NCBI GenBank assembly: GCA_016401345.1
Contig: JAEACG010000001.1
Location: forward strand, 682,001-746,000
Direction: 5' to 3'
Source of the DNA: Fictibacillus nanhaiensis
GTDB taxonomy: Bacteria; Bacillota; Bacilli; Bacillales; Fictibacillaceae
DNA length: 64,000 nt
Positions 1 to 64,000 of this stretch are shown here, piece by piece. The notes beneath the pieces were generated by a model. It was not told where the DNA came from. It worked only from the letters and a program-made list of their open reading frames with translations, and ran no database searches. Position 1 is the stretch's first letter. Every line of letters begins with the position of its first letter. The position numbers were made by a program, and so were the translations under genes.

Positions 1-1848
1 CTGTTTAAACTCTTCTAGTATGACTGGTGCCCATACGGAGGTTGCACGAAACAACATGACAATGTCTTTGTATTTTGCAGGACGTAATTTTTTCGTATGT
101 TTATCAAGAACGAGATGAGGAGAATTACCCGCTGTTCCAACGATCTGTTTTATTTTTTCAGCGATGACTCTTGCCTCTAACTGAACGGTTTCAAGCTCAG
201 ACTTCTCTACTTCTCCACTCTCAAGGCCATCTTCATCTGTTACAGGCTGACTTTTATTAATTAGAAGAAGTTCTGGCTCATTGCCCTCTTGCTCCGGATA
301 ATAAGTAGCACCAAGCTTTAATTCAGCATCATCGTTGTACTCAATCTCTCCTACTGTTTCGTTCATGATCTGTCTGAACAAATAGTTTGTTGCTTGCAAG
401 ATTCCATTTCTGCTTCTAAAGTTTTTGGCAAGGTCAATGCGTAATCCGTTTCCGCCTTCTTTCGTGAACTGCTTGTACTTGCTTAAGAAAAGAAGTGGTT
501 CTGCTAGTCTGAATCGATAGATGGATTGCTTTACATCACCTACCATGAACATGTTTCCTGCTTCCTCATCCTTTGATACTAGGCGTACAATGGATTCTTG
601 GACAAAATTCGTGTCTTGATACTCATCGACTAGTACCTCTACAAATCTTTCGCGATATTCTAGAGCCGCTTCTGATGGAACCGGTGCATCCATCGTAGAC
701 CCTACACCTTTTAAAACTCCAAGGCAATAATGCTCAAGGTCACCAAAATCAACAAGAGACTTTTCCTGCTTTGCTTCCAAATAACGTTCACCAAACTTTT
801 TCACCAAGGAAGAAAGTTCTTTAACGACAGGAGCCATCTCTTCAATATGAACGATATACGAATCTGGATGTCTTTCAAAATATTCTTCTTTTAATGCGCT
901 CGTCCGTTTTTTGATGCTGTCTCTCATCGCTTTTACTTTATTCTTCAGTTCTTCATCTACATCTTTCCCGCGGATGGCTTTTAATTTTGGAGGATCATAA
1001 GATTGGAATTCCTCATAAAGCTCATTCCAACTACATTTTGCATGAAGTAATCGTTCGATGAAGACAAGATCTTCCTGTAGTGTTTCTGCATATGCGAGAG
1101 GTCCCCCTGAAAGCTGGCTGAGCTCTATCGCTCTGAGCGCCAACGAACGTAGCCCTTCTATTTGAAGCGATATATCAAAAAGAAGCTCCTTTGTCCAAGG
1201 TAGGTCGTCTATTGAAGTAGCTTGGACTTGATAAGTTTCCGCCATCTGGTCTAGCCATCCACTCGGATCAGGATGACTTCGAGCGAAATCATAGAGCGAT
1301 AAGATCAGTTTTTGCAGTTCTATATCATTTCGGTCAGAACTATAAGCATCGACCACTTGGTAGAAAATATGGTCTTCTCCCTTGCTATACTCTTCTTCAA
1401 ATAAATCTTCTATCACTTCTTGGCGAATAAGTTCTGCTTCTGTTTCTTCTGCTACACGAAAGCCAGGATCGAGATTCGTTTCGTAATAGTGTTTACGAAG
1501 CACCTCAATACAAAAAGAATGAAGAGTAGAGATCGATGCTTTGTTTAACAAGTTAAGCTGTCTTCTTAAGTGTAGAGATGAAGGGTTTAAAGACAGCTCT
1601 TTATCGATTGCTTCTCCAATTCTTTTTCTCATTTCAGCAGCAGCAGCGTTTGTGAACGTAACGATAAGCAACCGATCTACATCAGCAATCATTTCACGTA
1701 TCATCGTGATGATTCGTTCGACAAGCACGGCCGTTTTTCCTGATCCAGCTGCTGCAGCAACGAGAACGTTTTCCCCTCTGGCTTGAATAGCCTGCCACTG
1801 TTCATCCGTCCAAGTGGCACCTTCTGGTTTTGGGATTAAAGTCTTCAA
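1..1848 (-). CDS. addA: AddA helicase-nuclease subunit, N-terminal half (partial)
   Basis: ATP-dependent helicase subunit of the AddAB recombination complex, which resects double-strand ends for RecA loading. The frame is open from 1848 to the window edge (616 codons, about half of the usual 1,230 residues). Near the N-terminus it shows a UvrD-type Walker A (AAGSGKTAVLVERI); further on come the helicase motifs DEYQDTN and GDVKQSIYRFR. The start is a TTG at 1848, placed 9 bases after GGAGG inside the end of addB, so the start overlaps the addB stop (TTG/TGA). This is translational coupling of the two subunits. The C-terminal nuclease domain lies outside the window. Confidence 0.95.
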   Translation of the reverse strand, partial: MKTLIPKPEGATWTDEQWQAIQARGENVLVAAAAGSGKTAVLVERIITMIREMIADVDRLLIVTFTNAAAAEMRKRIGEAIDKELSLNPSSLHLRRQLNLLNKASISTLHSFCIEVLRKHYYETNLDPGFRVAEETEAELIRQEVIEDLFEEEYSKGEDHIFYQVVDAYSSDRNDIELQKLILSLYDFARSHPDPSGWLDQMAETYQVQATSIDDLPWTKELLFDISLQIEGLRSLALRAIELSQLSGGPLAYAETLQEDLVFIERLLHAKCSWNELYEEFQSYDPPKLKAIRGKDVDEELKNKVKAMRDSIKKRTSALKEEYFERHPDSYIVHIEEMAPVVKELSSLVKKFGERYLEAKQEKSLVDFGDLEHYCLGVLKGVGSTMDAPVPSEAALEYRERFVEVLVDEYQDTNFVQESIVRLVSKDEEAGNMFMVGDVKQSIYRFRLAEPLLFLSKYKQFTKEGGNGLRIDLAKNFRSRNGILQATNYLFRQIMNETVGEIEYNDDAELKLGATYYPEQEGNEPELLLINKSQPVTDEDGLESGEVEKSELETVQLEARVIAEKIKQIVGTAGNSPHLVLDKHTKKLRPAKYKDIVMLFRATSVWAPVILEEFKQ

Positions 1849-4800
1849 TTGACAGTTCCTCCTTCCTGATGCATTTTTTCTAGGATGACGTCATCTTTTT
1901 CTGAACGAAGTTGACGGTATTGATTCTCTTCAAGGGTTTGATCAAACTGACAAACAGGCTTATATGAACAGAACGTACATGGTGTTTTTTTCTTCATCTC
2001 ATATGGAGAGATATCGATCACTCCGTTTGTAATTCCTTCTCCACTCGTTACAGCCATCTTTCGCGCATGATTACGCATCGTGTTAAACTGCTCACTTGAG
2101 GCGATCGAGGAATGTGACTTATGAAATCCTTTTTGAGTTAGAGCGACTGGAATGATAGAAGAACGCTTATCCATTGTACTGTCCATAAGTTGAACGGCCT
2201 CTTCTTCAGCAAGTACTAAACCTTTCATCTTAAACTTCTTTAACACTTCTTTTTCGATTTCTTCCACACTAAGCAGTTTCTTTTGATTCAATAGTGGGTT
2301 GTGTACATGGAAATACAGAACGCCTGCTGGAACGGACTCTTCACCAAGCCAACTTTCTGAATGTGTGACTGCAACGTCTAGATAAGTCAGCATCTGCAGA
2401 GCAATTCCATGATACAGCTCTGCCAAGTTGAGACCAGTTGAGCTTGATTTATAATCAATCACGCGCATAAGAAGTCCTTTTGAACTTTTTGCTGTATCAA
2501 CACGATCGATACGTCCGATAACTTCCATAGTCGTTCCATTCGGCAATTTATAGGTTAATGGCGGCAATGTTGCACCAGAAGCGAATGCTAGTTCAAGACC
2601 TGCAGGTGTGAAACCACTCGCCTTTGCGTGCTGACTTAATATGTGAGAAGCTTTTCCGACTACTTCTTTTAGCTTTTTCTTGATATAAAGATGTCTATTA
2701 GAACTTAACAGAATCTCATGTTGAAGCTGTGGTGCCAAGAGTTCTACAATATCTCCTGCCAAACGATAGCAGTCCCCTTTTGAAAGATCACTCCAGGCTA
2801 CGCTTCTTTGCTGAAGCGAATCATTCATCTGTTTTAACGCAGCATGAAAAAGCTGTCCGATATCTGGAGCTTCAAGTCTGTACATTTGCCGTTCTTTAAG
2901 CTTCAGACCATACGACATGAACTGAGAGAATGGACATGATTGGAAAAGCTCCATTCTCGAGATGCTCGTTAAAATCTTATCACCATAAAGATCTCTTGAT
3001 ACAGATGAACTGAGAGGTGCTTCTCTATTAAAATAGAAGAGAGAAGACAGAGCTCGCTTTGCATAGAAATCATAATCCTTGTCTCTGACCACCCAATTGT
3101 ATACATCCCACCAAACGGAAGAGATCGGATAACCTTTTTTCCATTCTCTGAGCTGCGTACTTAAATAAGATACACTCTTTATTGGATGCTGCACAAAATC
3201 CAAATCGTTTTGTAAAGCTGGTTCATTTTGATATAGTTCTTCCTTTAAATCAGGAAAAAGATCATGTAATCGCTGTATGACCATAGAAGGCTGCATCGTT
3301 TTCCCTTCCTCGTCTGCTAGGGCATATGAAACAAACAGATGATCACTAGCATTCGTTAAAGCCAGATAGATCATAAACTGTTCATCAAGCAGCTTTCTGC
3401 GTGCCGTCGGTGCTAGCACCACACCGTTTCGATCCAGAGCCTCTCTTTCATCTTCTGAAAGCAATCCATCGTCCTTAGGTTTTAACGGAATGATTCCATC
3501 GTTTACGCCAAGAACAAAATTCACTTTTACATCTGTGAAACGAGATCTTTCCATCGTTCCTACTAGTACTTGATCGAGAGAAGGAGGAACAAGAGCAAAT
3601 TTAAGACTCTCAAGCCCTGTTTCAAGCATTTGCATCCACGTTTCTTTAGAAAGTTCTTCCTCACCAGTCAACTCTACCATCTCATCGAGGAGACCAAGAA
3701 CCGCATTCCAAACTTGGCCATGTTCAGATGCTGACCGTAATTTACCTGCTGATTCCGCATGAAGTCTCAAGCGTTCAAGTTTCATCGGTACATTTAAATC
3801 CTCAAGATACTGATAAAGACTTTTACAATATTGGATGATACTTTTACTGTTTGATAGGTTTTTAGATAAACGACTCAAAGGAGATACAATCATGTCCCGC
3901 ATATCGTTAATCAGTTGTTCCTTTTCATCGTCACGTGTTGTCTTTCCAAAATCTTCTGCTTCGAACCCTCTAAATCTTTTATATTTCCAAGGTTTTGGAT
4001 CTGTCCACCTTCTGCCTTGGATACCAAGTGCTAACACATAATTTTCAAGTTCATCCATACAACGTCTCATCTCAGAAGTCGTTTTTCTTATCTCATCAAG
4101 CGGATAGAGCATATCTGTTTTAACAGCTCGAAAAACGGCTTCATAGCGCCAATTCTTTAAGACAATATCTAGTGAAGAACGTATAAGCTCAATCAGTGGA
4201 TGGTGAAGCATAGATTTTTTTTGATCAAGAAAAACAGGTATCTCATAATCTGTAAATACCGTTTCGATCAGTGTTTGATAACTACCAGCATTTCGGACTG
4301 TAACTGCGATATCGCGATACCTATATCCGTGGTCACGAACGAGTTCTGCTATTTTCCTTGCCGCTCCTTCAACTTCTGACCGAACATTGACAGCTGCCGC
4401 TACTCCAACACCTTCATGTTTGGAAGATGGTATGGCCGGCCTTCGATCATACTGCTCTTCGATATGAGCGATAGCACTTGAATTAAATTTTGGCTTTTCA
4501 TGAAGATAGATTGGTTCCTCAACGAATACACCAAGTTCTTTGGCCTGTGCTGTTAGCGTCTGAGCCGTCTTTTTTGTCATATAAAACAAATCTAGCTCAT
4601 GAGGTTCTGACTCCGTAGTAAAAGATTCATCGACAGTGAGTGCAATGGTCACTTTTTTGGCGTGTGCCAGTAATCCCGCTATAACTTCAAGTTCTTGTGG
4701 AGTAAACGAATGAAATCCATCTATGTAAATTTCACTTTCATTAATGCTCTCGGATAAAGGAATCTTTGCTTGAAGCAAACGTAAATAATCTTCTGAATCT

Positions 4801-5348
4801 ACATACTTCCCAATCAGTGCCTCATCCAAGGAGCTCGAAATGACACTCAGATCTGATAATTTATCCTGAAGCACTTTTTTATTATTTTCTTTTTGACCGA
4901 GAGAAAGCAGTGTTTCAGCATTCCACGAAAGATCTTCTGCACTAACACAATATCGTTTAAGTTCTGTAGTCATCAACTCAAGTAATTCGTAAAAACCACT
5001 TTGTTCAGAGGCTTTTCGAAAGATTTTAAGATCTTCTTTTTTATGCTCGACGATTTTCCGAAGCATCATTCTTATTCCAGTAGATGTGATGTGCATTCTT
5101 GTCAAACCACCGGTCTCACCAAGAATACGCCAAGCAAGCCTTGAAAAACTAAAGACTTGCGCACGCATCATTCCGGATAATTCTGGCGTTGATGCAAGCT
5201 TATACTCCGATTGAAAGGTCATCTGATCTGGTACAAGATAGATGATCGGATTTCCTGAAGGACGTTCTGTAAGTTCTCTTTGGATCTCCTTAAATACAGA
5301 GTGGGACTTTCCGCAGCCGGATCGTCCCAAAATAAATTGCAAACTCAT
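1845..5348 (-). CDS. addB: AddB helicase-nuclease subunit
   Basis: Second subunit of AddAB, with an inactive helicase-like N-terminus and a C-terminal RecB-type nuclease with a 4Fe-4S cluster. A Walker A (GRSGCGKS) lies at the N-terminus. The iron-sulfur cysteines are visible as one Cys near residue 804 (FQSCPFSQF) and a C-terminal group (CTFCSYKPVC) about 35 residues from the end. Nuclease residues around VIDYKSSS fit the family, as does the length of 1,167 residues. I chose the ATG at 5348 because GGGG lies 9 bases upstream; the in-frame ATG at 5357 directly abuts that GGGG. First gene of the addB-addA operon. Confidence 0.95.
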   Translation of the reverse strand: MSLQFILGRSGCGKSHSVFKEIQRELTERPSGNPIIYLVPDQMTFQSEYKLASTPELSGMMRAQVFSFSRLAWRILGETGGLTRMHITSTGIRMMLRKIVEHKKEDLKIFRKASEQSGFYELLELMTTELKRYCVSAEDLSWNAETLLSLGQKENNKKVLQDKLSDLSVISSSLDEALIGKYVDSEDYLRLLQAKIPLSESINESEIYIDGFHSFTPQELEVIAGLLAHAKKVTIALTVDESFTTESEPHELDLFYMTKKTAQTLTAQAKELGVFVEEPIYLHEKPKFNSSAIAHIEEQYDRRPAIPSSKHEGVGVAAAVNVRSEVEGAARKIAELVRDHGYRYRDIAVTVRNAGSYQTLIETVFTDYEIPVFLDQKKSMLHHPLIELIRSSLDIVLKNWRYEAVFRAVKTDMLYPLDEIRKTTSEMRRCMDELENYVLALGIQGRRWTDPKPWKYKRFRGFEAEDFGKTTRDDEKEQLINDMRDMIVSPLSRLSKNLSNSKSIIQYCKSLYQYLEDLNVPMKLERLRLHAESAGKLRSASEHGQVWNAVLGLLDEMVELTGEEELSKETWMQMLETGLESLKFALVPPSLDQVLVGTMERSRFTDVKVNFVLGVNDGIIPLKPKDDGLLSEDEREALDRNGVVLAPTARRKLLDEQFMIYLALTNASDHLFVSYALADEEGKTMQPSMVIQRLHDLFPDLKEELYQNEPALQNDLDFVQHPIKSVSYLSTQLREWKKGYPISSVWWDVYNWVVRDKDYDFYAKRALSSLFYFNREAPLSSSVSRDLYGDKILTSISRMELFQSCPFSQFMSYGLKLKERQMYRLEAPDIGQLFHAALKQMNDSLQQRSVAWSDLSKGDCYRLAGDIVELLAPQLQHEILLSSNRHLYIKKKLKEVVGKASHILSQHAKASGFTPAGLELAFASGATLPPLTYKLPNGTTMEVIGRIDRVDTAKSSKGLLMRVIDYKSSSTGLNLAELYHGIALQMLTYLDVAVTHSESWLGEESVPAGVLYFHVHNPLLNQKKLLSVEEIEKEVLKKFKMKGLVLAEEEAVQLMDSTMDKRSSIIPVALTQKGFHKSHSSIASSEQFNTMRNHARKMAVTSGEGITNGVIDISPYEMKKKTPCTFCSYKPVCQFDQTLEENQYRQLRSEKDDVILEKMHQEGGTVN

Positions 5349-5543
5349 TATGTTCATCCCCTGTTCCGCACTCGAATTCTAACTTCATTATCTCATAATC
5401 TACTATGACATCAAAGGCTATGACCTTTAAAAAGAAGCACATCCTCCTGGTAGTTATAGGATAGTTACGTAAACGAATAATATTGGTAAAAGGCACATAC
5501 CATCATTTCGGGTAGACGAGAGTGCACCAAGGAACGAAAATCA

Positions 5544-5582
5544 CAAAAAAGGAAAACCGCTATATTGATAGCTGATTTTCCT
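5544..5582 (-). terminator. Rho-independent terminator of the first GGDEF gene
   Basis: On the minus strand GGAAAA and GCTAT pair with ATAGC and TTTTCC around a CAAT loop, followed by six T. It overlaps the last codons of the GGDEF gene. Confidence 0.7.
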
Positions 5583-6633
5583 CCATTGTGACCGTATCCA
5601 ATTTTAACGTATTTCTTCCTGCTGCCTTTGCCTCGTATAGTAGCACATCAGCTCTTTGAATCATTTGCGAAGGCTTCTCACCTTCTACATAACTCGCAAT
5701 GCCATAACTAAGTGTAACAGGTAACTCATTATCACCTGATATATACGGAAAGGTTTCTAAATGCTTATTGATCGTTTCAATCGTATTTTTCACTTCTGTT
5801 CTGCATGTAGTATGGAGAATCCAGGCGAACTCTTCTCCACCGTAACGATAAGCTTCTCCTTCTTTTAAAGAAATGAAGCGTTTAAACGTTGCACCTACAA
5901 GCTTGAGCACCTCATCACCAATTAAATGGCCGTGCTGATCGTTAAACATTTTAAACCGATCAATATCACATAATACAAGTGTAAAAGGTTTATTCTGTTT
6001 TGTTTTTTCCAATACGTCCTCTTGAAATTTCCGATGATTCAGCAAACCTGTTAAATAGTCTTGTTCAGATTGAAGCTGATACATATTCTTCTCGAAATAA
6101 TATTGTCTTTCTTTTGAGGCAATCACACCGCCGTAAAAAGCTATCAACCATAAGAAGATGCTCTTCATTAAAAATTCAAAGGAAGAGAGCGTGTTCAAAT
6201 ACCCACTATCTCTTATAAAAAAGTAACAGAGAATGGTAAAACTCACTGTTCCTACTATAAAAGCGCCCTTTAACCTCCAATACAGAGCAGCATGGATAAC
6301 GATTAGGTAACCAACAGCAACAAACGGACTATCAGCTCCACCAGTAAGCTGCATCAACCATGCATAAGCAAGACAATCAAAAACAATTCCACCTCTTGTA
6401 AAAACACGGTAGTACAGTGACGTCTCTGGCAATCGGTGTAATACAACTTGTGTGGATGTCATATATATAATGCCGATTATAAAAAGGATCGGAAAAGTTT
6501 CCGTTTCATAATTCAAGACGCTTGATATAGGTTGATAATAAAAAACAGGTATACAAAGAATTAAAAAGAACCACCGTAACAAAGATGATATGGTTTCAGA
6601 ACGGTGTTCCGTAATCGTAAATGAATCTTTCAT
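5560..6633 (-). CDS. Membrane-anchored diguanylate cyclase (GGDEF)
   Basis: Predicted to make c-di-GMP from two GTP. The N-terminal about 185 residues hold roughly six hydrophobic segments, a membrane sensor of no type I can name. The C-terminal GGDEF domain begins near DYLTGLLNHRKF, contains CDIDRFKMFNDQHGH and the active-site loop RYGGEEF, and ends in a SYGIA segment. No RxxD product-inhibition site is seen five residues before GGEEF, so feedback inhibition may be absent. Start ATG at 6633 with AAGGAAG upstream. Its own terminator suggests a monocistronic unit or the end of a unit with the next GGDEF gene. Confidence 0.92.
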   Translation of the reverse strand: MKDSFTITEHRSETISSLLRWFFLILCIPVFYYQPISSVLNYETETFPILFIIGIIYMTSTQVVLHRLPETSLYYRVFTRGGIVFDCLAYAWLMQLTGGADSPFVAVGYLIVIHAALYWRLKGAFIVGTVSFTILCYFFIRDSGYLNTLSSFEFLMKSIFLWLIAFYGGVIASKERQYYFEKNMYQLQSEQDYLTGLLNHRKFQEDVLEKTKQNKPFTLVLCDIDRFKMFNDQHGHLIGDEVLKLVGATFKRFISLKEGEAYRYGGEEFAWILHTTCRTEVKNTIETINKHLETFPYISGDNELPVTLSYGIASYVEGEKPSQMIQRADVLLYEAKAAGRNTLKLDTVTMEENQLSI

Positions 6634-6701
6634 GCATTCAACTTCCTTTACGTTATACGATCTGCGAAAAACATAGCAGAAAGGCCCATTATTTTACATG
6701 A

Positions 6702-7652
6702 TCAAATCAGTGATTTATTCTCACTTCTAGCTCTTTTGTTCGTGTACATACGCTCATCAGCAAGCTGCAGGTAATAGTCTATGTTTTCGCATGCATCTGC
6801 AAGTAATTCTATTGCACCATACGCTAATGAGATGGATTCATTCCAAACGATAAGCTGACTCTCTAGTTTTTCAGTTAAGATGTATGCTTCATCTTCATTA
6901 ATTCCTGGTAAGAGAAAAACAAATTCATCTCCACCGAATCTAAATCCAGAGAACAATTTTAGTCGCTTTGAAAGTTCTGCGATCTGCTGAAGTATCTCGT
7001 CACCCGCGTGATGCCCTAGCTCGTCATTGATTAATTTAAAGTTATTGATATCAAACATGACAAGTGTAAGAGGAAGCTTAAGTCTATTTGCCTTTTCTAG
7101 CTCCTTTTCTAAACAATCATAAAAGTAACGACGATTATACAGATTTGTTAATGGATCACGAATGCTAATCTCCTTAAGATCTTTAAACTGTTGAGAAGAG
7201 AAACCGCTTAGAAAACCTGTAACAGCATGGTGAGAAATCCGGTTCCAGCGATCTAACATAAATAGTTGTATCACTAACGGCTCGTTGGACGTTGCTTTTT
7301 TTACTTCAAATAAAACGGATTCACTAATACTCGTTGTAAAACACGCAAGTGCTTGATGAGGAATTCGTTGATGCCTTAAAAAATGAATACCTGATCGAAA
7401 CGCTTTCTGCTCTCCTTGTTTTAAAAAGGATTTAAATCGTTCTTCTTCTAAAAACACTGCATGCACAATCCCGCGTAAAAATTTCTCTAGTATCTTCTCG
7501 TATTGCTCAACAAAACCGTTTAGAAACGTATGAAAGTCTTCATTTTTTCTTAGATGTTCTTTGTGTGTATGTATCATGGCTGGAATAGACTTCATAAATT
7601 CTGGTAACAAGTTTCTTTTGAGTGCGCGTAAGTCTAGTTGGAAGTTTTCCAT
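6702..7652 (-). CDS. Diguanylate cyclase (GGDEF) under a c-di-GMP riboswitch
   Basis: Predicted cytoplasmic diguanylate cyclase of 316 residues. The first about 160 residues are mostly helical with no membrane segment, a sensor domain I cannot assign. The GGDEF domain starts near DPLTNLYNRRYF, continues with MFDINNFKLINDELGHHAGDE, and has the intact signature FRFGGDEF. Start ATG at 7652, six bases after GAGGGGT; an upstream in-frame TTG has no ribosome binding site. A c-di-GMP-I aptamer and an attenuator-like terminator sit in its leader, so the product of the enzyme probably controls its expression. Confidence 0.92.
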   Translation of the reverse strand: MENFQLDLRALKRNLLPEFMKSIPAMIHTHKEHLRKNEDFHTFLNGFVEQYEKILEKFLRGIVHAVFLEEERFKSFLKQGEQKAFRSGIHFLRHQRIPHQALACFTTSISESVLFEVKKATSNEPLVIQLFMLDRWNRISHHAVTGFLSGFSSQQFKDLKEISIRDPLTNLYNRRYFYDCLEKELEKANRLKLPLTLVMFDINNFKLINDELGHHAGDEILQQIAELSKRLKLFSGFRFGGDEFVFLLPGINEDEAYILTEKLESQLIVWNESISLAYGAIELLADACENIDYYLQLADERMYTNKRARSENKSLI

Positions 7653-7684
7653 TCTACAACCCCTCAAATCCCTCAAAAATTACA

Positions 7685-7719
7685 TACAAAAAGCCATCAC
7701 CTAATAAAGGGAATGGCTT
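7685..7719 (-). terminator. Leader terminator, likely the riboswitch expression platform
   Basis: On the minus strand GAAGCCAT pairs with ATGGCTT and is followed by five T, 33 bases before the start codon of the GGDEF gene. The 5' side and loop contain TTCCCTTT (7706-7713). This is the exact reverse complement of AAAGGGAA just after the aptamer (7833-7840), so an antiterminator pairing is possible. Confidence 0.7.
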
Positions 7720-7835
7720 CAATTTATGTTTTAGATACTTTTAACCTCTATGAACACATTATTCCTGCAGAGAAACTACAAAATACGAGAATAAAGCTTC
7801 ATAGAAACGCTTGTGTCTAAACACGAGTCCGTTTC

Positions 7836-7925
7836 CCTTTGGCAACCGGCTGCCATTGCATGTTCACCATACTTTAGGCCCATAGCTTTGCGTCCCAGCT
7901 TTTCAACTGGTTTGCCCTTAATAAC
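7836..7925 (-). ncRNA. c-di-GMP-I riboswitch (GEMM-I aptamer)
   Basis: The minus strand carries the hallmark blocks of the GEMM-I class in order: GGGCAAACCAG, a GNRA-like GAAA, CTGGGACGCAAAGCTA, GGGCCTAAAG, then GGCAGCCGG and TTGCC closing the second helix. The conserved GGCAAACC and GACGCAAAGC blocks are those that contact the ligand in this class. It lies in the leader of the downstream GGDEF gene, with a terminator between aptamer and start codon. The direction of the switch (on or off) cannot be read safely from the sequence. An open reading frame across this region is explained by the RNA. Confidence 0.93.
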
Positions 7926-7949
7926 AAAGGTTTCTATTGATTTATAGTT

Positions 7950-7979
7950 ATTATATCCTACTAAGGTAATTTGTGCCAA
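7950..7979 (-). promoter_or_regulatory. Sigma-A promoter of the riboswitch transcript
   Basis: Minus strand: -35 TTGGCA (7974-7979), an 18-base spacer, and a perfect -10 TATAAT (7950-7955). Transcription would start about 15-20 bases before the aptamer. Confidence 0.7.
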
Positions 7980-8004
7980 TGATTTTAATAGTTCTTTAAT
8001 CCTA

Positions 8005-8658
8005 TTATTTTAGGCTTTTTTTTTTGGATATTTTTAACTTTCTATAGTACCTATACCCAATCCTTACTCCATTCAAAACAATATAAGGAATCTTTATTGG
8101 AAAGTAATACAGCGTTTTCTTGTAAAATGTAAAATAAGCTTTCCTCAAATCTTTCCATTTCCTGCAAGTTTCGTATCGGCTAAAATCAGATACGTCTACA
8201 ATAATTCCTGTATTATTGGATATCATGACATTTTTTCCATGTACATCGTTAGGAAACAATCCTTTGTCTTTTGCATGCCTCACTGCTTCATCGATGTCAT
8301 AAATCACATTTTCAGGAATTTTAACACCTTTATGCACACAGTCGTACATAGTCATTCCCTCAATACGTTTTAAGATTAAAAAACGTTGTTCGGAATAATA
8401 ACAAACAGAAAATCCAGGGTGTGTTCCTAGTCGATCATAAACCTTTTTTTCCTCTAACAATCCATGCTCATCCCTGCCGTAAATCTTAACTACATATGCT
8501 GGATGATCAGGATGTGAAAACACCGCTGCATAGTTCCCACAGCCCAGCATCTGCCAAGGGTGTGGTGTATTCACCGGACATACCGGATCAAATGGGCTGC
8601 GGCTTTCAATCATTATTTCTCTGTTCAATTGTCTAGCTAGCTGGATAAAGTGTTCCAT
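8005..8658 (-). CDS. Protein-kinase-like protein
   Basis: Small kinase-fold protein of 217 residues. GCGNYAAVF resembles a glycine-rich loop and VVKIYG holds the candidate ATP-binding lysine. FPNDVHGKNVM has the catalytic-loop D and N of the kinase and aminoglycoside-phosphotransferase superfamily, and DVSDFSR stands where the DFG motif is expected. It resembles the short YrzF-type kinases of Bacillus; its substrate is unknown. I chose the ATG at 8658 (GAGGAA 4 bases upstream), since the longer in-frame starts lack a ribosome binding site. The basic C-terminus (KLKISKKKSLK) may touch membrane or nucleic acid. Confidence 0.75.
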   Translation of the reverse strand: MEHFIQLARQLNREIMIESRSPFDPVCPVNTPHPWQMLGCGNYAAVFSHPDHPAYVVKIYGRDEHGLLEEKKVYDRLGTHPGFSVCYYSEQRFLILKRIEGMTMYDCVHKGVKIPENVIYDIDEAVRHAKDKGLFPNDVHGKNVMISNNTGIIVDVSDFSRYETCRKWKDLRKAYFTFYKKTLYYFPIKIPYIVLNGVRIGYRYYRKLKISKKKSLK

Positions 8659-8765
8659 AAGGTTCCTCAATTCAAATTCTAATCCTATTATCATCATCTT
8701 ATGTTTCTGCAATACGTTCATTGTATACAGATGTTATCGAAAATGAAACTGGCATGCTTTATCCA

Positions 8766-9125
8766 TTATTCTACGGTCACTTGTAGATAAGAAAGCATAA
8801 GTGTTTCTGCTTTGTTTTTTAGATGAATGTTTGGAAACCTCATAATTTCACGATAACCCCTAATAAAGATTTCATATTCTGTAATATCTTCCTCACGGCG
8901 TGCATCCATAACTTTAATTCTTCTTTTTCTCAATTCAATTCGTACATCAAATAGATCTTTGCTGATTTGATTCATAATTTGTTCTACTAATGCAACGTAT
9001 GGCTGTCTCAATTTAAATGGAGAGCCGCAAATAATCTGCAGATCGCGATTAAACACTGTAAGTAAAATCGGATACATCACAAATTTTTCAATAAGCGAAC
9101 GCTCTTCTTCGCTTCCATATTGCAC
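8766..9125 (-). CDS. YhjD-like conserved protein
   Basis: A 119-residue soluble, charged, mostly helical protein with no catalytic motif that I can see. Its size, composition and location in the addAB neighbourhood recall B. subtilis YhjD, a small protein of unknown function; this match is from memory of the family and moderately secure. It starts with GTG at 9125, preceded by a run of six G at a spacing of 6. It lies 16 bases downstream of the WYL-type gene and is probably cotranscribed with it. Confidence 0.7.
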   Translation of the reverse strand: MQYGSEEERSLIEKFVMYPILLTVFNRDLQIICGSPFKLRQPYVALVEQIMNQISKDLFDVRIELRKRRIKVMDARREEDITEYEIFIRGYREIMRFPNIHLKNKAETLMLSYLQVTVE

Positions 9126-9141
9126 GACAATCCCCCCAATC

Positions 9142-9351
9142 TCAAGAAGACAAAAAACGTGAATGTACGGATAATATGTTTCTTATGTGAAAACTTCGAA
9201 TCTGCTTTTTTGCCGAGCAGTATCCCTTTATTGTATGACCGTCGAAAGAGTATGGAATTACAAAACGGTGCGAGATATCACCTTTTTGCGAGAGGTAGAT
9301 CATTTCTATTCCAACCCGTTCTTGAATGCATCTCATTAATAAGTTAGTCAT
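9142..9351 (-). CDS. Stand-alone WYL-domain mini-protein
   Basis: A 69-residue protein that looks like a WYL-type ligand-binding domain without a DNA-binding part. It shows the pattern I-Y-LSQKGDISHR, VIPYSFDG, IKGYC, then KKQIRSFHIRNI, matching the usual order of the family. The ribosome binding site is strong (AAAGGAGG, 7 bases before ATG). It heads a two-gene unit with the YhjD-like gene. WYL domains in larger proteins bind nucleotides or nucleic acid and regulate transcription; the role of such free domains is unknown. Confidence 0.75.
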   Translation of the reverse strand: MTNLLMRCIQERVGIEMIYLSQKGDISHRFVIPYSFDGHTIKGYCSAKKQIRSFHIRNILSVHSRFLSS

Positions 9352-9445
9352 GAAGCAACCTCCTTTTTTATATTATATGCGAACAAACGTTCTTTTTATA
9401 CTAGAAAAAAATACCTGCCTTACTTAAGAGGCAAGTATTTGTGGT

Positions 9446-10279
9446 TTATTTATTTTTTTGAGGTCGAATCCCCATTGCTTCAAGCTCCTGATACAAGTTT
9501 CCAGCAATTGAAAATCCTTCGAAACTAATTCCTAGCGAAACGACAGTCTGAGCAAGTTCAGGACGCATCCCGCTTAAGGTTACATTTACACCTAAAAGCT
9601 TAAGAGAATTTATTACCTTAAATAAATTATGAGCGACCATCGTATCAATCACGGCTACACCAGATAGATCGATAAATAGATGTTCAATCTGTAATTCCAT
9701 GCATTTTTGAAGAGAAGTTTCCATAATTAACTTAGAGCGATGCGTATCAATCGTTCCTACAAGCGGGAGAACCGCAACCGCTCTTGTCAGCCTGACAACG
9801 GGAACAGACAACTCTTCAATTGCCTCTCTAGCCAATCCAAGTACACGATTATTATTCTCAACATATGCGACACTAAAAGCATGGACCGTTTCATCTAGAA
9901 ATGGGTCGATGATAGAGGCGGCTTTCAAAATGGTTTCAACGCTGAATTTTTCATTACTAATTTCGTTACGTATGAAATCCCAAAGCACCATTCTATAGTA
10001 TCTGGTACTGCTTAATGCTTTGTCCAGCGGAACTTCATGCTGAACAGCAAGCTCGCCATTTTTTCTTCCCCAGTTAATAAAATGTTCTTGTGATGTTTTC
10101 TTATCTTCGTAAAGAGCTTTTCCAAAGTATGAAAATAGTTCTCCACGGAGGTTTAACACAAATTCCGTTTGCTCTGTAGGATGCTCACCAAGTGATACGC
10201 GCACCTCATCAATTTTCTTTGATAGATCATATTTATGCTCAATGATTTTTTTACCTAATACCCTCAATTGTTGCTCCAT
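9446..10279 (-). CDS. RsbR-type stressosome co-antagonist (STAS domain)
   Basis: A 277-residue paralogue of the RsbR proteins, which with RsbS form the stressosome that holds RsbT and controls the general stress sigma factor. The N-terminal half is helical (non-haem globin-like sensor in the family). The C-terminal STAS domain runs from about residue 165 (VPVVRLTRAVAVLPLVGTID). It contains the phosphorylation segment DLSGVAVIDTMVAHNLF, whose conserved Thr follows the Asp, and ends in GISFEGFSIAGNLYQEL. No rsbS or rsbT lies in the window, so it is a satellite paralogue. Confidence 0.9.
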   Translation of the reverse strand: MEQQLRVLGKKIIEHKYDLSKKIDEVRVSLGEHPTEQTEFVLNLRGELFSYFGKALYEDKKTSQEHFINWGRKNGELAVQHEVPLDKALSSTRYYRMVLWDFIRNEISNEKFSVETILKAASIIDPFLDETVHAFSVAYVENNNRVLGLAREAIEELSVPVVRLTRAVAVLPLVGTIDTHRSKLIMETSLQKCMELQIEHLFIDLSGVAVIDTMVAHNLFKVINSLKLLGVNVTLSGMRPELAQTVVSLGISFEGFSIAGNLYQELEAMGIRPQKNK

Positions 10280-10372
10280 GTTCTACTGCTTCCCCCTATG
10301 TACACAAAAAATGGCATACCTCCAACTTATTTACCATTAATTTGTGTACTTAAAACCTATTCTCACAAAAAA

Positions 10373-10437
10373 ATAGCCTGCCGATCGGAAAGCGAGCGAC
10401 CTGGAATCAAAAATCAACACATCGCAAGGCTGTTTTG
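10373..10437 (-). repeat. Fragment of dispersed repeat A, acting as a terminator
   Basis: On the minus strand this segment reads AACAGCCTT, GTTGATTTTTGATTCCAGG, CGCTCGCTTTCCG, CGGCAGGCT and seven T. The block GTTGATTT..TCCAGG..GCTCGCTTTCC matches the larger copies near 13.5 kb and 60.9 kb. AGCCT and AGGCT at the ends pair and precede the T run, just after the amidase stop codon, so it probably terminates that gene. Confidence 0.65.
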
Positions 10438-10449
10438 CCATATATTGTT

Positions 10450-11106
10450 TTAAGAGTGATCAATATGAACAGCAAATCCTGCAGATTTAGCTTTTCGAGA
10501 AAGGTTTTCGGCATTCTCTCTAGATGTGAATGCCCCAATCTGCACCTTATAGAGCTTTTCTTCTGCAGTGAGAAGTTCTTTAAACTCGTTCTGGTTAACA
10601 ACAAACTTTTTTAGCTCATACTTAACATCCTCAATGAAAAATGGAAATGTTTTATCATATTGATGAAAACAGTTTAAAGGATCTGTCCTTCTTTTTGGGT
10701 CTAGCTGAAAGTGCCCTTTTATGTCCCGCGCAGGGTCCCATTGATACATCTCACATAAATACGCAAAAAACCATACATAACGGCTATAAGCTTTGTTAAA
10801 ATCTATGGAAGGTCCAAAGCATAACTCTACCCCAATCGCCCATTCATTAGCATCCGATACGTTAGAGCGAACGTGATAAGCTTTTTCTAGCAATGGAATG
10901 ATCATCAATATCTGTTTATCATCTATGAATACGTGTGCAGAAGCCTCTAGTTGTCTGCTGTTAAAATATTCATAGTTCTGTTGAGCCGTAGAGTTAGGGT
11001 TACCAGTATCTTGCGCAACCGCATAGCGTGGTATACGATTACCTCCTGGACGCTGTTTCCATTCTTTCTTAATAAGTTTAGTTGTAATCTGATACTTCAC
11101 TTTCAT
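10450..11106 (-). CDS. N-acetylmuramoyl-L-alanine amidase with SPOR domain
   Basis: Peptidoglycan amidase of the phage XlyA/CwlA kind (amidase_2 fold). The sequence shows YAVAQDTGNPNSTA, then AHVFIDDKQILMIIP, AYHVR, WAIGVELCFG and the zinc-side motif IKGHFQLDPKRRTDPLNCF. The C-terminal 35 residues (YKVQIGAFTSRENAENLSRK) form a SPOR-type domain, which binds denuded glycan strands. There is no signal peptide, so export may need lysis or a dedicated route. I chose the ATG at 11106, six bases after GGGAGGT; the farther ATG overlaps that site. Probably a cell-wall or sporulation lysin. Confidence 0.85.
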   Translation of the reverse strand: MKVKYQITTKLIKKEWKQRPGGNRIPRYAVAQDTGNPNSTAQQNYEYFNSRQLEASAHVFIDDKQILMIIPLLEKAYHVRSNVSDANEWAIGVELCFGPSIDFNKAYSRYVWFFAYLCEMYQWDPARDIKGHFQLDPKRRTDPLNCFHQYDKTFPFFIEDVKYELKKFVVNQNEFKELLTAEEKLYKVQIGAFTSRENAENLSRKAKSAGFAVHIDHS

Positions 11107-11150
11107 ACCAACACCTCCCATTTATTTAAATTAGAAGTGTTTGTTTATAC

Positions 11151-11177
11151 AAAAAAAGAGCCATTACGGCTCATTTT
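11151..11177 (-). terminator. Terminator after the small membrane gene
   Basis: GAGCC and GGCTC pair around GTAAT. Seven T follow on the minus strand, and a T-rich tail also follows on the plus strand, so it could work both ways. Confidence 0.75.
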
Positions 11178-11285
11178 TTACATTCCACCTGGTTGTGATT
11201 GTGTTGTGATCGCCCAAACCCAGTAAGCTGCTCCGATCAAAAATCCAAAGCCTAAAAGCACAAAAAATAATGTTGAATTTTTCAT
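11178..11285 (-). CDS. 35-residue single-span membrane peptide
   Basis: A short gene encoding MKNSTLFFVLLGFGFLIGA followed by AYWVWAITTQSQPGGM. It has a single hydrophobic helix and a short polar tail. GGGGAG lies 9 bases before the ATG, and a clear terminator follows the stop codon directly, which supports a real gene. It lies alone on the minus strand, divergent from the MarR gene. I do not recognise the family; small membrane peptides of this type are common in Bacillus and mostly unstudied. Confidence 0.65.
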   Translation of the reverse strand: MKNSTLFFVLLGFGFLIGAAYWVWAITTQSQPGGM

Positions 11286-11379
11286 AATCCGTGTCTCCCC
11301 AAACCTTTTGCTTTCTTTCTTATTAAATATAAATTATCATATACTAGTAGAAGAAGAAACAAAAAGCAAGGGTGTTAAA

Positions 11380-11817
11380 ATGGAAAATAGAGAACAAACC
11401 CCATTAAGAAATGATTTAGAGCGCGAATTGGAAATGAGTTTACGCAGACTTTTTCGCACGTTAAGAAAAGGTTTGAACGAAGTGTACTCAGATTATATCC
11501 CAAGCAATGAGTTTGCTGTTCTTCAGACTTTATTTATTCAAAGTCCTCTGATGGCTTCCGAAATCGCTAACGAATTAAAAGTTTCATCAAGCCATATTAC
11601 CGCGGTTACGGATCGGCTTGTTGGAAAGAATTATATTCAGCGTGTACGATCAGATTCAGACCGTCGGATCGTCTATTTGGAAATTACTGAAGATGGTAGA
11701 GAAATTGCACGAAAAATGGATAACATTAAAAATAACTACCTAGAAAAAAAGTTTGCTGCTTTATCAGATGGAGACATAAAACGAATGATAGAATCTTCAA
11801 CAAAACTGCTTGATTAA
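11380..11817 (+). CDS. MarR family transcriptional regulator
   Basis: Winged-helix repressor of 145 residues. The recognition region is MASEIANELKVSSSHITAVTDRLVGKNYIQR, followed by the wing DSDRRIVYLEITEDG, typical of MarR proteins. I chose the ATG at 11380 because AAGGGTG lies 7 bases upstream; longer forms lack a site. It directly precedes a 14-helix drug exporter and probably represses it. A long perfect palindrome sits between the two genes. Confidence 0.9.
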   Translation: MENREQTPLRNDLERELEMSLRRLFRTLRKGLNEVYSDYIPSNEFAVLQTLFIQSPLMASEIANELKVSSSHITAVTDRLVGKNYIQRVRSDSDRRIVYLEITEDGREIARKMDNIKNNYLEKKFAALSDGDIKRMIESSTKLLD

Positions 11818-11836
11818 TGGAGCAGTTTTCTTTTTA
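11801..11836 (+). terminator. Terminator or attenuator after marR
   Basis: AAACTGCT pairs with AGCAGTTT around the stop codon of the regulator, followed by TTCTTTTT. It lies between regulator and exporter and could set their expression ratio. Confidence 0.65.
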
Positions 11837-11838
11837 GC

Positions 11839-11863
11839 AAATAATTCATATTGTGAATTATTT
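11839..11863. promoter_or_regulatory. Palindromic operator candidate for the MarR regulator
   Basis: Ten-base arms (AAATAATTCA and TGAATTATTT) around TATTG, 24 bases before the exporter start codon. The length and AT-rich symmetry are usual for MarR sites. The target assignment is inferred from position. Confidence 0.55.
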
Positions 11864-11887
11864 ACAACATGAATAGGAGGATGATGC

Positions 11888-13504
11888 ATGGAACATCTTG
11901 AAATGCGGCGGAAAGTTATTATCATGCTTTCCATCATGTCTGCTATGCTTTTTGCTGCGTTAAACCAAACAATTGTTGGTACGTCCTTACCAAAAATCAT
12001 TGCTGATCTTGGAGGAATAGAATACTACAGCTGGGTTTTCACGATTTTCATGCTCACTTCAAGTATCACTGCTATTTTAGTTGGAAAACTATCAGACATT
12101 TACGGAAGAAAGCCATTTATCCTTTTAGGGATTGGAGTGTTTACGGCAGGTTCGCTTTTATGCGGCATATCCGGAAGCATCCTTGAGCTCATCTTATACA
12201 GAGGTGTTCAAGGCTTTGGAGGCGGTATGATCATGTCAACTGCTTTCACAGCAGTTGGCGATCTATTTCCACCTCGCGAACGCGGCAGATGGCAAGGAAT
12301 TATGAGCAGTGTTTTCGGTTTAGCTAGCGTATTTGGTCCTACATTAGGCGGATACATCGTCGACCACTTTCATTGGCACTGGGTATTCTGGATCTTTCTT
12401 CCCTTTGGCCTCGTCGCTTTTGCTGCTATCTACTTTTTATTTCCTTCTGTACAAAGAAAAGAGAAAGGATCTATTGATTACACAGGTTCTCTGCTACTAA
12501 CGTTAACAATGGTTCCTCTTCTCCTTTCATTCACCTGGGCAGGAAATGAATACGATTGGGTATCTCCAGAGATCATCGGACTTTTCACTGTAACGATCGT
12601 AGCTTTCTTTTTGTTTGTGCTAACAGAAAAGCATGTATCAAGTCCTGTACTACCACTTGATATGTTCAAAAATAAAGTGTTCACCGTTTCTAATATAATC
12701 GGATTCTTTTTAGGAGCAGGCATGTTTGGATCCATCATGTATATGCCTTTCTTTATACAAGGAGTGATGGGAACATCTGCTACTAAATCCGGGTTTGTAA
12801 TGATGCCATTAACACTTGCCATGGTTGCAGGAAGCACGATAAGTGGGCAGATTATAACTAAGACAGGCAAGTACAAGAAATTGGCTATGCTTGGATTGTT
12901 CATCATGGTAAGTGGTATGACAAGCATGCATTTTATGGATACTCAAACGACTAATACGACAGCAATCATGAATATGATCCTCGTAGGTTCAGGACTTGGA
13001 ATCGCGTTTCCCATCTTCACCTTAACTGTGCAGAACGCAATTGAGCATAAATATTTAGGTGTTGCGACCTCTTCTGTTCAGCTGTTCAGGCAGCTTGGTG
13101 GTACGATTGGTGTTTCAATCATGGGAAGTGTTATGAATAACTCTCTAGCCGATCACTTTAACAAAGAGTCCCAAAAGTTAGTCGCCTCTTCTCCCAGTGT
13201 TACACCTGAGATGGGCGAGCAGATTAAAGAGCTTGCAAATCCTCAAGTGCTGCTGAACCAAGAAGCTGTTTTAGAAAAATTTAGTGCTTTACCACCGGAA
13301 TCGTTAAACGTTATTAAACAAGTACTTGGGATATTGCGTGAGTCATTGAGTCATGCTTTAAACGGCGTTTTCTTAACCGGCGCAATCGTTATTGGCACTG
13401 CATTCATATTAACCTTCTTCTTCTTAAGAGAAATACCACTAAGAACTTCAAATGAAGAAAAGAATGCCTCAAATGAACAAGCTGCAGAACGGAAGCTTGG
13501 TTAG
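11888..13504 (+). CDS. MFS multidrug exporter, DHA2 (14-helix) type
   Basis: Proton-coupled drug exporter of 538 residues with about 14 membrane segments. It shows the EmrB/QacA-type motifs: NQTIVGTSLPKIIADLGG at the first helix, GKLSDIYGRKPFILLG in the first cytoplasmic loop, and RGVQGFGGGMIMSTAF with GPTLGGYIVDHFHWHWVF. The ATG at 11888 has an ideal site (AGGAGG, 7 bases). It follows a MarR regulator, so induction by an effector of that repressor is likely. The exported compound cannot be told. Confidence 0.92.
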   Translation: MEHLEMRRKVIIMLSIMSAMLFAALNQTIVGTSLPKIIADLGGIEYYSWVFTIFMLTSSITAILVGKLSDIYGRKPFILLGIGVFTAGSLLCGISGSILELILYRGVQGFGGGMIMSTAFTAVGDLFPPRERGRWQGIMSSVFGLASVFGPTLGGYIVDHFHWHWVFWIFLPFGLVAFAAIYFLFPSVQRKEKGSIDYTGSLLLTLTMVPLLLSFTWAGNEYDWVSPEIIGLFTVTIVAFFLFVLTEKHVSSPVLPLDMFKNKVFTVSNIIGFFLGAGMFGSIMYMPFFIQGVMGTSATKSGFVMMPLTLAMVAGSTISGQIITKTGKYKKLAMLGLFIMVSGMTSMHFMDTQTTNTTAIMNMILVGSGLGIAFPIFTLTVQNAIEHKYLGVATSSVQLFRQLGGTIGVSIMGSVMNNSLADHFNKESQKLVASSPSVTPEMGEQIKELANPQVLLNQEAVLEKFSALPPESLNVIKQVLGILRESLSHALNGVFLTGAIVIGTAFILTFFFLREIPLRTSNEEKNASNEQAAERKLG

Positions 13505-13512
13505 TTAACAAA

Positions 13513-13930
13513 AGAAAAGGCTGTTTTCGTAAACTTTGTTGCTTTTGGAAGTGTTGATTTCCGTTCCAGGCTGCTCGCTTTCCACGGGGCAAGCGCTGAG
13601 CCACATTCGTACGTTTCACTCTTAAGTGGCTCAGCTGTCTAGTTGCAGTGGCTAGCCCCTCGAGGTCAAAAGTTTAACGGTCAAGAAGGCAAAGTGCGCC
13701 TTCATGGCCCATTCAACTTTTGCTTTTCGGGGCTGAACGAGCCACTTCCACTTTTCAAACTGCCCGCCTTAAGAAGTTTCTTGCTCCTGCGTCTACAAGT
13801 GATGCTTGGTAGTAAGCTTCCTCGTCGCATGCCTTGCATGGAGTATCTCAGGTGGTAGGCACACACCTTCCACTTCAATCAATTATCAAAGGTGACAAAG
13901 TGTTTAAAGCAACAATCTTCTAGAAAAGTG
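13513..13930 (+). repeat. Dispersed repeat A, copy 1, interrupted by element B
   Basis: The left end reads AAAAGGCTGTTTTCG, CTTTGTTGCTTTT, then GTTGATTTCCGTTCCAGGC, TGCTCGCTTTCC and GAGCCACATTCGTACG, closely matching the copy at 60.9 kb. The right end (CCTTCCACTTCAATCAA, then AAAGCAACAA) matches the right end of that copy. Between about 13632 and 13760 an unrelated hairpin element is inserted. The ends are inverted repeats (CTTTGTTGCTTT against AAAGCAACAA). No coding capacity is credible here. Confidence 0.75.
13632..13760 (+). repeat. Hairpin-forming intergenic element B
   Basis: A long imperfect inverted repeat: AGTGGCTAGCCCCTCGA, then CAAAAGTT, a central GAAGGC/GCCTTC hairpin, AACTTTTG and TCGGGGCTGAACGAGCCACT. 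I know sequences of this style (CTAGCCCCTCG..TCGGGGCT) as frequent intergenic repeats in Bacillaceae. It lies inside repeat A, so it probably arrived later. Confidence 0.65.
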
Positions 13931-13937
13931 CCCAAGA

Positions 13938-13981
13938 GAAAGACGGCAGAATCGCTAGAGTTGATTCTGCCGTCTTTTTTT
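13938..13981 (+). terminator. Strong stem terminator in the repeat region
   Basis: A 14-base perfect stem (AAGACGGCAGAATC / GATTCTGCCGTCTT) with a 9-base loop and seven T follows the repeats. No gene immediately precedes it on the plus strand; it may end readthrough from the exporter. The rest of 13982-14083 contains a weak match to the right end of repeat A. Confidence 0.8.
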
Positions 13982-14083
13982 CGCTATTGGACACATCATT
14001 CTTCGGGCTGCCCTCAGCGTCCTAGCCGAGAGTTACGCATCTTCACTTCATTCAATTGTCAGAGGAGAAAAAAGATTTGAAAG

Positions 14084-14911
14084 TTATTTCACTACTTCTT
14101 GGTTTTTTGGGGTTTCTGTTGTTTGGACTGAATAGTTCATACTCCAAAATCCAATATCTTTAAAGCCTAAACGCTTATATATCGACCCTGCTTTAGGATT
14201 ATCATAGAAAAGACAAAGCGTTTTCCCTTCAGCTAAAATATCGTAGCATAGCGCTTCCATACAAAGTGAAGCATACCCTTTGTTTCTTTTTTCAGGATGT
14301 GAACACACGCCGACAATCATCGCTGACACTGAATTTTCTGCCGTAGAGGATGCACAAGAAACAACGGTATCCTCTTCTCTAATAAAATAAGTGCGCCCTG
14401 TTTTGGTGGATAATGCTTGCTCCAAGCTTTCCTTAGCTGTTTTTCCAATTGAGAATTCTTTGATCAAATATTTTAATTCCATGAGGCTATCAACATCTTT
14501 AAGCTCTGCTTGTAAGATGCTTTCTCTTGATATATTTTTCTTTAATGATGTTGCATCTTTTAGTTCAGCAAAATATAGTTCTTTTGTTCGCTCAAACTGT
14601 AAATAAGGGATAAACTGCTCTGTGATTTCCTTTTTACCAGAAAGCATCTCATAACTTTTATCTTTATTGATAATCTCTGAGAATGCTTTTGCATTAATCT
14701 CCCCTTTGGCGTAGGGAAGGTAGTTTCCTTTATAACGAAGAAGGATTCCAGTGATCGCTCCGTTCTCTTCAACATCTGCCCAGATGTCTTGAGAATCTGT
14801 TTCATAACCAAAATTCTCAATATCAGCGATGATGAATAAGTTTAGCGCAGGTTCTGCACTCAAATAGTTCATAACTTTTTCATGCCACGTTTGATCCATC
14901 TTAACTATCAT
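14084..14911 (-). CDS. GNAT family N-acetyltransferase, two-domain type
   Basis: Predicted acetyl-CoA-dependent acetyltransferase of 275 residues. The N-terminal half resembles the non-catalytic GNAT-like domain of two-domain members. The C-terminal half holds the acetyl-CoA loop VGVCSHPEKRNKGYASLCMEAL (Q/RxxGxG/A type) and CLFYDNPKAGSIYKRLGFKDIG, the usual closing motif. I chose the ATG at 14911 because GGAGG lies 9 bases upstream; longer forms have no site. The substrate is unknown. Confidence 0.85.
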   Translation of the reverse strand: MIVKMDQTWHEKVMNYLSAEPALNLFIIADIENFGYETDSQDIWADVEENGAITGILLRYKGNYLPYAKGEINAKAFSEIINKDKSYEMLSGKKEITEQFIPYLQFERTKELYFAELKDATSLKKNISRESILQAELKDVDSLMELKYLIKEFSIGKTAKESLEQALSTKTGRTYFIREEDTVVSCASSTAENSVSAMIVGVCSHPEKRNKGYASLCMEALCYDILAEGKTLCLFYDNPKAGSIYKRLGFKDIGFWSMNYSVQTTETPKNQEVVK

Positions 14912-14981
14912 CTCTATACTCCTCCTTATTTTGTTTAATTGTATCCGCGAATTGGAAAAATGCAACATTTTTTTAAAAAAT

Positions 14982-15008
14982 AAAAAACCAGTCAGAAGAC
15001 TGATTTTC
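14982..15008 (-). terminator. Terminator of mgtE
   Basis: CAGTC and GACTG around TTCT, then GTTTTTT on the minus strand, directly after the mgtE stop codon. Confidence 0.75.
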
Positions 15009-15014
15009 TTATTT

Positions 15015-16373
15015 CTATAGAAGATGAGACAAAAACATTGTTGCTGTACCAAAGTAAACCAAGAGTGAAAAAATATCATTCAATGTTGTGATAAGAGGTC
15101 CCGACGCTACCGCTGGGTCAATCTTAAATCTGTATAGCAATAACGGAATAAGCGTTCCAGCAAGCGTTCCAATTATTAATGTGAAGAACAAGGAACTGCC
15201 CACAACAAGCCCCAATATTAGATTGCCTTTCCATAAGAAAGCCACGATTGAGATTAAAATTCCGCATGTAATTCCTATAATAAAACCAACACCAAATTCT
15301 CGGAGTATTAATTTCATAATGGTCGGCCGATCGATGTCATGCGATACAAGTCCACGAACAACTACTGCAAGTGATTGTGTGCCTGTATTTCCTGTCATAC
15401 CTGCAATCATTGGCATAAAGTACGTAAGTGCAACCGCGCGTTCGATCGTGCCTTCAAACGTGCTAATGATACTACCGGATAAGATTCCAATAAAAAGAAG
15501 TAAAATAAGCCAAGGCAGTCTTCTGTAGGAAGCTACAAGAGCACTCGTCTGAAAATCAATGGATTTACCTGTTGCCGATAACTTCTCGATGTCTTCATTC
15601 GCTTCTTCAATTAATACATCGAGGACATCATCGACTGTAACAATCCCGATCAAACGATCATGTTCATCTGTTACAGGGACAGCTATAAAGTCATAGCGCT
15701 CAATGGTACGCGCTACTTCTTCTTGGTCTGTCTCTGCAGGTACGGAGATAACCCTGCTGTACATGATTTCCTCGATCTTCTCATCCATCTCTGCTAATAA
15801 CAGATCACGATAAGAGACAACACCAACAAGCCTTCTATCATCATCAATTACATATAAGTAATAAATATTCTCTGCAAACCCGGCAAATGTCTTTAGCTTT
15901 TCAACCGCATCTCTGACTGTATACACTTGCGGAATCCATACAAACCGATTAGTCATGATTCCACCAGCGGTATCTGAATCATACTGCATAAGACTTTGAA
16001 CCGTCTTCGATTCATCTGCTTTCATGGAAGACAGAAAATCTTGGATCTCATTAACATCCAAGTTGCCGAGAAGATCGGCCAAATCGTCATTCTCCATTAA
16101 GTTCATGATGTGAGATGAGCGCTCAATGCCAAGTTTGTTCAGAATTTCCATCTGAAGGTCACTTTCTAGCTCTTGAATCAAGGAAGCGATCTGTCTTGTG
16201 GTTAAAAACGTAACAAACTTATGTCTGTGCTTTTCCGGCAAATTTTTATAAACATTTGCGATATCATACGGGTGAAGTTCATCGATTAAGAGCTGAAATT
16301 CTTTTTTTCGTAACTCTTTTAAGTTTTTTATGACATATAATAATATCTGGTTCTCTGACATCTCTTTAAACAA
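15015..16373 (-). CDS. mgtE: Magnesium transporter MgtE
   Basis: Homodimeric Mg2+ channel of 452 residues. The N-terminal superhelical domain (about 1-130) includes LIDELHPYDIANVYKNLPEKH. Two CBS domains follow (about 135-255; YVIDDDRRLVGVVSYRDLL and RLIGIVTVDDVLDVL), and then about five membrane segments, with PMIAGMTGNTGTQSLAVVVRG at the pore region. The start is a TTG at 16373, 8 bases after AAGGAGGT. No M-box riboswitch is visible in the 150 bases upstream. In the family, Mg2+ binding to the N and CBS domains closes the channel. Confidence 0.95.
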   Translation of the reverse strand: MFKEMSENQILLYVIKNLKELRKKEFQLLIDELHPYDIANVYKNLPEKHRHKFVTFLTTRQIASLIQELESDLQMEILNKLGIERSSHIMNLMENDDLADLLGNLDVNEIQDFLSSMKADESKTVQSLMQYDSDTAGGIMTNRFVWIPQVYTVRDAVEKLKTFAGFAENIYYLYVIDDDRRLVGVVSYRDLLLAEMDEKIEEIMYSRVISVPAETDQEEVARTIERYDFIAVPVTDEHDRLIGIVTVDDVLDVLIEEANEDIEKLSATGKSIDFQTSALVASYRRLPWLILLLFIGILSGSIISTFEGTIERAVALTYFMPMIAGMTGNTGTQSLAVVVRGLVSHDIDRPTIMKLILREFGVGFIIGITCGILISIVAFLWKGNLILGLVVGSSLFFTLIIGTLAGTLIPLLLYRFKIDPAVASGPLITTLNDIFSLLVYFGTATMFLSHLL

Positions 16374-16483
16374 GGAACGTCACCTCCTTATAAAAGTACT
16401 TCACCATTATAAGTGATTTTTCTAACTGTGACTATGGTATCGTATTGAATCTTTTCTTCTGATCTTAATTACTTAGGCAAAAG

Positions 16484-16511
16484 AAAAAACCACTTAGCAT
16501 AAAGTGGTTTC
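16484..16511 (-). terminator. Terminator of the DoxX gene
   Basis: AACCACTT pairs with AAGTGGTT around TATGCT, followed by a T run on the minus strand, just after the DoxX stop codon. Confidence 0.75.
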
Positions 16512-16535
16512 GTCATTTTTGTTCTGTATTCAGTT

Positions 16536-16937
16536 CTATTTTAACCAAAGGTGATCCAAAGAATAATCTCCTGCACCTGTTAAGGCGACTCCTATCACTA
16601 CTGCGATTAAGACTAGGTTAAACTCATAGCCGTTCGAAGTTACCCAGAACCCGTTCTGCAAGTGAACTTTAACTGCAGCCACAAGCATCGTTCCAGCGAT
16701 CAGCACAGCACCAATTTCGGTGAACAAACCTGCGGCAAACAAAAGTCCTCCGCCAAATTCAGCCAGACCTGCTAATAGAGCCATCGTATAGCCTGGTTTA
16801 ATACCGATAGATTCCATCCAGCCTCCAGTTCCTTTTAATCCATAACCGCCGAACCACCCAAACAACTTTTGAGCTCCATGTGCTGCTAATGCTAGACCTA
16901 CTACTAATCGAATAATCAGTAATCCTAATGATAACAT
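16536..16937 (-). CDS. DoxX family membrane protein
   Basis: A 133-residue protein with four hydrophobic helices and the DoxX signature near the N-terminus (GLALAAHGAQKLFGWFGG, then GLAEFGGGLLFAAGLFTEIGA). Relatives include B. subtilis CatD (YfiD), linked to resistance to catechol and quinone stress with a neighbouring dioxygenase; no such dioxygenase adjoins this copy. It is a single gene with its own promoter. A perfect palindrome overlaps the -35 box, suggesting repression by a thiol- or quinone-sensing regulator of the MarR/DUF24 kind. Confidence 0.85.
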   Translation of the reverse strand: MLSLGLLIIRLVVGLALAAHGAQKLFGWFGGYGLKGTGGWMESIGIKPGYTMALLAGLAEFGGGLLFAAGLFTEIGAVLIAGTMLVAAVKVHLQNGFWVTSNGYEFNLVLIAVVIGVALTGAGDYSLDHLWLK

Positions 16938-16983
16938 CCCTATCCCTCTTTCTCTTCATGAATTTAACTTACTTTATGTTAGT

Positions 16984-17019
16984 ATATTACAATGAGTAAC
17001 TTGTCTATGTCAAGTTACT
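16984..17019 (-). promoter_or_regulatory. DoxX promoter with overlapping palindromic operator
   Basis: Minus strand: -35 TTGACA (17008-17013), 18-base spacer, -10 TAATAT (16984-16989). The 25-bp palindrome AGTAACTTG-N7-CAAGTTACT (16995-17019) covers the -35 box, a repressor-type arrangement. The AGTAACTT halves resemble operators of quinone-sensing DUF24 regulators (YodB and CatR); that link is an inference. Confidence 0.65.
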
Positions 17020-17088
17020 TTAAAAAAATAACCTTAAGAGCAAAAAAAATTACCGCTCTTCTTTAAAGAATATGCGGCAATGTTTATT

Positions 17089-17838
17089 TTAAGCTTGTTC
17101 TGTTAAAATAATTGGTCCCTCTTTTGTAATGGCAACAGTATGTTCATATTGTGCTGAAAGACTTCCATCATAAGTGACGGCGGTCCAACCATCCTCCAAT
17201 AAACTAACGTGCGGCCGCCCTCCATTGAGTATAGGTTCAATGGTTATGACCATACCCTCTTTTAAAGTGATTCCTGTGTTACGCTCTCCAACATGGTGAA
17301 CTTGAGGCTCTTCGTGTATGGAGCGACCTATACCATGCCCAATAAACTCTCGAACAATCGAATAGCCCTTATTCTCCGCATAAGATTGAATCGCATGACC
17401 GATATCACCTATACGATTACCAACCCGAGCTTGTTCTATCCCCTTAAATAGAGCTTGTTTAGTTGTTTCCAACAAAGCACGAGACTTTTTAGAAACCTTT
17501 CCTACTTCATATGACCAAGCGGAATCAGCAAGCCACCCATTTAAATTTACAACAAAATCAATCGTTACGATATCTCCGTCTCTTAACGCATTTTTATTTG
17601 GCAGCCCGTGACATACTTCATCATTTACAGAAGCACATGTCGCAAAAGGATACCCCATATATCCTTTTTGAGCAGCTTTTGCTCCGTGAGCTGTTAAAAA
17701 ACTTTCAACAAACTGATCAATTTTAAAAGTTGTTGTTCCGGGTAGAACAAGCTTGCTTAATTCTCTGTGACATGAAGCAAGCAGCCTTCCCGCTTCATGC
17801 ATCTTTTCAATCTGCTTTTGTGACTTGATCTTAATCAA
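17089..17838 (-). CDS. map: Methionine aminopeptidase, type I
   Basis: Removes N-terminal Met from new proteins. The length of 249 residues equals the second Bacillus enzyme (MapB/YflG) rather than the ribosomal-operon Map. Metal ligands are recognisable: two Asp in TIDFVVNLNGWLADSAW, His in FIGHGIGRSIHEEP, Glu in VITIEPILN and Glu in YEHTVAITKEG. The start is a TTG at 17838, 7 bases after GGGAGA. It stands alone, away from ribosomal protein genes, so it is probably the accessory copy. Confidence 0.92.
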   Translation of the reverse strand: MIKIKSQKQIEKMHEAGRLLASCHRELSKLVLPGTTTFKIDQFVESFLTAHGAKAAQKGYMGYPFATCASVNDEVCHGLPNKNALRDGDIVTIDFVVNLNGWLADSAWSYEVGKVSKKSRALLETTKQALFKGIEQARVGNRIGDIGHAIQSYAENKGYSIVREFIGHGIGRSIHEEPQVHHVGERNTGITLKEGMVITIEPILNGGRPHVSLLEDGWTAVTYDGSLSAQYEHTVAITKEGPIILTEQA

Positions 17839-17896
17839 TACAAAGTCTCCCTTCCTCTTTTTTAACTATATTCAAGGAAAAAGATCTTCGTGAAAG

Positions 17897-17932
17897 TAAA
17901 AAAGCACCTGGCGTTTTATCACGCCCGATGCT
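17897..17932 (-). terminator. Terminator of the VTT-domain gene
   Basis: AGCATCGGGCGT pairs with ACGCCAGGTGCT around GATAAA (one mismatch), then six T on the minus strand. It overlaps the end of the coding region. Confidence 0.75.
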
Positions 17933-18524
17933 CTGATTCTTTAAGTCTTGATTCAACTATTTTTCCACCTAGCCACAATACAAATATGCCAAAAGCAATC
18001 ATCCCAAGTTTTAAAGGACTTTTCAACACATCGATAAAATCATACCCGATAAAAGAAACGATCGCGATCATCACCAATTTACCGAGAGTTAATGCAAGCA
18101 AAAAGGTTTTAATATTTATCCTCGATAATCCGCCTACAACATTTACTAGAGCGGAAGGAGTAAACGGAAAACAATAAATAAGAAATAGCATACCAAAACC
18201 ATGCCTCTCTACCCAGCCTAGCATTCGTGTAGTGTTTGTATGCCTGTTTAAGAAATTCAAAAAACGCTTTTGTCCATACCGCCGTACTAGCAAGAATACG
18301 ATGATAGAACCTACGCAAACCCCAATCCATGAATAGAGAAAACCTAACCAAAATCCGTATGCTGCTGCATTTCCCGCTACAAAGATAAAGAGCGGAAGAA
18401 TCGGCAGAAATGATTCAAGCATAGGCAGCAATATTCCTGGCAAAAAACCTAGATCTTTGTATTGATCAAGCAGCTCTAATATATTTTTTTCAGTAAAATA
18501 GCGTTCCCAGTTTCGCCAGTCCAT
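17919..18524 (-). CDS. TVP38/TMEM64 (VTT domain) membrane protein, YhjE-like
   Basis: Integral membrane protein of 201 residues with the VTT core: LPGILLPMLESFLPILPLFIFVAGNAAAYGF, then WVERHGFGMLFLIYCFPFTPSALVNVVGGLS. B. subtilis YhjE, from the yhj-addAB neighbourhood, is of this type. Some relatives of the wider DedA/VTT superfamily flip undecaprenyl phosphate or other lipids; the role of this copy is not known. The ATG at 18524 has AAGGGTG 9 bases upstream. Four to five helices are predicted by eye. Confidence 0.85.
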   Translation of the reverse strand: MDWRNWERYFTEKNILELLDQYKDLGFLPGILLPMLESFLPILPLFIFVAGNAAAYGFWLGFLYSWIGVCVGSIIVFLLVRRYGQKRFLNFLNRHTNTTRMLGWVERHGFGMLFLIYCFPFTPSALVNVVGGLSRINIKTFLLALTLGKLVMIAIVSFIGYDFIDVLKSPLKLGMIAFGIFVLWLGGKIVESRLKESEHRA

Positions 18525-18645
18525 CCATCGTTCACCCTTTTCTTCCTCATACCCTCATCGTTGCCACAGTTAACTTGTTTAAAACCGACTTTAGGAAAAA
18601 CAAGGAGTTAATCATTTAATTTTATCACAAAGAGACAAAAGTTCA

Positions 18646-19029
18646 CTATTTGCTTAACGTATTTGAATGTGTTTTATCACTTTTTTGTCCTACAATAAAT
18701 CCACAGCAGCATACGGAGATAAATGAGAATAATGGAGACAAAATAATTATAACCTGTACTCCTTTTGTTTCTGCGTCAACCGGAAACAAAAGACCATACA
18801 TAACTACTGTCCCGTGAATTAAAATTCCCACAACAGCCAACAGTTTGTTTATCCACCCAATATTAAAGCGGTTTAACGCACATAAAAATGCAGCAATCCC
18901 CCACAGCAGAAGAAAATATCCCCAAACGTTCAATCCATCAGTTGTTTCCACAAGACTCGTGATCTGCAAGATGCCTACAAACATTGAAATTAGACCAGAT
19001 AAGAAAAACAATCTGTATACGATAGGCAT
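18646..19029 (-). CDS. Four-helix membrane protein, unknown function
   Basis: A 127-residue hydrophobic protein with four evident membrane segments (LFFLSGLISMFVGILQI, VWGYFLLLWGIAAFLCAL, LLAVVGILIHGTVVMYGLLF, VIIILSPLFSFISVCCCGFIV) and a polar tail. I do not recognise the family. The ATG at 19029 is supported by AAGGAGGAG 7 bases upstream, which decides against the longer reading frame. No partner gene is obvious. Confidence 0.7.
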   Translation of the reverse strand: MPIVYRLFFLSGLISMFVGILQITSLVETTDGLNVWGYFLLLWGIAAFLCALNRFNIGWINKLLAVVGILIHGTVVMYGLLFPVDAETKGVQVIIILSPLFSFISVCCCGFIVGQKSDKTHSNTLSK

Positions 19030-19086
19030 GTGATCTCCTCCTTGTTTTTTCATGACTTCCTTTCTAAGAACAAATCTATAAATAAA

Positions 19087-19122
19087 CAAAAAACCGCCAC
19101 AACATAATGTTTTGACGGTTTG
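19087..19122 (-). terminator. Terminator after the PPOX-like gene
   Basis: AACCGTC and GGCGGTT pair (one mismatch) with an AT-rich loop; TTTTTTG follows on the minus strand. Confidence 0.65.
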
Positions 19123-19151
19123 TATGATTCTTCTAGTTGTAGAAAGCCACC

Positions 19152-19607
19152 TTATTTCATTAGAGCGTCATACACTTGTACATCTAACTCTTTCGCTTTC
19201 TTTTCATTATACGTTTTTTCATAAACAGGTTCTTGGACGATCTTTGCACCCCAGAACATGCTTTCAAAAACATGATCAATTTCCACTTCAATCTTCGCAA
19301 GCTTTAATGGTACACCTTCCATGGTATCTTGAAGTATATTCGCTCTTCCATTAATAGAATACACCGTTTCAAGCCCTACCACCGTAAGGACCACATTTGG
19401 ATTATCTTTAATGTTTGTTACGATACGTGAATTGTTCGTAACCGTAAATCGAATCTTTTCTTTTGACAAGCTCTTTACCCAAGATATTGCGTTAACAGAT
19501 GGAGCTTTCGTTTCTACGTCAACGGTTCCTAAGAGGACAAGCTGTTCGCCTTGCAGGTGTTCAAACAATTCTGGACTTAATGCTGTCGGAATTTCTTGTT
19601 TTGCCAC
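19152..19607 (-). CDS. Pyridoxamine 5'-phosphate oxidase-like FMN-binding protein
   Basis: A 151-residue split-barrel flavoprotein relative. LVLLGTVDVETKAPSVNAISWVKSLSKEKIRFTVTNNSRIVTNIKDNPNVVLTV is sampled here by its key pieces: LGTVD, AISWV, NSRIVTNIKDNPNV. That pattern is typical of the PPOX/general stress FMN-binding family. The start is GTG at 19607, 7 bases after AGGTGG. Substrate unknown; small members often act on flavin, haem or F420-like cofactors or serve in stress. Single gene with its own terminator. Confidence 0.8.
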   Translation of the reverse strand: MAKQEIPTALSPELFEHLQGEQLVLLGTVDVETKAPSVNAISWVKSLSKEKIRFTVTNNSRIVTNIKDNPNVVLTVVGLETVYSINGRANILQDTMEGVPLKLAKIEVEIDHVFESMFWGAKIVQEPVYEKTYNEKKAKELDVQVYDALMK

Positions 19608-19703
19608 ATGATCGCCACCTTTTAGAAAAATTATGTATGTTCCCTATTTTACCATATATTTCATAAGTTAAAAGTGAAAAAGGAAGCCAATAATTAGCTC
19701 CCT

Positions 19704-20876
19704 TTACTCTTCAAAAGTTCCCTTGACCAAAGCTTCTCCATTTTGAACCACCACTTGCCCTAACGCAATAACTGAATCGATGCTAAGATCTTCATTAAGC
19801 AGAACAAGATCAGCATCAAGTCCTTCTTGCAACCTTCCTTTTTGTTTAAGCTTTAAAACGCGAGCGGGATTAGAAGTGATTGTTTGCAATGCTGTTTGAA
19901 ATGCAACACCTTCTGTTTTAACTGCGTCACGCACTTCGCTGTACAGCGAGTTCACTTTACCGATACGCAGCCCAGTAAATTCTCCAAATTCATTAAATGC
20001 AGGCAAACTTCCCTGCGCGTCTGATGTGAAGGTTATTTGTTCGATAGCAACCCCTCTATCAAGCATTTTCTTTAACCCAATGCTGCATTTGACTTCGCCT
20101 TCTTCTAAAAACTGCTTTGTCGTACTCGTTGTAAAATCCACGATACCGCCTTTTTTTGCATATTCGATACCTGCTTCAAATAAATAAGAATTTCGGTTAA
20201 TATGAGTCGGATAAAATTGAGAAATAGGCAGATCAGTCGTCTCTACAACTTCCTCAATTAAAGACAACATGCGTTTACTGTCGCCAAGGTGAATGTTCAC
20301 TACACCCGCTTTTCCTGAAAGCATACCTCCAACTCTTGCTTGTGACGCAAGCCTTGCGATTTCGTGAGCAACCGGCTGGCTGGATCGATGATCAGCAATA
20401 GCAATTTCACCTACACCAATAATCTCATCAATCATCATAATGTCTGTTTCGATATTCCCCGTTAACGTTTTAACAGGTACTTGGTATGATCCAGTATGAA
20501 CGAAGCACGATATTCCTTCCTCTTTAAGCGCTTTTGCTTTCGCGATTAAATTAGTCATCGTACGAGCTGTTCCGTCTGTCCCGATCACACCAACAATGGT
20601 TGTCACACCAGCTTTAGTAACATCTGAAAAATAGATCTCAGGAGTTCTCGTTTTATAACCGCCTTCTCCTCCGCCACCAGTAATATGAACATGTGCATCA
20701 ATAAATCCTGGTGTCACAATTTTTCCGGTTGCATCAATAATATTAATATCTAGAGCAGGTGCCGGCCAATTAATATTTTCTGAGATGCTGGCAATCTTCC
20801 CAGCAGCTAGTAAGATATCCTTTTTACCAAGATAATGAGGCGTATATACCTCACCGCCTTTGATAAGAGTAAACAT
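19704..20876 (-). CDS. iadA: Isoaspartyl dipeptidase (beta-aspartyl peptidase)
   Basis: Amidohydrolase that cleaves beta-aspartyl dipeptides arising from damaged proteins. Recognisable parts are VTPGFIDAHVHITGGGGEGG (metal site), the YKTRTPE loop and GVTTIVGVIGTDGTARTM. VNIHLGDSK, FYPTHINRN and FTSDAQGSLPAFNEFG follow, the last with the catalytic Asp. All fit IadA, and 390 residues is the usual length. I chose the ATG at 20876, 9 bases after AAAGGA. It is cotranscribed with the YfcC-type transporter 31 bases upstream, suggesting uptake then hydrolysis of isoaspartyl peptides. Confidence 0.93.
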   Translation of the reverse strand: MFTLIKGGEVYTPHYLGKKDILLAAGKIASISENINWPAPALDINIIDATGKIVTPGFIDAHVHITGGGGEGGYKTRTPEIYFSDVTKAGVTTIVGVIGTDGTARTMTNLIAKAKALKEEGISCFVHTGSYQVPVKTLTGNIETDIMMIDEIIGVGEIAIADHRSSQPVAHEIARLASQARVGGMLSGKAGVVNIHLGDSKRMLSLIEEVVETTDLPISQFYPTHINRNSYLFEAGIEYAKKGGIVDFTTSTTKQFLEEGEVKCSIGLKKMLDRGVAIEQITFTSDAQGSLPAFNEFGEFTGLRIGKVNSLYSEVRDAVKTEGVAFQTALQTITSNPARVLKLKQKGRLQEGLDADLVLLNEDLSIDSVIALGQVVVQNGEALVKGTFEE

Positions 20877-20907
20877 GTAAATCATTCCTTTATTCTTCAA
20901 AGATAGA

Positions 20908-22410
20908 TTATTTAAAACCAATTAGTACAGCAATTACAATTATGATTGAGGCAAAAGTAAACAACAACGCTTGAAACTTAATTTGGAACTTGAACCATTT
21001 TCCCCAATCTAGACGTGCAACTCCTAGTGTTCCCATCAAAGCCGCAGAAGTTGGTACAATCATGTTCGTAAAACCGTCACCAAGTTGGAAAGCTAGAACT
21101 GCGACTTGCCTTGTAACTCCCGCAAGATCAGCAAGCGGAGACATTAACGGCATTGTCAGTGCCGCTTGACCTGAACCTGATACAACAAAGAAGTTAAACA
21201 CAGATTGGAATACATACATAATCCAAGCCGATAGCGCTGTAGGCACATCTTCAACAATTCCACCTGCCGCATGTAGAATCGTGTTTAATACTGATGCTTC
21301 AGCAGGATTGTCACCACCAAGGATGATCACAATACCTTTTGCCATACCGACGATAAGTGCTGCTGGAAGAAGATCCTTTGCCCCTTCTTTAAAGCCATCA
21401 GCAATTCCGTTCACTGTCATGTCGTTCATCTTGAATATAATACCAATTATACCCGCAACTATACCAATCGTAAAAAATTGAGTCGCAATTTCTGGAATGT
21501 AATATGCTCTTTCTACAACTCCCCAAACGATCCAGGCAACTCCCGCTAAAATAGTAAGAAGAATTAAGATATGGCCTGTTCCAAAGTTTGATATAATATC
21601 TGTATGTTTAAAATCTTCACGGAAGTATGCATCTGAATCATAAGATAAGGAACGCTTTGGATCTTTTCTAATTCTTGATGCGTATATCCATGTATATACA
21701 ATTCCTACTAATGTAAAGAAAGCCCACATCCCAATTCGGAATGGTGCACCAGATAGTACTGGAATGCCAGCAACACCTTGTGCAATCGCGACACCGAACG
21801 GGTTCATCCATGATGTTGCAAAACCAATCTGTGTTGCAACGTATGTAATCATAATGGCTGTTATGGCATCATAACCGAGTGCTATCACAACGGGGACAAG
21901 AATCATCGCAAATGCAATCGCTTCTTCACCCATCCCAAAAACAGCACCGCCTAGAGAGAATAATAAGAACATGAGCGGGATAATGAGTGCTTCTCTACCT
22001 TTAGTATGGTCGATCATTTTTAATATACTGTCTTCTATCGCACGCGTTTTCATAATGATACCGAACGCGCCGCCGATGATTAGTATAAAGGCAACAACCC
22101 CAACTGCTGACCCCCATTTATCCCCAGAAACTAAACCTTCAAAAATGTAGTTTAAAAAACCGGCACCACCGCCTTCTTCAAACAGACTTACCCCTTGAGT
22201 AGCTGGCTCTCCGTCCTCCCCTTTTACATACGAAAAGCTATCAGGAACAAGTACTGTTTTAGTCTGCTCTTCGCCACCCTGCATAAAGGTTGTTTCTTTT
22301 GTCTCAAATTGACCTGCCGGAATGATATACGTTAGTAAAGCCATTAATGCTACAACAAAAAACACGATAACAAACGTGTCCGGCATCGTAATACCTTTTT
22401 TCTTATCCAC
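20908..22410 (-). CDS. YfcC-type transporter, probably for peptides or amino acids
   Basis: Polytopic secondary transporter of 500 residues in the YfcC/DcuC-like family: LTYIIPAGQFE, GAFGIIMKTRAIED, SWMNPFGVAIAQGVAGIP, VSGSGQAALTMPLMSPLADLAGV and DGFTNMIVPTSAALMGTLG. The GTG at 22410 is preceded by GGGGGA at 6 bases, which decides the start. A sigma-54 promoter lies 39 bases upstream and the isoaspartyl dipeptidase gene follows. The substrate is inferred as isoaspartyl dipeptides or related amino acids; the family is known mainly for arginine and ornithine-like substrates. Confidence 0.87.
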   Translation of the reverse strand: MDKKKGITMPDTFVIVFFVVALMALLTYIIPAGQFETKETTFMQGGEEQTKTVLVPDSFSYVKGEDGEPATQGVSLFEEGGGAGFLNYIFEGLVSGDKWGSAVGVVAFILIIGGAFGIIMKTRAIEDSILKMIDHTKGREALIIPLMFLLFSLGGAVFGMGEEAIAFAMILVPVVIALGYDAITAIMITYVATQIGFATSWMNPFGVAIAQGVAGIPVLSGAPFRIGMWAFFTLVGIVYTWIYASRIRKDPKRSLSYDSDAYFREDFKHTDIISNFGTGHILILLTILAGVAWIVWGVVERAYYIPEIATQFFTIGIVAGIIGIIFKMNDMTVNGIADGFKEGAKDLLPAALIVGMAKGIVIILGGDNPAEASVLNTILHAAGGIVEDVPTALSAWIMYVFQSVFNFFVVSGSGQAALTMPLMSPLADLAGVTRQVAVLAFQLGDGFTNMIVPTSAALMGTLGVARLDWGKWFKFQIKFQALLFTFASIIIVIAVLIGFK

Positions 22411-22448
22411 GTTACTTCCCCCTTTTCTATAATTCACCATTCATCATT

Positions 22449-22465
22449 TGCAAGAATTATGCCAA
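22449..22465 (-). promoter_or_regulatory. Sigma-54 (-24/-12) promoter of the transporter-iadA operon
   Basis: The minus strand reads TTGGCATAATTCTTGCA. GG and GC are exactly 10 bases apart, as sigma-54 requires, and 11 of the core positions follow TGGCAC-N5-TTGCA. The predicted start site is near 22438. The divergent neighbouring gene encodes a sigma-54 activator, which strengthens the call. Confidence 0.85.
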
Positions 22466-22518
22466 CATTCCGTCTCCCTTTGTTAAAGGTTTTTAAATAT
22501 TTTGTTTTATTTAATGGC

Positions 22519-22546
22519 TGGTTATAAGATAATAGTTTCATAACCA
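22519..22546. promoter_or_regulatory. Candidate upstream activator site
   Basis: Inverted repeat TGGTTAT-N14-ATAACCA, 54 bases upstream of the -24 element and 42 bases before the activator start codon. The position suits both enhancer binding for the operon and autoregulation of the activator. Confidence 0.6.
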
Positions 22547-22587
22547 AAAAACGACCTAAAAAAGACCATTAAAAGAAGGTGTATATG

Positions 22588-24651
22588 ATGGAAACTAAAA
22601 AACAGATTGTTCTATTAGCAGGTACAAAGGAAACTCGTATTGCTTTATCCTGCCAACTTCAATCCATATTAGGCGACTATTTTCATATTAGAAGCTATTC
22701 TTCCGAAGAGATTCTTCCTACACGACTGGAGAATGAAATCGTAATTCTATCTTCTTATCTGATAAAACGCGAGGTAGCTCACTGTTTGAGTGAATCTTGT
22801 AGAGTGATTACGGCAAGACGCACCGTCAACTATGAATTTATGGATCAGCTTTTACAACTGCCAGAGGGTACAGATGTTATGTATGTGAACGATTTTCCTC
22901 AAACGGTAGAACAGTCGGTACAAACTCTCAAACATCTAGGAATCAATCACTTGAATTACCTTCCCTACTATCCTGGCATTCCTCACTACCAACATGCAGA
23001 TATCGCTGTGACACCCGGCGAGATGCATCTCGTGCCAAAAGAGGTTAAGAGAATTATTAATATCGGCGTACGTCTGATCGACATTACTACCATAACAGAG
23101 ATTTTGAGCATACTTGGTGTCTTAGATGACCGGGCAACAGGCATTTCTGAACGTTTTACAGAAAAAATTATTCAGTTGTCTAAGAAGCTTGCACTTGCTA
23201 ATCAAAAGGCACTTCAACTTAACGAACACCTGGACAAAGTATTAAATGGAGTGAATGATGGTATTTTATCATTTGATCATACGGGAAAGATTACCGTATT
23301 TAACGAAGAATTGAAAAGCATATTTTCAACCGATTCAAGACAAGCTGTCGGAAAACATATTAAACAAATTATGAAAGATAAAGACCTGCTGAACTTTCTA
23401 ACAGATACAACAAGTGAACAATCAGATCAATTTTTCACGATCAATGATACAAATGTTATGGTTCATCGTTTCGCATTACCGGCGGAAAACACAATGATTG
23501 CAACATTTAAAAACACGAGCACTACAATCTCGATGGAGAAAGCCGCACGACATGAACTAAAGCGAAAAGGTTATATTGGAAAGTATTTTTTCAGTGATAT
23601 CATCGGGGACTCCGAGGAAATTATTCGAACAAAAAATATTGCGAAGAAACTAGCTGCAACAGATCTCTCCCTCCTCATACAAGGGGAGAGCGGCACGGGT
23701 AAAGAACTCTTCGCAAGCTCCATTCATAACGAGTCCCGCAGAAGAAACGGCCCTTTTCTAGCAGTAAACTGTTCTGCTCTTTCTGAGGACTTATTAGAAA
23801 GTGAACTATTCGGATATGAAGAAGGTGCATTTACAGGTGCAAAAAAAGGCGGAAAACAAGGTCTTTTTGAACAAGCAGAAGGTGGTACCATTTTTCTCGA
23901 TGAAATTGGTGATATTAGCGTCAAACTTCAGACACGCCTCTTACGTGTTCTGCAGGAAAAAGAATTAAGGCGAGTCGGAGGAACTCGTGTACTCCCTATT
24001 GACGTAAGGGTTATTTCTGCAACGAACAAGGACTTGGCATCTGACATAAAGCAAGGATTGTTCCGGGAAGATCTGTATCATCGTTTAAATGTTCTTTATT
24101 TAAAAATCCCGGCACTTCGTGAGAGAAAAGGCGATATCCCACTTTTACTGAATCATTTTTTAGCGATGCGTACTACGAAAAAAATGAAAGTGGAGAATGA
24201 AGTCGTTGGCCATCTTATAAACCGCTCCTGGACGGGTAATATTAGAGAATTAAAGAACGCCATTGATTATATGCTTGCTGTTTGCGACAAAGAGAAGATT
24301 ACTGTTTGGGATCTGCCTCAGGAAGTGATGAGAATAAGTAGTTTTGAGAGTACTTTTGCAGGAGAGGCGATTAAGGAGATTTCAGTCACCTCGGAGGAAC
24401 TGCCGCTTATCGCACCAAATGAAGAAGCTGCGATTATGAGCTGCATCTATAGCAATCATCTTTCTGGTAAAGCATCCAGCCGAAAGAGCTTACTGCTGGA
24501 CTTGGAATTACAAGGCGTTAAGCTCTCGGAAGCCCAAATCAGATTGCGCTTAGACCTCTTGGAGAGAAAAGGATTTATCGTGAAAGCAAAAGGGCGAAAA
24601 GGAACAAGGCTGACTGAGAGCGGACTACTTTATATTAAGAATGAATTGTAG
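22588..24651 (+). CDS. Sigma-54-dependent activator with unusual C-terminus
   Basis: Enhancer-binding protein of 687 residues. The N-terminal 200 residues resemble a PrpR-type ligand sensor. A PAS segment follows (about 225-310; VNDGILSFDHTGKITVFNEE), then the AAA+ domain (about 340-570) with Walker A GESGTGKE, the sigma-54 contact loop ESELFGYEEGAFTGA, Walker B GGTIFLDEIGD and FREDLYHRLNVL. The end lacks a Fis-type helix-turn-helix. It has instead a segment that looks like a winged helix (LSEAQIRLRLDLLERKGFI, then GRKGTRLTESG). The ATG at 22588 is 8 bases after AAGG. Probably activates the divergent transporter-iadA operon. Confidence 0.92.
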   Translation: METKKQIVLLAGTKETRIALSCQLQSILGDYFHIRSYSSEEILPTRLENEIVILSSYLIKREVAHCLSESCRVITARRTVNYEFMDQLLQLPEGTDVMYVNDFPQTVEQSVQTLKHLGINHLNYLPYYPGIPHYQHADIAVTPGEMHLVPKEVKRIINIGVRLIDITTITEILSILGVLDDRATGISERFTEKIIQLSKKLALANQKALQLNEHLDKVLNGVNDGILSFDHTGKITVFNEELKSIFSTDSRQAVGKHIKQIMKDKDLLNFLTDTTSEQSDQFFTINDTNVMVHRFALPAENTMIATFKNTSTTISMEKAARHELKRKGYIGKYFFSDIIGDSEEIIRTKNIAKKLAATDLSLLIQGESGTGKELFASSIHNESRRRNGPFLAVNCSALSEDLLESELFGYEEGAFTGAKKGGKQGLFEQAEGGTIFLDEIGDISVKLQTRLLRVLQEKELRRVGGTRVLPIDVRVISATNKDLASDIKQGLFREDLYHRLNVLYLKIPALRERKGDIPLLLNHFLAMRTTKKMKVENEVVGHLINRSWTGNIRELKNAIDYMLAVCDKEKITVWDLPQEVMRISSFESTFAGEAIKEISVTSEELPLIAPNEEAAIMSCIYSNHLSGKASSRKSLLLDLELQGVKLSEAQIRLRLDLLERKGFIVKAKGRKGTRLTESGLLYIKNEL

Positions 24652-24660
24652 AGGTCTTAA

Positions 24661-24818
24661 ATCTTGAGAATCGCTCATAAATCTTAAGAATCGCTCATAA
24701 ATCTTGAGAATCGCTCATAAATCTTGAGAATCGCTCATAAATCTTGAGAATCGCTCATAAATCTTGAGAATCGCTCATAAATCTTGAGAATCGCTCATAA
24801 ATCTTGAGAATCGCTCAT
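24661..24818. repeat. 20-bp tandem repeat, eight copies
   Basis: Eight head-to-tail units of ATCTTGAGAATCGCTCATAA fill this stretch exactly; the second has TTAAG for TTGAG and the last ends in CC. Each unit holds a small inverted repeat TGAG-AATCG-CTCA. There are no spacers, so this is not a CRISPR. The unit is not a multiple of three, and no frame continues through it as a gene. It lies right after the sigma-54 activator stop. The remaining 24819-24898 shows nothing recognisable. Confidence 0.95.
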
Positions 24819-24898
24819 CCAGCGTGCATAAAATGCCGCTAGACGAGCTTAAATCGTTAAAACCTACAGAATATACTCCAATAGACTCCTAAAAAATA

Positions 24899-24935
24899 CA
24901 AAAAGCCGCCTCCTGCAACAAACAGGAGCCAGCTT
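24899..24935 (-). terminator. Terminator of the 4-hydroxyphenylacetate operon
   Basis: GGCTCCTG pairs with CAGGAG around TTTGTTG, extended by AGC/GGCT with a small mismatch, then five T on the minus strand after hpaD. Confidence 0.8.
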
Positions 24936-24962
24936 CCATCACTGTATAACTTCATCCAAGAA

Positions 24963-25946
24963 TCAAGTCACAAAATCAGGCTTGCGCTGCGCTAGAGTCG
25001 GACTTCTCAGCTCTACCGGCTCACCTTTTTCCAAACTCAAAAAAGAGGTTGCTTCGTTAAACCAGCTGTCAGGAGCTTTATGTCCCCAGAACGTCTGGCG
25101 CCTCGGGTCGTTAATATCCCACTTGATCGGCTTAAAGTCAGGATCACTCGTCAGATAGTCTCCATTATATAACTCAATGCGATTTCCATCGGGATCACGG
25201 ACGTATAAAAAGAAGGCGTTCGATAATCCGTGACGTCCTGGCCCACGCTCGATATTGTCAGCATATCCCATGCTCGCCATAACATCACAGCAATGGATGA
25301 GACTCATCGGATCAGACAGCCAAAAGCCTACATGATGAAGACGAGGTCCTTCTCCGTTCATAAACGCAACATCATGTACAGTCGGCTTACGATGAAGCCA
25401 TGCCGCCCATGTGCGATCATCTTCTGTAGCTGTATATTCAGAAATTCTAAATCCGAGTTCATCTGTATAGAATTGAACAGCTGCTTCCACATCTGGAACC
25501 ATACAGTTTATATGATCGATACGCTGGACACGTGCACCGCGGTAAAGATCATACTTCTGGATACAGCGCTCCACACTTTCCATCTCTACAAAAAACTCAA
25601 GCGGTATGCCTGAAGGGTCTTCTACACATAACGTTTTACCGATTCCAACTGCAGGATCTGCATCTTTCCATAGCACTTTTGCGCCCTTCCCTTTAAAAAA
25701 GGTTTCGAGTGCATTTAAGTGACTGTCTTCCCACACCTTGTAGCTCACAACATGAACGCCAGGTTTATCAGCTTTTTTCAACAAAAGGCTGTGATGAGAG
25801 TGCTCCTCCAGTCCACGTAATGCAATCCATTCTGATGAAGAGGCTGTTTCAATGAATCCAAGAGCATTTACGTAAAAATCACGGGAAGCATGAAGGTCGG
25901 TTACGTTCATGACAACACGCGCAATTCGAATAATGTTAAAATTCAT
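24963..25946 (-). CDS. hpaD: 3,4-Dihydroxyphenylacetate 2,3-dioxygenase
   Basis: Extradiol (VOC-fold) dioxygenase that opens the homoprotocatechuate ring. Two VOC repeats are seen; the second carries the metal triad: His in RIDHINCMVPD, His in PRLHHVGFWLSD and Glu in GNRIELYNGDY. The length of 327 is a little under the 360 of the Fe/Mn enzymes from Brevibacterium and Arthrobacter. The ATG at 25946 has AGGAGG 7 bases upstream. Last gene of the operon, 11 bases after hpaB. Confidence 0.9.
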   Translation of the reverse strand: MNFNIIRIARVVMNVTDLHASRDFYVNALGFIETASSSEWIALRGLEEHSHHSLLLKKADKPGVHVVSYKVWEDSHLNALETFFKGKGAKVLWKDADPAVGIGKTLCVEDPSGIPLEFFVEMESVERCIQKYDLYRGARVQRIDHINCMVPDVEAAVQFYTDELGFRISEYTATEDDRTWAAWLHRKPTVHDVAFMNGEGPRLHHVGFWLSDPMSLIHCCDVMASMGYADNIERGPGRHGLSNAFFLYVRDPDGNRIELYNGDYLTSDPDFKPIKWDINDPRRQTFWGHKAPDSWFNEATSFLSLEKGEPVELRSPTLAQRKPDFVT

Positions 25947-25957
25947 GACGGCTCCTC

Positions 25958-27433
25958 CTATACACTACTGTAATTATGGCTTTTAGAATTCACGCGCTGC
26001 AAAAAATCTTTCACCATCGCTTTATAAGGCTCTTTGTTAAATTGATCATAATAGATGTTCGACATACGTGCCGGATCTCCAAAGAAGTAATATTCATAAA
26101 GAGCTTGGCGACCACCGAATGTGCTGATTGAAATATCCCATGCTAAACGGAACAATTGAGTGCGTTCGTACCCATCAATGTTAGCCCCTTGTGTATAACG
26201 ATGAACAAGTTCTCCGATGTCATCAGCATTAAAATCTGCTTCTGTTGGAATTCCCATCAAACCAGAAGCACCGAGGATCTTCACAATTTCAACAATGCGC
26301 TGATACATTTTTGGATACCAGTTACGAGCTGCGTTCAATGGCGCAAAGTCCGGTGTCATGTTTCCATACTTATCAAGAGAAGCGTTGTGCTCTGCACGGT
26401 AAAGGTGAGAACGCATCGTTTCCAGGATAAGCATGACTTCAGATGCTTTTTCTTTGACATGTGGAAACACATCAATACCGATTGATTCCATCATATTTAG
26501 GATGACGCCGAGCACAAATTCTGTTTTTACCGTATTCTTTGCGATTACTTGATGAGCCATATGAACGATGGCGTTCGTCTCCACATACGTACGGTTACAA
26601 ATATCAGAACTGCCGCTTACAAACACGCGCTCCCAAGGTACAAGCACATTGTCAAAAACAACAATCGCATCACTCTCTTCAAAGCGAGAGCTTAACGGAT
26701 GATCCCATTGGCTTCGCCCCGTATCAAAGGATTCTCGACATAAGAACTTTAAGCCTTCTGTATTGTTCGGAATAGCAAAAGCCATCGCATACGGATCATC
26801 TTCAGACGAAGCTTTGTTCAATGTTGATGGGAACACGACGATCTCATCCGTTACCCCACCGAGTGTAGCTAACAACCTCGCCCCTTTAACTACGATACCG
26901 TCTTTATTCTTTTCAACGATGCGAGCGGATAAATATGGATCTTTTTGTTCAGATTGCTTTTTCGAACGATTCGTCTGTGGATGAATCAGAGTATGAGTTA
27001 AGCTGATGTCATTTTCCCGGCAATAGTCATAATACTTTCTTGCGTTCTCTGCGAACATTGGATCGTTTTGTGCAAAAAAGTTACCTGACGTACCGAATGC
27101 CATAACACTCGTATTTAAATAATCTGGCGTACGCCCCATCATTCCGCCTGTGTATCCCGCCCATTCAGAAATCATCTCACGCCGGCGAATGAGATCGTCT
27201 ACAGTTTTAGGAGCAATAAAGGAGAGACCCACTTTATCTCCTGTCTGATCAGAGGTATAGAGCATCTTGTCTGCTTTTTCATGCTGGAGGTCATACAGGT
27301 TAGCAATGGATCTTACAATGTTTCGAAAAGCTGGATGAGAAGGAACATCTTCCACTTTCTCACCATGAATCCAAACGTTATTCTTAGCCTTTGAAATCCC
27401 TTGGATATATTGTTCCCCCGTGCGTGCAGGCAA
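25958..27433 (-). CDS. hpaB: 4-Hydroxyphenylacetate 3-monooxygenase, oxygenase component
   Basis: Reduced-flavin-dependent hydroxylase that makes homoprotocatechuate. It has the family N-terminus ARTGEQYIQGI, then MMGRTPDYLNTSVMAF, SLTHTLIHPQTNRSKK and DNVLVPWERVFV, and the C-terminal GASGLMGIPTEADF with RTQLFRLAWD. 491 residues is usual for the Gram-positive form. The start is TTG at 27433, 7 bases after AGGAGG. The partner flavin reductase HpaC is not encoded in this window, so FADH2 must come from an enzyme encoded elsewhere. Confidence 0.93.
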   Translation of the reverse strand: MPARTGEQYIQGISKAKNNVWIHGEKVEDVPSHPAFRNIVRSIANLYDLQHEKADKMLYTSDQTGDKVGLSFIAPKTVDDLIRRREMISEWAGYTGGMMGRTPDYLNTSVMAFGTSGNFFAQNDPMFAENARKYYDYCRENDISLTHTLIHPQTNRSKKQSEQKDPYLSARIVEKNKDGIVVKGARLLATLGGVTDEIVVFPSTLNKASSEDDPYAMAFAIPNNTEGLKFLCRESFDTGRSQWDHPLSSRFEESDAIVVFDNVLVPWERVFVSGSSDICNRTYVETNAIVHMAHQVIAKNTVKTEFVLGVILNMMESIGIDVFPHVKEKASEVMLILETMRSHLYRAEHNASLDKYGNMTPDFAPLNAARNWYPKMYQRIVEIVKILGASGLMGIPTEADFNADDIGELVHRYTQGANIDGYERTQLFRLAWDISISTFGGRQALYEYYFFGDPARMSNIYYDQFNKEPYKAMVKDFLQRVNSKSHNYSSV

Positions 27434-27444
27434 AGAAATCCCTC

Positions 27445-28959
27445 CTAATGTTTTGCTTCGGTTTGAAGCGATTGTTTTTTCTTTCCGAACTGCTGAATGT
27501 GATGGTCAGCTAGTGCAACATGCACTACTTTCATCTCAGTATAAAACTCAAACGCATAGTGTCCGCCTTCACGACCGATCCCCGAATTCTTAGAGCCTCC
27601 GAAAGGAATACGAAGATCACGAACGTTTTGCGAGTTCACCCATAACATCCCAGCTTCAACCGCGTTTGCGACGCGTAGACCTTTTTTCATGTCATTTGTC
27701 CACACATAGCCTGCTAGACCATACTTAATATCATTTGCATAATCAATTACTTCTTCTTCATCTTTAAAGGTCATCACAGATAATACTGGACCGAATATTT
27801 CTTCTTGGGCTACGGTCATATCATTTTTCACATTTAATAAAAGTGTCGGAGCAACAAAGTTTCCTTTTTTGTGAGTTTCAGAGATAGGCTGACTGTATAC
27901 TTCTGCACCTTCGTCTTTAGCAATCTGTAAATATCGTTTTACATTTTCATAGTGTTCTGTATGAATGAGTGGCCCGACTTCTGTATCTGGATCTGACGGG
28001 TCACCTACGATAATGTTGTCTACCCTTTCTTTCAAACGTGTTACGAACTCGTCTTTAATCGATTCTTGAATGAACAAGCGGGAGTTCGCTGTACACCTTT
28101 CTCCATTAAAAGAAAAGATTCCCCATACACAAGCATCAAGAGCACGTTCAAAATCACAATCATCAAATACGATGATCGGCGACTTTCCGCCCAGTTCCAT
28201 TGAAAAACGCTTTAAAGATGCAGCGCCGTTTCTCATAATCTCTGAACCTGTCTTTGTCTCACCTGTAAACGAGATAAGCTGTACATCTTCATGAGCAACA
28301 AGAGATGCTCCAGCTGTCTCTCCAAAACCATGAACGATGTTGAAAACACCTGCAGGAAGTCCTGCTTCATCCACAAGTTCAGCTAGTTTATTAGCAGTTA
28401 ACGGCGACCATTCAGCTGGTTTCAAAATGACCGTGTTTCCCGTGGCAAGTGCAGGTGCGATCTTCCAAGTCTCAAGCATGAAAGGTGCATTCCATGGCGT
28501 GATCAACCCTGCAACGCCGACCGGCTTTTGAATCGTATAGTTCATGAACTCATCATCCACATGATAAGCTTCACCAGACATACGGTTCTTTACCATTTCT
28601 GCATAAAATCTAAAGTTATCCGCAGCACGCCCTACCATCTTTCGGGTTTGAGCAATAGGAAGTCCCGTATCATAGGACTCTAACAACGCAATCTCTTCTA
28701 CATCCCTATCGATTAAATCAGCAACCTTATAGATGTATTGCAGTCGCTTTTCCTGCTTCATCTTGCCCCATGGTCCTTGCTTGAAGGCCTTTTTTGCAGC
28801 AGCTGCAGCTCGATTTATATCTTCAATCGTACCTTCACTAACCGTATTGATCTTTTCATTCGTAAAAGGATTTACGTTTACAAAAAGATCTCCTTTGTGT
28901 CCCGTTACAAACTGACCATCTATATAATGGTGAACCAACTCTTTAATTTCCGGTTTCAT
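27445..28959 (-). CDS. hpaE: 5-Carboxymethyl-2-hydroxymuconate semialdehyde dehydrogenase
   Basis: NAD-dependent aldehyde dehydrogenase that oxidises the ring-cleavage product of HpaD. It shows TPWNAPFMLETWKIAPALA, the NAD loop SFTGETKTGSEIM, general base Glu in MELGGKSP, catalytic Cys in FSFNGERCTANSR, and QEEIFGPVLSV. 504 residues. I chose the ATG at 28959 because GGAGGG is 7 bases upstream. Its start overlaps the end of the upstream hydrolase gene by 17 bases. The exact substrate follows from the operon. Confidence 0.9.
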   Translation of the reverse strand: MKPEIKELVHHYIDGQFVTGHKGDLFVNVNPFTNEKINTVSEGTIEDINRAAAAAKKAFKQGPWGKMKQEKRLQYIYKVADLIDRDVEEIALLESYDTGLPIAQTRKMVGRAADNFRFYAEMVKNRMSGEAYHVDDEFMNYTIQKPVGVAGLITPWNAPFMLETWKIAPALATGNTVILKPAEWSPLTANKLAELVDEAGLPAGVFNIVHGFGETAGASLVAHEDVQLISFTGETKTGSEIMRNGAASLKRFSMELGGKSPIIVFDDCDFERALDACVWGIFSFNGERCTANSRLFIQESIKDEFVTRLKERVDNIIVGDPSDPDTEVGPLIHTEHYENVKRYLQIAKDEGAEVYSQPISETHKKGNFVAPTLLLNVKNDMTVAQEEIFGPVLSVMTFKDEEEVIDYANDIKYGLAGYVWTNDMKKGLRVANAVEAGMLWVNSQNVRDLRIPFGGSKNSGIGREGGHYAFEFYTEMKVVHVALADHHIQQFGKKKQSLQTEAKH

Positions 28960-29734
28960 GATCCTTCCCTCCAGTTGGAACTTTTTCTGTACGACCATCG
29001 ACGATCGTATTCTCTAAACAGCCTAAGTAATCAATCTCCAGTCTAATCACATCACCTGGGTGAACGTGTGATATTCCTTTTGGTGTACCTGTCCAGATCA
29101 CATCATTTGGTTCAAGCGTCATGAACGATGAAACAAATTCAATGATCTCAGGGATAGAGTACATAAGATCTTTGGTGTTACCCTGCTGTCTCAATTCACC
29201 GTTCACATAGGTGCGTAGTTCTAGGTTCGTAACATCTGGGATATCTGTGGCATCAACATAATAAGGACCCATCGGACCAAATGTGTCATGTCCTTTTGCG
29301 CGTACTGGAGGACGGTACCAGTTGTTCACAAAATCACGGACTGTTACATCGTTCGCAATGGTGTAACCGCTTACAAAATCCATCGCGTTTTCAGCTTTAA
29401 TATTTCTTCCCTCTTTACCAATGACCACAGCTAGTTCATTTTCATAGTGCATGTATGTTGCACCATCTGGATAGAATACTTGCCCTTTATGACCCACTAA
29501 TGATGAGTTTGGTTTAATAAAAAGGACAGGCTCAGCCGGTTTCTCCAGTCCCAGCTCATCGGCATGATCGGCATAGTTTAGCGCTAACCCGATCATCTTG
29601 TTCGGCTTAAATGGAGGAAGCCACGTTTTGATTTCACTAACCTTGGCTGATTTCCCTGATGAAAATGTGATCACATCATCCACTACAGTTCCTTTTTGTT
29701 CTCTTCCTTCAAAAATCACACGAGCATGCTTCAT
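28943..29734 (-). CDS. hpaG: FAH-family isomerase/decarboxylase of the homoprotocatechuate pathway
   Basis: Fumarylacetoacetate hydrolase fold of 263 residues: GLALNYADHADELG, PVLFIKPNSSLVGH, HYENELAVVIGKEGRNI (metal Glu), GYTIANDVTVRDF, KGHDTFGPMGPYYV and IWTGTPKGISHVHPGD. In E. coli HpaG two such domains do decarboxylation and isomerisation. Here one domain is present, so it may perform both, or the other enzyme lies elsewhere. The ATG follows the stop codon of the upstream gene directly, with GGGAGT 9 bases before. Confidence 0.85.
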   Translation of the reverse strand: MKHARVIFEGREQKGTVVDDVITFSSGKSAKVSEIKTWLPPFKPNKMIGLALNYADHADELGLEKPAEPVLFIKPNSSLVGHKGQVFYPDGATYMHYENELAVVIGKEGRNIKAENAMDFVSGYTIANDVTVRDFVNNWYRPPVRAKGHDTFGPMGPYYVDATDIPDVTNLELRTYVNGELRQQGNTKDLMYSIPEIIEFVSSFMTLEPNDVIWTGTPKGISHVHPGDVIRLEIDYLGCLENTIVDGRTEKVPTGGKDHETGN

Positions 29735-30658
29735 TTATACTTCACTCCCTATTTTTTCTACTAACCCGTAATCAGCAAGTACACTTCTTATTTCTTTTTG
29801 CAAAGAATCTGCTGGCAAGTCCATTGGCAATCTTAATTTTGGATTGATCTTGCCCATCATGCCTAACGCAGCTTTTAGTGGAGCAGGATTCGTATCTTTA
29901 AACAGAACATCATTTAGAGGCATTAAATCATAGTGAAGCTTAAGTGCTTCTTCTACATTTCCAGACTCCCAGGCGTTGTATACTTCTGCCACTTTAGAAG
30001 GTAGCACATTTGCTGTTGCTGATATGTATCCTGCACCACCAATGGCAAGCATCGGATAACAAAGAAGTTCTATGCCTGAAAACAGCAAAAAGTCACGTCC
30101 ACAGTTTAAGAGCACTCGGTTAATATGCTCAAAGTCTTTATTGGATTCTTTTACTCCGATAATATTCGGACAGTCTTCGTTCAGGCGTGCAAGTGTCTTC
30201 ACTTCTAAATTTACTGCTGTTCTTCCTGGGATGTTATAAATGATTAGAGGAATGTCTACTGAGTCTGCGATAAGTTTAAAATGTTTGTATAGCGCATGCT
30301 GAGAGGGCTTGTTGTAGTATGGGACAATGACCATAGCGGCATCTGCACCCATTTCTTGAGCTAATTTCGTTAAATATAGTGATTCTTGATGGTTCGTTGA
30401 TCCAGTTCCTGGTACGATAGGCACTCTTTTATTTACTGCTTTTATCGCTGTTTCCATGACAAGCTCACGTTCTTTTAATGTCAGCGACGATGGTTCTCCT
30501 GTCGTCCCGGTGACGGAAATCCCGTGACTTCCAGACTGGATATGCCAGTCAATTAAATTTTTTAGCGTTTCGAGATCCAGCGACTCATCATCATGAAACG
30601 GTGTGATGATCGGAGCAATTGATCCTCTTAAAGACTTTTTTACCTCTTCTACTTTCAT
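29735..30658 (-). CDS. DapA-family aldolase/lyase of the catabolic operon
   Basis: Class I pyruvate-dependent aldolase fold of 307 residues. The motifs are TGTTGEPSSLTLKER, the Tyr of LIIYNIPGRTAVN and the Schiff-base Lys of NIIGVKESNKD, as in dihydrodipicolinate synthase. Its place at the head of the homoprotocatechuate genes suggests that it splits the C7 intermediate into pyruvate and succinate semialdehyde in place of the class II enzyme HpaI. Lysine biosynthesis is the alternative, but less likely here. GAGGAG precedes the ATG at 30658. Confidence 0.85.
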   Translation of the reverse strand: MKVEEVKKSLRGSIAPIITPFHDDESLDLETLKNLIDWHIQSGSHGISVTGTTGEPSSLTLKERELVMETAIKAVNKRVPIVPGTGSTNHQESLYLTKLAQEMGADAAMVIVPYYNKPSQHALYKHFKLIADSVDIPLIIYNIPGRTAVNLEVKTLARLNEDCPNIIGVKESNKDFEHINRVLLNCGRDFLLFSGIELLCYPMLAIGGAGYISATANVLPSKVAEVYNAWESGNVEEALKLHYDLMPLNDVLFKDTNPAPLKAALGMMGKINPKLRLPMDLPADSLQKEIRSVLADYGLVEKIGSEV

Positions 30659-30670
30659 GCCTTCATCTCC

Positions 30671-31336
30671 TCAAAATGTATTTTGTTTCGAATCCTCAAG
30701 AAAAGCTTTTAGCGTGTTCAACTTATGGTTTCTTGTATATGATTCTATTACTTTTGGATCTTCTCTTCTTTCTATCATTTCAATTAGTTGATAGTGTTCT
30801 GTGACTGAGCGTTTCATACGTACAGGTTTCATTGTTGACCCCTGTTTGCGAACAGTACCCAGCCTTTCCCATGTTGTATGAATCTGTTCTAACAGAAATT
30901 GATTGGTGCAATATTTGTAGGTGAGTTTGTGAAATTCTTTGTTGTAGTTGGAGAAAAGAGAATAATCAAGATGTTCAAGTGCATCTTCCATAAGCTTTGT
31001 ATACTCTCTTAAACCTTCAAGTTTTTCATGAGGAAAGTGGACGGATGATTCTGCAGTCGCAAAACCTTCTAATACGGCTAGAACGGATAAAGTTTCTAAA
31101 TATGCTTGTTCATCAAAGGGGGTAACAATCGCTCCTGAGTATGGCTTAAATGAAATCAAGGAATCCGCTTCAAGCAATCTAATCGCTTCACGAACCGGGA
31201 TAGCACTCGTTTGAAGCTCTCTTGCCAGTTGGTCAATAACAAGTTTGTGACCAGGCGGATACCTGCCATCTAAGATACGAGAACGGATGACTTGATAAGC
31301 ATACTGCTGTTTGTTTGTTTTATGTTTAGTCTTCAT
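30671..31336 (-). CDS. GntR family regulator (FadR/VanR-type C-domain)
   Basis: Repressor of 221 residues. The N-terminal winged helix (YQVIRSRILDGRYPPGHKLVIDQLARELQTSAIPVREAIRLLEADSLI, seen in its parts ILDGRYPPG and PVREAIRLLE) is followed by an all-helical effector domain with the usual His/Asp metal-site pattern. It is the first gene of the operon, 12 bases before the DapA-like gene, so it probably represses the operon and itself. Three similar palindromes lie directly upstream. The effector is likely 4-hydroxyphenylacetate or a pathway intermediate. Confidence 0.88.
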   Translation of the reverse strand: MKTKHKTNKQQYAYQVIRSRILDGRYPPGHKLVIDQLARELQTSAIPVREAIRLLEADSLISFKPYSGAIVTPFDEQAYLETLSVLAVLEGFATAESSVHFPHEKLEGLREYTKLMEDALEHLDYSLFSNYNKEFHKLTYKYCTNQFLLEQIHTTWERLGTVRKQGSTMKPVRMKRSVTEHYQLIEMIERREDPKVIESYTRNHKLNTLKAFLEDSKQNTF

Positions 31337-31353
31337 AATCCTATGTTAATCGC

Positions 31354-31433
31354 AAATCATATATGATTTCAAGCTAATTATCAGAAAAATCATATATTAT
31401 TGTTAATTTAGTAAAAAAGTATCATATGGTATT
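31354..31433. promoter_or_regulatory. Three operator-like palindromes before the GntR gene
   Basis: AAATCATATATGATTT at 31354-31369 is a perfect 16-bp palindrome. Related sites are AAATCATATATTATT at 31387-31402 and AGTATCATATGGTATT at 31418-31433. Their centres are 31-33 bases apart, about three helical turns, so several dimers could bind on one face of the DNA. Confidence 0.7.
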
Positions 31434-31548
31434 TTATGAAAAAATAATTATAGTTAAATAGTCTTGTTACACACACTAGAAGTTTACATATGTAGTAAGA
31501 ATAAGCTATTCTATTCATATAGATTGTGTATAAAGGGGTAAAAAGCCC

Positions 31549-31839
31549 ATGAATGTAAAAAACGCCATGGAGATTCTAGTAGAAGAAGCATTAAAAAATT
31601 ATTGGGGACAACTTCAGCTGCCTTGCAAATGCGAAGTTTGTAAAGCTGATGTCTTTGCGATTACACTTAACAATTTACCACCCCGCTATGTATCAAATGA
31701 AGATGGATACGCTTTTGTCAAAGCTCAAAACTTTGATGATCAATCCAGAGTCAACATCTTAAACCAGATTGTAAAAGCTACAGGTATTGTAGCAACTCGA
31801 CCATCACACGATTTGAAACCATCTCCTGCTAGCGAATAG
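31549..31839 (+). CDS. comFB: ComFB family protein
   Basis: A 96-residue protein matching late competence protein ComFB: NAMEILVEEALKNYW, the cysteine pattern CKCEVCKADVFAITLNNLPPRYV, and a helical tail. In B. subtilis comFB lies between comFA and comFC; here it stands alone with its own terminator. ComFB-domain proteins have recently been proposed as cyclic dinucleotide receptors, which would fit the c-di-GMP genes in this window; whether this copy binds is unknown. AAGGGG precedes the ATG by 11 bases. Confidence 0.9.
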   Translation: MNVKNAMEILVEEALKNYWGQLQLPCKCEVCKADVFAITLNNLPPRYVSNEDGYAFVKAQNFDDQSRVNILNQIVKATGIVATRPSHDLKPSPASE

Positions 31840-31857
31840 AAGGCAGATGGTTTTTAT
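31816..31857 (+). terminator. Terminator of comFB
   Basis: AAACCATCT pairs with AGATGGTTT, overlapping the stop codon, followed by TTATTTA. Confidence 0.65.
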
Positions 31858-31976
31858 TTACTGTACAATCAATCATGTTTATTTCGTAAAGTATACCTAA
31901 TAACCATAACATTCAGTTGAAATTTACATAAGAACAAATAACCTGACTCTTTATTCCTATTTTTCAGAAAAGTTCC

Positions 31977-32005
31977 TTGCGAGAGCTTTTTTCTTGTGAT
32001 ATATT
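31977..32005 (+). promoter_or_regulatory. Promoter of the cold shock gene
   Basis: -35 TTGCGA, 17-base spacer, -10 TATATT. The resulting leader of about 95 bases, with a GCAC-AAAA-GTGC hairpin before the ribosome binding site, is typical of cold shock mRNAs. Confidence 0.6.
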
Positions 32006-32107
32006 TGTGACAACCATTCAGTACTGGATTACATCTTAACTTAAGAGTTTGAAAGTGGTTTGGTAATTACAGAGCACAAAAGTGCAAACGTTCTAGGAGG
32101 CATTTAC

Positions 32108-32308
32108 ATGCAAACAGGTAAAGTAAAATGGTTTAACGCTGAAAAAGGTTTTGGATTCATCGAAGTTGAAGGTGGAGACGACGTATTCGTACATTTCTCT
32201 GCTATCCAATCAGAAGGTTTTAAATCACTTGACGAAGGTCAAGAAGTAGAATTTGAAATTGTTGACGGAGCTCGCGGACCACAAGCAGCTAACGTAACTA
32301 AAAAATAA
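32108..32308 (+). CDS. Cold shock protein (CspB type)
   Basis: A 66-residue nucleic-acid-binding beta-barrel. RNP1 (KGFGFIEV) and RNP2 (VFVHFSAI) are intact, and the N-terminus [14 protein letters not shown] is standard. It acts as an RNA chaperone that keeps mRNA unfolded in the cold. The ATG at 32108 follows AGGAGG by 7 bases; a longer in-frame start has no support. Monocistronic, with a long leader and a strong terminator. Confidence 0.96.
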
Positions 32309-32324
32309 GTTCGGCTTATATATA

Positions 32325-32354
32325 AAAACCCGGCAGTAACTGCCGGGTTTTTTC
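32325..32354 (+). terminator. Strong terminator of the cold shock gene
   Basis: AAAACCCGGCAGT pairs with ACTGCCGGGTTTT, followed by T residues. GC-rich stem, very likely functional. Confidence 0.9.
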
Positions 32355-32374
32355 TGTATGCAAATATATGTACA

Positions 32375-32403
32375 AATAAAGAGGCTCCCTATTGAGGCAG
32401 CCT
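32375..32403 (-). terminator. Terminator of the 47-residue gene
   Basis: AGGCTGCC pairs with GGGAGCCT on the minus strand, followed by CTTTATTT, just after the stop codon. Confidence 0.6.
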
Positions 32404-32545
32404 AGTCTTTTAAACCAACTTTTAATTTATACTTTTGTATCTTACCTAATATATCTACTTTATCTTCCTGCGAAAAGATTCCAAGTTTGTGTAGAATTAT
32501 TGTGTACTGCTGAAGTTTAAACAATGAACTCTCTTTATACCACAT
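32402..32545 (-). CDS. 47-residue hypothetical protein
   Basis: A short basic protein starting MWYKESSLFKLQQYTIILHK and ending KIQKYKLKVGLKD, probably two helices with no membrane segment. AGGTG stands 6 bases before the ATG, and a terminator follows the stop. A weak Fur-like sequence (TGATAATGATT at 32618) lies upstream, but the second half of the site is poor. I do not recognise a family. Confidence 0.5.
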   Translation of the reverse strand: MWYKESSLFKLQQYTIILHKLGIFSQEDKVDILGKIQKYKLKVGLKD

Positions 32546-32657
32546 AACATTCACCTATCTTTCCTTGAGGAAACTTTTTAAACCTTTGTAAATATTATAT
32601 GCCATCTGCCACTTTTATGATAATGATTTGTTATTTATTTTAATGTTGCTACTCATA

Positions 32658-32690
32658 AAAAAAGCGCACCAATACGATACGCTTTTTTTC
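32658..32690 (-). terminator. Terminator of the lipoprotein gene
   Basis: AAAAAGCG pairs with CGCTTTTT, with T runs on both sides, directly after the stop codon. Confidence 0.75.
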
Positions 32691-32691
32691 A

Positions 32692-33549
32692 CTATTTGGT
32701 TTGAATTGTAGAAAGCATTGCCCAAATGGCTTGCTCCCATTTAGCAGCGTTCTTATGCTCAGGCAAGTTAACCGTATATTTGACTTGATCTCCATTGCTT
32801 AAATCTTGAATCACAATGTATTTTTTGTAAGAATCTTTTGATGCTGTAATAAATAACGCAGTGTTTTCAAATGCAGGCCCAGCGATCTCTTTTCCGTTCA
32901 CTTCACTTACTTCTCCAACCGCTTTAAGCTCATCATTCGCCCATTCTTTTAGATCATCAATGGACGACTCCTCTGACAACGGCTCTATTCTAACGAATGT
33001 TTCAGCAAATTTCGTAGCAAATAGTAAATCTTTTCGTGGTTCCTCTGCTGTAAATTCAAAATCTGGTAGCTTATAAAAGTGGTAATTCAGTTCACTCTCT
33101 GTTAAAACGGCGTCCTCTTCAATAGAGGTTCCATCCACTATGTACGTTAGCTTTTTCGATGGAGCAGCCTCTGGCACACTTTTTTCTGTAATCTGCTCAA
33201 GCAGCCATTGTCCTTCTTCATTCTTCTTATAGATGATGTTAACTTTGGCTCCTTCCTCCAAACTCTCAACGTCATCCCTTACTTCGTCTGTAAGTCGAAG
33301 AACTAATGTTTCACCTGCAGCTTCTACTTCAATAGAATTATTGTCAATCAGACCAATATACGTTCCTTCTTCTTCAATAGAAGTAACTTCTTCGTTAACT
33401 GGTTCTTCTTTTACTTCTTCATTCTTTTCAGTTGGTGAAGTTTCGGCTGTTTTCGGAACTGGTTCTTCTGTTGTATCGGTGCTTTTCGATTCACTGCTAC
33501 AAGCTGCAAGCATTAGTATGATTGCAAATATCCACGTTTTTTTTATCAT
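32692..33549 (-). CDS. Lipoprotein of unknown function
   Basis: A 285-residue secreted lipoprotein. A lysine-rich start (MIKKTWIF), hydrophobic core and lipobox (LAAC, Cys17) are followed by a Ser/Thr/Glu-rich linker to about residue 60. An OB-like segment (GTYIGLIDNNSIEVE) comes next, and a C-terminal domain ends in AAKWEQAIWAMLSTI. I chose the ATG at 33549, 7 bases after GAGGTG. The function is not apparent. Single gene, facing away from the chemoreceptor gene. Confidence 0.8.
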   Translation of the reverse strand: MIKKTWIFAIILMLAACSSESKSTDTTEEPVPKTAETSPTEKNEEVKEEPVNEEVTSIEEEGTYIGLIDNNSIEVEAAGETLVLRLTDEVRDDVESLEEGAKVNIIYKKNEEGQWLLEQITEKSVPEAAPSKKLTYIVDGTSIEEDAVLTESELNYHFYKLPDFEFTAEEPRKDLLFATKFAETFVRIEPLSEESSIDDLKEWANDELKAVGEVSEVNGKEIAGPAFENTALFITASKDSYKKYIVIQDLSNGDQVKYTVNLPEHKNAAKWEQAIWAMLSTIQTK

Positions 33550-33628
33550 TGTTAAACACCTCAAATTAAAAGTTTGATAGTAATGAACTACGTATCCAGA
33601 CATATAAAACAAATTTTGGTAAACACCT

Positions 33629-33655
33629 TAAATGCTATGAGAATCCTGACGATAT
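33629..33655 (+). promoter_or_regulatory. Sigma-D promoter of the chemoreceptor gene
   Basis: TAAA, a spacer of exactly 15 bases, then GACGATAT: one base from the sigma-D consensus TAAA-N15-GCCGATAT. The expected start site is about 35 bases before the coding region. Placement before a chemotaxis gene is what this sigma factor predicts. Confidence 0.8.
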
Positions 33656-33696
33656 ATAAATAGTACTTATACATTTTAAAACGGAGATGACGAAAT

Positions 33697-35172
33697 TTGA
33701 ATCCATCATTTGCCTCAAATTTACAAACGAATAAACTAGTTACAAAAATGCTGTGGGGTATGTATTTCCTTGGTCTAGCAAGTACTTTCGCTAGTACGAA
33801 AACCATAGACAGTGTCATGTTTTATGGTATAGCTGGACTAGTTATACTTCTCTCACTATCGATTTGGACGTACCGAAAATGGGCTCCATTCGCCGTTCAA
33901 TATTTTGTTGTTATCGGCTTAACGATTCTGACGGTTATCATGGCGGACACGAACCCGAAGATTTCAACTTATCTTATGACATATGTATGCTTGGCAGTTA
34001 TCACGTTGTATCATAACTATCTTTCTATCTTACTATCGGGTATTAGTGGATTATTGTTAACTAATTTCTTCTTTTTTCAATATAAAGAAACGATGTTTGC
34101 CGGACAAGACCCTAAGATCATTATCTCATTAAACGTTTTCTTAACAGTAATTACTGCAGCTTTAGTCGCACAAGCGAGAATTGGTCAGCGTATGCATGAA
34201 AATATTAGGGATGCTGAAAAACAATCGGAAAATGATAGAGTTAAATTGGAACAGTTGTTGACTAAGATTAAGGATGCAACAGAAAATTTGCATCACTTTA
34301 GTCAATCGGTAAAGGAAAACGTAAAACGAACAGGTGAAATATCGAGCAACATTACTTTCGCCTTTACTGAAGTAGCAAAAGGTGTGGAATCTCAGGCTGT
34401 CAGTGTAGGTGGAATGAGTCAATCTGTCACAAGTACCAACGACGTAGCAAAAGGCCTTTTTCAACACTCCAGCGATATGAAAAAACTTTCAGAGCAAACA
34501 GCAACTGTTACAAAAGCAGGAGAAAACCAAGTATTAGAACTCTCTTCTAAGATGAAAGAAGTGAGCGAACTAATGCAGCAAACAAACACTCTTATGCATG
34601 AATTAAATCAGCAAAGTGAATCCATAGAAGGAATTTTAACGACAATTGAAGAAATTTCTTCTCAAACGAATCTGCTTGCATTGAATGCCGCAATTGAAGC
34701 AGCGCGTGCCGGGGATCAAGGTAGAGGATTTGCAGTTGTTGCAGACGAGGTTCGCCGCCTTGCTGAGGATTCTCAACATTCTACAAAGCAGATTGGAGCA
34801 ATCTTAGGTGAAATCCGTAACAAAGCCAAACAAGCAGCTCAATTTGTAGATGGTTCGCAAGGTGTCGTCACATCCAGTCTTGAAGCGACTGAGAAGACTG
34901 CAAACAATTTTATTCAAATTTTAGTAAACACTGATCAAGTTGCAACACAGTCTTCTGAAGTACAAGAATTGATTAATCAATTGTATGAATCTACCGGATA
35001 TATTGTAGGAGAAATTCATTCGGTTTCAGGAATCGCAGAAACATCTAGTGGTTCTGTGGAAGAGGTTCTCGCATCGGTAGAAGAGCAACATAGATGTGTA
35101 GAAGAAGTGGTAGAAAGTTTCAACAAGTTTGAAGCATTAACTTCAGAACTAAATGCACTCGTAAAGAAATAA
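33697..35172 (+). CDS. Methyl-accepting chemotaxis protein, polytopic N-terminus
   Basis: Chemoreceptor of 491 residues. The first 150 hold about six membrane helices with no large extracellular domain, so it may sense membrane state or intracellular cues; no HAMP is evident. The cytoplasmic signalling domain has the invariant hairpin tip [21 protein letters not shown], followed by [16 protein letters not shown]. The start is TTG at 33697, 8 bases after GGAGAT. A sigma-D promoter upstream ties it to the motility regulon. Confidence 0.93.
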
Positions 35173-35178
35173 AAATGA

Positions 35179-35216
35179 TAAAATACCTTTTCATGTATAT
35201 TGGAGAGGTATTTTTG
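35179..35216 (+). terminator. Terminator of the chemoreceptor gene
   Basis: AAATACCT pairs with AGGTATTT, then TTG. AT-rich, moderate. Confidence 0.55.
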
Positions 35217-35235
35217 TTATGAAAGGGTGTATAAG

Positions 35236-35724
35236 ATGCATACACACAGAGGTATCTATTGTATCTCTTATAACGAAACTGGAGAACTGCTCGTAATTGA
35301 AAAAAACGGAGGACCTTATAAAAATCGGTTCGATCTTCCTGGAGGCACACCAATCGTTGGTGAAACTGAATACGAAACGGTTATCCGTGAAGTATTAGAA
35401 GAGACGGGATTTGGTGTAAAGAAAGGAATTAAGCTAGGCGAACGCTGTTACGAACTTCCATGGATCTATAAGCAATGGACCTCCTCACAGCATACAGCTG
35501 TATATTTTGAATGTATGCTAGATACTATTTCACAAGCCAATTTAGCAGATATTCCTGATCAAGACTCTAAAGGCACAAGATGGATACACCCCAATAATCT
35601 TAGAAGTGATTGGTGCTCTCCTCTTGTTTGGGAAGCAGCTCAATATATACTAACAAAACACATTTCCTCTGATATTAAAATATATGAAACATGGAGTGTT
35701 CTGAAAGAATCACTATACCCTTAG
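35236..35724 (+). CDS. NUDIX hydrolase
   Basis: Pyrophosphohydrolase of 162 residues. The NUDIX box is complete: GTPIVGETEYETVIREVLEE then TGF, matching GX5EX7REUXEEXGU. The N-terminus HTHRGIYCISYNETGELLVIEKNGGPYKNRFDLPGG is usual for ADP-ribose or nucleotide-type members, seen here by the pieces LLVIEK and FDLPGG. The substrate cannot be told. I chose the ATG at 35236, 6 bases after AAGGGTG. Confidence 0.88.
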   Translation: MHTHRGIYCISYNETGELLVIEKNGGPYKNRFDLPGGTPIVGETEYETVIREVLEETGFGVKKGIKLGERCYELPWIYKQWTSSQHTAVYFECMLDTISQANLADIPDQDSKGTRWIHPNNLRSDWCSPLVWEAAQYILTKHISSDIKIYETWSVLKESLYP

Positions 35725-35725
35725 A

Positions 35726-35756
35726 ATAAAAAACAACCGCACAGAGGCGGCTGTTC
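35726..35756 (-). terminator. Terminator of the Gly/Pro-rich gene
   Basis: AACAGCCGC pairs with GCGGTTGTT (one mismatch), followed by six T on the minus strand. Confidence 0.75.
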
Positions 35757-36167
35757 TTAGTAACAATAAAATGAACTTATTTGGCGTGTATCCATGCCGA
35801 AATAGATCCATCTATTGCCGGTCCAACGGAATCCTGCAACCGATCTACGACCTGCAAAGGTAAGCCATGCCCAAAATCCTGGTCCCCATGTTGGCCAGAT
35901 GTAGACATATTGGTACAAACAAGGTCTAATCGCTCCCGGATCAACTGCATAAACTCCTGGCTGACTTCCACCGCCTCCGCCTCCACCTTGCAAACTAAAA
36001 CCTTGTGATTGAGATGGTGTAAACGTAGGAGGTGCTGATGTTGGTGCCATTCCACCGCCGCCTCCTGGTGGTCCGCCTGGAGGTCCACCTGGTGGGCCAA
36101 ACCCTTGCCCTCCACCTTGCCCGCCGCCTTGACCTGGAAAAGGTGGAAAACTTCTATTCATACTCAA
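35757..36167 (-). CDS. Gly/Pro-rich protein with aromatic C-terminus
   Basis: A 136-residue protein in two parts. Residues 1-70 are low complexity (GQGGGQGFGPPGGPPGG, GGGGGGGS). The C-terminal 60 are rich in Trp, Tyr and Phe (CLYQYVYIWPTWGPGFWAWL, then DTRQISSFYCY). I have seen this layout in uncharacterised Bacillus proteins and suspect a surface or spore-coat role, but there is no proof and no signal peptide. The start is uncertain: GGAG is 9 bases before TTG at 36167 and 15 before ATG at 36161. A second long frame on the same strand is a by-product of the repeats. Confidence 0.75.
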   Translation of the reverse strand: MSMNRSFPPFPGQGGGQGGGQGFGPPGGPPGGPPGGGGGMAPTSAPPTFTPSQSQGFSLQGGGGGGGSQPGVYAVDPGAIRPCLYQYVYIWPTWGPGFWAWLTFAGRRSVAGFRWTGNRWIYFGMDTRQISSFYCY

Positions 36168-36321
36168 TACATTCAACTCCTATAAAATTGTATTCGGTTC
36201 ATATTATTCATATCGTGCTGAAACGTATAGACAAGTAACCCGTAAAAATATAAAAGGATTGCTGCATGCTGATTTCGGGTATATTACATGAAACAACTAT
36301 GATTTTTATAGGAGGATGAAA

Positions 36322-36429
36322 ATGGGACGTATTAAAAAAGGCATTAAAGGAATGGCGGTTGCTTTTTTAATAAAACAAGGTAAGAAAAGGTTATTGCCAA
36401 TTATTAAACGAAAGTTAAAAAGCAGATAA
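36322..36429 (+). CDS. 35-residue highly cationic peptide
   Basis: Encodes MGRIKKGIKGMAVAFLIKQG then KKRLLPIIKRKLKSR: 13 Lys or Arg, no acidic residue, and a central hydrophobic stretch, so an amphipathic cationic helix is likely. AGGAGG lies 6 bases before the ATG, and a good terminator follows the stop. This composition resembles leaderless bacteriocins and membrane-active peptides, but no immunity or export gene adjoins it. It may equally be a small membrane or nucleic-acid-binding peptide. I know no family for it. Confidence 0.7.
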   Translation: MGRIKKGIKGMAVAFLIKQGKKRLLPIIKRKLKSR

Positions 36430-36435
36430 TAACTA

Positions 36436-36466
36436 AAGAGCTCCTTTCTAAGGAGTTCTTTTTGTT
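36436..36466 (+). terminator. Terminator of the cationic peptide gene
   Basis: AAGAGCTCCTT pairs with AAGGAGTTCTT around TCT, followed by TTTG. Confidence 0.8.
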
Positions 36467-36495
36467 TAGGCACCCGTTCATTGAACAGATCAATT

Positions 36496-37590
36496 TCACC
36501 GCTTCATGTTCATAAACTCTTCTCTTAAGAAACGTACTTCAAACTCAATGAGTGATTCACCTGTTTCTTTCTCAAACATACGATAAAAATTTTGCTGCTT
36601 ATTAAGTAATAACGATTTGATTTTAGCTTGATTTCCGTCTTTAACCAATTGGTCGATCGCATAGTAGCTCTGTCTGTATGGACGATGAGTAGATTTTCTT
36701 CGATTCTCATAAGCCCATTCATCGACTGAGTGCAGTCTTGTGAAGGGAATGAAGTTTAGAGGTACAAAGATAGGCACCTCTCTCACACTCTGTTTTCCTG
36801 CATATTCTGCAATTCCTTCTTCAAACCACCTAGGCAGATGCCGATTATCCAATTTATTTTCAAACAAGTAACTTACAATCCAATGATGTGTATATTCATG
36901 TCCCACCAACTCTAGAAATTTATCAGGATTCTCATCCATTTCGTCAGTAACAAGCAGATGGATTGTTTCTTGAGCAGGGACGTACAATGCTTGCAGATTT
37001 TCATAAGAATGAAATGGCAAATGTTGCTGAAAGATTAATGGGTTTCGATAGAGGATGAGCGTAACCGGAAGAGCTTGATGAACATCAATCCATTCATTGT
37101 GATAAGACTGCATTTTACGGATATGCCGAATTGCAGATCCTGCAAACTTCTCATCTTGCGGTTCATAAAAAACCGTAGCATTTCCCTCATTTACATTTTC
37201 TAAAGTTTTTAAGAAGGATACGCGCTCAAATATTCTATCCTTTTCCACTAAAATTGCTTCCAAATAAAATTGATTTTTTACTCTTGATGTTAACGAATTA
37301 GGCAAAGAAGTTTCGAGCGCATAGTTGCTTATAGATAAAAATACGGTAGCGAATGCAATAACAATAGTAATAATGAGGTTTGGCTGAATTCGTGCTTTAA
37401 GAAAAGTTGCTCTTCTTCCTTTAAGGATTTCTATGAATCGCATGCTGAATAAGAAAAAGCATACTAAAAGGAGAATCACCCCTACAAATAAACCCTCTAT
37501 ATCACTGAGCAGTAAAAACAATCCGTAAACCATCAAAAGTGAAAAGAAGCTAAGAAAAATATTTCTAATAAAAGATATTAGCTTCTTCAA
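36496..37590 (-). CDS. Membrane-anchored zinc metallopeptidase (HExxH)
   Basis: A 364-residue protein with two or three N-terminal membrane helices (to about residue 90) and a large domain with the zinc motif HEYTH near residue 231. A further Glu about 30 residues on (RWFEEGIAEYAG) is the gluzincin pattern of peptidase-MA-like proteins. The start is TTG at 37590, 8 bases after AGGAAG; the nearby ATG is in another frame. Catalytic side probably outside. Substrate unknown. Confidence 0.85.
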   Translation of the reverse strand: MKKLISFIRNIFLSFFSLLMVYGLFLLLSDIEGLFVGVILLLVCFFLFSMRFIEILKGRRATFLKARIQPNLIITIVIAFATVFLSISNYALETSLPNSLTSRVKNQFYLEAILVEKDRIFERVSFLKTLENVNEGNATVFYEPQDEKFAGSAIRHIRKMQSYHNEWIDVHQALPVTLILYRNPLIFQQHLPFHSYENLQALYVPAQETIHLLVTDEMDENPDKFLELVGHEYTHHWIVSYLFENKLDNRHLPRWFEEGIAEYAGKQSVREVPIFVPLNFIPFTRLHSVDEWAYENRRKSTHRPYRQSYYAIDQLVKDGNQAKIKSLLLNKQQNFYRMFEKETGESLIEFEVRFLREEFMNMKR

Positions 37591-37690
37591 TCATTACACT
37601 TCCTTTGTCCAAATATTTTGTAGAAGTCGTACTATTATCGATATGCTCTCCATAAAATGATAATGAATCTTAGTTTTTACAGGAGGCGCT

Positions 37691-38026
37691 ATGACCGGAT
37701 ACATTGTTGAAGGCAAAAGTGATCAACTGAGAGTACAAAGTGTTCATCCTCACGCCCATTTTGTCATATTAAATGGAATATCGTTTCGACATAAAGAACG
37801 AAGAGCGATTGAAGAAGCATTGATTCTTTGTGATGAAGTTTATGTATTAACTGACCCAGATGAACCCGGTGACAAAATAGCTTCAAAAATTATGGAAACC
37901 TATCCTGAGATCAAACGGATTCATATCGATCCGAAGAAAGCACGGAATGTCAGAGAAAGTCGCTACAAGTATGGTGTTGAATATTGTTCAAACCAGTATT
38001 TAAAAGAAACACTGCCAGGGATTTAA
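37691..38026 (+). CDS. Small TOPRIM-domain protein (RNase M5-like)
   Basis: A 111-residue protein that is almost only a TOPRIM fold: the catalytic Glu in YIVEGKSDQLRV, the DxDxxG-type motif as LTDPDEPGDKIASKI, then RIHIDPKKARN. This resembles the N-terminal domain of ribonuclease M5 without its RNA-binding C-terminus. TOPRIM nucleases cut or ligate nucleic acid with Mg2+. Single gene with ACAGGAGG before the ATG. The substrate is unknown. Confidence 0.85.
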   Translation: MTGYIVEGKSDQLRVQSVHPHAHFVILNGISFRHKERRAIEEALILCDEVYVLTDPDEPGDKIASKIMETYPEIKRIHIDPKKARNVRESRYKYGVEYCSNQYLKETLPGI

Positions 38027-38094
38027 TTCCCATTCAAAGACTTCTTTACTGCTGTCTCATCACCTTCTACCTCGATGTACTCTTTACAAAGAAA

Positions 38095-38123
38095 TAAAAA
38101 AAGACTGCAATCCATGCAGTCTT
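38095..38123 (-). terminator. Terminator of the VOC gene
   Basis: AAGACTGCA pairs with TGCAGTCTT around TGGAT, followed by a T run on the minus strand. Confidence 0.85.
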
Positions 38124-38128
38124 CATTT

Positions 38129-38503
38129 CTATTTGCTCTCAAAAAATTCAAGTGATTCTTCGTCTGGTCCGTAAAAGAAGAAATATTTTCCGTTTGGAAG
38201 CTCTGTAATTTCTTTATCTTTCATGACTACGTCTTTTTTCTGCAACAACTCATACTGTTTTTCAATGTCATTGACAGAAAACGCAATGTGATGCACTTTC
38301 CCCTCATTCGTAACTGGTCCGGTATATCCAGCGATCAGCTCAACAAGCACTTTTCCGTCTACCCCTAAGAATGCTAATTCAACGGGTACACTAGTATGGT
38401 CAAAACGATCTAATAGATCTAAGCCAAGTACATCGGTATAAAACTTGATAGAGTTCTCCATGTTAGAAACCATAATTCCCGTATGTTCAATTCCAGTAAT
38501 CAT
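38129..38503 (-). CDS. VOC family protein (glyoxalase/epimerase-like)
   Basis: A single VOC fold of 124 residues with the metal-ligand pattern of the family: His in GIEHTGIMVSNMENSIKFY, Glu in VLVELIAGY, His in KVHHIAFSVNDIE and Glu in ESLEFFES. Such proteins include methylmalonyl-CoA epimerase and glyoxalase I, but the sequence does not decide between them. It lies 17 bases downstream of an MFS transporter gene and may be cotranscribed with it. Confidence 0.82.
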   Translation of the reverse strand: MITGIEHTGIMVSNMENSIKFYTDVLGLDLLDRFDHTSVPVELAFLGVDGKVLVELIAGYTGPVTNEGKVHHIAFSVNDIEKQYELLQKKDVVMKDKEITELPNGKYFFFYGPDEESLEFFESK

Positions 38504-38520
38504 TGTTGTTTTCCCCTTTC

Positions 38521-39744
38521 TTATGTTGAAGCAGATTGTTGTTCAAGAAGCGTTTTGCGGATGCCTTCTCCATATTGAAAGAACGGTAAGGAAAGTAAGG
38601 AGATAAGCGTAAGAATGCCAAACACATAAAATCCTTGTTCAAATCCAAACGTGCTTAACAGTAAACCACCAATCCAAGGTCCCGCGCTGAAGCCAATCGA
38701 TCGAAAAGACATCGCCCCAAAATATGTACCTCTCATATGCTCAGGTGCTAAATCATCTAATAATACATCACTCATTACGAACACAATTATTTCTCCCACT
38801 GTAAGAAATATCATACTAATCATGAGAAAAATCCAATTCGTTGAAAGTCCGAATCCAAGCAAAGCTAGACTAAATGCAAAACTTCCAAATCGAAGTGCAT
38901 TCATGGGCTGAAATCGTCTTACATAGTTAGTGACCGGAAACTGTAAAAGCAGCACAGTAATTGCATTTGTAACGACTAGGTAGGCAAATAGCTTAACACC
39001 ATTTTCAAATTGAGGAGCATTCCCTATATATTGCGCTAGCGTAGTATCCATTTGTGACTGTGCCATCATAACAATTGTGTTGCCGATTAGAAAAAAAGCA
39101 AGCACTCTATCTCTTGAAAGAACACCAATGGCAGACTTGATGGAAAACTTCCTTTCTTCTCCACCTTTCAACTCAGTTGAGTAGCCTCTCAATGTGAATA
39201 CAATCAATAATGCATACAATAAATATGCTACAGCCGTAATGTAGAAAGCTTGAGTTGAATTTGATGTACCAAGCTGTGTCCCTACAACCGGACCAATCGC
39301 AGCACCGACATTGATCGCAAAGTAACGAGCATTGAAGACATGAAGCCGGTTTTCCTTTGTCGTTACATCCGCAAGCAATGCTCTTGATATTGGTTCAAAC
39401 CATGAGCGACAAAGCCCGTTTAACATGTTCAATAAAAAGAAATGCCATACTAGATCGGCTACAGCAAACCCAACAAAGACGGCACTCCATGTAAATATAG
39501 CAACTGTCATCACAGGCAGTCTTCCTATACGATCGGATAGATAGCCTCCGAAGAAACCACCGAACGTGCCAGTTAAAGCACTTACTCCTATAATCAATCC
39601 AACCATAGCTGGATCGATTCCTTTTTCATTGTACAAATAAATGGCTAAAAATGGCATTGTCATAAAGAATGCCGCTCGTGTAAATAGTGTTCCAGCAACA
39701 ATTACGATTACTGCAGGATGCCACTTTCTAAGTAAACCCCTCAT
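38521..39744 (-). CDS. MFS transporter, 12-helix drug-resistance type
   Basis: A 407-residue exporter with the loop motif GGYLSDRIGRLPVMT, an early RAAFFMTMPFLAIYL helix, GPVVGTQLGTS (antiporter motif C region) and twelve membrane segments. It resembles the MdtH/YttB-like multidrug branch. The second of two close ATGs (39744) fits AAGGA at 6 bases. It precedes the VOC gene, so a joint detoxification role is possible but unproven. Confidence 0.88.
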   Translation of the reverse strand: MRGLLRKWHPAVIVIVAGTLFTRAAFFMTMPFLAIYLYNEKGIDPAMVGLIIGVSALTGTFGGFFGGYLSDRIGRLPVMTVAIFTWSAVFVGFAVADLVWHFFLLNMLNGLCRSWFEPISRALLADVTTKENRLHVFNARYFAINVGAAIGPVVGTQLGTSNSTQAFYITAVAYLLYALLIVFTLRGYSTELKGGEERKFSIKSAIGVLSRDRVLAFFLIGNTIVMMAQSQMDTTLAQYIGNAPQFENGVKLFAYLVVTNAITVLLLQFPVTNYVRRFQPMNALRFGSFAFSLALLGFGLSTNWIFLMISMIFLTVGEIIVFVMSDVLLDDLAPEHMRGTYFGAMSFRSIGFSAGPWIGGLLLSTFGFEQGFYVFGILTLISLLSLPFFQYGEGIRKTLLEQQSAST

Positions 39745-39860
39745 CTCCATTCCTTCTCTCTTCTATTTCTGTTACCTACTCTATCATTTTTTTATAGTGA
39801 TAGCGTAGAAAATTTACATTTTTTGAAACTTTTCTATTTTTCCTTCGTCATATATAGGTG

Positions 39861-39910
39861 TACCCCCCTTTCCCGAAAAAAGCCCTCCCCTAATTAAGGG
39901 CTTTTTTCAT
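39861..39910 (+). ncRNA. C-rich segment ending in a terminator, candidate small RNA 1
   Basis: On the plus strand TACCCCCCTTTCCCG is followed by a hairpin AAAAAAGCCCT/AGGGCTTTTTT whose loop holds CCCC. No plus-strand gene precedes it. C-rich single-stranded stretches before a terminator are typical of Gram-positive regulatory RNAs that pair with ribosome binding sites. The hairpin may also simply insulate the two flanking minus-strand genes. No convincing promoter was found. Confidence 0.3.
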
Positions 39911-40011
39911 TTTTAAATGAATGCCTTTAGTCCGTCAGCGCGACTTTGTCACAAAGTGATAACGTTTATCAAAAAAATCACATATTCGTCCATAATGAAT
40001 TGGAGATTGAT

Positions 40012-40106
40012 ATATTATAGACATCCCTATCAACAACCCCCTTTTTTCATTGTTAAGAACGAAAGAGAGCGCTAAGAAGGACAACCTTCTAAGCGCTCTT
40101 TTTTCA
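40012..40106 (+). ncRNA. C-rich candidate small RNA 2 with strong terminator
   Basis: The plus strand has a -10-like TATTAT, then CATCCCTATCAACAACCCCC and TTTTTTC. It ends in a 15-base stem with one mismatch (AGAGCGCTAAGAAGG / CCTTCTAAGCGCTCT) and six T. There is no plus-strand coding region to terminate. Upstream, CTTTGTCACAAAG and TGATAACGTTTATCA are near-palindromes that could be regulator sites. The -35 box is not clear, so the call is tentative. Confidence 0.4.
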
Positions 40107-40118
40107 TTATTTTCACTT

Positions 40119-40751
40119 TCATTCACATTCGTCGCCATCACAAAATTCAAATTTTGCATCCCTAATTGCACCTCTTAATGCACGTTCGATATTTGCTTGA
40201 GGATGCAGGCCTTTTAGGACTCGCTCACCAATAATAATGGTAGGAACAGCAGTGATGTTCAGATCTTCTACAGCTTCTTTTAAATACTTTTCTCTTTCTT
40301 GATTAAATTCACGGTATTCCAAAGCGTGTTGAAATGCGTTGCCATCGAGACCCACTTCTTCGGCGATCTTACGAAGTACGGTGATCTTTCCGATATCTTC
40401 ACCCTTTTGATAAAAAGTTTTAAAAACAAGATGTGCATACTCTCTTTCCTTGTTGTATTCTTTGGCAAATAACAGTCCTTCATGTGCGTAGAAAGTATGT
40501 GGTTGAGGTGACACATCTGGCAAAATCATATCAACACCCATTTTCTTTGATAAAGGCTGAACGGACTCCTGCCACGAACGCTGTAGATAATCTTCATCAG
40601 CTCGTAACGTTTCTTGCGGAAATGGTCTGAGTTCATATGGCATCCACTCAATTTCAACATCTTTACCTTCAGTTGCTTTTAATAGCGGCGTTTCAGCTAA
40701 GAAACAATATGGACACACAAAATCAGAATATACTTTTATATGAATGGTCAT
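40119..40751 (-). CDS. DsbA-family oxidoreductase (FrnE/YwbO-like)
   Basis: Thioredoxin-fold protein of 210 residues with the redox motif CPYC near residue 14 (YSDFVCPYCFLAE), an inserted helical domain, the cis-Pro region ITAVPTIIIGERVLKGLHPQ, and an acidic Cys-containing tail (FCDGDECE). There is no signal peptide, so it acts in the cytosol, like FrnE and B. subtilis YwbO. AAAGGGG lies before the ATG at 40751. Probably disulfide exchange under oxidative stress. Confidence 0.88.
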   Translation of the reverse strand: MTIHIKVYSDFVCPYCFLAETPLLKATEGKDVEIEWMPYELRPFPQETLRADEDYLQRSWQESVQPLSKKMGVDMILPDVSPQPHTFYAHEGLLFAKEYNKEREYAHLVFKTFYQKGEDIGKITVLRKIAEEVGLDGNAFQHALEYREFNQEREKYLKEAVEDLNITAVPTIIIGERVLKGLHPQANIERALRGAIRDAKFEFCDGDECE

Positions 40752-41111
40752 GTTTATATCCCCTTTAGTTAAACCTCAGTTCTGCTTTTTAAAATGTTTT
40801 CACTTTTGAAGCTTATGATATTTACATAATGATCATAGTTCAAGCAATAAGTCTTAATCTCCACCGCTCTTTCAAATCTCATATCATCCTACAGCAGTAC
40901 GTATTCGTGGTTGATCAGAAAATCCCCCATTAAGTCTTATTTCTTAATGAAACAACCTCTGTTCACCTTTTGTATTACATGATATATTTAGAAAGGCTTT
41001 ATTACTTACATACCATATATTGATTTTTGAACTTATGAATACATACGTTTTACACTAGTCCCGCATCACTGATTTCAGAGCAGATGATGCACCATTTTAG
41101 GAGGATATACC
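40752..41111. other. Intergenic stretch with no recognisable gene
   Basis: About 360 AT-rich bases between divergent genes. It must contain both promoters, but I see no convincing long open frame with a ribosome binding site, no riboswitch and no repeat. AGGAGG at the right end belongs to the kinase gene. Confidence 0.6.
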
Positions 41112-41780
41112 GTGATTTTAATGGCAGGTATGATCGGTACAGGCAAGTCTACATATGCTGAATTTTTGAGCGAGCAGCTTGGGAGTTCTATCTTTTATGA
41201 AAGCGTCGTTGACAATCCTATTTTACCCGATTATTACAAAAACCCGAAGCGCTGGGCTTTCCCGCTTCAAATTTATTTTTTGAACACACGTTTTAAGACC
41301 ATCCGAGAAGCTCGTACAAGTTCAGATAACGTTCTTGATCGTAGCCTTTATGAAGATTTAATTTTTGCCGAACTGAATTTTGATTCCGGAAACATGACAC
41401 AGCTTGAATTTGACACATATAAAGATTTACTTGAAACGATGATGAACGAGATCGACAAAACACCAAAATCACGTCCTGATTTACTTATCTATTTGGATAG
41501 TGATATTGAGACTGTATTAAGTCGTATCCGTCAAAGAGGTCGTTCATACGAACAAGTTGATGAGAACCCAGAACTTTTGGCATATTATCGAACACTTCAT
41601 GCTAAATACAAAGAATGGATTAAAGCCTACGATAAAACGCCTGTATTGATGATTGAGAGTGATCAGTACAACATTTTTGATACAAATGATCAGGATAAGA
41701 TTCTTACACTTGTAAAGAATGAACTGGCACGACTGGATTCATTGAAGCAACCTTCTTTTCTTATGCATGAAAGCTTATAA
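41112..41780 (+). CDS. Deoxynucleoside kinase
   Basis: Salvage kinase of the dCK/dGK family (222 residues) that phosphorylates deoxynucleosides with ATP. The P-loop is AGMIGTGKSTYAEFL; the catalytic DRS-type motif is VLDRSLYEDLIFAE; the lid is LSRIRQRGRSYEQVDENPEL. The start is GTG at 41112, 6 bases after GGAGGA. B. subtilis has paired genes dck and dgk; here one copy stands alone, so its base preference cannot be read. Confidence 0.88.
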   Translation: MILMAGMIGTGKSTYAEFLSEQLGSSIFYESVVDNPILPDYYKNPKRWAFPLQIYFLNTRFKTIREARTSSDNVLDRSLYEDLIFAELNFDSGNMTQLEFDTYKDLLETMMNEIDKTPKSRPDLLIYLDSDIETVLSRIRQRGRSYEQVDENPELLAYYRTLHAKYKEWIKAYDKTPVLMIESDQYNIFDTNDQDKILTLVKNELARLDSLKQPSFLMHESL

Positions 41781-41828
41781 AACCACAAACACTATTAGGA
41801 CAAACAAGGTTTAAGGAGTGAACACAAA

Positions 41829-42047
41829 TTGTTTACATTGTTCTTTATTTTGTTATCTGTCCTTGTAGCTGCAGTAGGTCTCTGGTGGACGATGAAAATC
41901 GCAAAAAAACAAAAAATGTATACGGAAGATGAAGTAAATCCTGTTGTATCAAGACATACTGCATTGTTGAATCCTGTATTTATTGCACTCGCCGGCTTCA
42001 CACTTGTGATCGGCCTCATCATCTACATTGCCTATTTTGTCTACTAA
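41829..42047 (+). CDS. Two-span small membrane protein
   Basis: A 72-residue protein with helices at both ends (LFFILLSVLVAAVGLWWTM and FIALAGFTLVIGLIIYIAYF) joined by a charged loop. The start is TTG at 41829 with AAGGAG 10 bases upstream. It follows the deoxynucleoside kinase by 48 bases and may share its transcript. Function unknown. Confidence 0.7.
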   Translation: MFTLFFILLSVLVAAVGLWWTMKIAKKQKMYTEDEVNPVVSRHTALLNPVFIALAGFTLVIGLIIYIAYFVY

Positions 42048-42054
42048 GAACTTA

Positions 42055-42089
42055 AAGACCAAAAGACATTTAGTCTTTTGGTCTTTTTT
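42055..42089 (+). terminator. Strong terminator between convergent genes
   Basis: A 13-base perfect stem (AAGACCAAAAGAC / GTCTTTTGGTCTT) with loop ATTTA and a T run on the plus strand. It overlaps the end of the convergent minus-strand gene. Confidence 0.88.
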
Positions 42090-42417
42090 CTAAATCTTGT
42101 GGTTTCTCAGGATTCCAAAAACTCATACTTTCAATAAATTGTCTTGTTTCCTCTTGACCGAGATCATGAATCATCTGATACGCTTCTCTTAGTTTTTCAT
42201 CATACCTGTCGTTGTCTGAGTCGTTTGAATAAGGTACATATGGTAAGTGTGACCTCACAAAAGTATCATTTGCCGTACTGTCTAGCTCACTAAACTTTCT
42301 TTCAAGATGTCTTACGTCTTCATCAGAAGCAGAAATTTCAAACTGAAAAGTAGAAGCAGTTTTGATGGGAAGGATCTCACCAGTTTCAACATTAATGTAA
42401 TACGGTCTTTTTTCCAT
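42070..42417 (-). CDS. 115-residue hypothetical protein
   Basis: A soluble acidic protein beginning MEKRPYYINVETGEILPIKT and containing ASDEDVRHLERKFSELD, a likely helix. The N-terminal sheet-like stretch could be a small binding motif, but I recognise no function. AGGAGG lies 8 bases before the ATG. It is downstream of the CorA gene by 56 bases on the same strand and may be cotranscribed. Confidence 0.7.
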   Translation of the reverse strand: MEKRPYYINVETGEILPIKTASTFQFEISASDEDVRHLERKFSELDSTANDTFVRSHLPYVPYSNDSDNDRYDEKLREAYQMIHDLGQEETRQFIESMSFWNPEKPQDLEKRPKD

Positions 42418-42473
42418 TCAACACGTCCTCCTTTTTTCTTTATTTTCCTCAGCTCATACATTTTTATGTAAAA

Positions 42474-43409
42474 TCACCACCATCTTTTCTTTCTAAAATA
42501 GCTCATGATCATGATAGCGAGAGCTAAACAAAGAGTTAAAACGTAGAAATAACCATATCGCCATTTAAGTTCAGGTATAAATTCAAAATTCATTCCATAA
42601 AGACCAGCAATAAATGTGAGAGGTATGAATACCGCACTAACCAAGGTCAAAGTTTTCATGATTCTATTCATGTGATCGGACTTCAAAGACATTTGGAGAT
42701 CTAGAATACCTTTTAAATTTTCTTTAAAACTGTCAAAAGCAGCAGTTACCCTTGAAAATGAGGATAGCAAATCCTTAAAGTAAAAACCTGACTCTTCATT
42801 TGCATATTCAAAGTCATCGTGTCCCATTTTCTGAATGATGCTCTCTTCAGCTTCAACATATTGTCTAAGCTTGTGTAAACGAGTCTTCCAGCGGTAGACA
42901 TCTCGCCCTATCTCACGTTTCTGCGGGTCGATAAACACACTTTTTTCAAGCTCTAAAAACTCATCCGAAAGTTGATCTACTACTTCTAGATAAGAACTTA
43001 CAATATCCTTCATCAGATAGTACAACATATAACTAACATGCTTCATGTGCTCGGGATTGCTCGTGAAATCATTAACAAGTTGTTCCCTAAAAGATATTTC
43101 ATGTTCACTCATGACAATTAAATAGTTCTTACCGATTAATAGGTTAAGCCTTATTGGTTCATAATTTTCTGTTCCTAAATAAAACGTTGAAACAACAGCG
43201 TGATTTGCATAGACATTCAATTGTGGATGTTCCGAAAAATTCATAAAAGCATGCTTGGCTAAAGGATGAAGATCAAGCTGCTCTAATATTTCGTCTTGAT
43301 TCATTTCTTCAGGAGATTGATAAAACATCCAAATCGTTTCTTCTTCTTTTGGCATTACAAAGTGTTCAATGCGTACAGATTGATTCGTGGTCTCTTTATA
43401 CATTAACAT
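42474..43409 (-). CDS. corA: CorA-type magnesium transporter
   Basis: Pentameric Mg2+ channel subunit of 311 residues. The cytosolic alpha/beta domain and long helix (to about residue 250) are followed by two C-terminal membrane helices with the selectivity motif YGMNFEFIPELKWRYGY between them. This matches the B. subtilis YfjQ type. The ATG at 43409 is 7 bases after AGGAG. It is the second Mg2+ system in the window after MgtE. Confidence 0.94.
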   Translation of the reverse strand: MLMYKETTNQSVRIEHFVMPKEEETIWMFYQSPEEMNQDEILEQLDLHPLAKHAFMNFSEHPQLNVYANHAVVSTFYLGTENYEPIRLNLLIGKNYLIVMSEHEISFREQLVNDFTSNPEHMKHVSYMLYYLMKDIVSSYLEVVDQLSDEFLELEKSVFIDPQKREIGRDVYRWKTRLHKLRQYVEAEESIIQKMGHDDFEYANEESGFYFKDLLSSFSRVTAAFDSFKENLKGILDLQMSLKSDHMNRIMKTLTLVSAVFIPLTFIAGLYGMNFEFIPELKWRYGYFYVLTLCLALAIMIMSYFRKKRWW

Positions 43410-43466
43410 CTCATGACTCCTGGGCTTTTTCTTCTATCTTTCCCATAAATGAGATTCACATGACAA

Positions 43467-43502
43467 AAAAATAACCCTTTATCCAATTAGAGGTTAAAGG
43501 GT
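43467..43502 (-). terminator. Terminator of the cupin gene
   Basis: ACCCTTTA pairs with TAAAGGGT on the minus strand, with an inner CC/GG pair, followed by ATTTTTTT. Confidence 0.8.
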
Positions 43503-43868
43503 CACTGTACTAATACTTTTTACTTTTTTCACTACAACTCTATCTCCTTGCGCAGGTGGCTGAGAAGTTAAAAGAAACTCAACAGGCAAACTTGTCTCGT
43601 TACGAATCTGATGGGTTGTTCCTGCCGGAATAGCTATTCCTTGATGCGCGGTAAGTGTAATTTCTTCTCCATCTTTTTCGATCAACAATTCTCCGTCTAA
43701 CACAAAGAAGAATTGATGTGAAAACACATGATAATGTCTCACCTCAGCAGTTTGAGGGGGCATTCTTTCTTGTATGATGCTTAGGTTATCTTGCTTTAGA
43801 AGGTGCCAGCCATCACATGCATCTCCCCATTGATAATGTTCAGCATTTAATGTACTTTTCTTTGACAT
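43494..43868 (-). CDS. Cupin-domain protein
   Basis: A small single-domain cupin (124 residues). Motif 1 is RHYHVFSHQFFFVLDGELLIE, with the metal His pair, and motif 2 is IAIPAGTTHQIRN. The metal ligands HxH and the later His are present. Substrate unknown; small cupins bind metals, sugars or phenolics. GGAGGG is just before the ATG, and the gene lies 11 bases after the DUF1992 gene, so the two are probably one unit. Confidence 0.82.
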   Translation of the reverse strand: MSKKSTLNAEHYQWGDACDGWHLLKQDNLSIIQERMPPQTAEVRHYHVFSHQFFFVLDGELLIEKDGEEITLTAHQGIAIPAGTTHQIRNETSLPVEFLLTSQPPAQGDRVVVKKVKSISTVTL

Positions 43869-43879
43869 ACACCCTCCAA

Positions 43880-44302
43880 TTATTTCTTCAAAACGTCCTC
43901 CAGATTTATCTTCATCCTTTGTGCACTAGGCGGACAAGTTAAATTATACTGAAAGACTTTTTGGTTAATGGTCTCTACTGTCTTTTTGATGTTAAATTCT
44001 ACTGTGTACGTTTTTAGTTCCTCTTTTAGTACGTCTATCTCCTGACCAAGTTTCACCCAATTCGGGAGAATGTTATTATCTTTCATTACTTTATGAAGGC
44101 GCTTTTCAGGATTATAAGCAAGATCTTCATCAAGCTGGAGTGGCTTCCCTAATCCATCTAGATTATCGAATGCACCTTCTTTACGTGCACGGTTAACGAT
44201 GGCTGTGATGTGATCTTCGTAAAACCAAGCATTTGTTTGCTCGTCTTTCATTAAGATCTCACGTTGCTGCAGTTCCTTTTCAAGCGACGTTTTCTTTTCC
44301 AT
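43880..44302 (-). CDS. DUF1992 (DnaJ homologue C28-like) protein
   Basis: A 140-residue protein with the family core: AIVNRARKEGAFDNLDGLGK, PLQLDE and NILPNWVKLGQEIDVLKEEL. This domain is also found in eukaryotic DNAJC28; its function is not known. The ATG at 44302 is 7 bases after GGAGGT. First gene of a likely pair with the cupin gene. Confidence 0.85.
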   Translation of the reverse strand: MEKKTSLEKELQQREILMKDEQTNAWFYEDHITAIVNRARKEGAFDNLDGLGKPLQLDEDLAYNPEKRLHKVMKDNNILPNWVKLGQEIDVLKEELKTYTVEFNIKKTVETINQKVFQYNLTCPPSAQRMKINLEDVLKK

Positions 44303-44483
44303 CACACAAACCTCCAGGAATAAATTTTGTCTACACTTATACTTTATGTTTTTTATCCCTTTTCCCTTGGAAAACTTATGGCAGATTTATTGCGAATTTG
44401 TGTACAAATTAAGAACGCCTTTCCTCCTGGTTATCTTCATCCATGTTCAATTTTTAAGTAAAAACTAGAGTTGACTTGAAGAA

Positions 44484-44511
44484 GAAAAAAGGAAGCGACT
44501 GCTCGCTCCCT
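44484..44511 (-). terminator. Terminator of the siderophore-binding protein gene
   Basis: GGGAGCGA pairs with TCGCTTCC around GCAG (one mismatch), then six T on the minus strand. Confidence 0.85.
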
Positions 44512-44524
44512 CTCTATTACACAC

Positions 44525-45481
44525 TTATTTTTTTAAGAAGTACTTCTCCAGATCATCTAACATTAAGTTTGCAGCCTTTACTCCACCAGCTGTATTCCAG
44601 ATTGCATCACTTACTTTGTACGCTTTATCTGCTTTAACAACATCAAGGTTTTTCCAAAGCGGGTTACCTGTCCATTCTTTTTCTGTATCAGTCGCTTTTC
44701 CATCTCCAGCTTCGTACGTAAAGTAGAACAGAATGTCACCATTCATATCAGGAATACGTTCTTGTGTTACTTCTGCCATAAAATCATCCTTGTTCTGATC
44801 ACCAGGACGTGCAAATCCAACTTGATCAAGAATTACACCAGAGAAAGAATCTTTGTGATAGATACGAGATGTTCCAGGCAAGAAACGAACCACTGAAACT
44901 TCTGTTTTTAATTGATCCGCTGCCTTTTTCTTCATATCCTCAATACGCTTGTCGAATGCAGCTAGAACTTCTTTTCCTTTTTCTTCTTTATTTAATGCTT
45001 TTGCATATAGTTCGAAGTTGATCTTCCAATCACCACGAAGCTCTTCTGAAAATACAGTTGGTGCAATTTTGTTTAGTTCGTCATATTGTTTCTCTTGACG
45101 CTGTTTGTTTCCGATGATTAAGTCAGGCTTTAAAGCTGCGATCTTCTCAACGTTCACAGCACTTTCGTCACCTACTACTTCAACGCCATCCATGTCACTT
45201 TTAATATGATCATACCAAGGATCACCTAACCAAGATTTAACGGCTCCAACCGGTTTTACCCCAAGTGCTAGTACTGCTTCAGTACCTTCGTTTGTTAAAA
45301 CAACCACTCTCTTGTTTTCCTTAACTTCTGTTGTCCCCATTGCATGTTCTACTTTATAGTTCTCAGAAGATCCTTCTGATTTTTCTTCTTTTTCTTTATC
45401 TTTCCCGCCACATGCTGCCAATGCAAGCATTAACGTTAACACCGCTGCGAACGCAAGCCATTTGTATGTAATTTTTTTCAT
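44525..45481 (-). CDS. Iron-siderophore ABC transporter binding lipoprotein
   Basis: A 318-residue lipoprotein (lipobox LAAC after ALAACGG) of the FecB/FepB fold: RVVVLTNEGTEAVLALGVKPVGAV, LKPDLIIGNKQRQEKQYDELNKIAP and a C-terminal NPLWKNLDVVKADKAYKV. It resembles B. subtilis YfiY, which binds hydroxamate-citrate siderophores such as schizokinen. Two close Fur-like boxes lie upstream, and the permease operon is divergent. I chose the ATG at 45481, 10 bases after GGGGAG. Confidence 0.92.
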   Translation of the reverse strand: MKKITYKWLAFAAVLTLMLALAACGGKDKEKEEKSEGSSENYKVEHAMGTTEVKENKRVVVLTNEGTEAVLALGVKPVGAVKSWLGDPWYDHIKSDMDGVEVVGDESAVNVEKIAALKPDLIIGNKQRQEKQYDELNKIAPTVFSEELRGDWKINFELYAKALNKEEKGKEVLAAFDKRIEDMKKKAADQLKTEVSVVRFLPGTSRIYHKDSFSGVILDQVGFARPGDQNKDDFMAEVTQERIPDMNGDILFYFTYEAGDGKATDTEKEWTGNPLWKNLDVVKADKAYKVSDAIWNTAGGVKAANLMLDDLEKYFLKK

Positions 45482-45512
45482 TCTATTTTCTCTCCCCTTT
45501 TTATAATGTAAA

Positions 45513-45527
45513 TGATAATGAGAATCA
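45513..45527. promoter_or_regulatory. Fur box 1
   Basis: TGATAATGAGAATCA, 12 of 14 positions of the 7-1-7 Fur consensus, 32 bases before the binding-protein start codon. Confidence 0.8.
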
Positions 45528-45576
45528 ATTACAATTCGTATCATAATATGTTATGAATACGTTGTCAACAACTAAA

Positions 45577-45591
45577 TGATAATGATTTTCA
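45577..45591. promoter_or_regulatory. Fur box 2
   Basis: TGATAATGATTTTCA, 13 of 14 consensus positions, mid-way between the divergent siderophore uptake genes. Confidence 0.85.
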
Positions 45592-45632
45592 AAGTCATTG
45601 ACAGAAACCTACTTTACTTTTAAACTGATAAA

Positions 45633-45647
45633 TGAGAATAACTTTCA
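45633..45647. promoter_or_regulatory. Fur box 3 (weaker)
   Basis: TGAGAATAACTTTCA, 11 of 14 positions, 19 bases before the first permease start codon. Confidence 0.6.
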
Positions 45648-45665
45648 TTAATAAAAGAGGCTCTA

Positions 45666-46676
45666 ATGAACGGAATATTATACGGAAATAAATTGAAGAC
45701 AGCCGGGCTTATCGTTGGCATACTAATCGCACTCATTATAATGGTCTTGAGTGTTGTGCTTGGTTATACGAACACTTCACTAAAACAAGCTATTGAAGCG
45801 TATACGGCTTTTAACGGCTCTAACGAACATTTAATTATTCAACTATCTCGAGTCCCACGTTCACTTGTAGGTATGGCTGTTGGCATCTCTTTAGGGATCG
45901 CCGGCGTTCTCATGCAAGCGCTCACTCGAAATCCAATTGCATCTCCGGATATATTTGGTGTTAATGCCGGTGCTGGATTCTTTATTGTTTTTGGCGTTAC
46001 TTTCCTAGGAGTATCATCCATACAACAATTTATGTGGATCGGTTTCTTAGGAGCTGCAGTTGCTGCAGGATTGGCTTATGCATTAGGTTCTGCTGGTCAA
46101 GGTGGACTTACACCTGTTAAATTGACACTTGCTGGAGCTGTGATGGCCGCTCTTTTTGCATCTCTCACGCAAGGTATGCTCGTTACCAATGAAAAAGCAC
46201 TAGATGAGGTTCTATTCTGGTTAGCTGGTTCAGTAGAAGGAAGAAAACTTTCTATGCTAGTCGCGGTCTTACCTGCACTTGTTATCGCTTGGGTGATTTC
46301 CCTCTTATTATCAAGGCAGTTAAATGCCTTTGCGCTTGGAGAGGACGTCGCCATCAGTTTAGGTCAAAAAACAGTCGTTTTTAAACTAGCGGCAGCTCTC
46401 ATGGTTATCATACTAGCTGGAGGATCAGTTGCAATTGCTGGCCCTATCAGTTTCATAGGAATTGTTGTTCCTCATTTTGCTAGGTATCTTGTAGGAAATG
46501 ATCACCGCTGGATCGTGCCATACTCTGCTATTATAGGTGGCATTATGCTCGTCGTTGCAGATATTGGCGCACGTTATATCATCATGCCTGAAGAAGCACC
46601 TGTTGGAGTTGTAACAGCCCTGATCGGTACACCCTTCTTCATCTATATTGTTCGAAAAGGAATTTTTCAAAAATGA
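45666..46676 (+). CDS. Siderophore ABC transporter permease 1 (FecCD)
   Basis: Membrane subunit of 336 residues with about nine to ten helices. It has FecCD family motifs: RVPRSLVGMAVGISLGIAGVLMQALTRNPIA, read here by LMQALTRNPIASPDIFGVNAG, then GPISFIGIVVPHFARYLVG, the ATPase-contact region. It resembles B. subtilis YfiZ. AAGAGG precedes the ATG. Its last four bases overlap the next gene (ATGA), so the two permeases are translationally coupled and probably form a heterodimer. Confidence 0.93.
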   Translation: MNGILYGNKLKTAGLIVGILIALIIMVLSVVLGYTNTSLKQAIEAYTAFNGSNEHLIIQLSRVPRSLVGMAVGISLGIAGVLMQALTRNPIASPDIFGVNAGAGFFIVFGVTFLGVSSIQQFMWIGFLGAAVAAGLAYALGSAGQGGLTPVKLTLAGAVMAALFASLTQGMLVTNEKALDEVLFWLAGSVEGRKLSMLVAVLPALVIAWVISLLLSRQLNAFALGEDVAISLGQKTVVFKLAAALMVIILAGGSVAIAGPISFIGIVVPHFARYLVGNDHRWIVPYSAIIGGIMLVVADIGARYIIMPEEAPVGVVTALIGTPFFIYIVRKGIFQK

Positions 46677-47716
46677 GAAAGTACTGGGTCTTACAGCGTA
46701 AATCATTTTCTTTTTTAATTGATAAAAAAACGACTGTTAGCATAATTGCCTTAACACTAGCAGCAATAGCTGCCATGCTAATAAGTATCGGTGTCGGTGA
46801 TATGTATATCGCACCGTGGGATGTGTTCAATGCATTAATCGGAACTGGGCTAGATATTAACCAGCTCATCATTACTGAATTTAGGCTGCCGAGGGTATTA
46901 GTCGCATTTATTGCAGGAGCCTCACTCGCTCTTTCGGGTGCTATCTTGCAAGGCATTATTCGTAACCCACTAGCCTCTCCCGATATGATTGGAATAACAG
47001 GTGGTGCAGGTTTTGCTGCAGTTGCCTTTCTAACGATGTTCAGTGATGATTCAAACAACCTTTTATTAAGTATTAATTATTTACCACTGTTTGCTTTTGG
47101 TGGCGCTACTATCGTTGCTTTCTTAATTTATGCATTAGCTTGGAAAGACGGAGTTACACCTATTCGTCTCATATTAATAGGAATCGGGCTTATGGCTTTA
47201 TTACAGGCTTTAACAACGCTCATGATGCTTATGGGACCGATCTATAGAGCGAGTCAGGCCACAATATGGCTTACTGGAACGGTGTACGGTACTTCTTGGA
47301 ACGAAGTAAAAGCATTGCTGCCTTGGTTTATTGGATTGATTCCGATCTTAGTACTACTCGTCCGCCGTTTGAACATTCAAGGATTCGGTGATGACCTTAC
47401 AAAAGGAGCAGGAATCTCCGTTCATCGTGAACGTTTCTTACTTTTAATGGTCTGTACAGCTCTTGCTGGTTCAGCAGTCGCGTTTGCAGGTGCGATGGGG
47501 TTTGTTGGGCTTATCGGACCACATATCGCTAGAAGAATTTCAGGATCATCGTTCGGCGGCTTGTTTCCAGCTTCGGCCTTGATCGGGGGTATCATGGTCG
47601 TATTGGCGGACCTTGCCGGACGTACCTTATTCTCACCTTTAGAAGTACCCGCCGGTGTTTTTACAGCGGCGATCGGTGCTCCCTACTTTATCTATCTTTT
47701 ATTTAAAAACCAATAA
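46673..47716 (+). CDS. Siderophore ABC transporter permease 2 (FecCD)
   Basis: Second permease subunit, 347 residues. It shows the same order of motifs: RLPRVLVAFIAGASLALSGA, ILQGIIRNPLASPDMIG, then GFVGLIGPHIARRISG and a final VPAGVFTAAIGAPYFIYLL. It resembles B. subtilis YfhA. It overlaps the first permease gene by 4 bases and is followed 16 bases later by the ATPase gene. Confidence 0.93.
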   Translation: MRKYWVLQRKSFSFLIDKKTTVSIIALTLAAIAAMLISIGVGDMYIAPWDVFNALIGTGLDINQLIITEFRLPRVLVAFIAGASLALSGAILQGIIRNPLASPDMIGITGGAGFAAVAFLTMFSDDSNNLLLSINYLPLFAFGGATIVAFLIYALAWKDGVTPIRLILIGIGLMALLQALTTLMMLMGPIYRASQATIWLTGTVYGTSWNEVKALLPWFIGLIPILVLLVRRLNIQGFGDDLTKGAGISVHRERFLLLMVCTALAGSAVAFAGAMGFVGLIGPHIARRISGSSFGGLFPASALIGGIMVVLADLAGRTLFSPLEVPAGVFTAAIGAPYFIYLLFKNQ

Positions 47717-47732
47717 CAGGAGTGGATGACAG

Positions 47733-48551
47733 ATGGCTGTAATTACAACCTCTAACCTAACATTAGCTTATGGAAAAGAACCGATTATCGACGAGTTGAA
47801 CCTACAGATTCCTAAAGGTAAGATTACCGTCTTGATCGGAAGCAATGGTTGTGGAAAATCCACTCTGTTACGTTCTATGGCAAGACTCTTAAACCCTAAA
47901 GGTGGTCATGTATTGCTAAACGGTAAAGACGTTGCGAAACGTTCTACAAAACAAGTAGCAAAAGAACTAGCAATCTTGCCGCAAGGACCAATTGCTCCTG
48001 AAGGATTAACTGTACTGCAGCTCGTTAAACAAGGACGATTTCCTTATCAATCATGGCTGCAGCAATGGTCACGAGAAGATGAAGAAGCTGTGATGAACGC
48101 ACTTGATGCTACAAACCTTCTTCCTTTTATGGAAACACCAGTCGATTCACTTTCAGGTGGTCAGCGTCAACGAGCGTGGATCGCTATGACATTAGCGCAA
48201 GGAACAGAAACCATTCTTTTAGATGAACCTACTACTTACTTAGACATGACACATCAAATTGAGATTCTCGACCTGCTTTTTGAGTTAAATGAAAAAGAAA
48301 AGCGAACAATAGTTATGGTGCTTCATGATCTAAATCTTGCTTGCCGGTATGCTCATCATATTGTAGCGATTCAAGATAAAACCGTCTACGCACAGGGTGC
48401 ACCTGAAGAAATTATGAACGAACAATTAGTAGAAGATGTATTTCAGATGGCGAGTTCTGTGATTCCTGATCCAGTTTTCGGCACACCAATGTGTATTCCA
48501 TATGGAAAGGGGCGAGTCGTTCGACATGTCAATACTCCTCAGTACGCCTAA
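47733..48551 (+). CDS. Siderophore ABC transporter ATPase
   Basis: ATP-binding subunit of 272 residues (FecE/YusV type): Walker [11 protein letters not shown]-loop ILPQGP, signature [14 protein letters not shown], Walker [12 protein letters not shown] and switch His in [11 protein letters not shown]. In Bacillus one such ATPase can serve several siderophore systems; here it is encoded with its permeases. AGGAG precedes the ATG. Confidence 0.94.
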
Positions 48552-49284
48552 GTCAAACGGTTGGACAGCAGAAGAAAAAAAGCATATCAGTTCGAACTAT
48601 CGCTTCTCTTTTCAAGCGCCGTATGAGAATGAAGTTGTCGTTTCTGCCGAACAACTGTTGAGCTCTGATAATCTGCTTCAATTTTTGGATCAAACAGGAC
48701 CGCGTATCGGTTCAAACAAACGCCCTGTAACAGCGTCTCTTTTCTTTAAGCGCTATGCGTATTGCAGTTTAACTTCCTGTTTATATGGGATGACCATCCT
48801 GAACAAGTCATTTGATATGAACATAAAAAATGTCTATCTTATCGATCACAACTCTGACAGCATGTGGCTTCCATCATTCACACTGAAAGATGCATCTGCT
48901 CGCATTGCTGACGAAAATAGAGCAGATTGGCGATCTTCAGTTATTGAAACACTTTTTAAAGAGAACATGTCAGTCATGTTGAATCATATCGCAAGCACTG
49001 CACGCATTTCAAAAGCAACTCTTTGGGAGAACGCATGGATTTACATACGCTGGGTTTATGAAACGTGGTTAAATGAAGAACATCCAGCAGAAGTTATGAA
49101 AAGAATCCAAGAAGATTATGAATTCTTTATGGAAGCTCATGCTTTTCATTTTGGGTTAACGAAAAACCCTTTCCATCGCTTTGCAGCTCCTATTGGCTGC
49201 GGACCTACTAAGACCCGTAAGACTTGCTGCCTTTATTACAAAACAGATAACGGGACTTGCTGTTCTACATGTCCAAAGCGATAA
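48526..49284 (+). CDS. FhuF-like ferric siderophore reductase
   Basis: A 252-residue protein of the IucA/IucC C-terminal and FhuF-like kind. The end carries the cysteine cluster [16 protein letters not shown], the C-C-X10-C-X2-C pattern that binds a 2Fe-2S cluster in FhuF and would reduce siderophore-bound iron in the cytosol. The ATG at 48526 lies inside the end of the ATPase gene (26-base overlap); its GGGG site is rather distant (13 bases), so the exact start is uncertain. Last gene of the Fur-controlled operon. Confidence 0.82.
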
Positions 49285-49313
49285 AATCGAGACTTTCTGT
49301 CCTCGATTTTTTG
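49283..49313 (+). terminator. Terminator of the siderophore uptake operon
   Basis: AAAATCGAG pairs with CTCGATTTT, then TTG and a T run, at the reductase stop codon. Confidence 0.8.
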
Positions 49314-49372
49314 TTTTTTCTTTATCAATTACGGGTAATTTAGTATAGATAGATTGATTGGAGGCGATTGTA

Positions 49373-49657
49373 TTGATGTGGTTATGGATTTTCTTAGCTA
49401 TATGCGCAGCTGCAGCTCTATTTATTTTAATTCCAGGAATTAAGGCTATGAAGGAGTCAATGAGTACCGTTCAACAAATGAAGAGCACCGGTGACAGCAT
49501 TACCGCTCGTATGAACGATGTAAAAACACAGCAGCAACTTCTTCAAGAAAAGAAAGATTACTTAAGATATGACATCTACCAAAAGAAAAATAGTTTTTCA
49601 GCTGTTAAAGAAGGATTCACAGATTTAAAAGATACCTTTAAGAAAATAAAAAACTAA
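49373..49657 (+). CDS. Small membrane-anchored coiled-coil protein
   Basis: About 94 residues: one N-terminal membrane helix (WLWIFLAICAAAALFILIPG) followed by a long charged helix with heptad character (STVQQMKSTGDSITARMNDV) and a Lys-rich end. It resembles the DUF948-like general stress proteins in layout but not clearly in sequence. GGAGG is 8 bases before TTG (49373) and 11 before ATG (49376), so either may be used. The next gene follows 15 bases later. Confidence 0.68.
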   Translation: MMWLWIFLAICAAAALFILIPGIKAMKESMSTVQQMKSTGDSITARMNDVKTQQQLLQEKKDYLRYDIYQKKNSFSAVKEGFTDLKDTFKKIKN

Positions 49658-49672
49658 AGGAATATGATAACC

Positions 49673-50395
49673 ATGCGGATTACAACTTTTGTAATGGCTG
49701 CGATCGAACAGCCTGGTGATGAAACATTGAGTGAATTGTACGAGGAAGAATTGCCCTCTTATGAAATCTCAAAAAAAGGGTTGTACACCCCATATTCCTT
49801 GGAGTCTGGTGAACGGTTAATTAAGGACGAAACCGATACGTGGTATGTGTGTGCTTCTTTCGAAAGAAAAACGTTTCACGAGATCAAATATGGCAGACAG
49901 CTCTTTCCACCGCCTTACACGGATATTCCCATTGAACAACTACCATTTGTAGAGTTGCTACAGCGAAATAAATGGACACCGTTAAACGCGCATTACGATA
50001 AAGCGCTATGCCATGTCGTCGCCGTAGTAGATGACATTGATTCCGTGCCTCTAGAATTCCAATCAAGATTGGCACACGCTGATGGTGATGATGATCCACA
50101 AGTGGCACACTCTCTTCACTACATAGAATCTAAGCTGAACGGTAAGCGCACACGTTTCATTTCAGGATGGGAGTCCCATTCTTTTGCAACGATAACGGAA
50201 AGTCACGAATTTGCTCAAAATATACTGATTCCTACTTCTTCTTGGCTCTATCTTTTGTATTATGAACATTTTCGCCATCATAGAGGTGCGATTCCTTCAG
50301 ACCAGATGATGCCAAGATTATTAGGTAATCTGTGGGCTTCTACAGGAAATGAAGTTCCTTACAATAAGGAGCTTCTGCAGATTAAAAAGATATAA
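49673..50395 (+). CDS. 240-residue protein of unknown function
   Basis: A soluble protein of mixed composition with motifs MRITTFVMAAIEQPGDETL, WYVCASFERKTFHEIKYGRQ, NAHYDKALCHVVAVVDDIDS and YYEHFRHHRGAIPSDQMMPR. There is no signal peptide, membrane helix or catalytic pattern that I recognise. I place the start at the ATG at 49673 (AAGGA 11 bases upstream); the ATG at 49664 is too close to that site. Probably cotranscribed with the small membrane protein upstream. Confidence 0.65.
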   Translation: MRITTFVMAAIEQPGDETLSELYEEELPSYEISKKGLYTPYSLESGERLIKDETDTWYVCASFERKTFHEIKYGRQLFPPPYTDIPIEQLPFVELLQRNKWTPLNAHYDKALCHVVAVVDDIDSVPLEFQSRLAHADGDDDPQVAHSLHYIESKLNGKRTRFISGWESHSFATITESHEFAQNILIPTSSWLYLLYYEHFRHHRGAIPSDQMMPRLLGNLWASTGNEVPYNKELLQIKKI

Positions 50396-50399
50396 TGAA

Positions 50400-50428
50400 A
50401 GCCTCTAGCTTTTATAGCTAGAGGCTGA
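50400..50428. terminator. Bidirectional terminator between convergent genes
   Basis: AGCCTCTAGCT pairs perfectly with AGCTAGAGGCT around TTTAT. AT-rich tails on both sides suit both flanking genes. Confidence 0.75.
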
Positions 50429-50432
50429 TTAT

Positions 50433-50795
50433 TTATTTTACAACAAGTTTTGATACCATATCTGCATGACCGTTTCCACAAGGAACGCTGCATCGTAATG
50501 TATATTCACCAGGCTTTAAATTTACGACATCAGAAGAACCACCTGTTACGTTCACGTCTTCTCCCTCAATCATGACCGCGTGGTTACCATCAACGTTTGC
50601 TAGTTTAAGAGCTACGTCTTTATTTGCTGGTATCTCATACTCTTTTTTATCGAATTTAAAATTAGTAGCTTCAATTGTAATCGTTTCTTCCGCATTCTTA
50701 GTGCTTTTTTCTTTGTCTTTTCCTCCACCGCAAGCTGCCAGTATGCCAATAGCAAGAACTGCGATCGCTACAAGCCAAAAAGATTTTTTAAGCAT
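50433..50795 (-). CDS. Cupredoxin lipoprotein with CuA-type site
   Basis: A 120-residue lipoprotein (lipobox LAAC at Cys22) with one cupredoxin domain. The copper ligands match cytochrome oxidase subunit II: a His in DGNHAVMI and the motif CSVPCGNGHADM (C-X3-C-X3-H-X2-M). The Glu usually found between the cysteines is replaced. It has no membrane anchor other than the lipid. It may carry electrons or copper to an oxidase or reductase. AGGAGG is 8 bases before the ATG. Confidence 0.85.
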   Translation of the reverse strand: MLKKSFWLVAIAVLAIGILAACGGGKDKEKSTKNAEETITIEATNFKFDKKEYEIPANKDVALKLANVDGNHAVMIEGEDVNVTGGSSDVVNLKPGEYTLRCSVPCGNGHADMVSKLVVK

Positions 50796-50884
50796 GGAAA
50801 ATCCCTCCTAGAGTGTTTCTACTATCATTATAACCCCATTTTATAACAACTAGTATGGAGAAACTGTGACAGATAAGAAATCCC

Positions 50885-50917
50885 GAAAAAAATAGTCCGT
50901 TGGTTGCCGGACTATTT
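50885..50917 (-). terminator. Terminator of the redoxin gene
   Basis: ATAGTCCG pairs with CGGACTAT around GCAACCAA, then six T on the minus strand. It overlaps the end of the gene. Confidence 0.85.
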
Positions 50918-51427
50918 CTCTAACTTCTTATATTTTTCATGAATCTGTTTAGAAGTTTGTTCGATCTCTTCTCCCCAATGGTCGTTCACCTCTGTAACGA
51001 TAACCTTTCCTTCCTTATCGATTAGTGCGTATCCACGTTTAGCTACACTGTCCCCTTTCATATCCAAATGGTCAATGAGCTTAAATTCCGGATCAGATAA
51101 AAACGGAAAAGCAGGCTTCATCTCTTTGTGAAGGAAAGACAGATGCTCAACCGTATCAGAGCTTACCGCATAGATATTTACATCCATATCCTTAAATTTA
51201 CCTATATTTTCATTCAGCTGAACCAGCTGCTTTTGGCAGAGACCTCAGCCAGCTGTAGTAAATAAAAAGATGAGTGATGGTTTGTCAGATGGGAAAACAA
51301 CTACAGTTTCACTGTTTTGGTTCTCTAGCTTTGCTTCTTTTAATTTTGAATCGTTTCCACATCCCGCTGCAACAAGCATTAGAATAGTGACTACACACAT
51401 ACTGAGATTTCTATATATCTTTTTCAA
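50912..51427 (-). CDS. Redoxin lipoprotein with in-frame TGA: likely selenoprotein (UxxC)
   Basis: One reading frame of 172 codons interrupted only by TGA at 51245-51247 (codon 61). Before it stand a TTG start (AAGGGG 6 bases upstream), a signal with lipobox-like AAGC, and a thioredoxin-fold strand SLIFLFTTAG. After it the frame continues GLCQKQLVQLNENIGKF and then a normal AhpC/TlpA-type body (VNIYAVSSDTVEHLSF, ALIDKEGKVIV). The TGA thus takes the place of the first Cys of a CxxC redox motif. A SECIS-like hairpin follows it. A nonsense mutation is the alternative, but exact placement, hairpin and intact downstream frame favour Sec. Confidence 0.85.
51215..51229 (-). promoter_or_regulatory. 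Candidate SECIS hairpin of the redoxin gene
   Basis: On the minus strand CAGCTG-GTT-CAGCTG gives a six-pair stem; the loop starts 21 bases after the TGA and begins with G, then T. This fits the bacterial SECIS rule (loop 16-37 bases from UGA, G in its first two positions). Confidence 0.7.
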
Positions 51428-51552
51428 GTGAATCCCCTTTCTTACGTTTCAAAAGAATGATTTATGGTAATCTATAATCTCTACGACCTATCATTTATTA
51501 TAATAGTAAATGGTAAAGCATATTCAATCAATTAAATATGAAGGATGTTTAT

Positions 51553-52260
51553 ATGTTAAAAAAGAAATTGCTAGTCTCTATCATTAGTATCGTGTTCCTT
51601 ATGTCTGGCTGTAGTTATTTGACTTCTAACGATGAACAACGAATTCCTGTAAAAGTTGAAAAGGTTGTTGACGGAGATACGATAAAAGTTCGAGTTGATG
51701 GTAAGTTAGAAACGGTTCGCTTTCTGCTCGTTGATACACCAGAAAGTGTTCATCCTTCTAAACCCGTTCAGCCTTTTAGCAAAGAAGCTAGTAATCACAC
51801 AGAAACTATGCTAGAAGAAGCTGATGTTCAGTTAGAGCTTGGAATAGGAGAACGAGATAAGTACGGTCGTCTTCTCGCTTATGTCTATGCAGATGGACAA
51901 AGCGTTCAAGAAAGCCTGCTAAAGAAAGGATTCGCACGTGTAGCCTATGTGTTCGAGCCGAATACGAAATATGTAGATCAGTACGAAAATATTCAAAAGC
52001 AAGCCCAGAAAGAGGGTGTTGGTATTTGGAGCTTAGAGAACTATGTTCAAGAAGAAGGTTATGTTTCAGATAATGAAGAAGAGAAACCACAACACAAATC
52101 ACAAAATGAAGATTGTACGATAAAAGGTAACATCAGCCCTTCTGGAGATAAAATTTATCATCTGGAGAGTGGCCGTTATTATAAAGTGACAAAGCCCGAA
52201 TTATGGTTTTGCACAGAAAAAGAAGCGATGGATTCGGGATTTAGAAAATCTAAACAATAA
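51553..52260 (+). CDS. Secreted thermonuclease (SNase) lipoprotein
   Basis: A staphylococcal-nuclease-type enzyme of 235 residues with a lipoprotein signal (FLMSGC). Catalytic residues are visible: Asp in VVDGDTIKVR, Arg and Asp in VRFLLVDTPES, and Glu and Arg in GIGERDKYGRLLAYVY. The C-terminal 50 residues (DCTIKGNIS, then IYHLESGRYYK, WFCTEKEA) form a small Cys-containing domain often appended to such nucleases. The ATG at 51553 follows AAGGATG. Likely degrades extracellular DNA or RNA with Ca2+. Confidence 0.9.
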   Translation: MLKKKLLVSIISIVFLMSGCSYLTSNDEQRIPVKVEKVVDGDTIKVRVDGKLETVRFLLVDTPESVHPSKPVQPFSKEASNHTETMLEEADVQLELGIGERDKYGRLLAYVYADGQSVQESLLKKGFARVAYVFEPNTKYVDQYENIQKQAQKEGVGIWSLENYVQEEGYVSDNEEEKPQHKSQNEDCTIKGNISPSGDKIYHLESGRYYKVTKPELWFCTEKEAMDSGFRKSKQ

Positions 52261-52263
52261 TAA

Positions 52264-52303
52264 AAACCGCTGATGACTTTTAAAAAGTCATCAGCGGTTT
52301 AAT
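52264..52303. terminator. Long perfect hairpin between convergent genes
   Basis: AAACCGCTGATGACTT pairs with AAGTCATCAGCGGTTT around a short AT loop. On the minus strand TTTTTATTATT follows, so it ends the HesB-like gene; it can also end the nuclease gene. Confidence 0.88.
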
Positions 52304-52306
52304 TTG

Positions 52307-52588
52307 TTAACAACAATCGTCCTGTCCAAGCATCACGAGACCTGATCCATATTTAGAATCTTCAAAGTCTAATTTTAATGCAGAAGTCTGCTCTTTGATC
52401 CTTGGATCAAACGCTACACGAATTCCGTTGATCTCTTCGATAATATCAGAGTTTTCCGGCTCATCCAGAGCCAGGCCAAGCTTAGGACCTCCTCAGCCCA
52501 TTCCTGAAAAGTAAACTCTTATTCCATTGGCGTTGTTCATTTCAAGCACTTCTTCTATATACTTCTTTGCGCTTAATGTTATATCCAT
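52307..52588 (-). CDS. HesB-like protein with in-frame TGA: likely selenoprotein
   Basis: A 94-codon frame from ATG at 52588 (GAGGTG 6 bases upstream) to TAA, broken only by TGA at 52493-52495 (codon 32). It reads MDITLSAKKYIEEVL, then RVYFSGMG-U-GGPKLGLALDEP, and ends VMLGQDDCC. This is the HesB/IscA-like fold, in which GCGG normally holds the first metal-binding Cys; here Sec would replace it. HesB-like selenoproteins are a known bacterial family. A good SECIS hairpin and a strong terminator support an active gene. Usual gene calling would not report it. Confidence 0.88.
52456..52475 (-). promoter_or_regulatory. Candidate SECIS hairpin of the HesB-like gene
   Basis: The minus strand after the TGA folds as CC(T)GGCTC-TGGAT-GAGCCGG: seven pairs with one bulged T. 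The loop begins 25 bases after the TGA and has G at its second position, matching the bacterial SECIS rule. Confidence 0.75.
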
Positions 52589-52732
52589 AACCATCACCTC
52601 TTACAAGAAGTATAACGCAGAAGTGAGGTTATCGTCTAAGAAAGGGATTGATCCATTCCACATATAAGGCAAATGCCATGGTGGTATAATGTGTCCACTG
52701 TAGATGTACAAAATTAGTGAAAGTGTAATTGT

Positions 52733-52927
52733 CTAGGGTCTGTCCCCCCCTCGCAGTTGTTTTAGCACTTGCTCAATGTCTCCAGGGGTGAATCCACAGA
52801 TCTCCATCGCTTCAGTCACTTTCGCAGCGATATTTTCCTTCCCTTGGTGTTCTTTAATGCGCAGAAGCAACTCATTAACTTTAGCTGCATTGTATGTTTC
52901 ATGATAACTCTTAATAAATGTATCCAT
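52733..52927 (-). CDS. 64-residue hypothetical protein
   Basis: A short soluble protein, probably all helical (TYNAAKVNELLLRIKEHQGK, then ITEAM-like and GFTPGDIEQVLKQLRG). GGGGAGG lies 7 bases before the ATG, which argues for a real gene. No family or function is recognised. It lies alone between the HesB-like gene and the DedA gene. Confidence 0.55.
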   Translation of the reverse strand: MDTFIKSYHETYNAAKVNELLLRIKEHQGKENIAAKVTEAMEICGFTPGDIEQVLKQLRGGDRP

Positions 52928-53022
52928 CTCAATTCCTCCCCTTTTGTTTTATATTGCGGTAGCGATATATATGTTGTGTACAACTCTCGTTAGAATTTGT
53001 CTATACGTTATTTGAAGAATAA

Positions 53023-53055
53023 TAAAAAAAGCCCGGTACATAAATACCAGGCCAT
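53023..53055 (-). terminator. Terminator of the DedA-family gene
   Basis: GGCCTGGTA pairs with TACCGGGC around TTTATG, then seven T on the minus strand. Confidence 0.8.
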
Positions 53056-53083
53056 TACGTGTAAGACAATATGACAGCGATGA

Positions 53084-53668
53084 TTATTTCTTCTTTACTT
53101 TATAAAGAATAAACAAAAAGATGACAACAACAGCTATGATCATGATTCCGCGTGTATAAGGAGCTGCAATCGTTTTAATATCCTCCCAGTTAGAACCAAG
53201 ACGGCTGCCTAATTCAATAAAGAAAATTGACCATGGAATAACAGCTAATGTTGTGAACAACGTAAACTTCGCGAATGACATTTTTGCGATTCCCGCTGGA
53301 ATGCTGATAGCATGTCTCACAACCGGAATAAATCGTGCAAAAAAGATGACACCTGTTCCATATTTATTGAACCATCTTTCAGACAAGTCGATCTGCTTCT
53401 TTGTGATTAGGACATACTTTCCATACTTCTCAAGAAACGGACGGCCACCGTAATATCCCATCCAATACAAAAAGAGCTGTGCAATCGTTCCTCCGATCGT
53501 TCCAGCAATAACACTCAGCGTGAAGTTTAAGTGCCCCTGTGACACCATATACCCTCCATAAGACAAAACCAGCTCACTCGGGATCACTTCGACCATCAAA
53601 CCAAGTGCGATCCCAAGATGTCCTAAACTCATAATCCATTCTAATAAAGAAATTACTAAATCTTTCAT
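53084..53668 (-). CDS. DedA family membrane protein
   Basis: A 194-residue DedA/VTT protein: GLMVEVIPSELVLSYGGYM with the conserved acidic residues, GGTIAQLFLYWMGYYGGRPFL, and FFARFIPVVRHAISIPAGIAKM with the conserved Arg pair, then a C-terminal helix and KVKKK tail. Family members flip lipid carriers such as undecaprenyl phosphate across the membrane. It resembles B. subtilis YngC. AAAGGAGAT precedes the ATG at 53668. Second VTT-fold protein in the window. Confidence 0.9.
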   Translation of the reverse strand: MKDLVISLLEWIMSLGHLGIALGLMVEVIPSELVLSYGGYMVSQGHLNFTLSVIAGTIGGTIAQLFLYWMGYYGGRPFLEKYGKYVLITKKQIDLSERWFNKYGTGVIFFARFIPVVRHAISIPAGIAKMSFAKFTLFTTLAVIPWSIFFIELGSRLGSNWEDIKTIAAPYTRGIMIIAVVVIFLFILYKVKKK

Positions 53669-53686
53669 TATATCTCCTTTAATTTT

Positions 53687-54037
53687 TCATTTTATGCCGA
53701 TAACAAAGCCTGTCCAAGCTGCTAGTAGTCCTAATATATATGTAAGGAACAAATACGTTAGACCTCTTTTAGCATTACTCTTCAATATAGTAACTGCTTC
53801 AAATTGCAAGGTGGAAAAAGTGGTGAGAGCTCCCAAAAAACCAGTCGCATACAGTGAACTCAATAGACTGTCTCCTTCATCTGCCTCTGCCACATACCAC
53901 CCTAACAGAAGCGATCCAGCGACGTTAACAGCCAACGTTCCCCATGGGAAACCTCTATTTATCCGTTGACTAATTAAAAAACGAACAACTGCACCTACGG
54001 CCCCACCTGCTGCTACGGCTATTGTTTGTGCGATCAT
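53687..54037 (-). CDS. crcB: Fluoride channel FluC (CrcB), copy 1
   Basis: A four-helix F- exporter subunit of 116 residues: GAVGAVVRFLISQ (Arg), GTLAVNVAGSLLLGWYV (pore Asn) and FLGALTTFSTLQFE (the Phe-rich TFST motif). Its ATG overlaps the stop of the second copy (ATGA), so the two are translationally coupled and may form a hetero-dimer, as adjacent pairs do in Bacillus (YhdU/YhdV). No fluoride riboswitch is visible upstream of the pair. Confidence 0.93.
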   Translation of the reverse strand: MIAQTIAVAAGGAVGAVVRFLISQRINRGFPWGTLAVNVAGSLLLGWYVAEADEGDSLLSSLYATGFLGALTTFSTLQFEAVTILKSNAKRGLTYLFLTYILGLLAAWTGFVIGIK

Positions 54038-54423
54038 TGTTCTTCACCTGCTTTGCCATAGTAAATAGAACCTAACTTCATTCCCAAGTAGATAGCGATA
54101 ACACCTGTAACAGCACTTGCAGAAAAATATAACAATGCCATTGTATACAGCTGATCCTCAACCAGTAATAATATTTCTGTGTTGAAAGTAGAGAATGTTG
54201 TAAAAGAACCGATTAAACCAGTCTGTAGAGCTACTATTAAATGGTTGTTGTTTATACGTTTCACACCAAAAACAACAAACCAGCCTAGAATAAAACTGCC
54301 GATTACGTTAACCAAAAAAGTCGAAAACGGAAAAGACCCCTGTGGGTGGAAAAGAAAAAGACCGCACCAAAATCGCAGCAGTGCTCCAACTATTCCTCCA
54401 AATGCGACTGCAAGTATTTTCAC
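54034..54423 (-). CDS. crcB: Fluoride channel FluC (CrcB), copy 2
   Basis: The upstream partner of the pair, 129 residues: GGIVGALLRFWCGLFLF, STFLVNVIGSFILGWFVVFG and LIGSFTTFSTFNTEILLL, all FluC hallmarks. It lies 46 bases after the CBS-domain gene on the same strand, and AGGAGG precedes the ATG region. Exports fluoride down its gradient to protect the cell. Confidence 0.93.
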   Translation of the reverse strand: MKILAVAFGGIVGALLRFWCGLFLFHPQGSFPFSTFLVNVIGSFILGWFVVFGVKRINNNHLIVALQTGLIGSFTTFSTFNTEILLLVEDQLYTMALLYFSASAVTGVIAIYLGMKLGSIYYGKAGEEQ

Positions 54424-54469
54424 CTAAAATAATCCTCCTATATGTACAAAAAGATTAAGACATTCAGCC

Positions 54470-54892
54470 TTAATCTTTCGTAACTTCTTTATTCCAGATT
54501 AAATTTGCACAATACTTGATAATATCCCGTCTTCTAATAATTCCAATAAAATGGCCGTCATCATCTGTAACGGGTATAAAATTTTGATCGGTAGACAAAG
54601 TAATAAGATCTTCCATGTTAGAGTTGATGGAAACAGAGATATTATTTATCCGCTGAGGTACATTCACTAACTTCGTCTTTAATACGTCATCATACCCTTT
54701 GTCAAAGGCTTCTCTAAGTTTCCATAACAGATCGCCTTCCGTTAACGTTCCTATGTAACGACCTTCTTCTGAGACGAGAGGCACAGAGGTGTACTTGTGG
54801 TAAGATAACTTTTCAAGTGCCTGTCTCATCGTTGCTTCTGGGTTCAAATACTTCACTTCATCTTTAGGCAACAAATAAAAAGCAATATTCAT
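54470..54892 (-). CDS. Paired CBS-domain protein
   Basis: A 140-residue protein consisting of two CBS motifs (SVPLVSEEGRYIGTLTEGDLLWKL and FIPVTDDDGHFIGIIRRRDIIKY). The N-terminus NIAFYLLPKDEVKYL is its own. CBS pairs bind adenine nucleotides, and some small Bacillus ones bind c-di-AMP; this copy is not close enough to those for me to assign a ligand. It lies just upstream of the fluoride channel genes. Confidence 0.8.
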   Translation of the reverse strand: MNIAFYLLPKDEVKYLNPEATMRQALEKLSYHKYTSVPLVSEEGRYIGTLTEGDLLWKLREAFDKGYDDVLKTKLVNVPQRINNISVSINSNMEDLITLSTDQNFIPVTDDDGHFIGIIRRRDIIKYCANLIWNKEVTKD

Positions 54893-55077
54893 GTTAGTAC
54901 GCGCTCTCCTTTTTAAGCCTGATTCACGCTTATTAAAACGCTTAGTTAAAAAACATCTTCTTTATTATACCAAAAATGACTTCTACCTGCTTGTAAAATC
55001 ACTACCCTTTAGAGTTTTCGTTTTAGACTATATATTTCACATCTAGTAAAAAATCTTCCAATACAAGAAATAATATT

Positions 55078-55106
55078 TTACAAATCGTAATGATTACGTT
55101 TATAAT
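55078..55106 (+). promoter_or_regulatory. Zur box within the zinc-lipoprotein promoter
   Basis: A sigma-A promoter, TTACAA-N17-TATAAT, has the Zur operator AATCGTAATGATTACGT embedded in its spacer (55083-55099). The core TCGTAAT-G-ATTACG is nearly perfect. Zinc-loaded Zur would block the promoter. Confidence 0.88.
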
Positions 55107-55140
55107 GAGTAAGGATTGTTTGAAAGGAGAGAAAGCTAAA

Positions 55141-56142
55141 ATGCGAACGATAAGCTTATTAAGCGTAACGATAATGTTAATTCTATCAGCTGCATGCGGT
55201 AATAATAGCACATCTGATCAAAAAGAGGGTACATTGAAGATCTATACAACCATGTATCCATTAGAATATTTCACTGAAAGAATTGGAGGGAAACATGTAG
55301 AAGTATCTTCTATTATACCTCCTGGTGCTGATGCACACACGTATGAACCTTCTACAAAAAAGATGGTCGAAATGACTGAAGGTGATGCTTTCGTTTATAA
55401 CAAACTCCAGTCTGATGAATTCTCATCTTCCGTTGCAGATACATTAAAAGAAGAAGATATGCCTATCATTGATGGTGCAAAAGGAATATCCTATCACGAA
55501 TCTGCAGAACATGAAAGCGAAGAGCATGCTCATGAAGAAGAACATGCTCATGAAGAGGAAGAACACGCTCATGAAGAAGAAAATCATGCTCATGAGGAAG
55601 AAGGACATCATGAGCATGGTTCTTTAGATCCTCATATTTGGCTTGATCCTGTTCTCGCACAGCAGATTGCAGATAATATTTATAACGGACTCGTAAAATT
55701 AAATCCTGATGCAAAAGCTGAATTTAAAAAGAATCATAAAGCACTAGTTGCAGATTTAGAGAAATTGGATTCAACGTTTAAAACAAAAGTGGAAGAAGCA
55801 CCAAAGAATTCGTTCATCGTATCACATGCTGCATACGGATACTGGGCAGAACGCTACGGCCTTGAACAAATAGCAATCAGCGGTCTCTCACCTTCACATG
55901 AACCTAGTCAGCATCAGATCGAAGAGATTATCGAAAACGCAAAAAAAGAAAAGACCAGCTATATTTTATATGAAGAGAACGTAAATAACAAAGTAGCTGC
56001 AATGATTAAGAAAGAAGTCGGCGCGGAAACATTGACTCTTCATAATTTAGAGACATTAACGAAGGACGACATTAAAAAAGAGCGAGATTACCTATCTATC
56101 ATGAACCAAAACATTGATACACTTTCAAAAGCATTACAATAA
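55141..56142 (+). CDS. znuA: Zinc-binding ABC transporter lipoprotein with His-rich loop
   Basis: ZnuA/AdcA-type binding protein of 333 residues with lipobox SAAC. It shows GGKHVEVSSIIPPGADAHTYEPS (zinc His) and a histidine-rich loop of about 45 residues with repeated HAHEEE units, then DPHIWLDPVLAQQIADNI, FIVSHAAYGYWAERY and GLSPSHEPS. The loop probably collects zinc when it is scarce. The ATG at 55141 is 9 bases after GGAGAG. No permease or ATPase gene adjoins it, so it must work with subunits encoded elsewhere. Zur-controlled. Confidence 0.93.
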   Translation: MRTISLLSVTIMLILSAACGNNSTSDQKEGTLKIYTTMYPLEYFTERIGGKHVEVSSIIPPGADAHTYEPSTKKMVEMTEGDAFVYNKLQSDEFSSSVADTLKEEDMPIIDGAKGISYHESAEHESEEHAHEEEHAHEEEEHAHEEENHAHEEEGHHEHGSLDPHIWLDPVLAQQIADNIYNGLVKLNPDAKAEFKKNHKALVADLEKLDSTFKTKVEEAPKNSFIVSHAAYGYWAERYGLEQIAISGLSPSHEPSQHQIEEIIENAKKEKTSYILYEENVNNKVAAMIKKEVGAETLTLHNLETLTKDDIKKERDYLSIMNQNIDTLSKALQ

Positions 56143-56145
56143 ACA

Positions 56146-56181
56146 AAAACGCCTAGGAAAAAATTTCCCAGGCGTTTTTTT
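56146..56181. terminator. Bidirectional terminator
   Basis: AAAACGCCTAGG pairs with CCCAGGCGTTTT (minor mismatch), with T runs on the plus strand and A runs before it, between convergent genes. Confidence 0.82.
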
Positions 56182-58003
56182 ATATCGCATCAAGCATCTT
56201 AAACTGAGATACGACAAGGTGATAATAAATGCCTTCTGCATGCATAAGCTCCGCATGACTTCCTTGCTCCATAATCTCACCGTGATCGAGAACGACGATA
56301 TTATCTGCCTCTCTGATCGTAGAAAGTCGATGAGCAATGATGATCGCTGTTCTTCCCTTTAAAAGCGTCTTTAAGGCTTGTTGTATCTTTTGTTCAGATT
56401 CGGTATCGATACTTGCCGTTGCTTCATCAAGAATCAGAATATTAGGATCTGCAAGAAGTGCTCTTGCAAATGAAAGAAGCTGTCTTTCACCAACTGATAA
56501 AACATTCCCTCTTTCCTCTACTTCTGTTTCATAGCCATTCGACAATCTCTCAATAAATGCATGTGCTCCAACTGCTTTTGCAGCATTCTTAACATCTTCA
56601 TCGGAAGCACCTGGTCTCCCAAAGCGAATATTCTCTTTTATCGTTCCTGAAAAGATAAAAGTATCTTGAAGAACGACACTTACTTTTTCACGAAGACTCG
56701 CTAGATTGACGTCTTTCAAATCTTTTCCATCAATCTGTACCGTACCCGATGTCGGATCATAAAATCTGCTGACTAAGTTAGCGATTGTAGTCTTACCTGA
56801 CCCTGTATGGCCGACCAGTGCGACGGTCTGACCCCCTTGTATCGTTAGATCGATGCCTTTTAATGCTTTTCGATCCGCATTATAGGAGAATTCAACGTCC
56901 TTAAACTGAATTTCCCCATTAATTTTTGAAAACAAAAAAGCATTTTCTTTTTCGTGAACATTCGGTTTTTCATCTAAAAATTCAAATATTCTTTCAGATG
57001 AAGCCATTCCTACTAAAAGCTGATTGTAAACTTGCCCAAGTCGAGAGATCGGCTCCCAAAACATACCAAGATAAAAAGCAAACGTAACAAATACCCCAAT
57101 TTCAAGTGCCTCACCTTGTATCAAGTAGGAACCAAACCACAATAGAATCGCTGTTCCAATCGCATTAGACATTTCAACAAAAGGTCTGAACAATGCATTC
57201 TGTTGTGTCGCCGTTTTCCAGCTATCATATGTTTCATTGTTAACTCCATTAAAAAAGCTCATGTTCTCTTTTTCTTGTGTGTACGATTTAGTCACTCGTA
57301 TCCCCTGTATGCTTTCATTCAGGTGTGAATTGAGCTTAGCTTGTTTAATACGTACAACTTGCCAAGAGCGTCTGATCTTCTTTCGTAAACTTGTCGAGAT
57401 GAAGAACATAAGAGGCAAGATCACCATGATCGCTAGCGTTAGCTCTGGGCTGTAGATGAACATGATGACGATGATACCAAACAGAAGGATGATATCCATC
57501 AATACGTTGATAACACCGTTCGTGAACAGATCTTGTAAAGAGTTCACGTCATTAATGATGCGAACAAGAATAGATCCTGCAGAGCGCTGATCAAAAAAGC
57601 GATGTGACAGGCGCTGAATATGCTTGAACAGATGCTGACGTATGTCGTAGATCACATATTGCCCAAGATAGTTCATCCATTTTATCCGTAACGTATTCGC
57701 ACCCCAGGATATGAGGTAGAGGCCCCCGATCGCAATGATTAATTTCACAAGAAGGTTCGTATCTTTGTTCTTGATGGCATGATCAAACGTTAGAACACCT
57801 ATAAAAATAGGAACTACAAGTCTTACTGCAGTCGAAACCATCATCGCGATGATCGCCTTTGGCAACAAGTTCTTGCTGTAAGGCTTCATGTATTGAAACA
57901 ACCGAATAATCTGCCCCCAGTTGAACGGTTTATCAATCACTTGTTCAGAAGAATATTTAAAACGAGGTAATTTCTTCGTTTTTAATTCCTTTGAATGCTG
58001 CAT
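56180..58003 (-). CDS. Heterodimeric ABC exporter subunit, canonical Walker B half
   Basis: Fused membrane and ATPase half-transporter of 607 residues (BmrD/YfiC/YheH type). Six helices lie in the first 320 residues. The ATPase has Walker A GHTGSGKT, a divergent signature LSVGERQL, Walker B ILILDEATASID with the catalytic Glu, and IIIAHRLSTI. With its partner it forms one active and one degenerate ATP site. It starts 5 bases after the partner gene; GGGGGTG inside the end of that gene gives the best-spaced ribosome binding site. Confidence 0.92.
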   Translation of the reverse strand: MQHSKELKTKKLPRFKYSSEQVIDKPFNWGQIIRLFQYMKPYSKNLLPKAIIAMMVSTAVRLVVPIFIGVLTFDHAIKNKDTNLLVKLIIAIGGLYLISWGANTLRIKWMNYLGQYVIYDIRQHLFKHIQRLSHRFFDQRSAGSILVRIINDVNSLQDLFTNGVINVLMDIILLFGIIVIMFIYSPELTLAIMVILPLMFFISTSLRKKIRRSWQVVRIKQAKLNSHLNESIQGIRVTKSYTQEKENMSFFNGVNNETYDSWKTATQQNALFRPFVEMSNAIGTAILLWFGSYLIQGEALEIGVFVTFAFYLGMFWEPISRLGQVYNQLLVGMASSERIFEFLDEKPNVHEKENAFLFSKINGEIQFKDVEFSYNADRKALKGIDLTIQGGQTVALVGHTGSGKTTIANLVSRFYDPTSGTVQIDGKDLKDVNLASLREKVSVVLQDTFIFSGTIKENIRFGRPGASDEDVKNAAKAVGAHAFIERLSNGYETEVEERGNVLSVGERQLLSFARALLADPNILILDEATASIDTESEQKIQQALKTLLKGRTAIIIAHRLSTIREADNIVVLDHGEIMEQGSHAELMHAEGIYYHLVVSQFKMLDAI

Positions 58004-58008
58004 CCTCC

Positions 58009-59772
58009 TTACACCCCCTGCCCGTTCATTTGAAAGACTTTATCTTTATCTTGATACTGAATATCATAAATTCTTCGATACGCTCCTGATTCTTGCTGTA
58101 TCAACTCGTCGTGTGTACCTCGTTCGATTACCTTCCCTTTTGATAGGACAAGTATCTCATCAGCATGTTTTAAAGAAGAGATACGGTGAGCAATAATGAA
58201 TGTTGTACGGTCGCTCATCACTTCTTTTAAAGCCTTTTGTATCCTGAATTCTGTCTCCATATCTACAGCACTTGTCGCATCATCAAGTATTAAGATTGTT
58301 GGATCGATAAGGATCGCTCTAGCTATTGAAATCCTTTGTTTTTGGCCTCCAGATAGTCCTAGTCCTCTTTCTCCTAATATCGTATCGTAACCATCAGGAA
58401 GCTCCATTATAAAGTCGTGCGCTTGAGCTCGTTTTGCTGCATCGATAATATCATCCATATCTGCATATGGGTTACCGTAAGAGATGTTATCTTTTATCGT
58501 TGACGAAAACAAAAAAGACTCCTGAAGAACGGTGCCAATGTTTTTCCTGATCGTTCTTAACGAATAATCTTCGAGTGGATTACCATCTATTAAGATGGTT
58601 CCTGATTCAGGATTGTAAAACCTCGATAGTAGTTGGGTAATGGATGTTTTTCCAGAACCCGTGGCACCGATCAATCCAATCGTCTGACCAGGTTTTGCTG
58701 TAAAAGAAATATCTTTGAGTGCTTCTTTTTTCTCGTTTTTATAACGATGTGTAACATTTTCAAACGTCACTTCTCCGTGAAAGCGAACCATTTCAAGTTC
58801 GCGATCTTTCCCTTCCATCTCAAGAGGTTCGTCTAACACTTCCAACAAACGCTCTCCTGATGCTTTTGATTGAGAGAAAGTGTTCATGATAAACCCTAGA
58901 TTCATAATGGGTCCCATGATATACCAAACAAGACTAAAGAACGCCACGAGCTCTCCAGCTGTCAGGTTCCCTTGAATAACAAGATAGCCACCATAAGCAA
59001 GCAGTAAAACGACCGACAGATTTCCGATCAATTCCATTACCGGAAAGTACTTAGCCCAAATATGAGACGTGTTTAAGTACTGAGACTTATAATCTTCATT
59101 AGACGTATCAAACTTATTAATCTCAAAATCTTCACGTGATAACGATTTAACAGTGTTGATTCCGCTAATATTCTCCTGAACCTTCGTATTGAGATTCGCC
59201 ATAGATTTCCGAATTCCACGGAAAGCCGGATGAACTTCTTTATCAAACTTGTAAACAACGAGTGCGAGGAAAGGCATCATGCACAGTGTAATGAGTGCTA
59301 ATGGAACTGAATAGAAGAACATTACGGAGAGACTAAAAGCTATGATTAAAACAAAATTTATTAACTGTGAGAAGCCAAAAGAAAGAAAAAAACGAAAACC
59401 TTCAACATCAGCAGTTAACCTCGACATTAAATCTCCAGTCTTTGCATTATCATAATAATCGAATGGCAGAAACTGCAGCTTTTCGTATAAAGATTCACGA
59501 AGTTCATAAACAGAACGAATACCGAACAGATCTCCATAAAACTGATGAGTGTATGTAGCTGCCCCTTTTATTACCATCAGAAGTACAAAGCCTAATGCAA
59601 CATATGGGACGGTTGAATATTCCCCTTTAATAATGATTTCATCGATGGTAAATTGTAAGACCATCGGATAAACAACTGTAATTCCTGACACTAGAATCAA
59701 TGTCAAGATCGACCAATAAAAGTACGTTTTATACGGCCAATAAAAATCTTTTAATCTCTTAAATGTATCCAC
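58009..59772 (-). CDS. Heterodimeric ABC exporter subunit, degenerate Walker B half
   Basis: Partner half-transporter of 587 residues (BmrC/YfiB/YheI type). Walker A is GATGSGKT, the signature LSGGQKQRISIA is intact, but Walker B reads ILILDDATSAVD, with Asp in place of the catalytic Glu. That is the hallmark of the degenerate site of heterodimeric exporters. I place the start at GTG 59772, preceded by AGGTG; a longer in-frame TTG start lacks a site. The pair probably exports drugs or lipids. Confidence 0.92.
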   Translation of the reverse strand: MDTFKRLKDFYWPYKTYFYWSILTLILVSGITVVYPMVLQFTIDEIIIKGEYSTVPYVALGFVLLMVIKGAATYTHQFYGDLFGIRSVYELRESLYEKLQFLPFDYYDNAKTGDLMSRLTADVEGFRFFLSFGFSQLINFVLIIAFSLSVMFFYSVPLALITLCMMPFLALVVYKFDKEVHPAFRGIRKSMANLNTKVQENISGINTVKSLSREDFEINKFDTSNEDYKSQYLNTSHIWAKYFPVMELIGNLSVVLLLAYGGYLVIQGNLTAGELVAFFSLVWYIMGPIMNLGFIMNTFSQSKASGERLLEVLDEPLEMEGKDRELEMVRFHGEVTFENVTHRYKNEKKEALKDISFTAKPGQTIGLIGATGSGKTSITQLLSRFYNPESGTILIDGNPLEDYSLRTIRKNIGTVLQESFLFSSTIKDNISYGNPYADMDDIIDAAKRAQAHDFIMELPDGYDTILGERGLGLSGGQKQRISIARAILIDPTILILDDATSAVDMETEFRIQKALKEVMSDRTTFIIAHRISSLKHADEILVLSKGKVIERGTHDELIQQESGAYRRIYDIQYQDKDKVFQMNGQGV

Positions 59773-59912
59773 CCTATCACCTACCCCCTTCTGAAAATTA
59801 AAAGACAATATACATCATATAACAGAATAGTTAGAAAAAACTATCTATTTGCTCATATTCTTTACTAAAAACAAAATAAATAATTCACTTTGTTATCTTT
59901 CCTATAGTACGA

Positions 59913-59941
59913 AAAAAAGCCCCGATATATTCGAGGCTTTT
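59913..59941 (-). terminator. Terminator of the CopC-like gene
   Basis: AGCCTCGA pairs with TCGGGGCT around ATATA, then a run of T on the minus strand. Confidence 0.8.
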
Positions 59942-59944
59942 CCT

Positions 59945-60496
59945 TTAACGCTTTCTTCTAAATGCAAAGAATGACACGATAGCAATAATGATAATTAAAC
60001 CAATGGTTAATGGTGCAAAATATGATGGATTATTCGGCTTTTCGTTTTTTTCTTGATCATCCAATGCTTTTTCACTATTGTCTTCTTGTTTCTCTTGAGT
60101 CCCTTTATCTGTTGTACCCTCTTCTGGTGTTTCTTCTTGTTCAGGGCGATCTACCGAAAATGAGTAGTTCCCCTCGATCACATGACTGTCAGCGCCAATG
60201 ATTTTATACGCAACTGTATAGTTTCCATTTTCAAGCGGATTTGTGATCGCTCCTGTCATTTGATCGTCCTCTACACTAATCTGTAAAGGAATCTCTTTCT
60301 CACCGTTTTTTAACGTCATCGTACTTAACGACTCAATCTTCGTTGAAAACGTTAAAACAACCGCTTCAAGATCTGTTGTAACCTTCTCACCTTCTGCAGG
60401 AGTAGAAGTTTCTAGTTTAGAATGAGCAGACGCCGATAAAGGCAGTTGGAAAACAATCGTAAATAATAATACTAAAGGTAAAAGTAATTTTTTCAT
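59945..60496 (-). CDS. CopC-domain copper resistance protein, membrane-tethered
   Basis: A 183-residue exported protein. The signal peptide ends at SASA, so the mature protein begins with His (HSKLETSTPAEGEKV), the Cu(II) ligand of CopC. The domain continues VVLTFSTKIESLSTM and VAYKIIGADSHVIEGNYSFSV with the second His. A Glu/Lys/Gln-rich linker and a C-terminal membrane helix with an FRRKR tail follow. It resembles the N-terminal domain of YcnJ without its copper-permease part. I chose the ATG at 60496, 6 bases after GGGAGT. Confidence 0.88.
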   Translation of the reverse strand: MKKLLLPLVLLFTIVFQLPLSASAHSKLETSTPAEGEKVTTDLEAVVLTFSTKIESLSTMTLKNGEKEIPLQISVEDDQMTGAITNPLENGNYTVAYKIIGADSHVIEGNYSFSVDRPEQEETPEEGTTDKGTQEKQEDNSEKALDDQEKNEKPNNPSYFAPLTIGLIIIIAIVSFFAFRRKR

Positions 60497-60717
60497 AAGC
60501 TGACTCCCTGTCACGTATTTTCTTTCTCTTTTCATTAAAACAAAGAATATATGTTCTTCACAAGTATCCAGTCTTTACAAATCGTTGACACTTTTATGGT
60601 CAAACATACATTTAACGCCTATTTTGATGGAATCTGGGCTCCTGCCCACTTCAATTATGAAAACAGGCATAGGATATATGGAATTAACAATTGCAAGAAT
60701 TAAAGGAGGAAAAATCG

Positions 60718-60804
60718 ATGGGTTATTCTTATGGCAATTCTTTTGCATTGGTAGTAGTGTTATTTATTCTATTGATTATTGTTGGGGCAGCTTGCTTCTG
60801 CTAA
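60718..60804 (+). CDS. yjcZ: YjcZ family sporulation peptide
   Basis: A 28-residue hydrophobic peptide, MGYSYGNSFALVVVLFILLI then IVGAACFC, the typical YjcZ/SscA pattern of spore-associated peptides in Bacillus. AAAGGAGG lies 7 bases before the ATG, and a clean terminator follows. Upstream, CATAGGATA at 60668 resembles a mother-cell sigma (E or K) -10 box, which would fit, but the -35 side is weak. Function in spore assembly is poorly known. Confidence 0.9.
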   Translation: MGYSYGNSFALVVVLFILLIIVGAACFC

Positions 60805-60825
60805 TAATGAATAGTGTGCAGGGAG

Positions 60826-60852
60826 AAAACCGGCCATGTGCCGGTTTTTTTC
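60826..60852 (+). terminator. Terminator of the YjcZ-type gene
   Basis: AAAACCGGC pairs with GCCGGTTTT around CATGT, followed by T residues. Confidence 0.9.
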
Positions 60853-60858
60853 TATTTT

Positions 60859-61085
60859 ATAAAGGCTGTTTTCGTATACAAATTTACTTCCCGAAAGTAG
60901 TTGATTTCCGCTCCAGGTTGCTCGCTTTCCGCGGGGCAGGCGGTGAGCCACATTCGTACGTTTCACTCTTAAGTGTCTCACCTGCCCACCTGTCCCGCAG
61001 GAGTCTCGCACCTTACGCTCCAATCAACTGTCATAGACGTAAATAAAAAAGTTTTAAAAGCAACAAACTTTTAAAAAGAACCTTT
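60859..61085 (+). repeat. Dispersed repeat A, copy 2 (MITE-like)
   Basis: About 225 bases starting AAAGGCTGTTTTCGTA, containing GTTGATTTCCGCTCCAGG, TTGCTCGCTTTCCGCGGGGC and GAGCCACATTCGTACGTTTC, with an inverted GTGTCTCACCTGCCC. It ends CAATCAACTGTCA and AAAAGCAACAAACTTTT, AAAGAACCTTTT. The ends are imperfect inverted repeats of about 30 bases (AAAAGGTTCTTT and GTTTGTTGCTTTT style). It has no coding capacity and matches the copies near 10.4 and 13.5 kb. Confidence 0.75.
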
Positions 61086-61108
61086 TTAAAAAAACAAACT
61101 GACTAAAA

Positions 61109-61137
61109 AGAAAAACTCAGCATCATTCTGCTGAGTC
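61109..61137 (-). terminator. Terminator of the penicillin-binding protein gene
   Basis: ACTCAGCA pairs with TGCTGAGT around GAATGA, then five T on the minus strand. Confidence 0.85.
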
Positions 61138-63207
61138 CTCTTCGCTTTCTTTTTCTAAATTACCGGTAACTGTTGCTGCATTCTCACCGTATTCTTCTTT
61201 CAAATTCCAATATGCTTCGAGTGCACGTTGGCCGATGTACTTGTTGATCTTTTGGTTTCCGTTCTGTGGTGTACCTTCTGGAACCACTACGGCAAATGCA
61301 ATCTCAGGATTCTCAAATGGTGCGTAACCTACAAGCGTAAGATTATGCTTTTCCACAATGTTCCCCGTACGAGGATGTCTTATGATACGTTGAGCAGTCC
61401 CTGTTTTTCCTGCTGGGTTGTGGTATTTTGCAGGGTCATCAAAATAGCCTTTAGCAGTTCCTCCAGTCGCATGCATCACTTGCCAAAATCCTTGCTGTAC
61501 ACGCTCGATATGCTTTTGATCAACATCAATCTTATTTAGGATTTCAGGTTCAAAGCGTTTTAAAAGTTTACCATGACTTTCAGAATTTGTTGCTGGTTCA
61601 CGGATTTCTTTTACAAGCTGCGGCTTAACACGATAACCATCATTGGCAATCGTCGAAACATATTGCAACAGTTGCATCGTTGTATAAGTATCGAACTGAC
61701 CGATACCTAAGTCATATAGAGTTCCTGATTCCCCTTCAGGTGGCTTTCCTTCATACCCAACAGCTTCGTTTGGAAAATCAATTCCTGTTTTAACACCTAA
61801 CCCAAACTGATTGAATGAAAAACGTGCTTTGGCATATGTTTGTGTCCAATGTTCTGGTCCGATCATTCGGTCCATAATATTAAACATATAAACGTTAGAT
61901 GACATTCTTAATGCATCCAAATCATTAATGTATCCCATGTTTCTCCACGAAGACTTATTCATACCATTTTTTGTGAAAGGAGTGTCATAAATTACTTCTC
62001 CCGTACCAATATATCCATGTTGAAGACCTGTTAATACGGTAGCTCCCTTTACAGTTGACCCCATTTCATAGGCATCAAACAGTGCCCCATAAGAATCATT
62101 CGTAAATTTTCCATCTTTGTACTTTTTCCCTGCGATCCCTTTTATTTCACCTGTTTTAGGGTTCATCATAACGATGTAAGCTGAATCTAGAAGGTCATTT
62201 CCTCCTAGTGGCTTAGCTCGTAATATTTCTTCCTCAAGAATTTTTTCTAAATGGAATTGCAGCTCCATATCCAAAGTTAATACGATATCTTTTCCACGTT
62301 GACCTGGAATCGTTTTAGGTTCACCGATCGTTGCACCTGTTTTTGGATTTGTCAGGTAAACGGATTTTTCTTTTGTGCCTCTTAATACATTTTCGTATTG
62401 ATCTTCAAGACCACTGATTCCCACTTGATCGCTTCGATCATATCCCATGCTCATAAAGTAATCTGTTTTAGATTTTGGAATCTGTTTAACTTGTCCAAAA
62501 ATGGTAGAATCACCGTACGGATAGATTCTTTTTGAATCCGCCATAATATCTACCCCTGGAAGGTCACCAAGATTCTCTGAGATTACGGAAACTTCCTCGT
62601 TGTTCAAGTTCGTTTTAATTCGTTGTGCTGAATACGCATAACCCGTATCCATTGCACGTTTATAAGCCAGAATTTTAATATCTTTGTCAGTTAGACTATT
62701 GATTTCTTCCTCTGTAATCTTATTGACGAGTGCGATATATTGATCTTTGTCACTTAATTTCTTTTCCTTCTTGCTAAGGCGCTCTTCCAGCATCTTCGTC
62801 ACATCTTGTTTCGCGATAAAATAGTCTTTTTTATCGCGTTCTGTGATCTTTTTAATCTGATCTTCTGTAACCCCAAGGCGATCAGCTAGCCATTCTGCAA
62901 TTCGCATCGTGTCTTTTGCTTTTGTATCTACTGTTTTCGTATATGTTAAAGAAAAGAAAGGTTCATTCCCTACGACCTCACGGAAGTTGCTGTCTAACAG
63001 CTTTCCTCGTGGCGCTTCTTTCCTTGCGATAACTTCTTCAACTGCTTCAGACTCTAGCCGTTTTTCCTCTCCATTTACGATTTGGAGAACACCAAGCCTT
63101 AAAATAAGGACTGAGAAAAGAAAAAAGACGACCAAAAACAAGACATTTAAACGAAAGGGCACTTGCGACTTTTTCCTCTTTTTTTCCGGATCCGCTTTCG
63201 TTACCAT
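61123..63207 (-). CDS. pbpA: Class B penicillin-binding protein (PbpA/PbpH-like transpeptidase)
   Basis: Elongation-type transpeptidase of 694 residues. One N-terminal membrane helix (NVLFLVVFFLFSVLILRLGV) is followed by the PBP dimerisation domain (EAPRGKLLDSN, then VDIMADSKRIYPYGD, SGLEDQYENVLRGT). The catalytic motifs are GSTVKG (SxxK, near residue 380), SSN (near 434) and AGKTGTAQ (near 598). It matches B. subtilis PBP2A and PbpH, which serve rod-shape wall synthesis. The second of two adjacent ATGs (63207) suits AAGGAG at 7 bases. An acidic tail ends the protein. Confidence 0.93.
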   Translation of the reverse strand: MVTKADPEKKRKKSQVPFRLNVLFLVVFFLFSVLILRLGVLQIVNGEEKRLESEAVEEVIARKEAPRGKLLDSNFREVVGNEPFFSLTYTKTVDTKAKDTMRIAEWLADRLGVTEDQIKKITERDKKDYFIAKQDVTKMLEERLSKKEKKLSDKDQYIALVNKITEEEINSLTDKDIKILAYKRAMDTGYAYSAQRIKTNLNNEEVSVISENLGDLPGVDIMADSKRIYPYGDSTIFGQVKQIPKSKTDYFMSMGYDRSDQVGISGLEDQYENVLRGTKEKSVYLTNPKTGATIGEPKTIPGQRGKDIVLTLDMELQFHLEKILEEEILRAKPLGGNDLLDSAYIVMMNPKTGEIKGIAGKKYKDGKFTNDSYGALFDAYEMGSTVKGATVLTGLQHGYIGTGEVIYDTPFTKNGMNKSSWRNMGYINDLDALRMSSNVYMFNIMDRMIGPEHWTQTYAKARFSFNQFGLGVKTGIDFPNEAVGYEGKPPEGESGTLYDLGIGQFDTYTTMQLLQYVSTIANDGYRVKPQLVKEIREPATNSESHGKLLKRFEPEILNKIDVDQKHIERVQQGFWQVMHATGGTAKGYFDDPAKYHNPAGKTGTAQRIIRHPRTGNIVEKHNLTLVGYAPFENPEIAFAVVVPEGTPQNGNQKINKYIGQRALEAYWNLKEEYGENAATVTGNLEKESEEDSAE

Positions 63208-63311
63208 CATTCCGCTCCTTTTGGAAATATTCCCGTTAATTTTACAATTATATTACAAAAGCATCTACCTATAGATTACTAGAAGTTGGTCACTATTCCA
63301 AGTCATTCGGT

Positions 63312-63344
63312 AAAAAAAACCTTATCTTTTTTTGATAAGGTTTT
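63312..63344 (-). terminator. Terminator of the EAL gene
   Basis: AAAACCTTATC pairs with GATAAGGTTTT around seven A, then more T on the minus strand, just after the stop codon. Confidence 0.85.
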
Positions 63345-63351
63345 CGTAAAT

Positions 63352-64000
63352 TTATTGAACAGCTGCAGCTAAAGATTTTGTTGGAACTGGACGGCCAAAA
63401 TAGTAGCCTTGTGCAAGCTCAACTCCGCATTTAAGTGCGATATCTGCTTCTTCTTTTCTCTCGATTCCTTCAGCAAGTACGACAGCACCTATTTCTCTTG
63501 CAACCTCAACGATTTTTTGTATCATATCTTCCTTAGATGCGTCTTCATCACAGAAAGAAACGATTTTACGGTCAATCTTCACATAGTCTGGTTTCAGCTC
63601 TTTTAATACAGAAAGTGTTGAATGTCCTGCACCTAAGTCATCTAGTGCTACTTTCATTCCTTGCTCTTGGTAAGCTTGAAGGATACTTTTTAAATGATCG
63701 ATGTCTGCGATTTCTTCAGTCTCCACCACTTCAAAGACAAGATCGTTTGGATCTACTCCTGCGTCAGCTGCTGCTTTAAATGTTGTAGCCAGACAATGCT
63801 TTGGGTCGTAAATCGATGACGGAAGGAAATTAATGAATCGTTTCAAGCCTGGTGAAACGGCTCCAGCGCTGTTTCGAATAGAAGTCATCCTAGCATTTCC
63901 GTCCAACAGCGCCTGAAGACCTGCTCGTTCAGCAAACTGAAAAAGTTCATAAGGTTTGAATTCAAATTCTTCAGTTGATGGACGAAGTAAGAACTCATAT
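63352..64000 (-). CDS. EAL-domain c-di-GMP phosphodiesterase (partial)
   Basis: The frame is open from the stop at 63352 to the right edge, so the start lies outside. The visible 216 residues hold an EAL domain from the motif YEFLLRP (EFL in place of EAL). Metal and catalytic residues follow: Asn in FINFLPSSIYDP, Glu in VFEVVETEE, Asp-Asp in VALDDLGAGHSTL, Lys in PDYVKIDRK, Glu in VVLAEGIE and Gln in LAQGYYFGRPVP. All appear intact, so it probably hydrolyses c-di-GMP, opposing the two cyclases at 5.5-7.7 kb. Confidence 0.9.
   Translation of the reverse strand, partial: YEFLLRPSTEEFEFKPYELFQFAERAGLQALLDGNARMTSIRNSAGAVSPGLKRFINFLPSSIYDPKHCLATTFKAAADAGVDPNDLVFEVVETEEIADIDHLKSILQAYQEQGMKVALDDLGAGHSTLSVLKELKPDYVKIDRKIVSFCDEDASKEDMIQKIVEVAREIGAVVLAEGIERKEEADIALKCGVELAQGYYFGRPVPTKSLAAAVQ

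Follow-up and report, generated by a model that had tools for sequence, protein, structure and literature searches.

The stretch at positions 52307-52588 of the window, by which we mean the whole 64,000-nucleotide piece of Fictibacillus nanhaiensis DNA analysed here, is almost certainly, judging from sequence, an intact, free-standing gene that encodes a HesB-like selenoprotein, and its apparent break is a recoded UGA. We put the probability of selenocysteine decoding, together with membership of the HesB-like selenoprotein family, at roughly 0.95. The recurrent arsenic and persulfide context of the gene's relatives is the more interesting part of the finding than the recoding itself.

Gene structure and conservation of the UGA

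Translated on the minus strand from the ATG at 52588-52586 down to position 52307, with TGA read as a residue, the frame gives 93 amino acids followed by TAA, with a single UGA at codon 32 (52493-52495) in the motif GMG-U-GGP; on the plus strand, that frame is interrupted by stops. The gene call draws on this translation, on TGA-bearing orthologues, on dN/dS and on the IscA fold. The ribosome binding site AGAGGTG (52595-52601, minus strand) lies six bases 5' of the ATG, with GAGGTGA present in 18 of the 18 aligned genus sequences. An intrinsic terminator with a 17-pair stem and a T tail follows the gene (52264-52300, minus strand). The initial annotation had proposed a 94-codon gene split by TGA, with the TGA at the first metal-binding cysteine, a good ribosome binding site and a strong terminator, all of which hold; it gave neither the strand nor the sub-cut-off NCBI scores, and did not mention that relatives lie in arsenic and persulfide operons.

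The terminator search found 2 sites against a mean of 0.3 in shuffled sequence, and the matching site on the plus strand serves the convergent gene at 51538-52260. A putative sigma-A promoter, TAGACG-18-TATACT (52609-52638, minus strand), matches the consensus at 9 of 12 positions, in a region where the promoter search found 2 sites and chance predicts 1.3; TATACT recurs upstream of the gene in every one of the 18 genus sequences, and the other hexamer is more variable in the alignment. Overall, the selenoprotein gene looks like a stand-alone unit with its own terminator and a likely promoter, convergent with gene 51538-52260. Further upstream, at window positions 53687-54423 (minus strand), are two tandem genes which we take to be CrcB-like; the pair is found in 11 of 12 genus loci and is absent from the listing of L054.

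An orthologue with one internal TGA occurs in every one of the 18 genus genomes, at 72-99% identity. Relatives were confirmed at 99 places in genome contigs and the best 80 were kept; the site, read in all 80, is TGA in 77 (73 by motif search and 4 by eye) and Cys in 3. In the genus set of 18 sequences, dN/dS comes to 0.030 for the codons preceding the UGA and to 0.075 for those following it, the latter falling to 0.056 without the SECIS codons, and these low values beyond the UGA indicate that the downstream part is kept as protein. A pseudogene or sequencing error, in which the TGA is a real stop, is scarcely credible: a single TGA does divide an otherwise ordinary frame, but the same TGA recurs in all 18 genus genomes and in 77 of the best 80 relatives, purifying selection continues past it and it is linked to selB (below), so that this reading is refuted as far as sequence can refute it.

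In two genus genomes (L021 and L035) the gene's own end codon, after CC, is also TGA, which fits a recoding limited to the UGA that precedes the hairpin. Two candidate sites were rejected. Extra Sec residues in the tail of L085 (SCUNU) were not accepted because two relatives (L094, L097 region) end at that Cys, and the first TGA of the tail was therefore taken as an ordinary stop. Locus L142 (genome G434), considered as a TGA form, has Cys at the Sec position and its TGA elsewhere, and was counted as a Cys form.

A SECIS hairpin downstream of the UGA

A bacterial SECIS element is defined as a hairpin just after the UGA with a G at the start of its loop. In the selenoprotein gene the hairpin CUGGCUC-UGGAU-GAGCCGG (52456-52474, minus strand) occupies bases 19 to 37 after the UGA, with stem CUGGCUC/GAGCCGG and a loop, UGGAU, that begins at the 26th base, so it lies a short way past the UGA and carries its G early in the loop. 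This is the SECIS-like hairpin that had been picked out initially, with 25 bases between UGA and loop and G at loop position 2. Its assignment is supported by frozen silent sites, by pair counts and by its loss in Cys forms.

The codons GCT CTG GAT GAG are invariant in all the UGA forms counted, 65 of 65 outside the genus and 18 of 18 genus orthologues (83 in total), whereas in 18 other well-conserved codons the commonest codon accounts for 38-98% of sequences. The hairpin is thus frozen at silent sites, with four codons constant although free to vary silently. The other three of its seven codons are less strict (66-94%), and a one-sided rank test of the seven against the 18 gives p 0.003. The codon and hairpin counts exclude L070, since the motif search demanded Pro after Sec, hence 65 of the 66 non-genus UGA forms; the codon-freeze count also excludes four genus paralogues (L036-L039), three of which (L037-L039) read GCC CTG GAT GGG at the hairpin codons, a paired change.

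Covariation was scored on 24 distinct UGA sequences, hand-picked from 74 distinct ones of which 3 are Cys forms. Stem pairing holds in 94.0% of cells, compared with 18-47% when the partners are slid, and two stem pairs carry compensatory substitutions, C-G to G-C in one and U-A to C-G in the other. The hairpin covariation score was matched by none of 500 shuffles; weaker measures were the count of doubly changed pairs, equalled in 79 of 500, and further pair types, equalled in 311 of 500.

Of the 28 loci fetched from the class sample, 22 could be read at the Sec site by the motif search (unread: L144, L151, L154, L155, L157 and L158), and the core CTCTGGNNGAG is present in all 12 UGA forms and in none of the 10 Cys forms. 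Several of these Cys forms keep the LDEP residues and use different codons for them. Four UGA forms of the class sample (L139, L148, L149 and L156) have a changed codon or loop.

Selenocysteine machinery and co-occurrence with SelB

The genome itself carries selA, selB and selD, all over their NCBIfam cut-offs, as well as mnmH and a tRNA-Sec scoring 58 bits against a cut-off of 47, and its selD also holds a UGA, in GGUGCK. Sec machinery in the same genome and TGA-containing homologues in relatives were among the checks proposed in the initial annotation, and both turned up; with the region after the TGA conserved, neither of the contrary outcomes it had named, missing Sec machinery or lack of conservation past the TGA in related genomes, occurred.

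SelB was looked for in 66 genomes, 18 from the genus and 48 that account for 49 of the 69 non-genus loci; it is over cut-off in 63, and the three below it are the three Cys-form genomes; the chance that a random draw of three SelB-lacking genomes would hit exactly these is 2e-5. The class sample, an even draw of 398 genomes, has SelB in 85 and a match at E 1e-12 in 71. Among the 36 genomes with a match at E 1e-20 or better, a limit chosen after the rows were viewed, SelB is present in all 16 that have a UGA form and in 4 of 20 with Cys only (Fisher p 7e-7); the Sec site was read directly in 14 of the 16, and G146, G257 and the unread Cys rows were assigned by whether the match contains an in-frame stop. 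Between E 1e-12 and 1e-20 lie 9 genomes with a TGA row, classed by the row with the Sec site itself unread, of which 8 have SelB and one (G431) does not. Readthrough of the UGA by a near-cognate tRNA, or a functional truncated product of 31 residues, has nothing specific in its favour beyond the truncated product that is expected under selenium scarcity, and is highly improbable given that the conserved hairpin, its absence from Cys forms and the correlation with selB all point to SelB-dependent selenocysteine.

Several further observations concern this machinery. The selB match of Mesobacillus boroniphilus (G038:C232:20379-22151), whose HesB-like gene (L081) is a UGA form, contains an in-frame TGA and aligns only from model position 32 onward, perhaps through a draft error or decay. 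In the window's genome, selD and selB are separated by a phnCDE-like ABC transporter (L013:12569-14982; G000:C1, ~247.6-250.0 kb); its binding protein scores 185 bits with TIGR04553 (putative selenate-binding; cut-off 250), and the transporter may carry selenium. Directly after selB is a family 4 glycosyltransferase gene (L013:15001-15996) with a second, weak match to SenB of the selenoneine pathway (56.8 bits, cut-off 300). Two distant HesB-like proteins flank the sel cluster (L004 and L014:9801-10184; G000:C1, ~238 and 265 kb), one without a ligand cysteine and the other with a single one. Two formate dehydrogenase alpha genes are over cut-off (G000:C1:134095-136101 and 1023400-1025403) and neither has a UGA, which suggests that the Sec machinery may serve few proteins here.

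Fold and family placement

The AlphaFold2 model of the protein (pLDDT 90) has as its best PDB match IscA (1r94; TM 0.81, E 1.1e-7, 24% identity), followed by other A-type proteins and DsrR; model confidence is low (~56) for the tail that holds Cys92/93. In the family profile alignment residue 32 coincides with the first conserved Cys of IscA/ErpA-type chains. Two alignments were picked from the loci, A1 (49 rows, window included) and A2 (54 rows). Invariant in A1 are R24, G29, residue 32 (U or C), P35, D42, D48 and C92, the last of which is nearly invariant in A2.

With C written for U, the best-scoring NCBIfam models are TIGR01911 (HesB_rel_seleno; 50.8 bits, cut-off 66.35) and NF038090 (IscA_HesB_Se; 55.7 bits, cut-off 85), the protein staying below both cut-offs. 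Among the A1 members, one of 49 reaches the TIGR01911 cut-off (66.4 vs 66.35 bits), and the best NF038090 E-value is 9.6e-17, far short of the 85-bit level. The window protein had no Pfam match at E 1, and a PF01521 search of the genome did not list the window gene, so the family call relies on NCBIfam and the fold. On its sequence and UGA, we class the protein as a divergent representative of the established HesB-like selenoproteins that does not reach the curated cut-offs.

A-type Fe-S carriers bind through three cysteines in the pattern C...CxC. The window protein shares with IscA, ErpA and SufA (1r94, 2apn, 2d2a) the fold and the first ligand position, but has Sec in place of Cys and a tail CC in place of CxC. 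Its pattern is accordingly Sec...CC, and it exceeds none of the A-type model cut-offs (TIGR00049, 34.4 bits against 58.8; IscA, 20.1 against 150.6; ErpA, 24.9 against 117). The genome has another A-type protein with a C...CGC pattern (L002). With the HesB-like selenoproteins the window protein shares the fold and Sec at the same place, and the family motif, given as UxGP in the part of a review seen (PMC13188914), appears as UGGP at residues 32-35; it differs from them in its sub-cut-off scores with both curated models.

Arsenic and persulfide genes around relatives

Genes were clustered around the 80 loci and the window, and neighbours were labelled by tblastn (E 1e-8, same strand, 3.5 kb), with CstR, CstB, TusA and DsrE making up the cst label. 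Among the 69 non-genus loci, 39 were labelled ars, 8 cst, 3 both and 19 neither. At equal flanks in the same genome set, matches to the ars/cst references were found at 50 of 69 HesB loci and at 0 of 30 selB loci. The 28 loci of the class sample, with 1.5 kb flanks, gave 17 ars and 11 neither; these loci may partly repeat genomes of the genome-contig set, and L131 and L087 encode identical proteins. Of the 39 ars-labelled loci, only 8 have thioredoxin reductase close by. The three Cys forms from genomes lacking SelB also belong to ars operons.

On a tree of the family (94 columns, 114 rows, 62 of 109 inner branches open), which was used for clustering only and not for gain or loss, the ars label requires 19 changes (shuffled mean 37.9) and the cst label 4 (14.4), at least 3 of the cst changes being forced by starred branches.

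The genus orthologue has neither ars nor cst context in 12 of 12 cases (the window and 11 loci). The relatives behind the functional proposal are ~43-58% identical to the window protein. At E 1e-6 the rest of the 64-kb window gave no match to the ars/cst reference proteins; arsC and the CstR-type operon of this genome lie ~740 kb from the window gene. Four of the 18 genus genomes (G001, G009, G014 and G016) carry a second UGA paralogue directly after a CsoR/CstR-family gene. This paralogue sits between operator-like palindromes and is followed downstream by rhodanese, TusA, DsrE and CstB-like genes, gene names that are in part our assumption; the NCBIfam matches at one of the four loci (CsoR-family, rhodanese, TusA and DsrE2) are all sub-cut-off. 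The window's genome has a CstR-type operon without a HesB paralogue (L169:8743-8843; G000:C1, ~1480.8 kb), in which the palindrome starts are 85 bp apart, compared with 322-334 bp in the four paralogue-bearing genomes. At nine loci (L060, L063, L064, L066, L068, L070, L072, L074 and L075), a gene of ~470 residues, presumably SpoVR-like, precedes the HesB gene by 160-410 bp in the same orientation, and most of these loci have cst genes downstream.

Plasmids carry relatives as well, in 19 records, five of which (from Cytobacillus) list no feature under the match. We read two of these five Cytobacillus ars operons, in which an arsenic transporter and/or arsC, arsD, arsA, trxB and a phosphatase gene are listed (trxB in both) and nothing is listed at the position of the UGA form, after the phosphatase gene; the plasmid gene table describes itself as incomplete, and a gene unlisted there need not be unannotated in the original record. 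A Priestia plasmid has a Cys form at the same place, named 'adhesin'.

Proposed function and alternatives

Arsenite and persulfides are what ars and cst operons deal with. A possible reading, to which we give slightly less than even odds, is that Sec32 and the tail cysteines handle soft electrophiles such as arsenite and persulfide, and that general Fe-S assembly is not the protein's task. We infer this from the neighbours of the relatives, because the window and the genome lack nearby ars/cst genes. The downstream hairpin almost certainly directs SelB and Sec-tRNA to insert selenocysteine at UGA32, and where selenium is absent the product would end at 31 residues. On the IscA fold, Sec32 takes the place of the first IscA ligand, with Cys92 and Cys93 at the tail, and together they would form a site that binds, passes on or reduces soft thiophilic species (arsenite, persulfide sulfur). 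Thioredoxin reductase might recharge the Sec32 site. The Fictibacillus gene, outside ars/cst operons and with its own likely promoter, would then be a standing protector. The 19 of 69 loci without either context, the solitary window gene and the low-confidence cysteine tail all count against this function.

The nearest alternative is an ordinary A-type Fe-S carrier (IscA/SufA/ErpA-like) in which Sec merely replaces a cluster-ligand Cys. The IscA fold, the placement of Sec32 at the first ligand position and the invariance of C92 in 49 rows (near-invariance in 54) agree with such a carrier. We nevertheless consider it unlikely, as the genome already has an A-type protein with C...CGC, the window protein ends in CC and not CxC, 50 of 69 non-genus loci adjoin ars or persulfide genes, and no suf or isc gene was recognised on reading the 40 largest neighbour clusters.

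A role in selenium metabolism (storage or delivery of selenide or selenium), with the gene riding in ars and cst operons that handle chalcogen or metalloid stress, appears improbable. In a non-systematic look, the UGA-Sec genes met in the genome were the window gene and selD, both FdhA copies being without UGA, which would suit such a role; but the gene is far from the sel cluster (C1:734 kb vs 245-253 kb), and the three Cys forms of SelB-less genomes are likewise in ars operons.

Extended to the group, the soft-electrophile reading would dedicate the Bacillales HesB-like selenoprotein to the detoxification of arsenic and persulfide, with Sec carrying or reducing arsenite and sulfane sulfur; its gene would be hidden by the UGA in some listed ars operons, have Cys where selB is absent and stand free in Fictibacillus. 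This proposal is tentative, and we rate it a little short of an even chance.

Relation to previous work and significance

HesB-like selenoproteins are, as the initial annotation had it, an established bacterial family, according to the parts of two papers seen (PMC1794560, PMC13188914). In the portions of the sources consulted, 11 are given in a 2006 table (PMC1794560), and 90 proteins from 86 organisms were counted in 2016 (PMC5029168); a 2026 review places the family among those with largely uncharacterized functions (PMC13188914). A member from Methanococcus maripaludis was identified by mutagenesis and 75Se labelling, with its function called not clear, and the disruption mutant still fixes nitrogen, as stated in the part of that paper seen (PMC11097638). 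The ars1 operon of Bacillus sp. CDB3 (arsRYCDATorf7orf8) has a putative HesB-like protein as orf7, according to the parts seen of two reports (PMC4562236, PMC5481582). As with many relatives here, orf7 belongs to an ars operon and is next to a gene for a dual-specificity phosphatase, going by the portion of the report seen (PMC4562236). It was reported as HesB-like, and 'seleno' is absent from the main text of PMC4562236 and PMC5481582; orf7 is in an ars operon, whereas the window gene is in none. Among the matches listed, in sources seen in part and covering few subscription journals, we found no published link of HesB-like selenoproteins with ars or CstR operons, and a search for 'selenoprotein' together with 'Fictibacillus', with the same coverage of journals, returned no paper.

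The Bacillales branch of HesB-like selenoproteins lies mostly under the current model cut-offs. With repeated ars and CstR-type neighbours, and with UGA or Cys largely tracking selB, an orphan family gains a testable hypothesis, and the arsenic-resistance and sulfur-detoxification operons of the relatives are a clue to its role.
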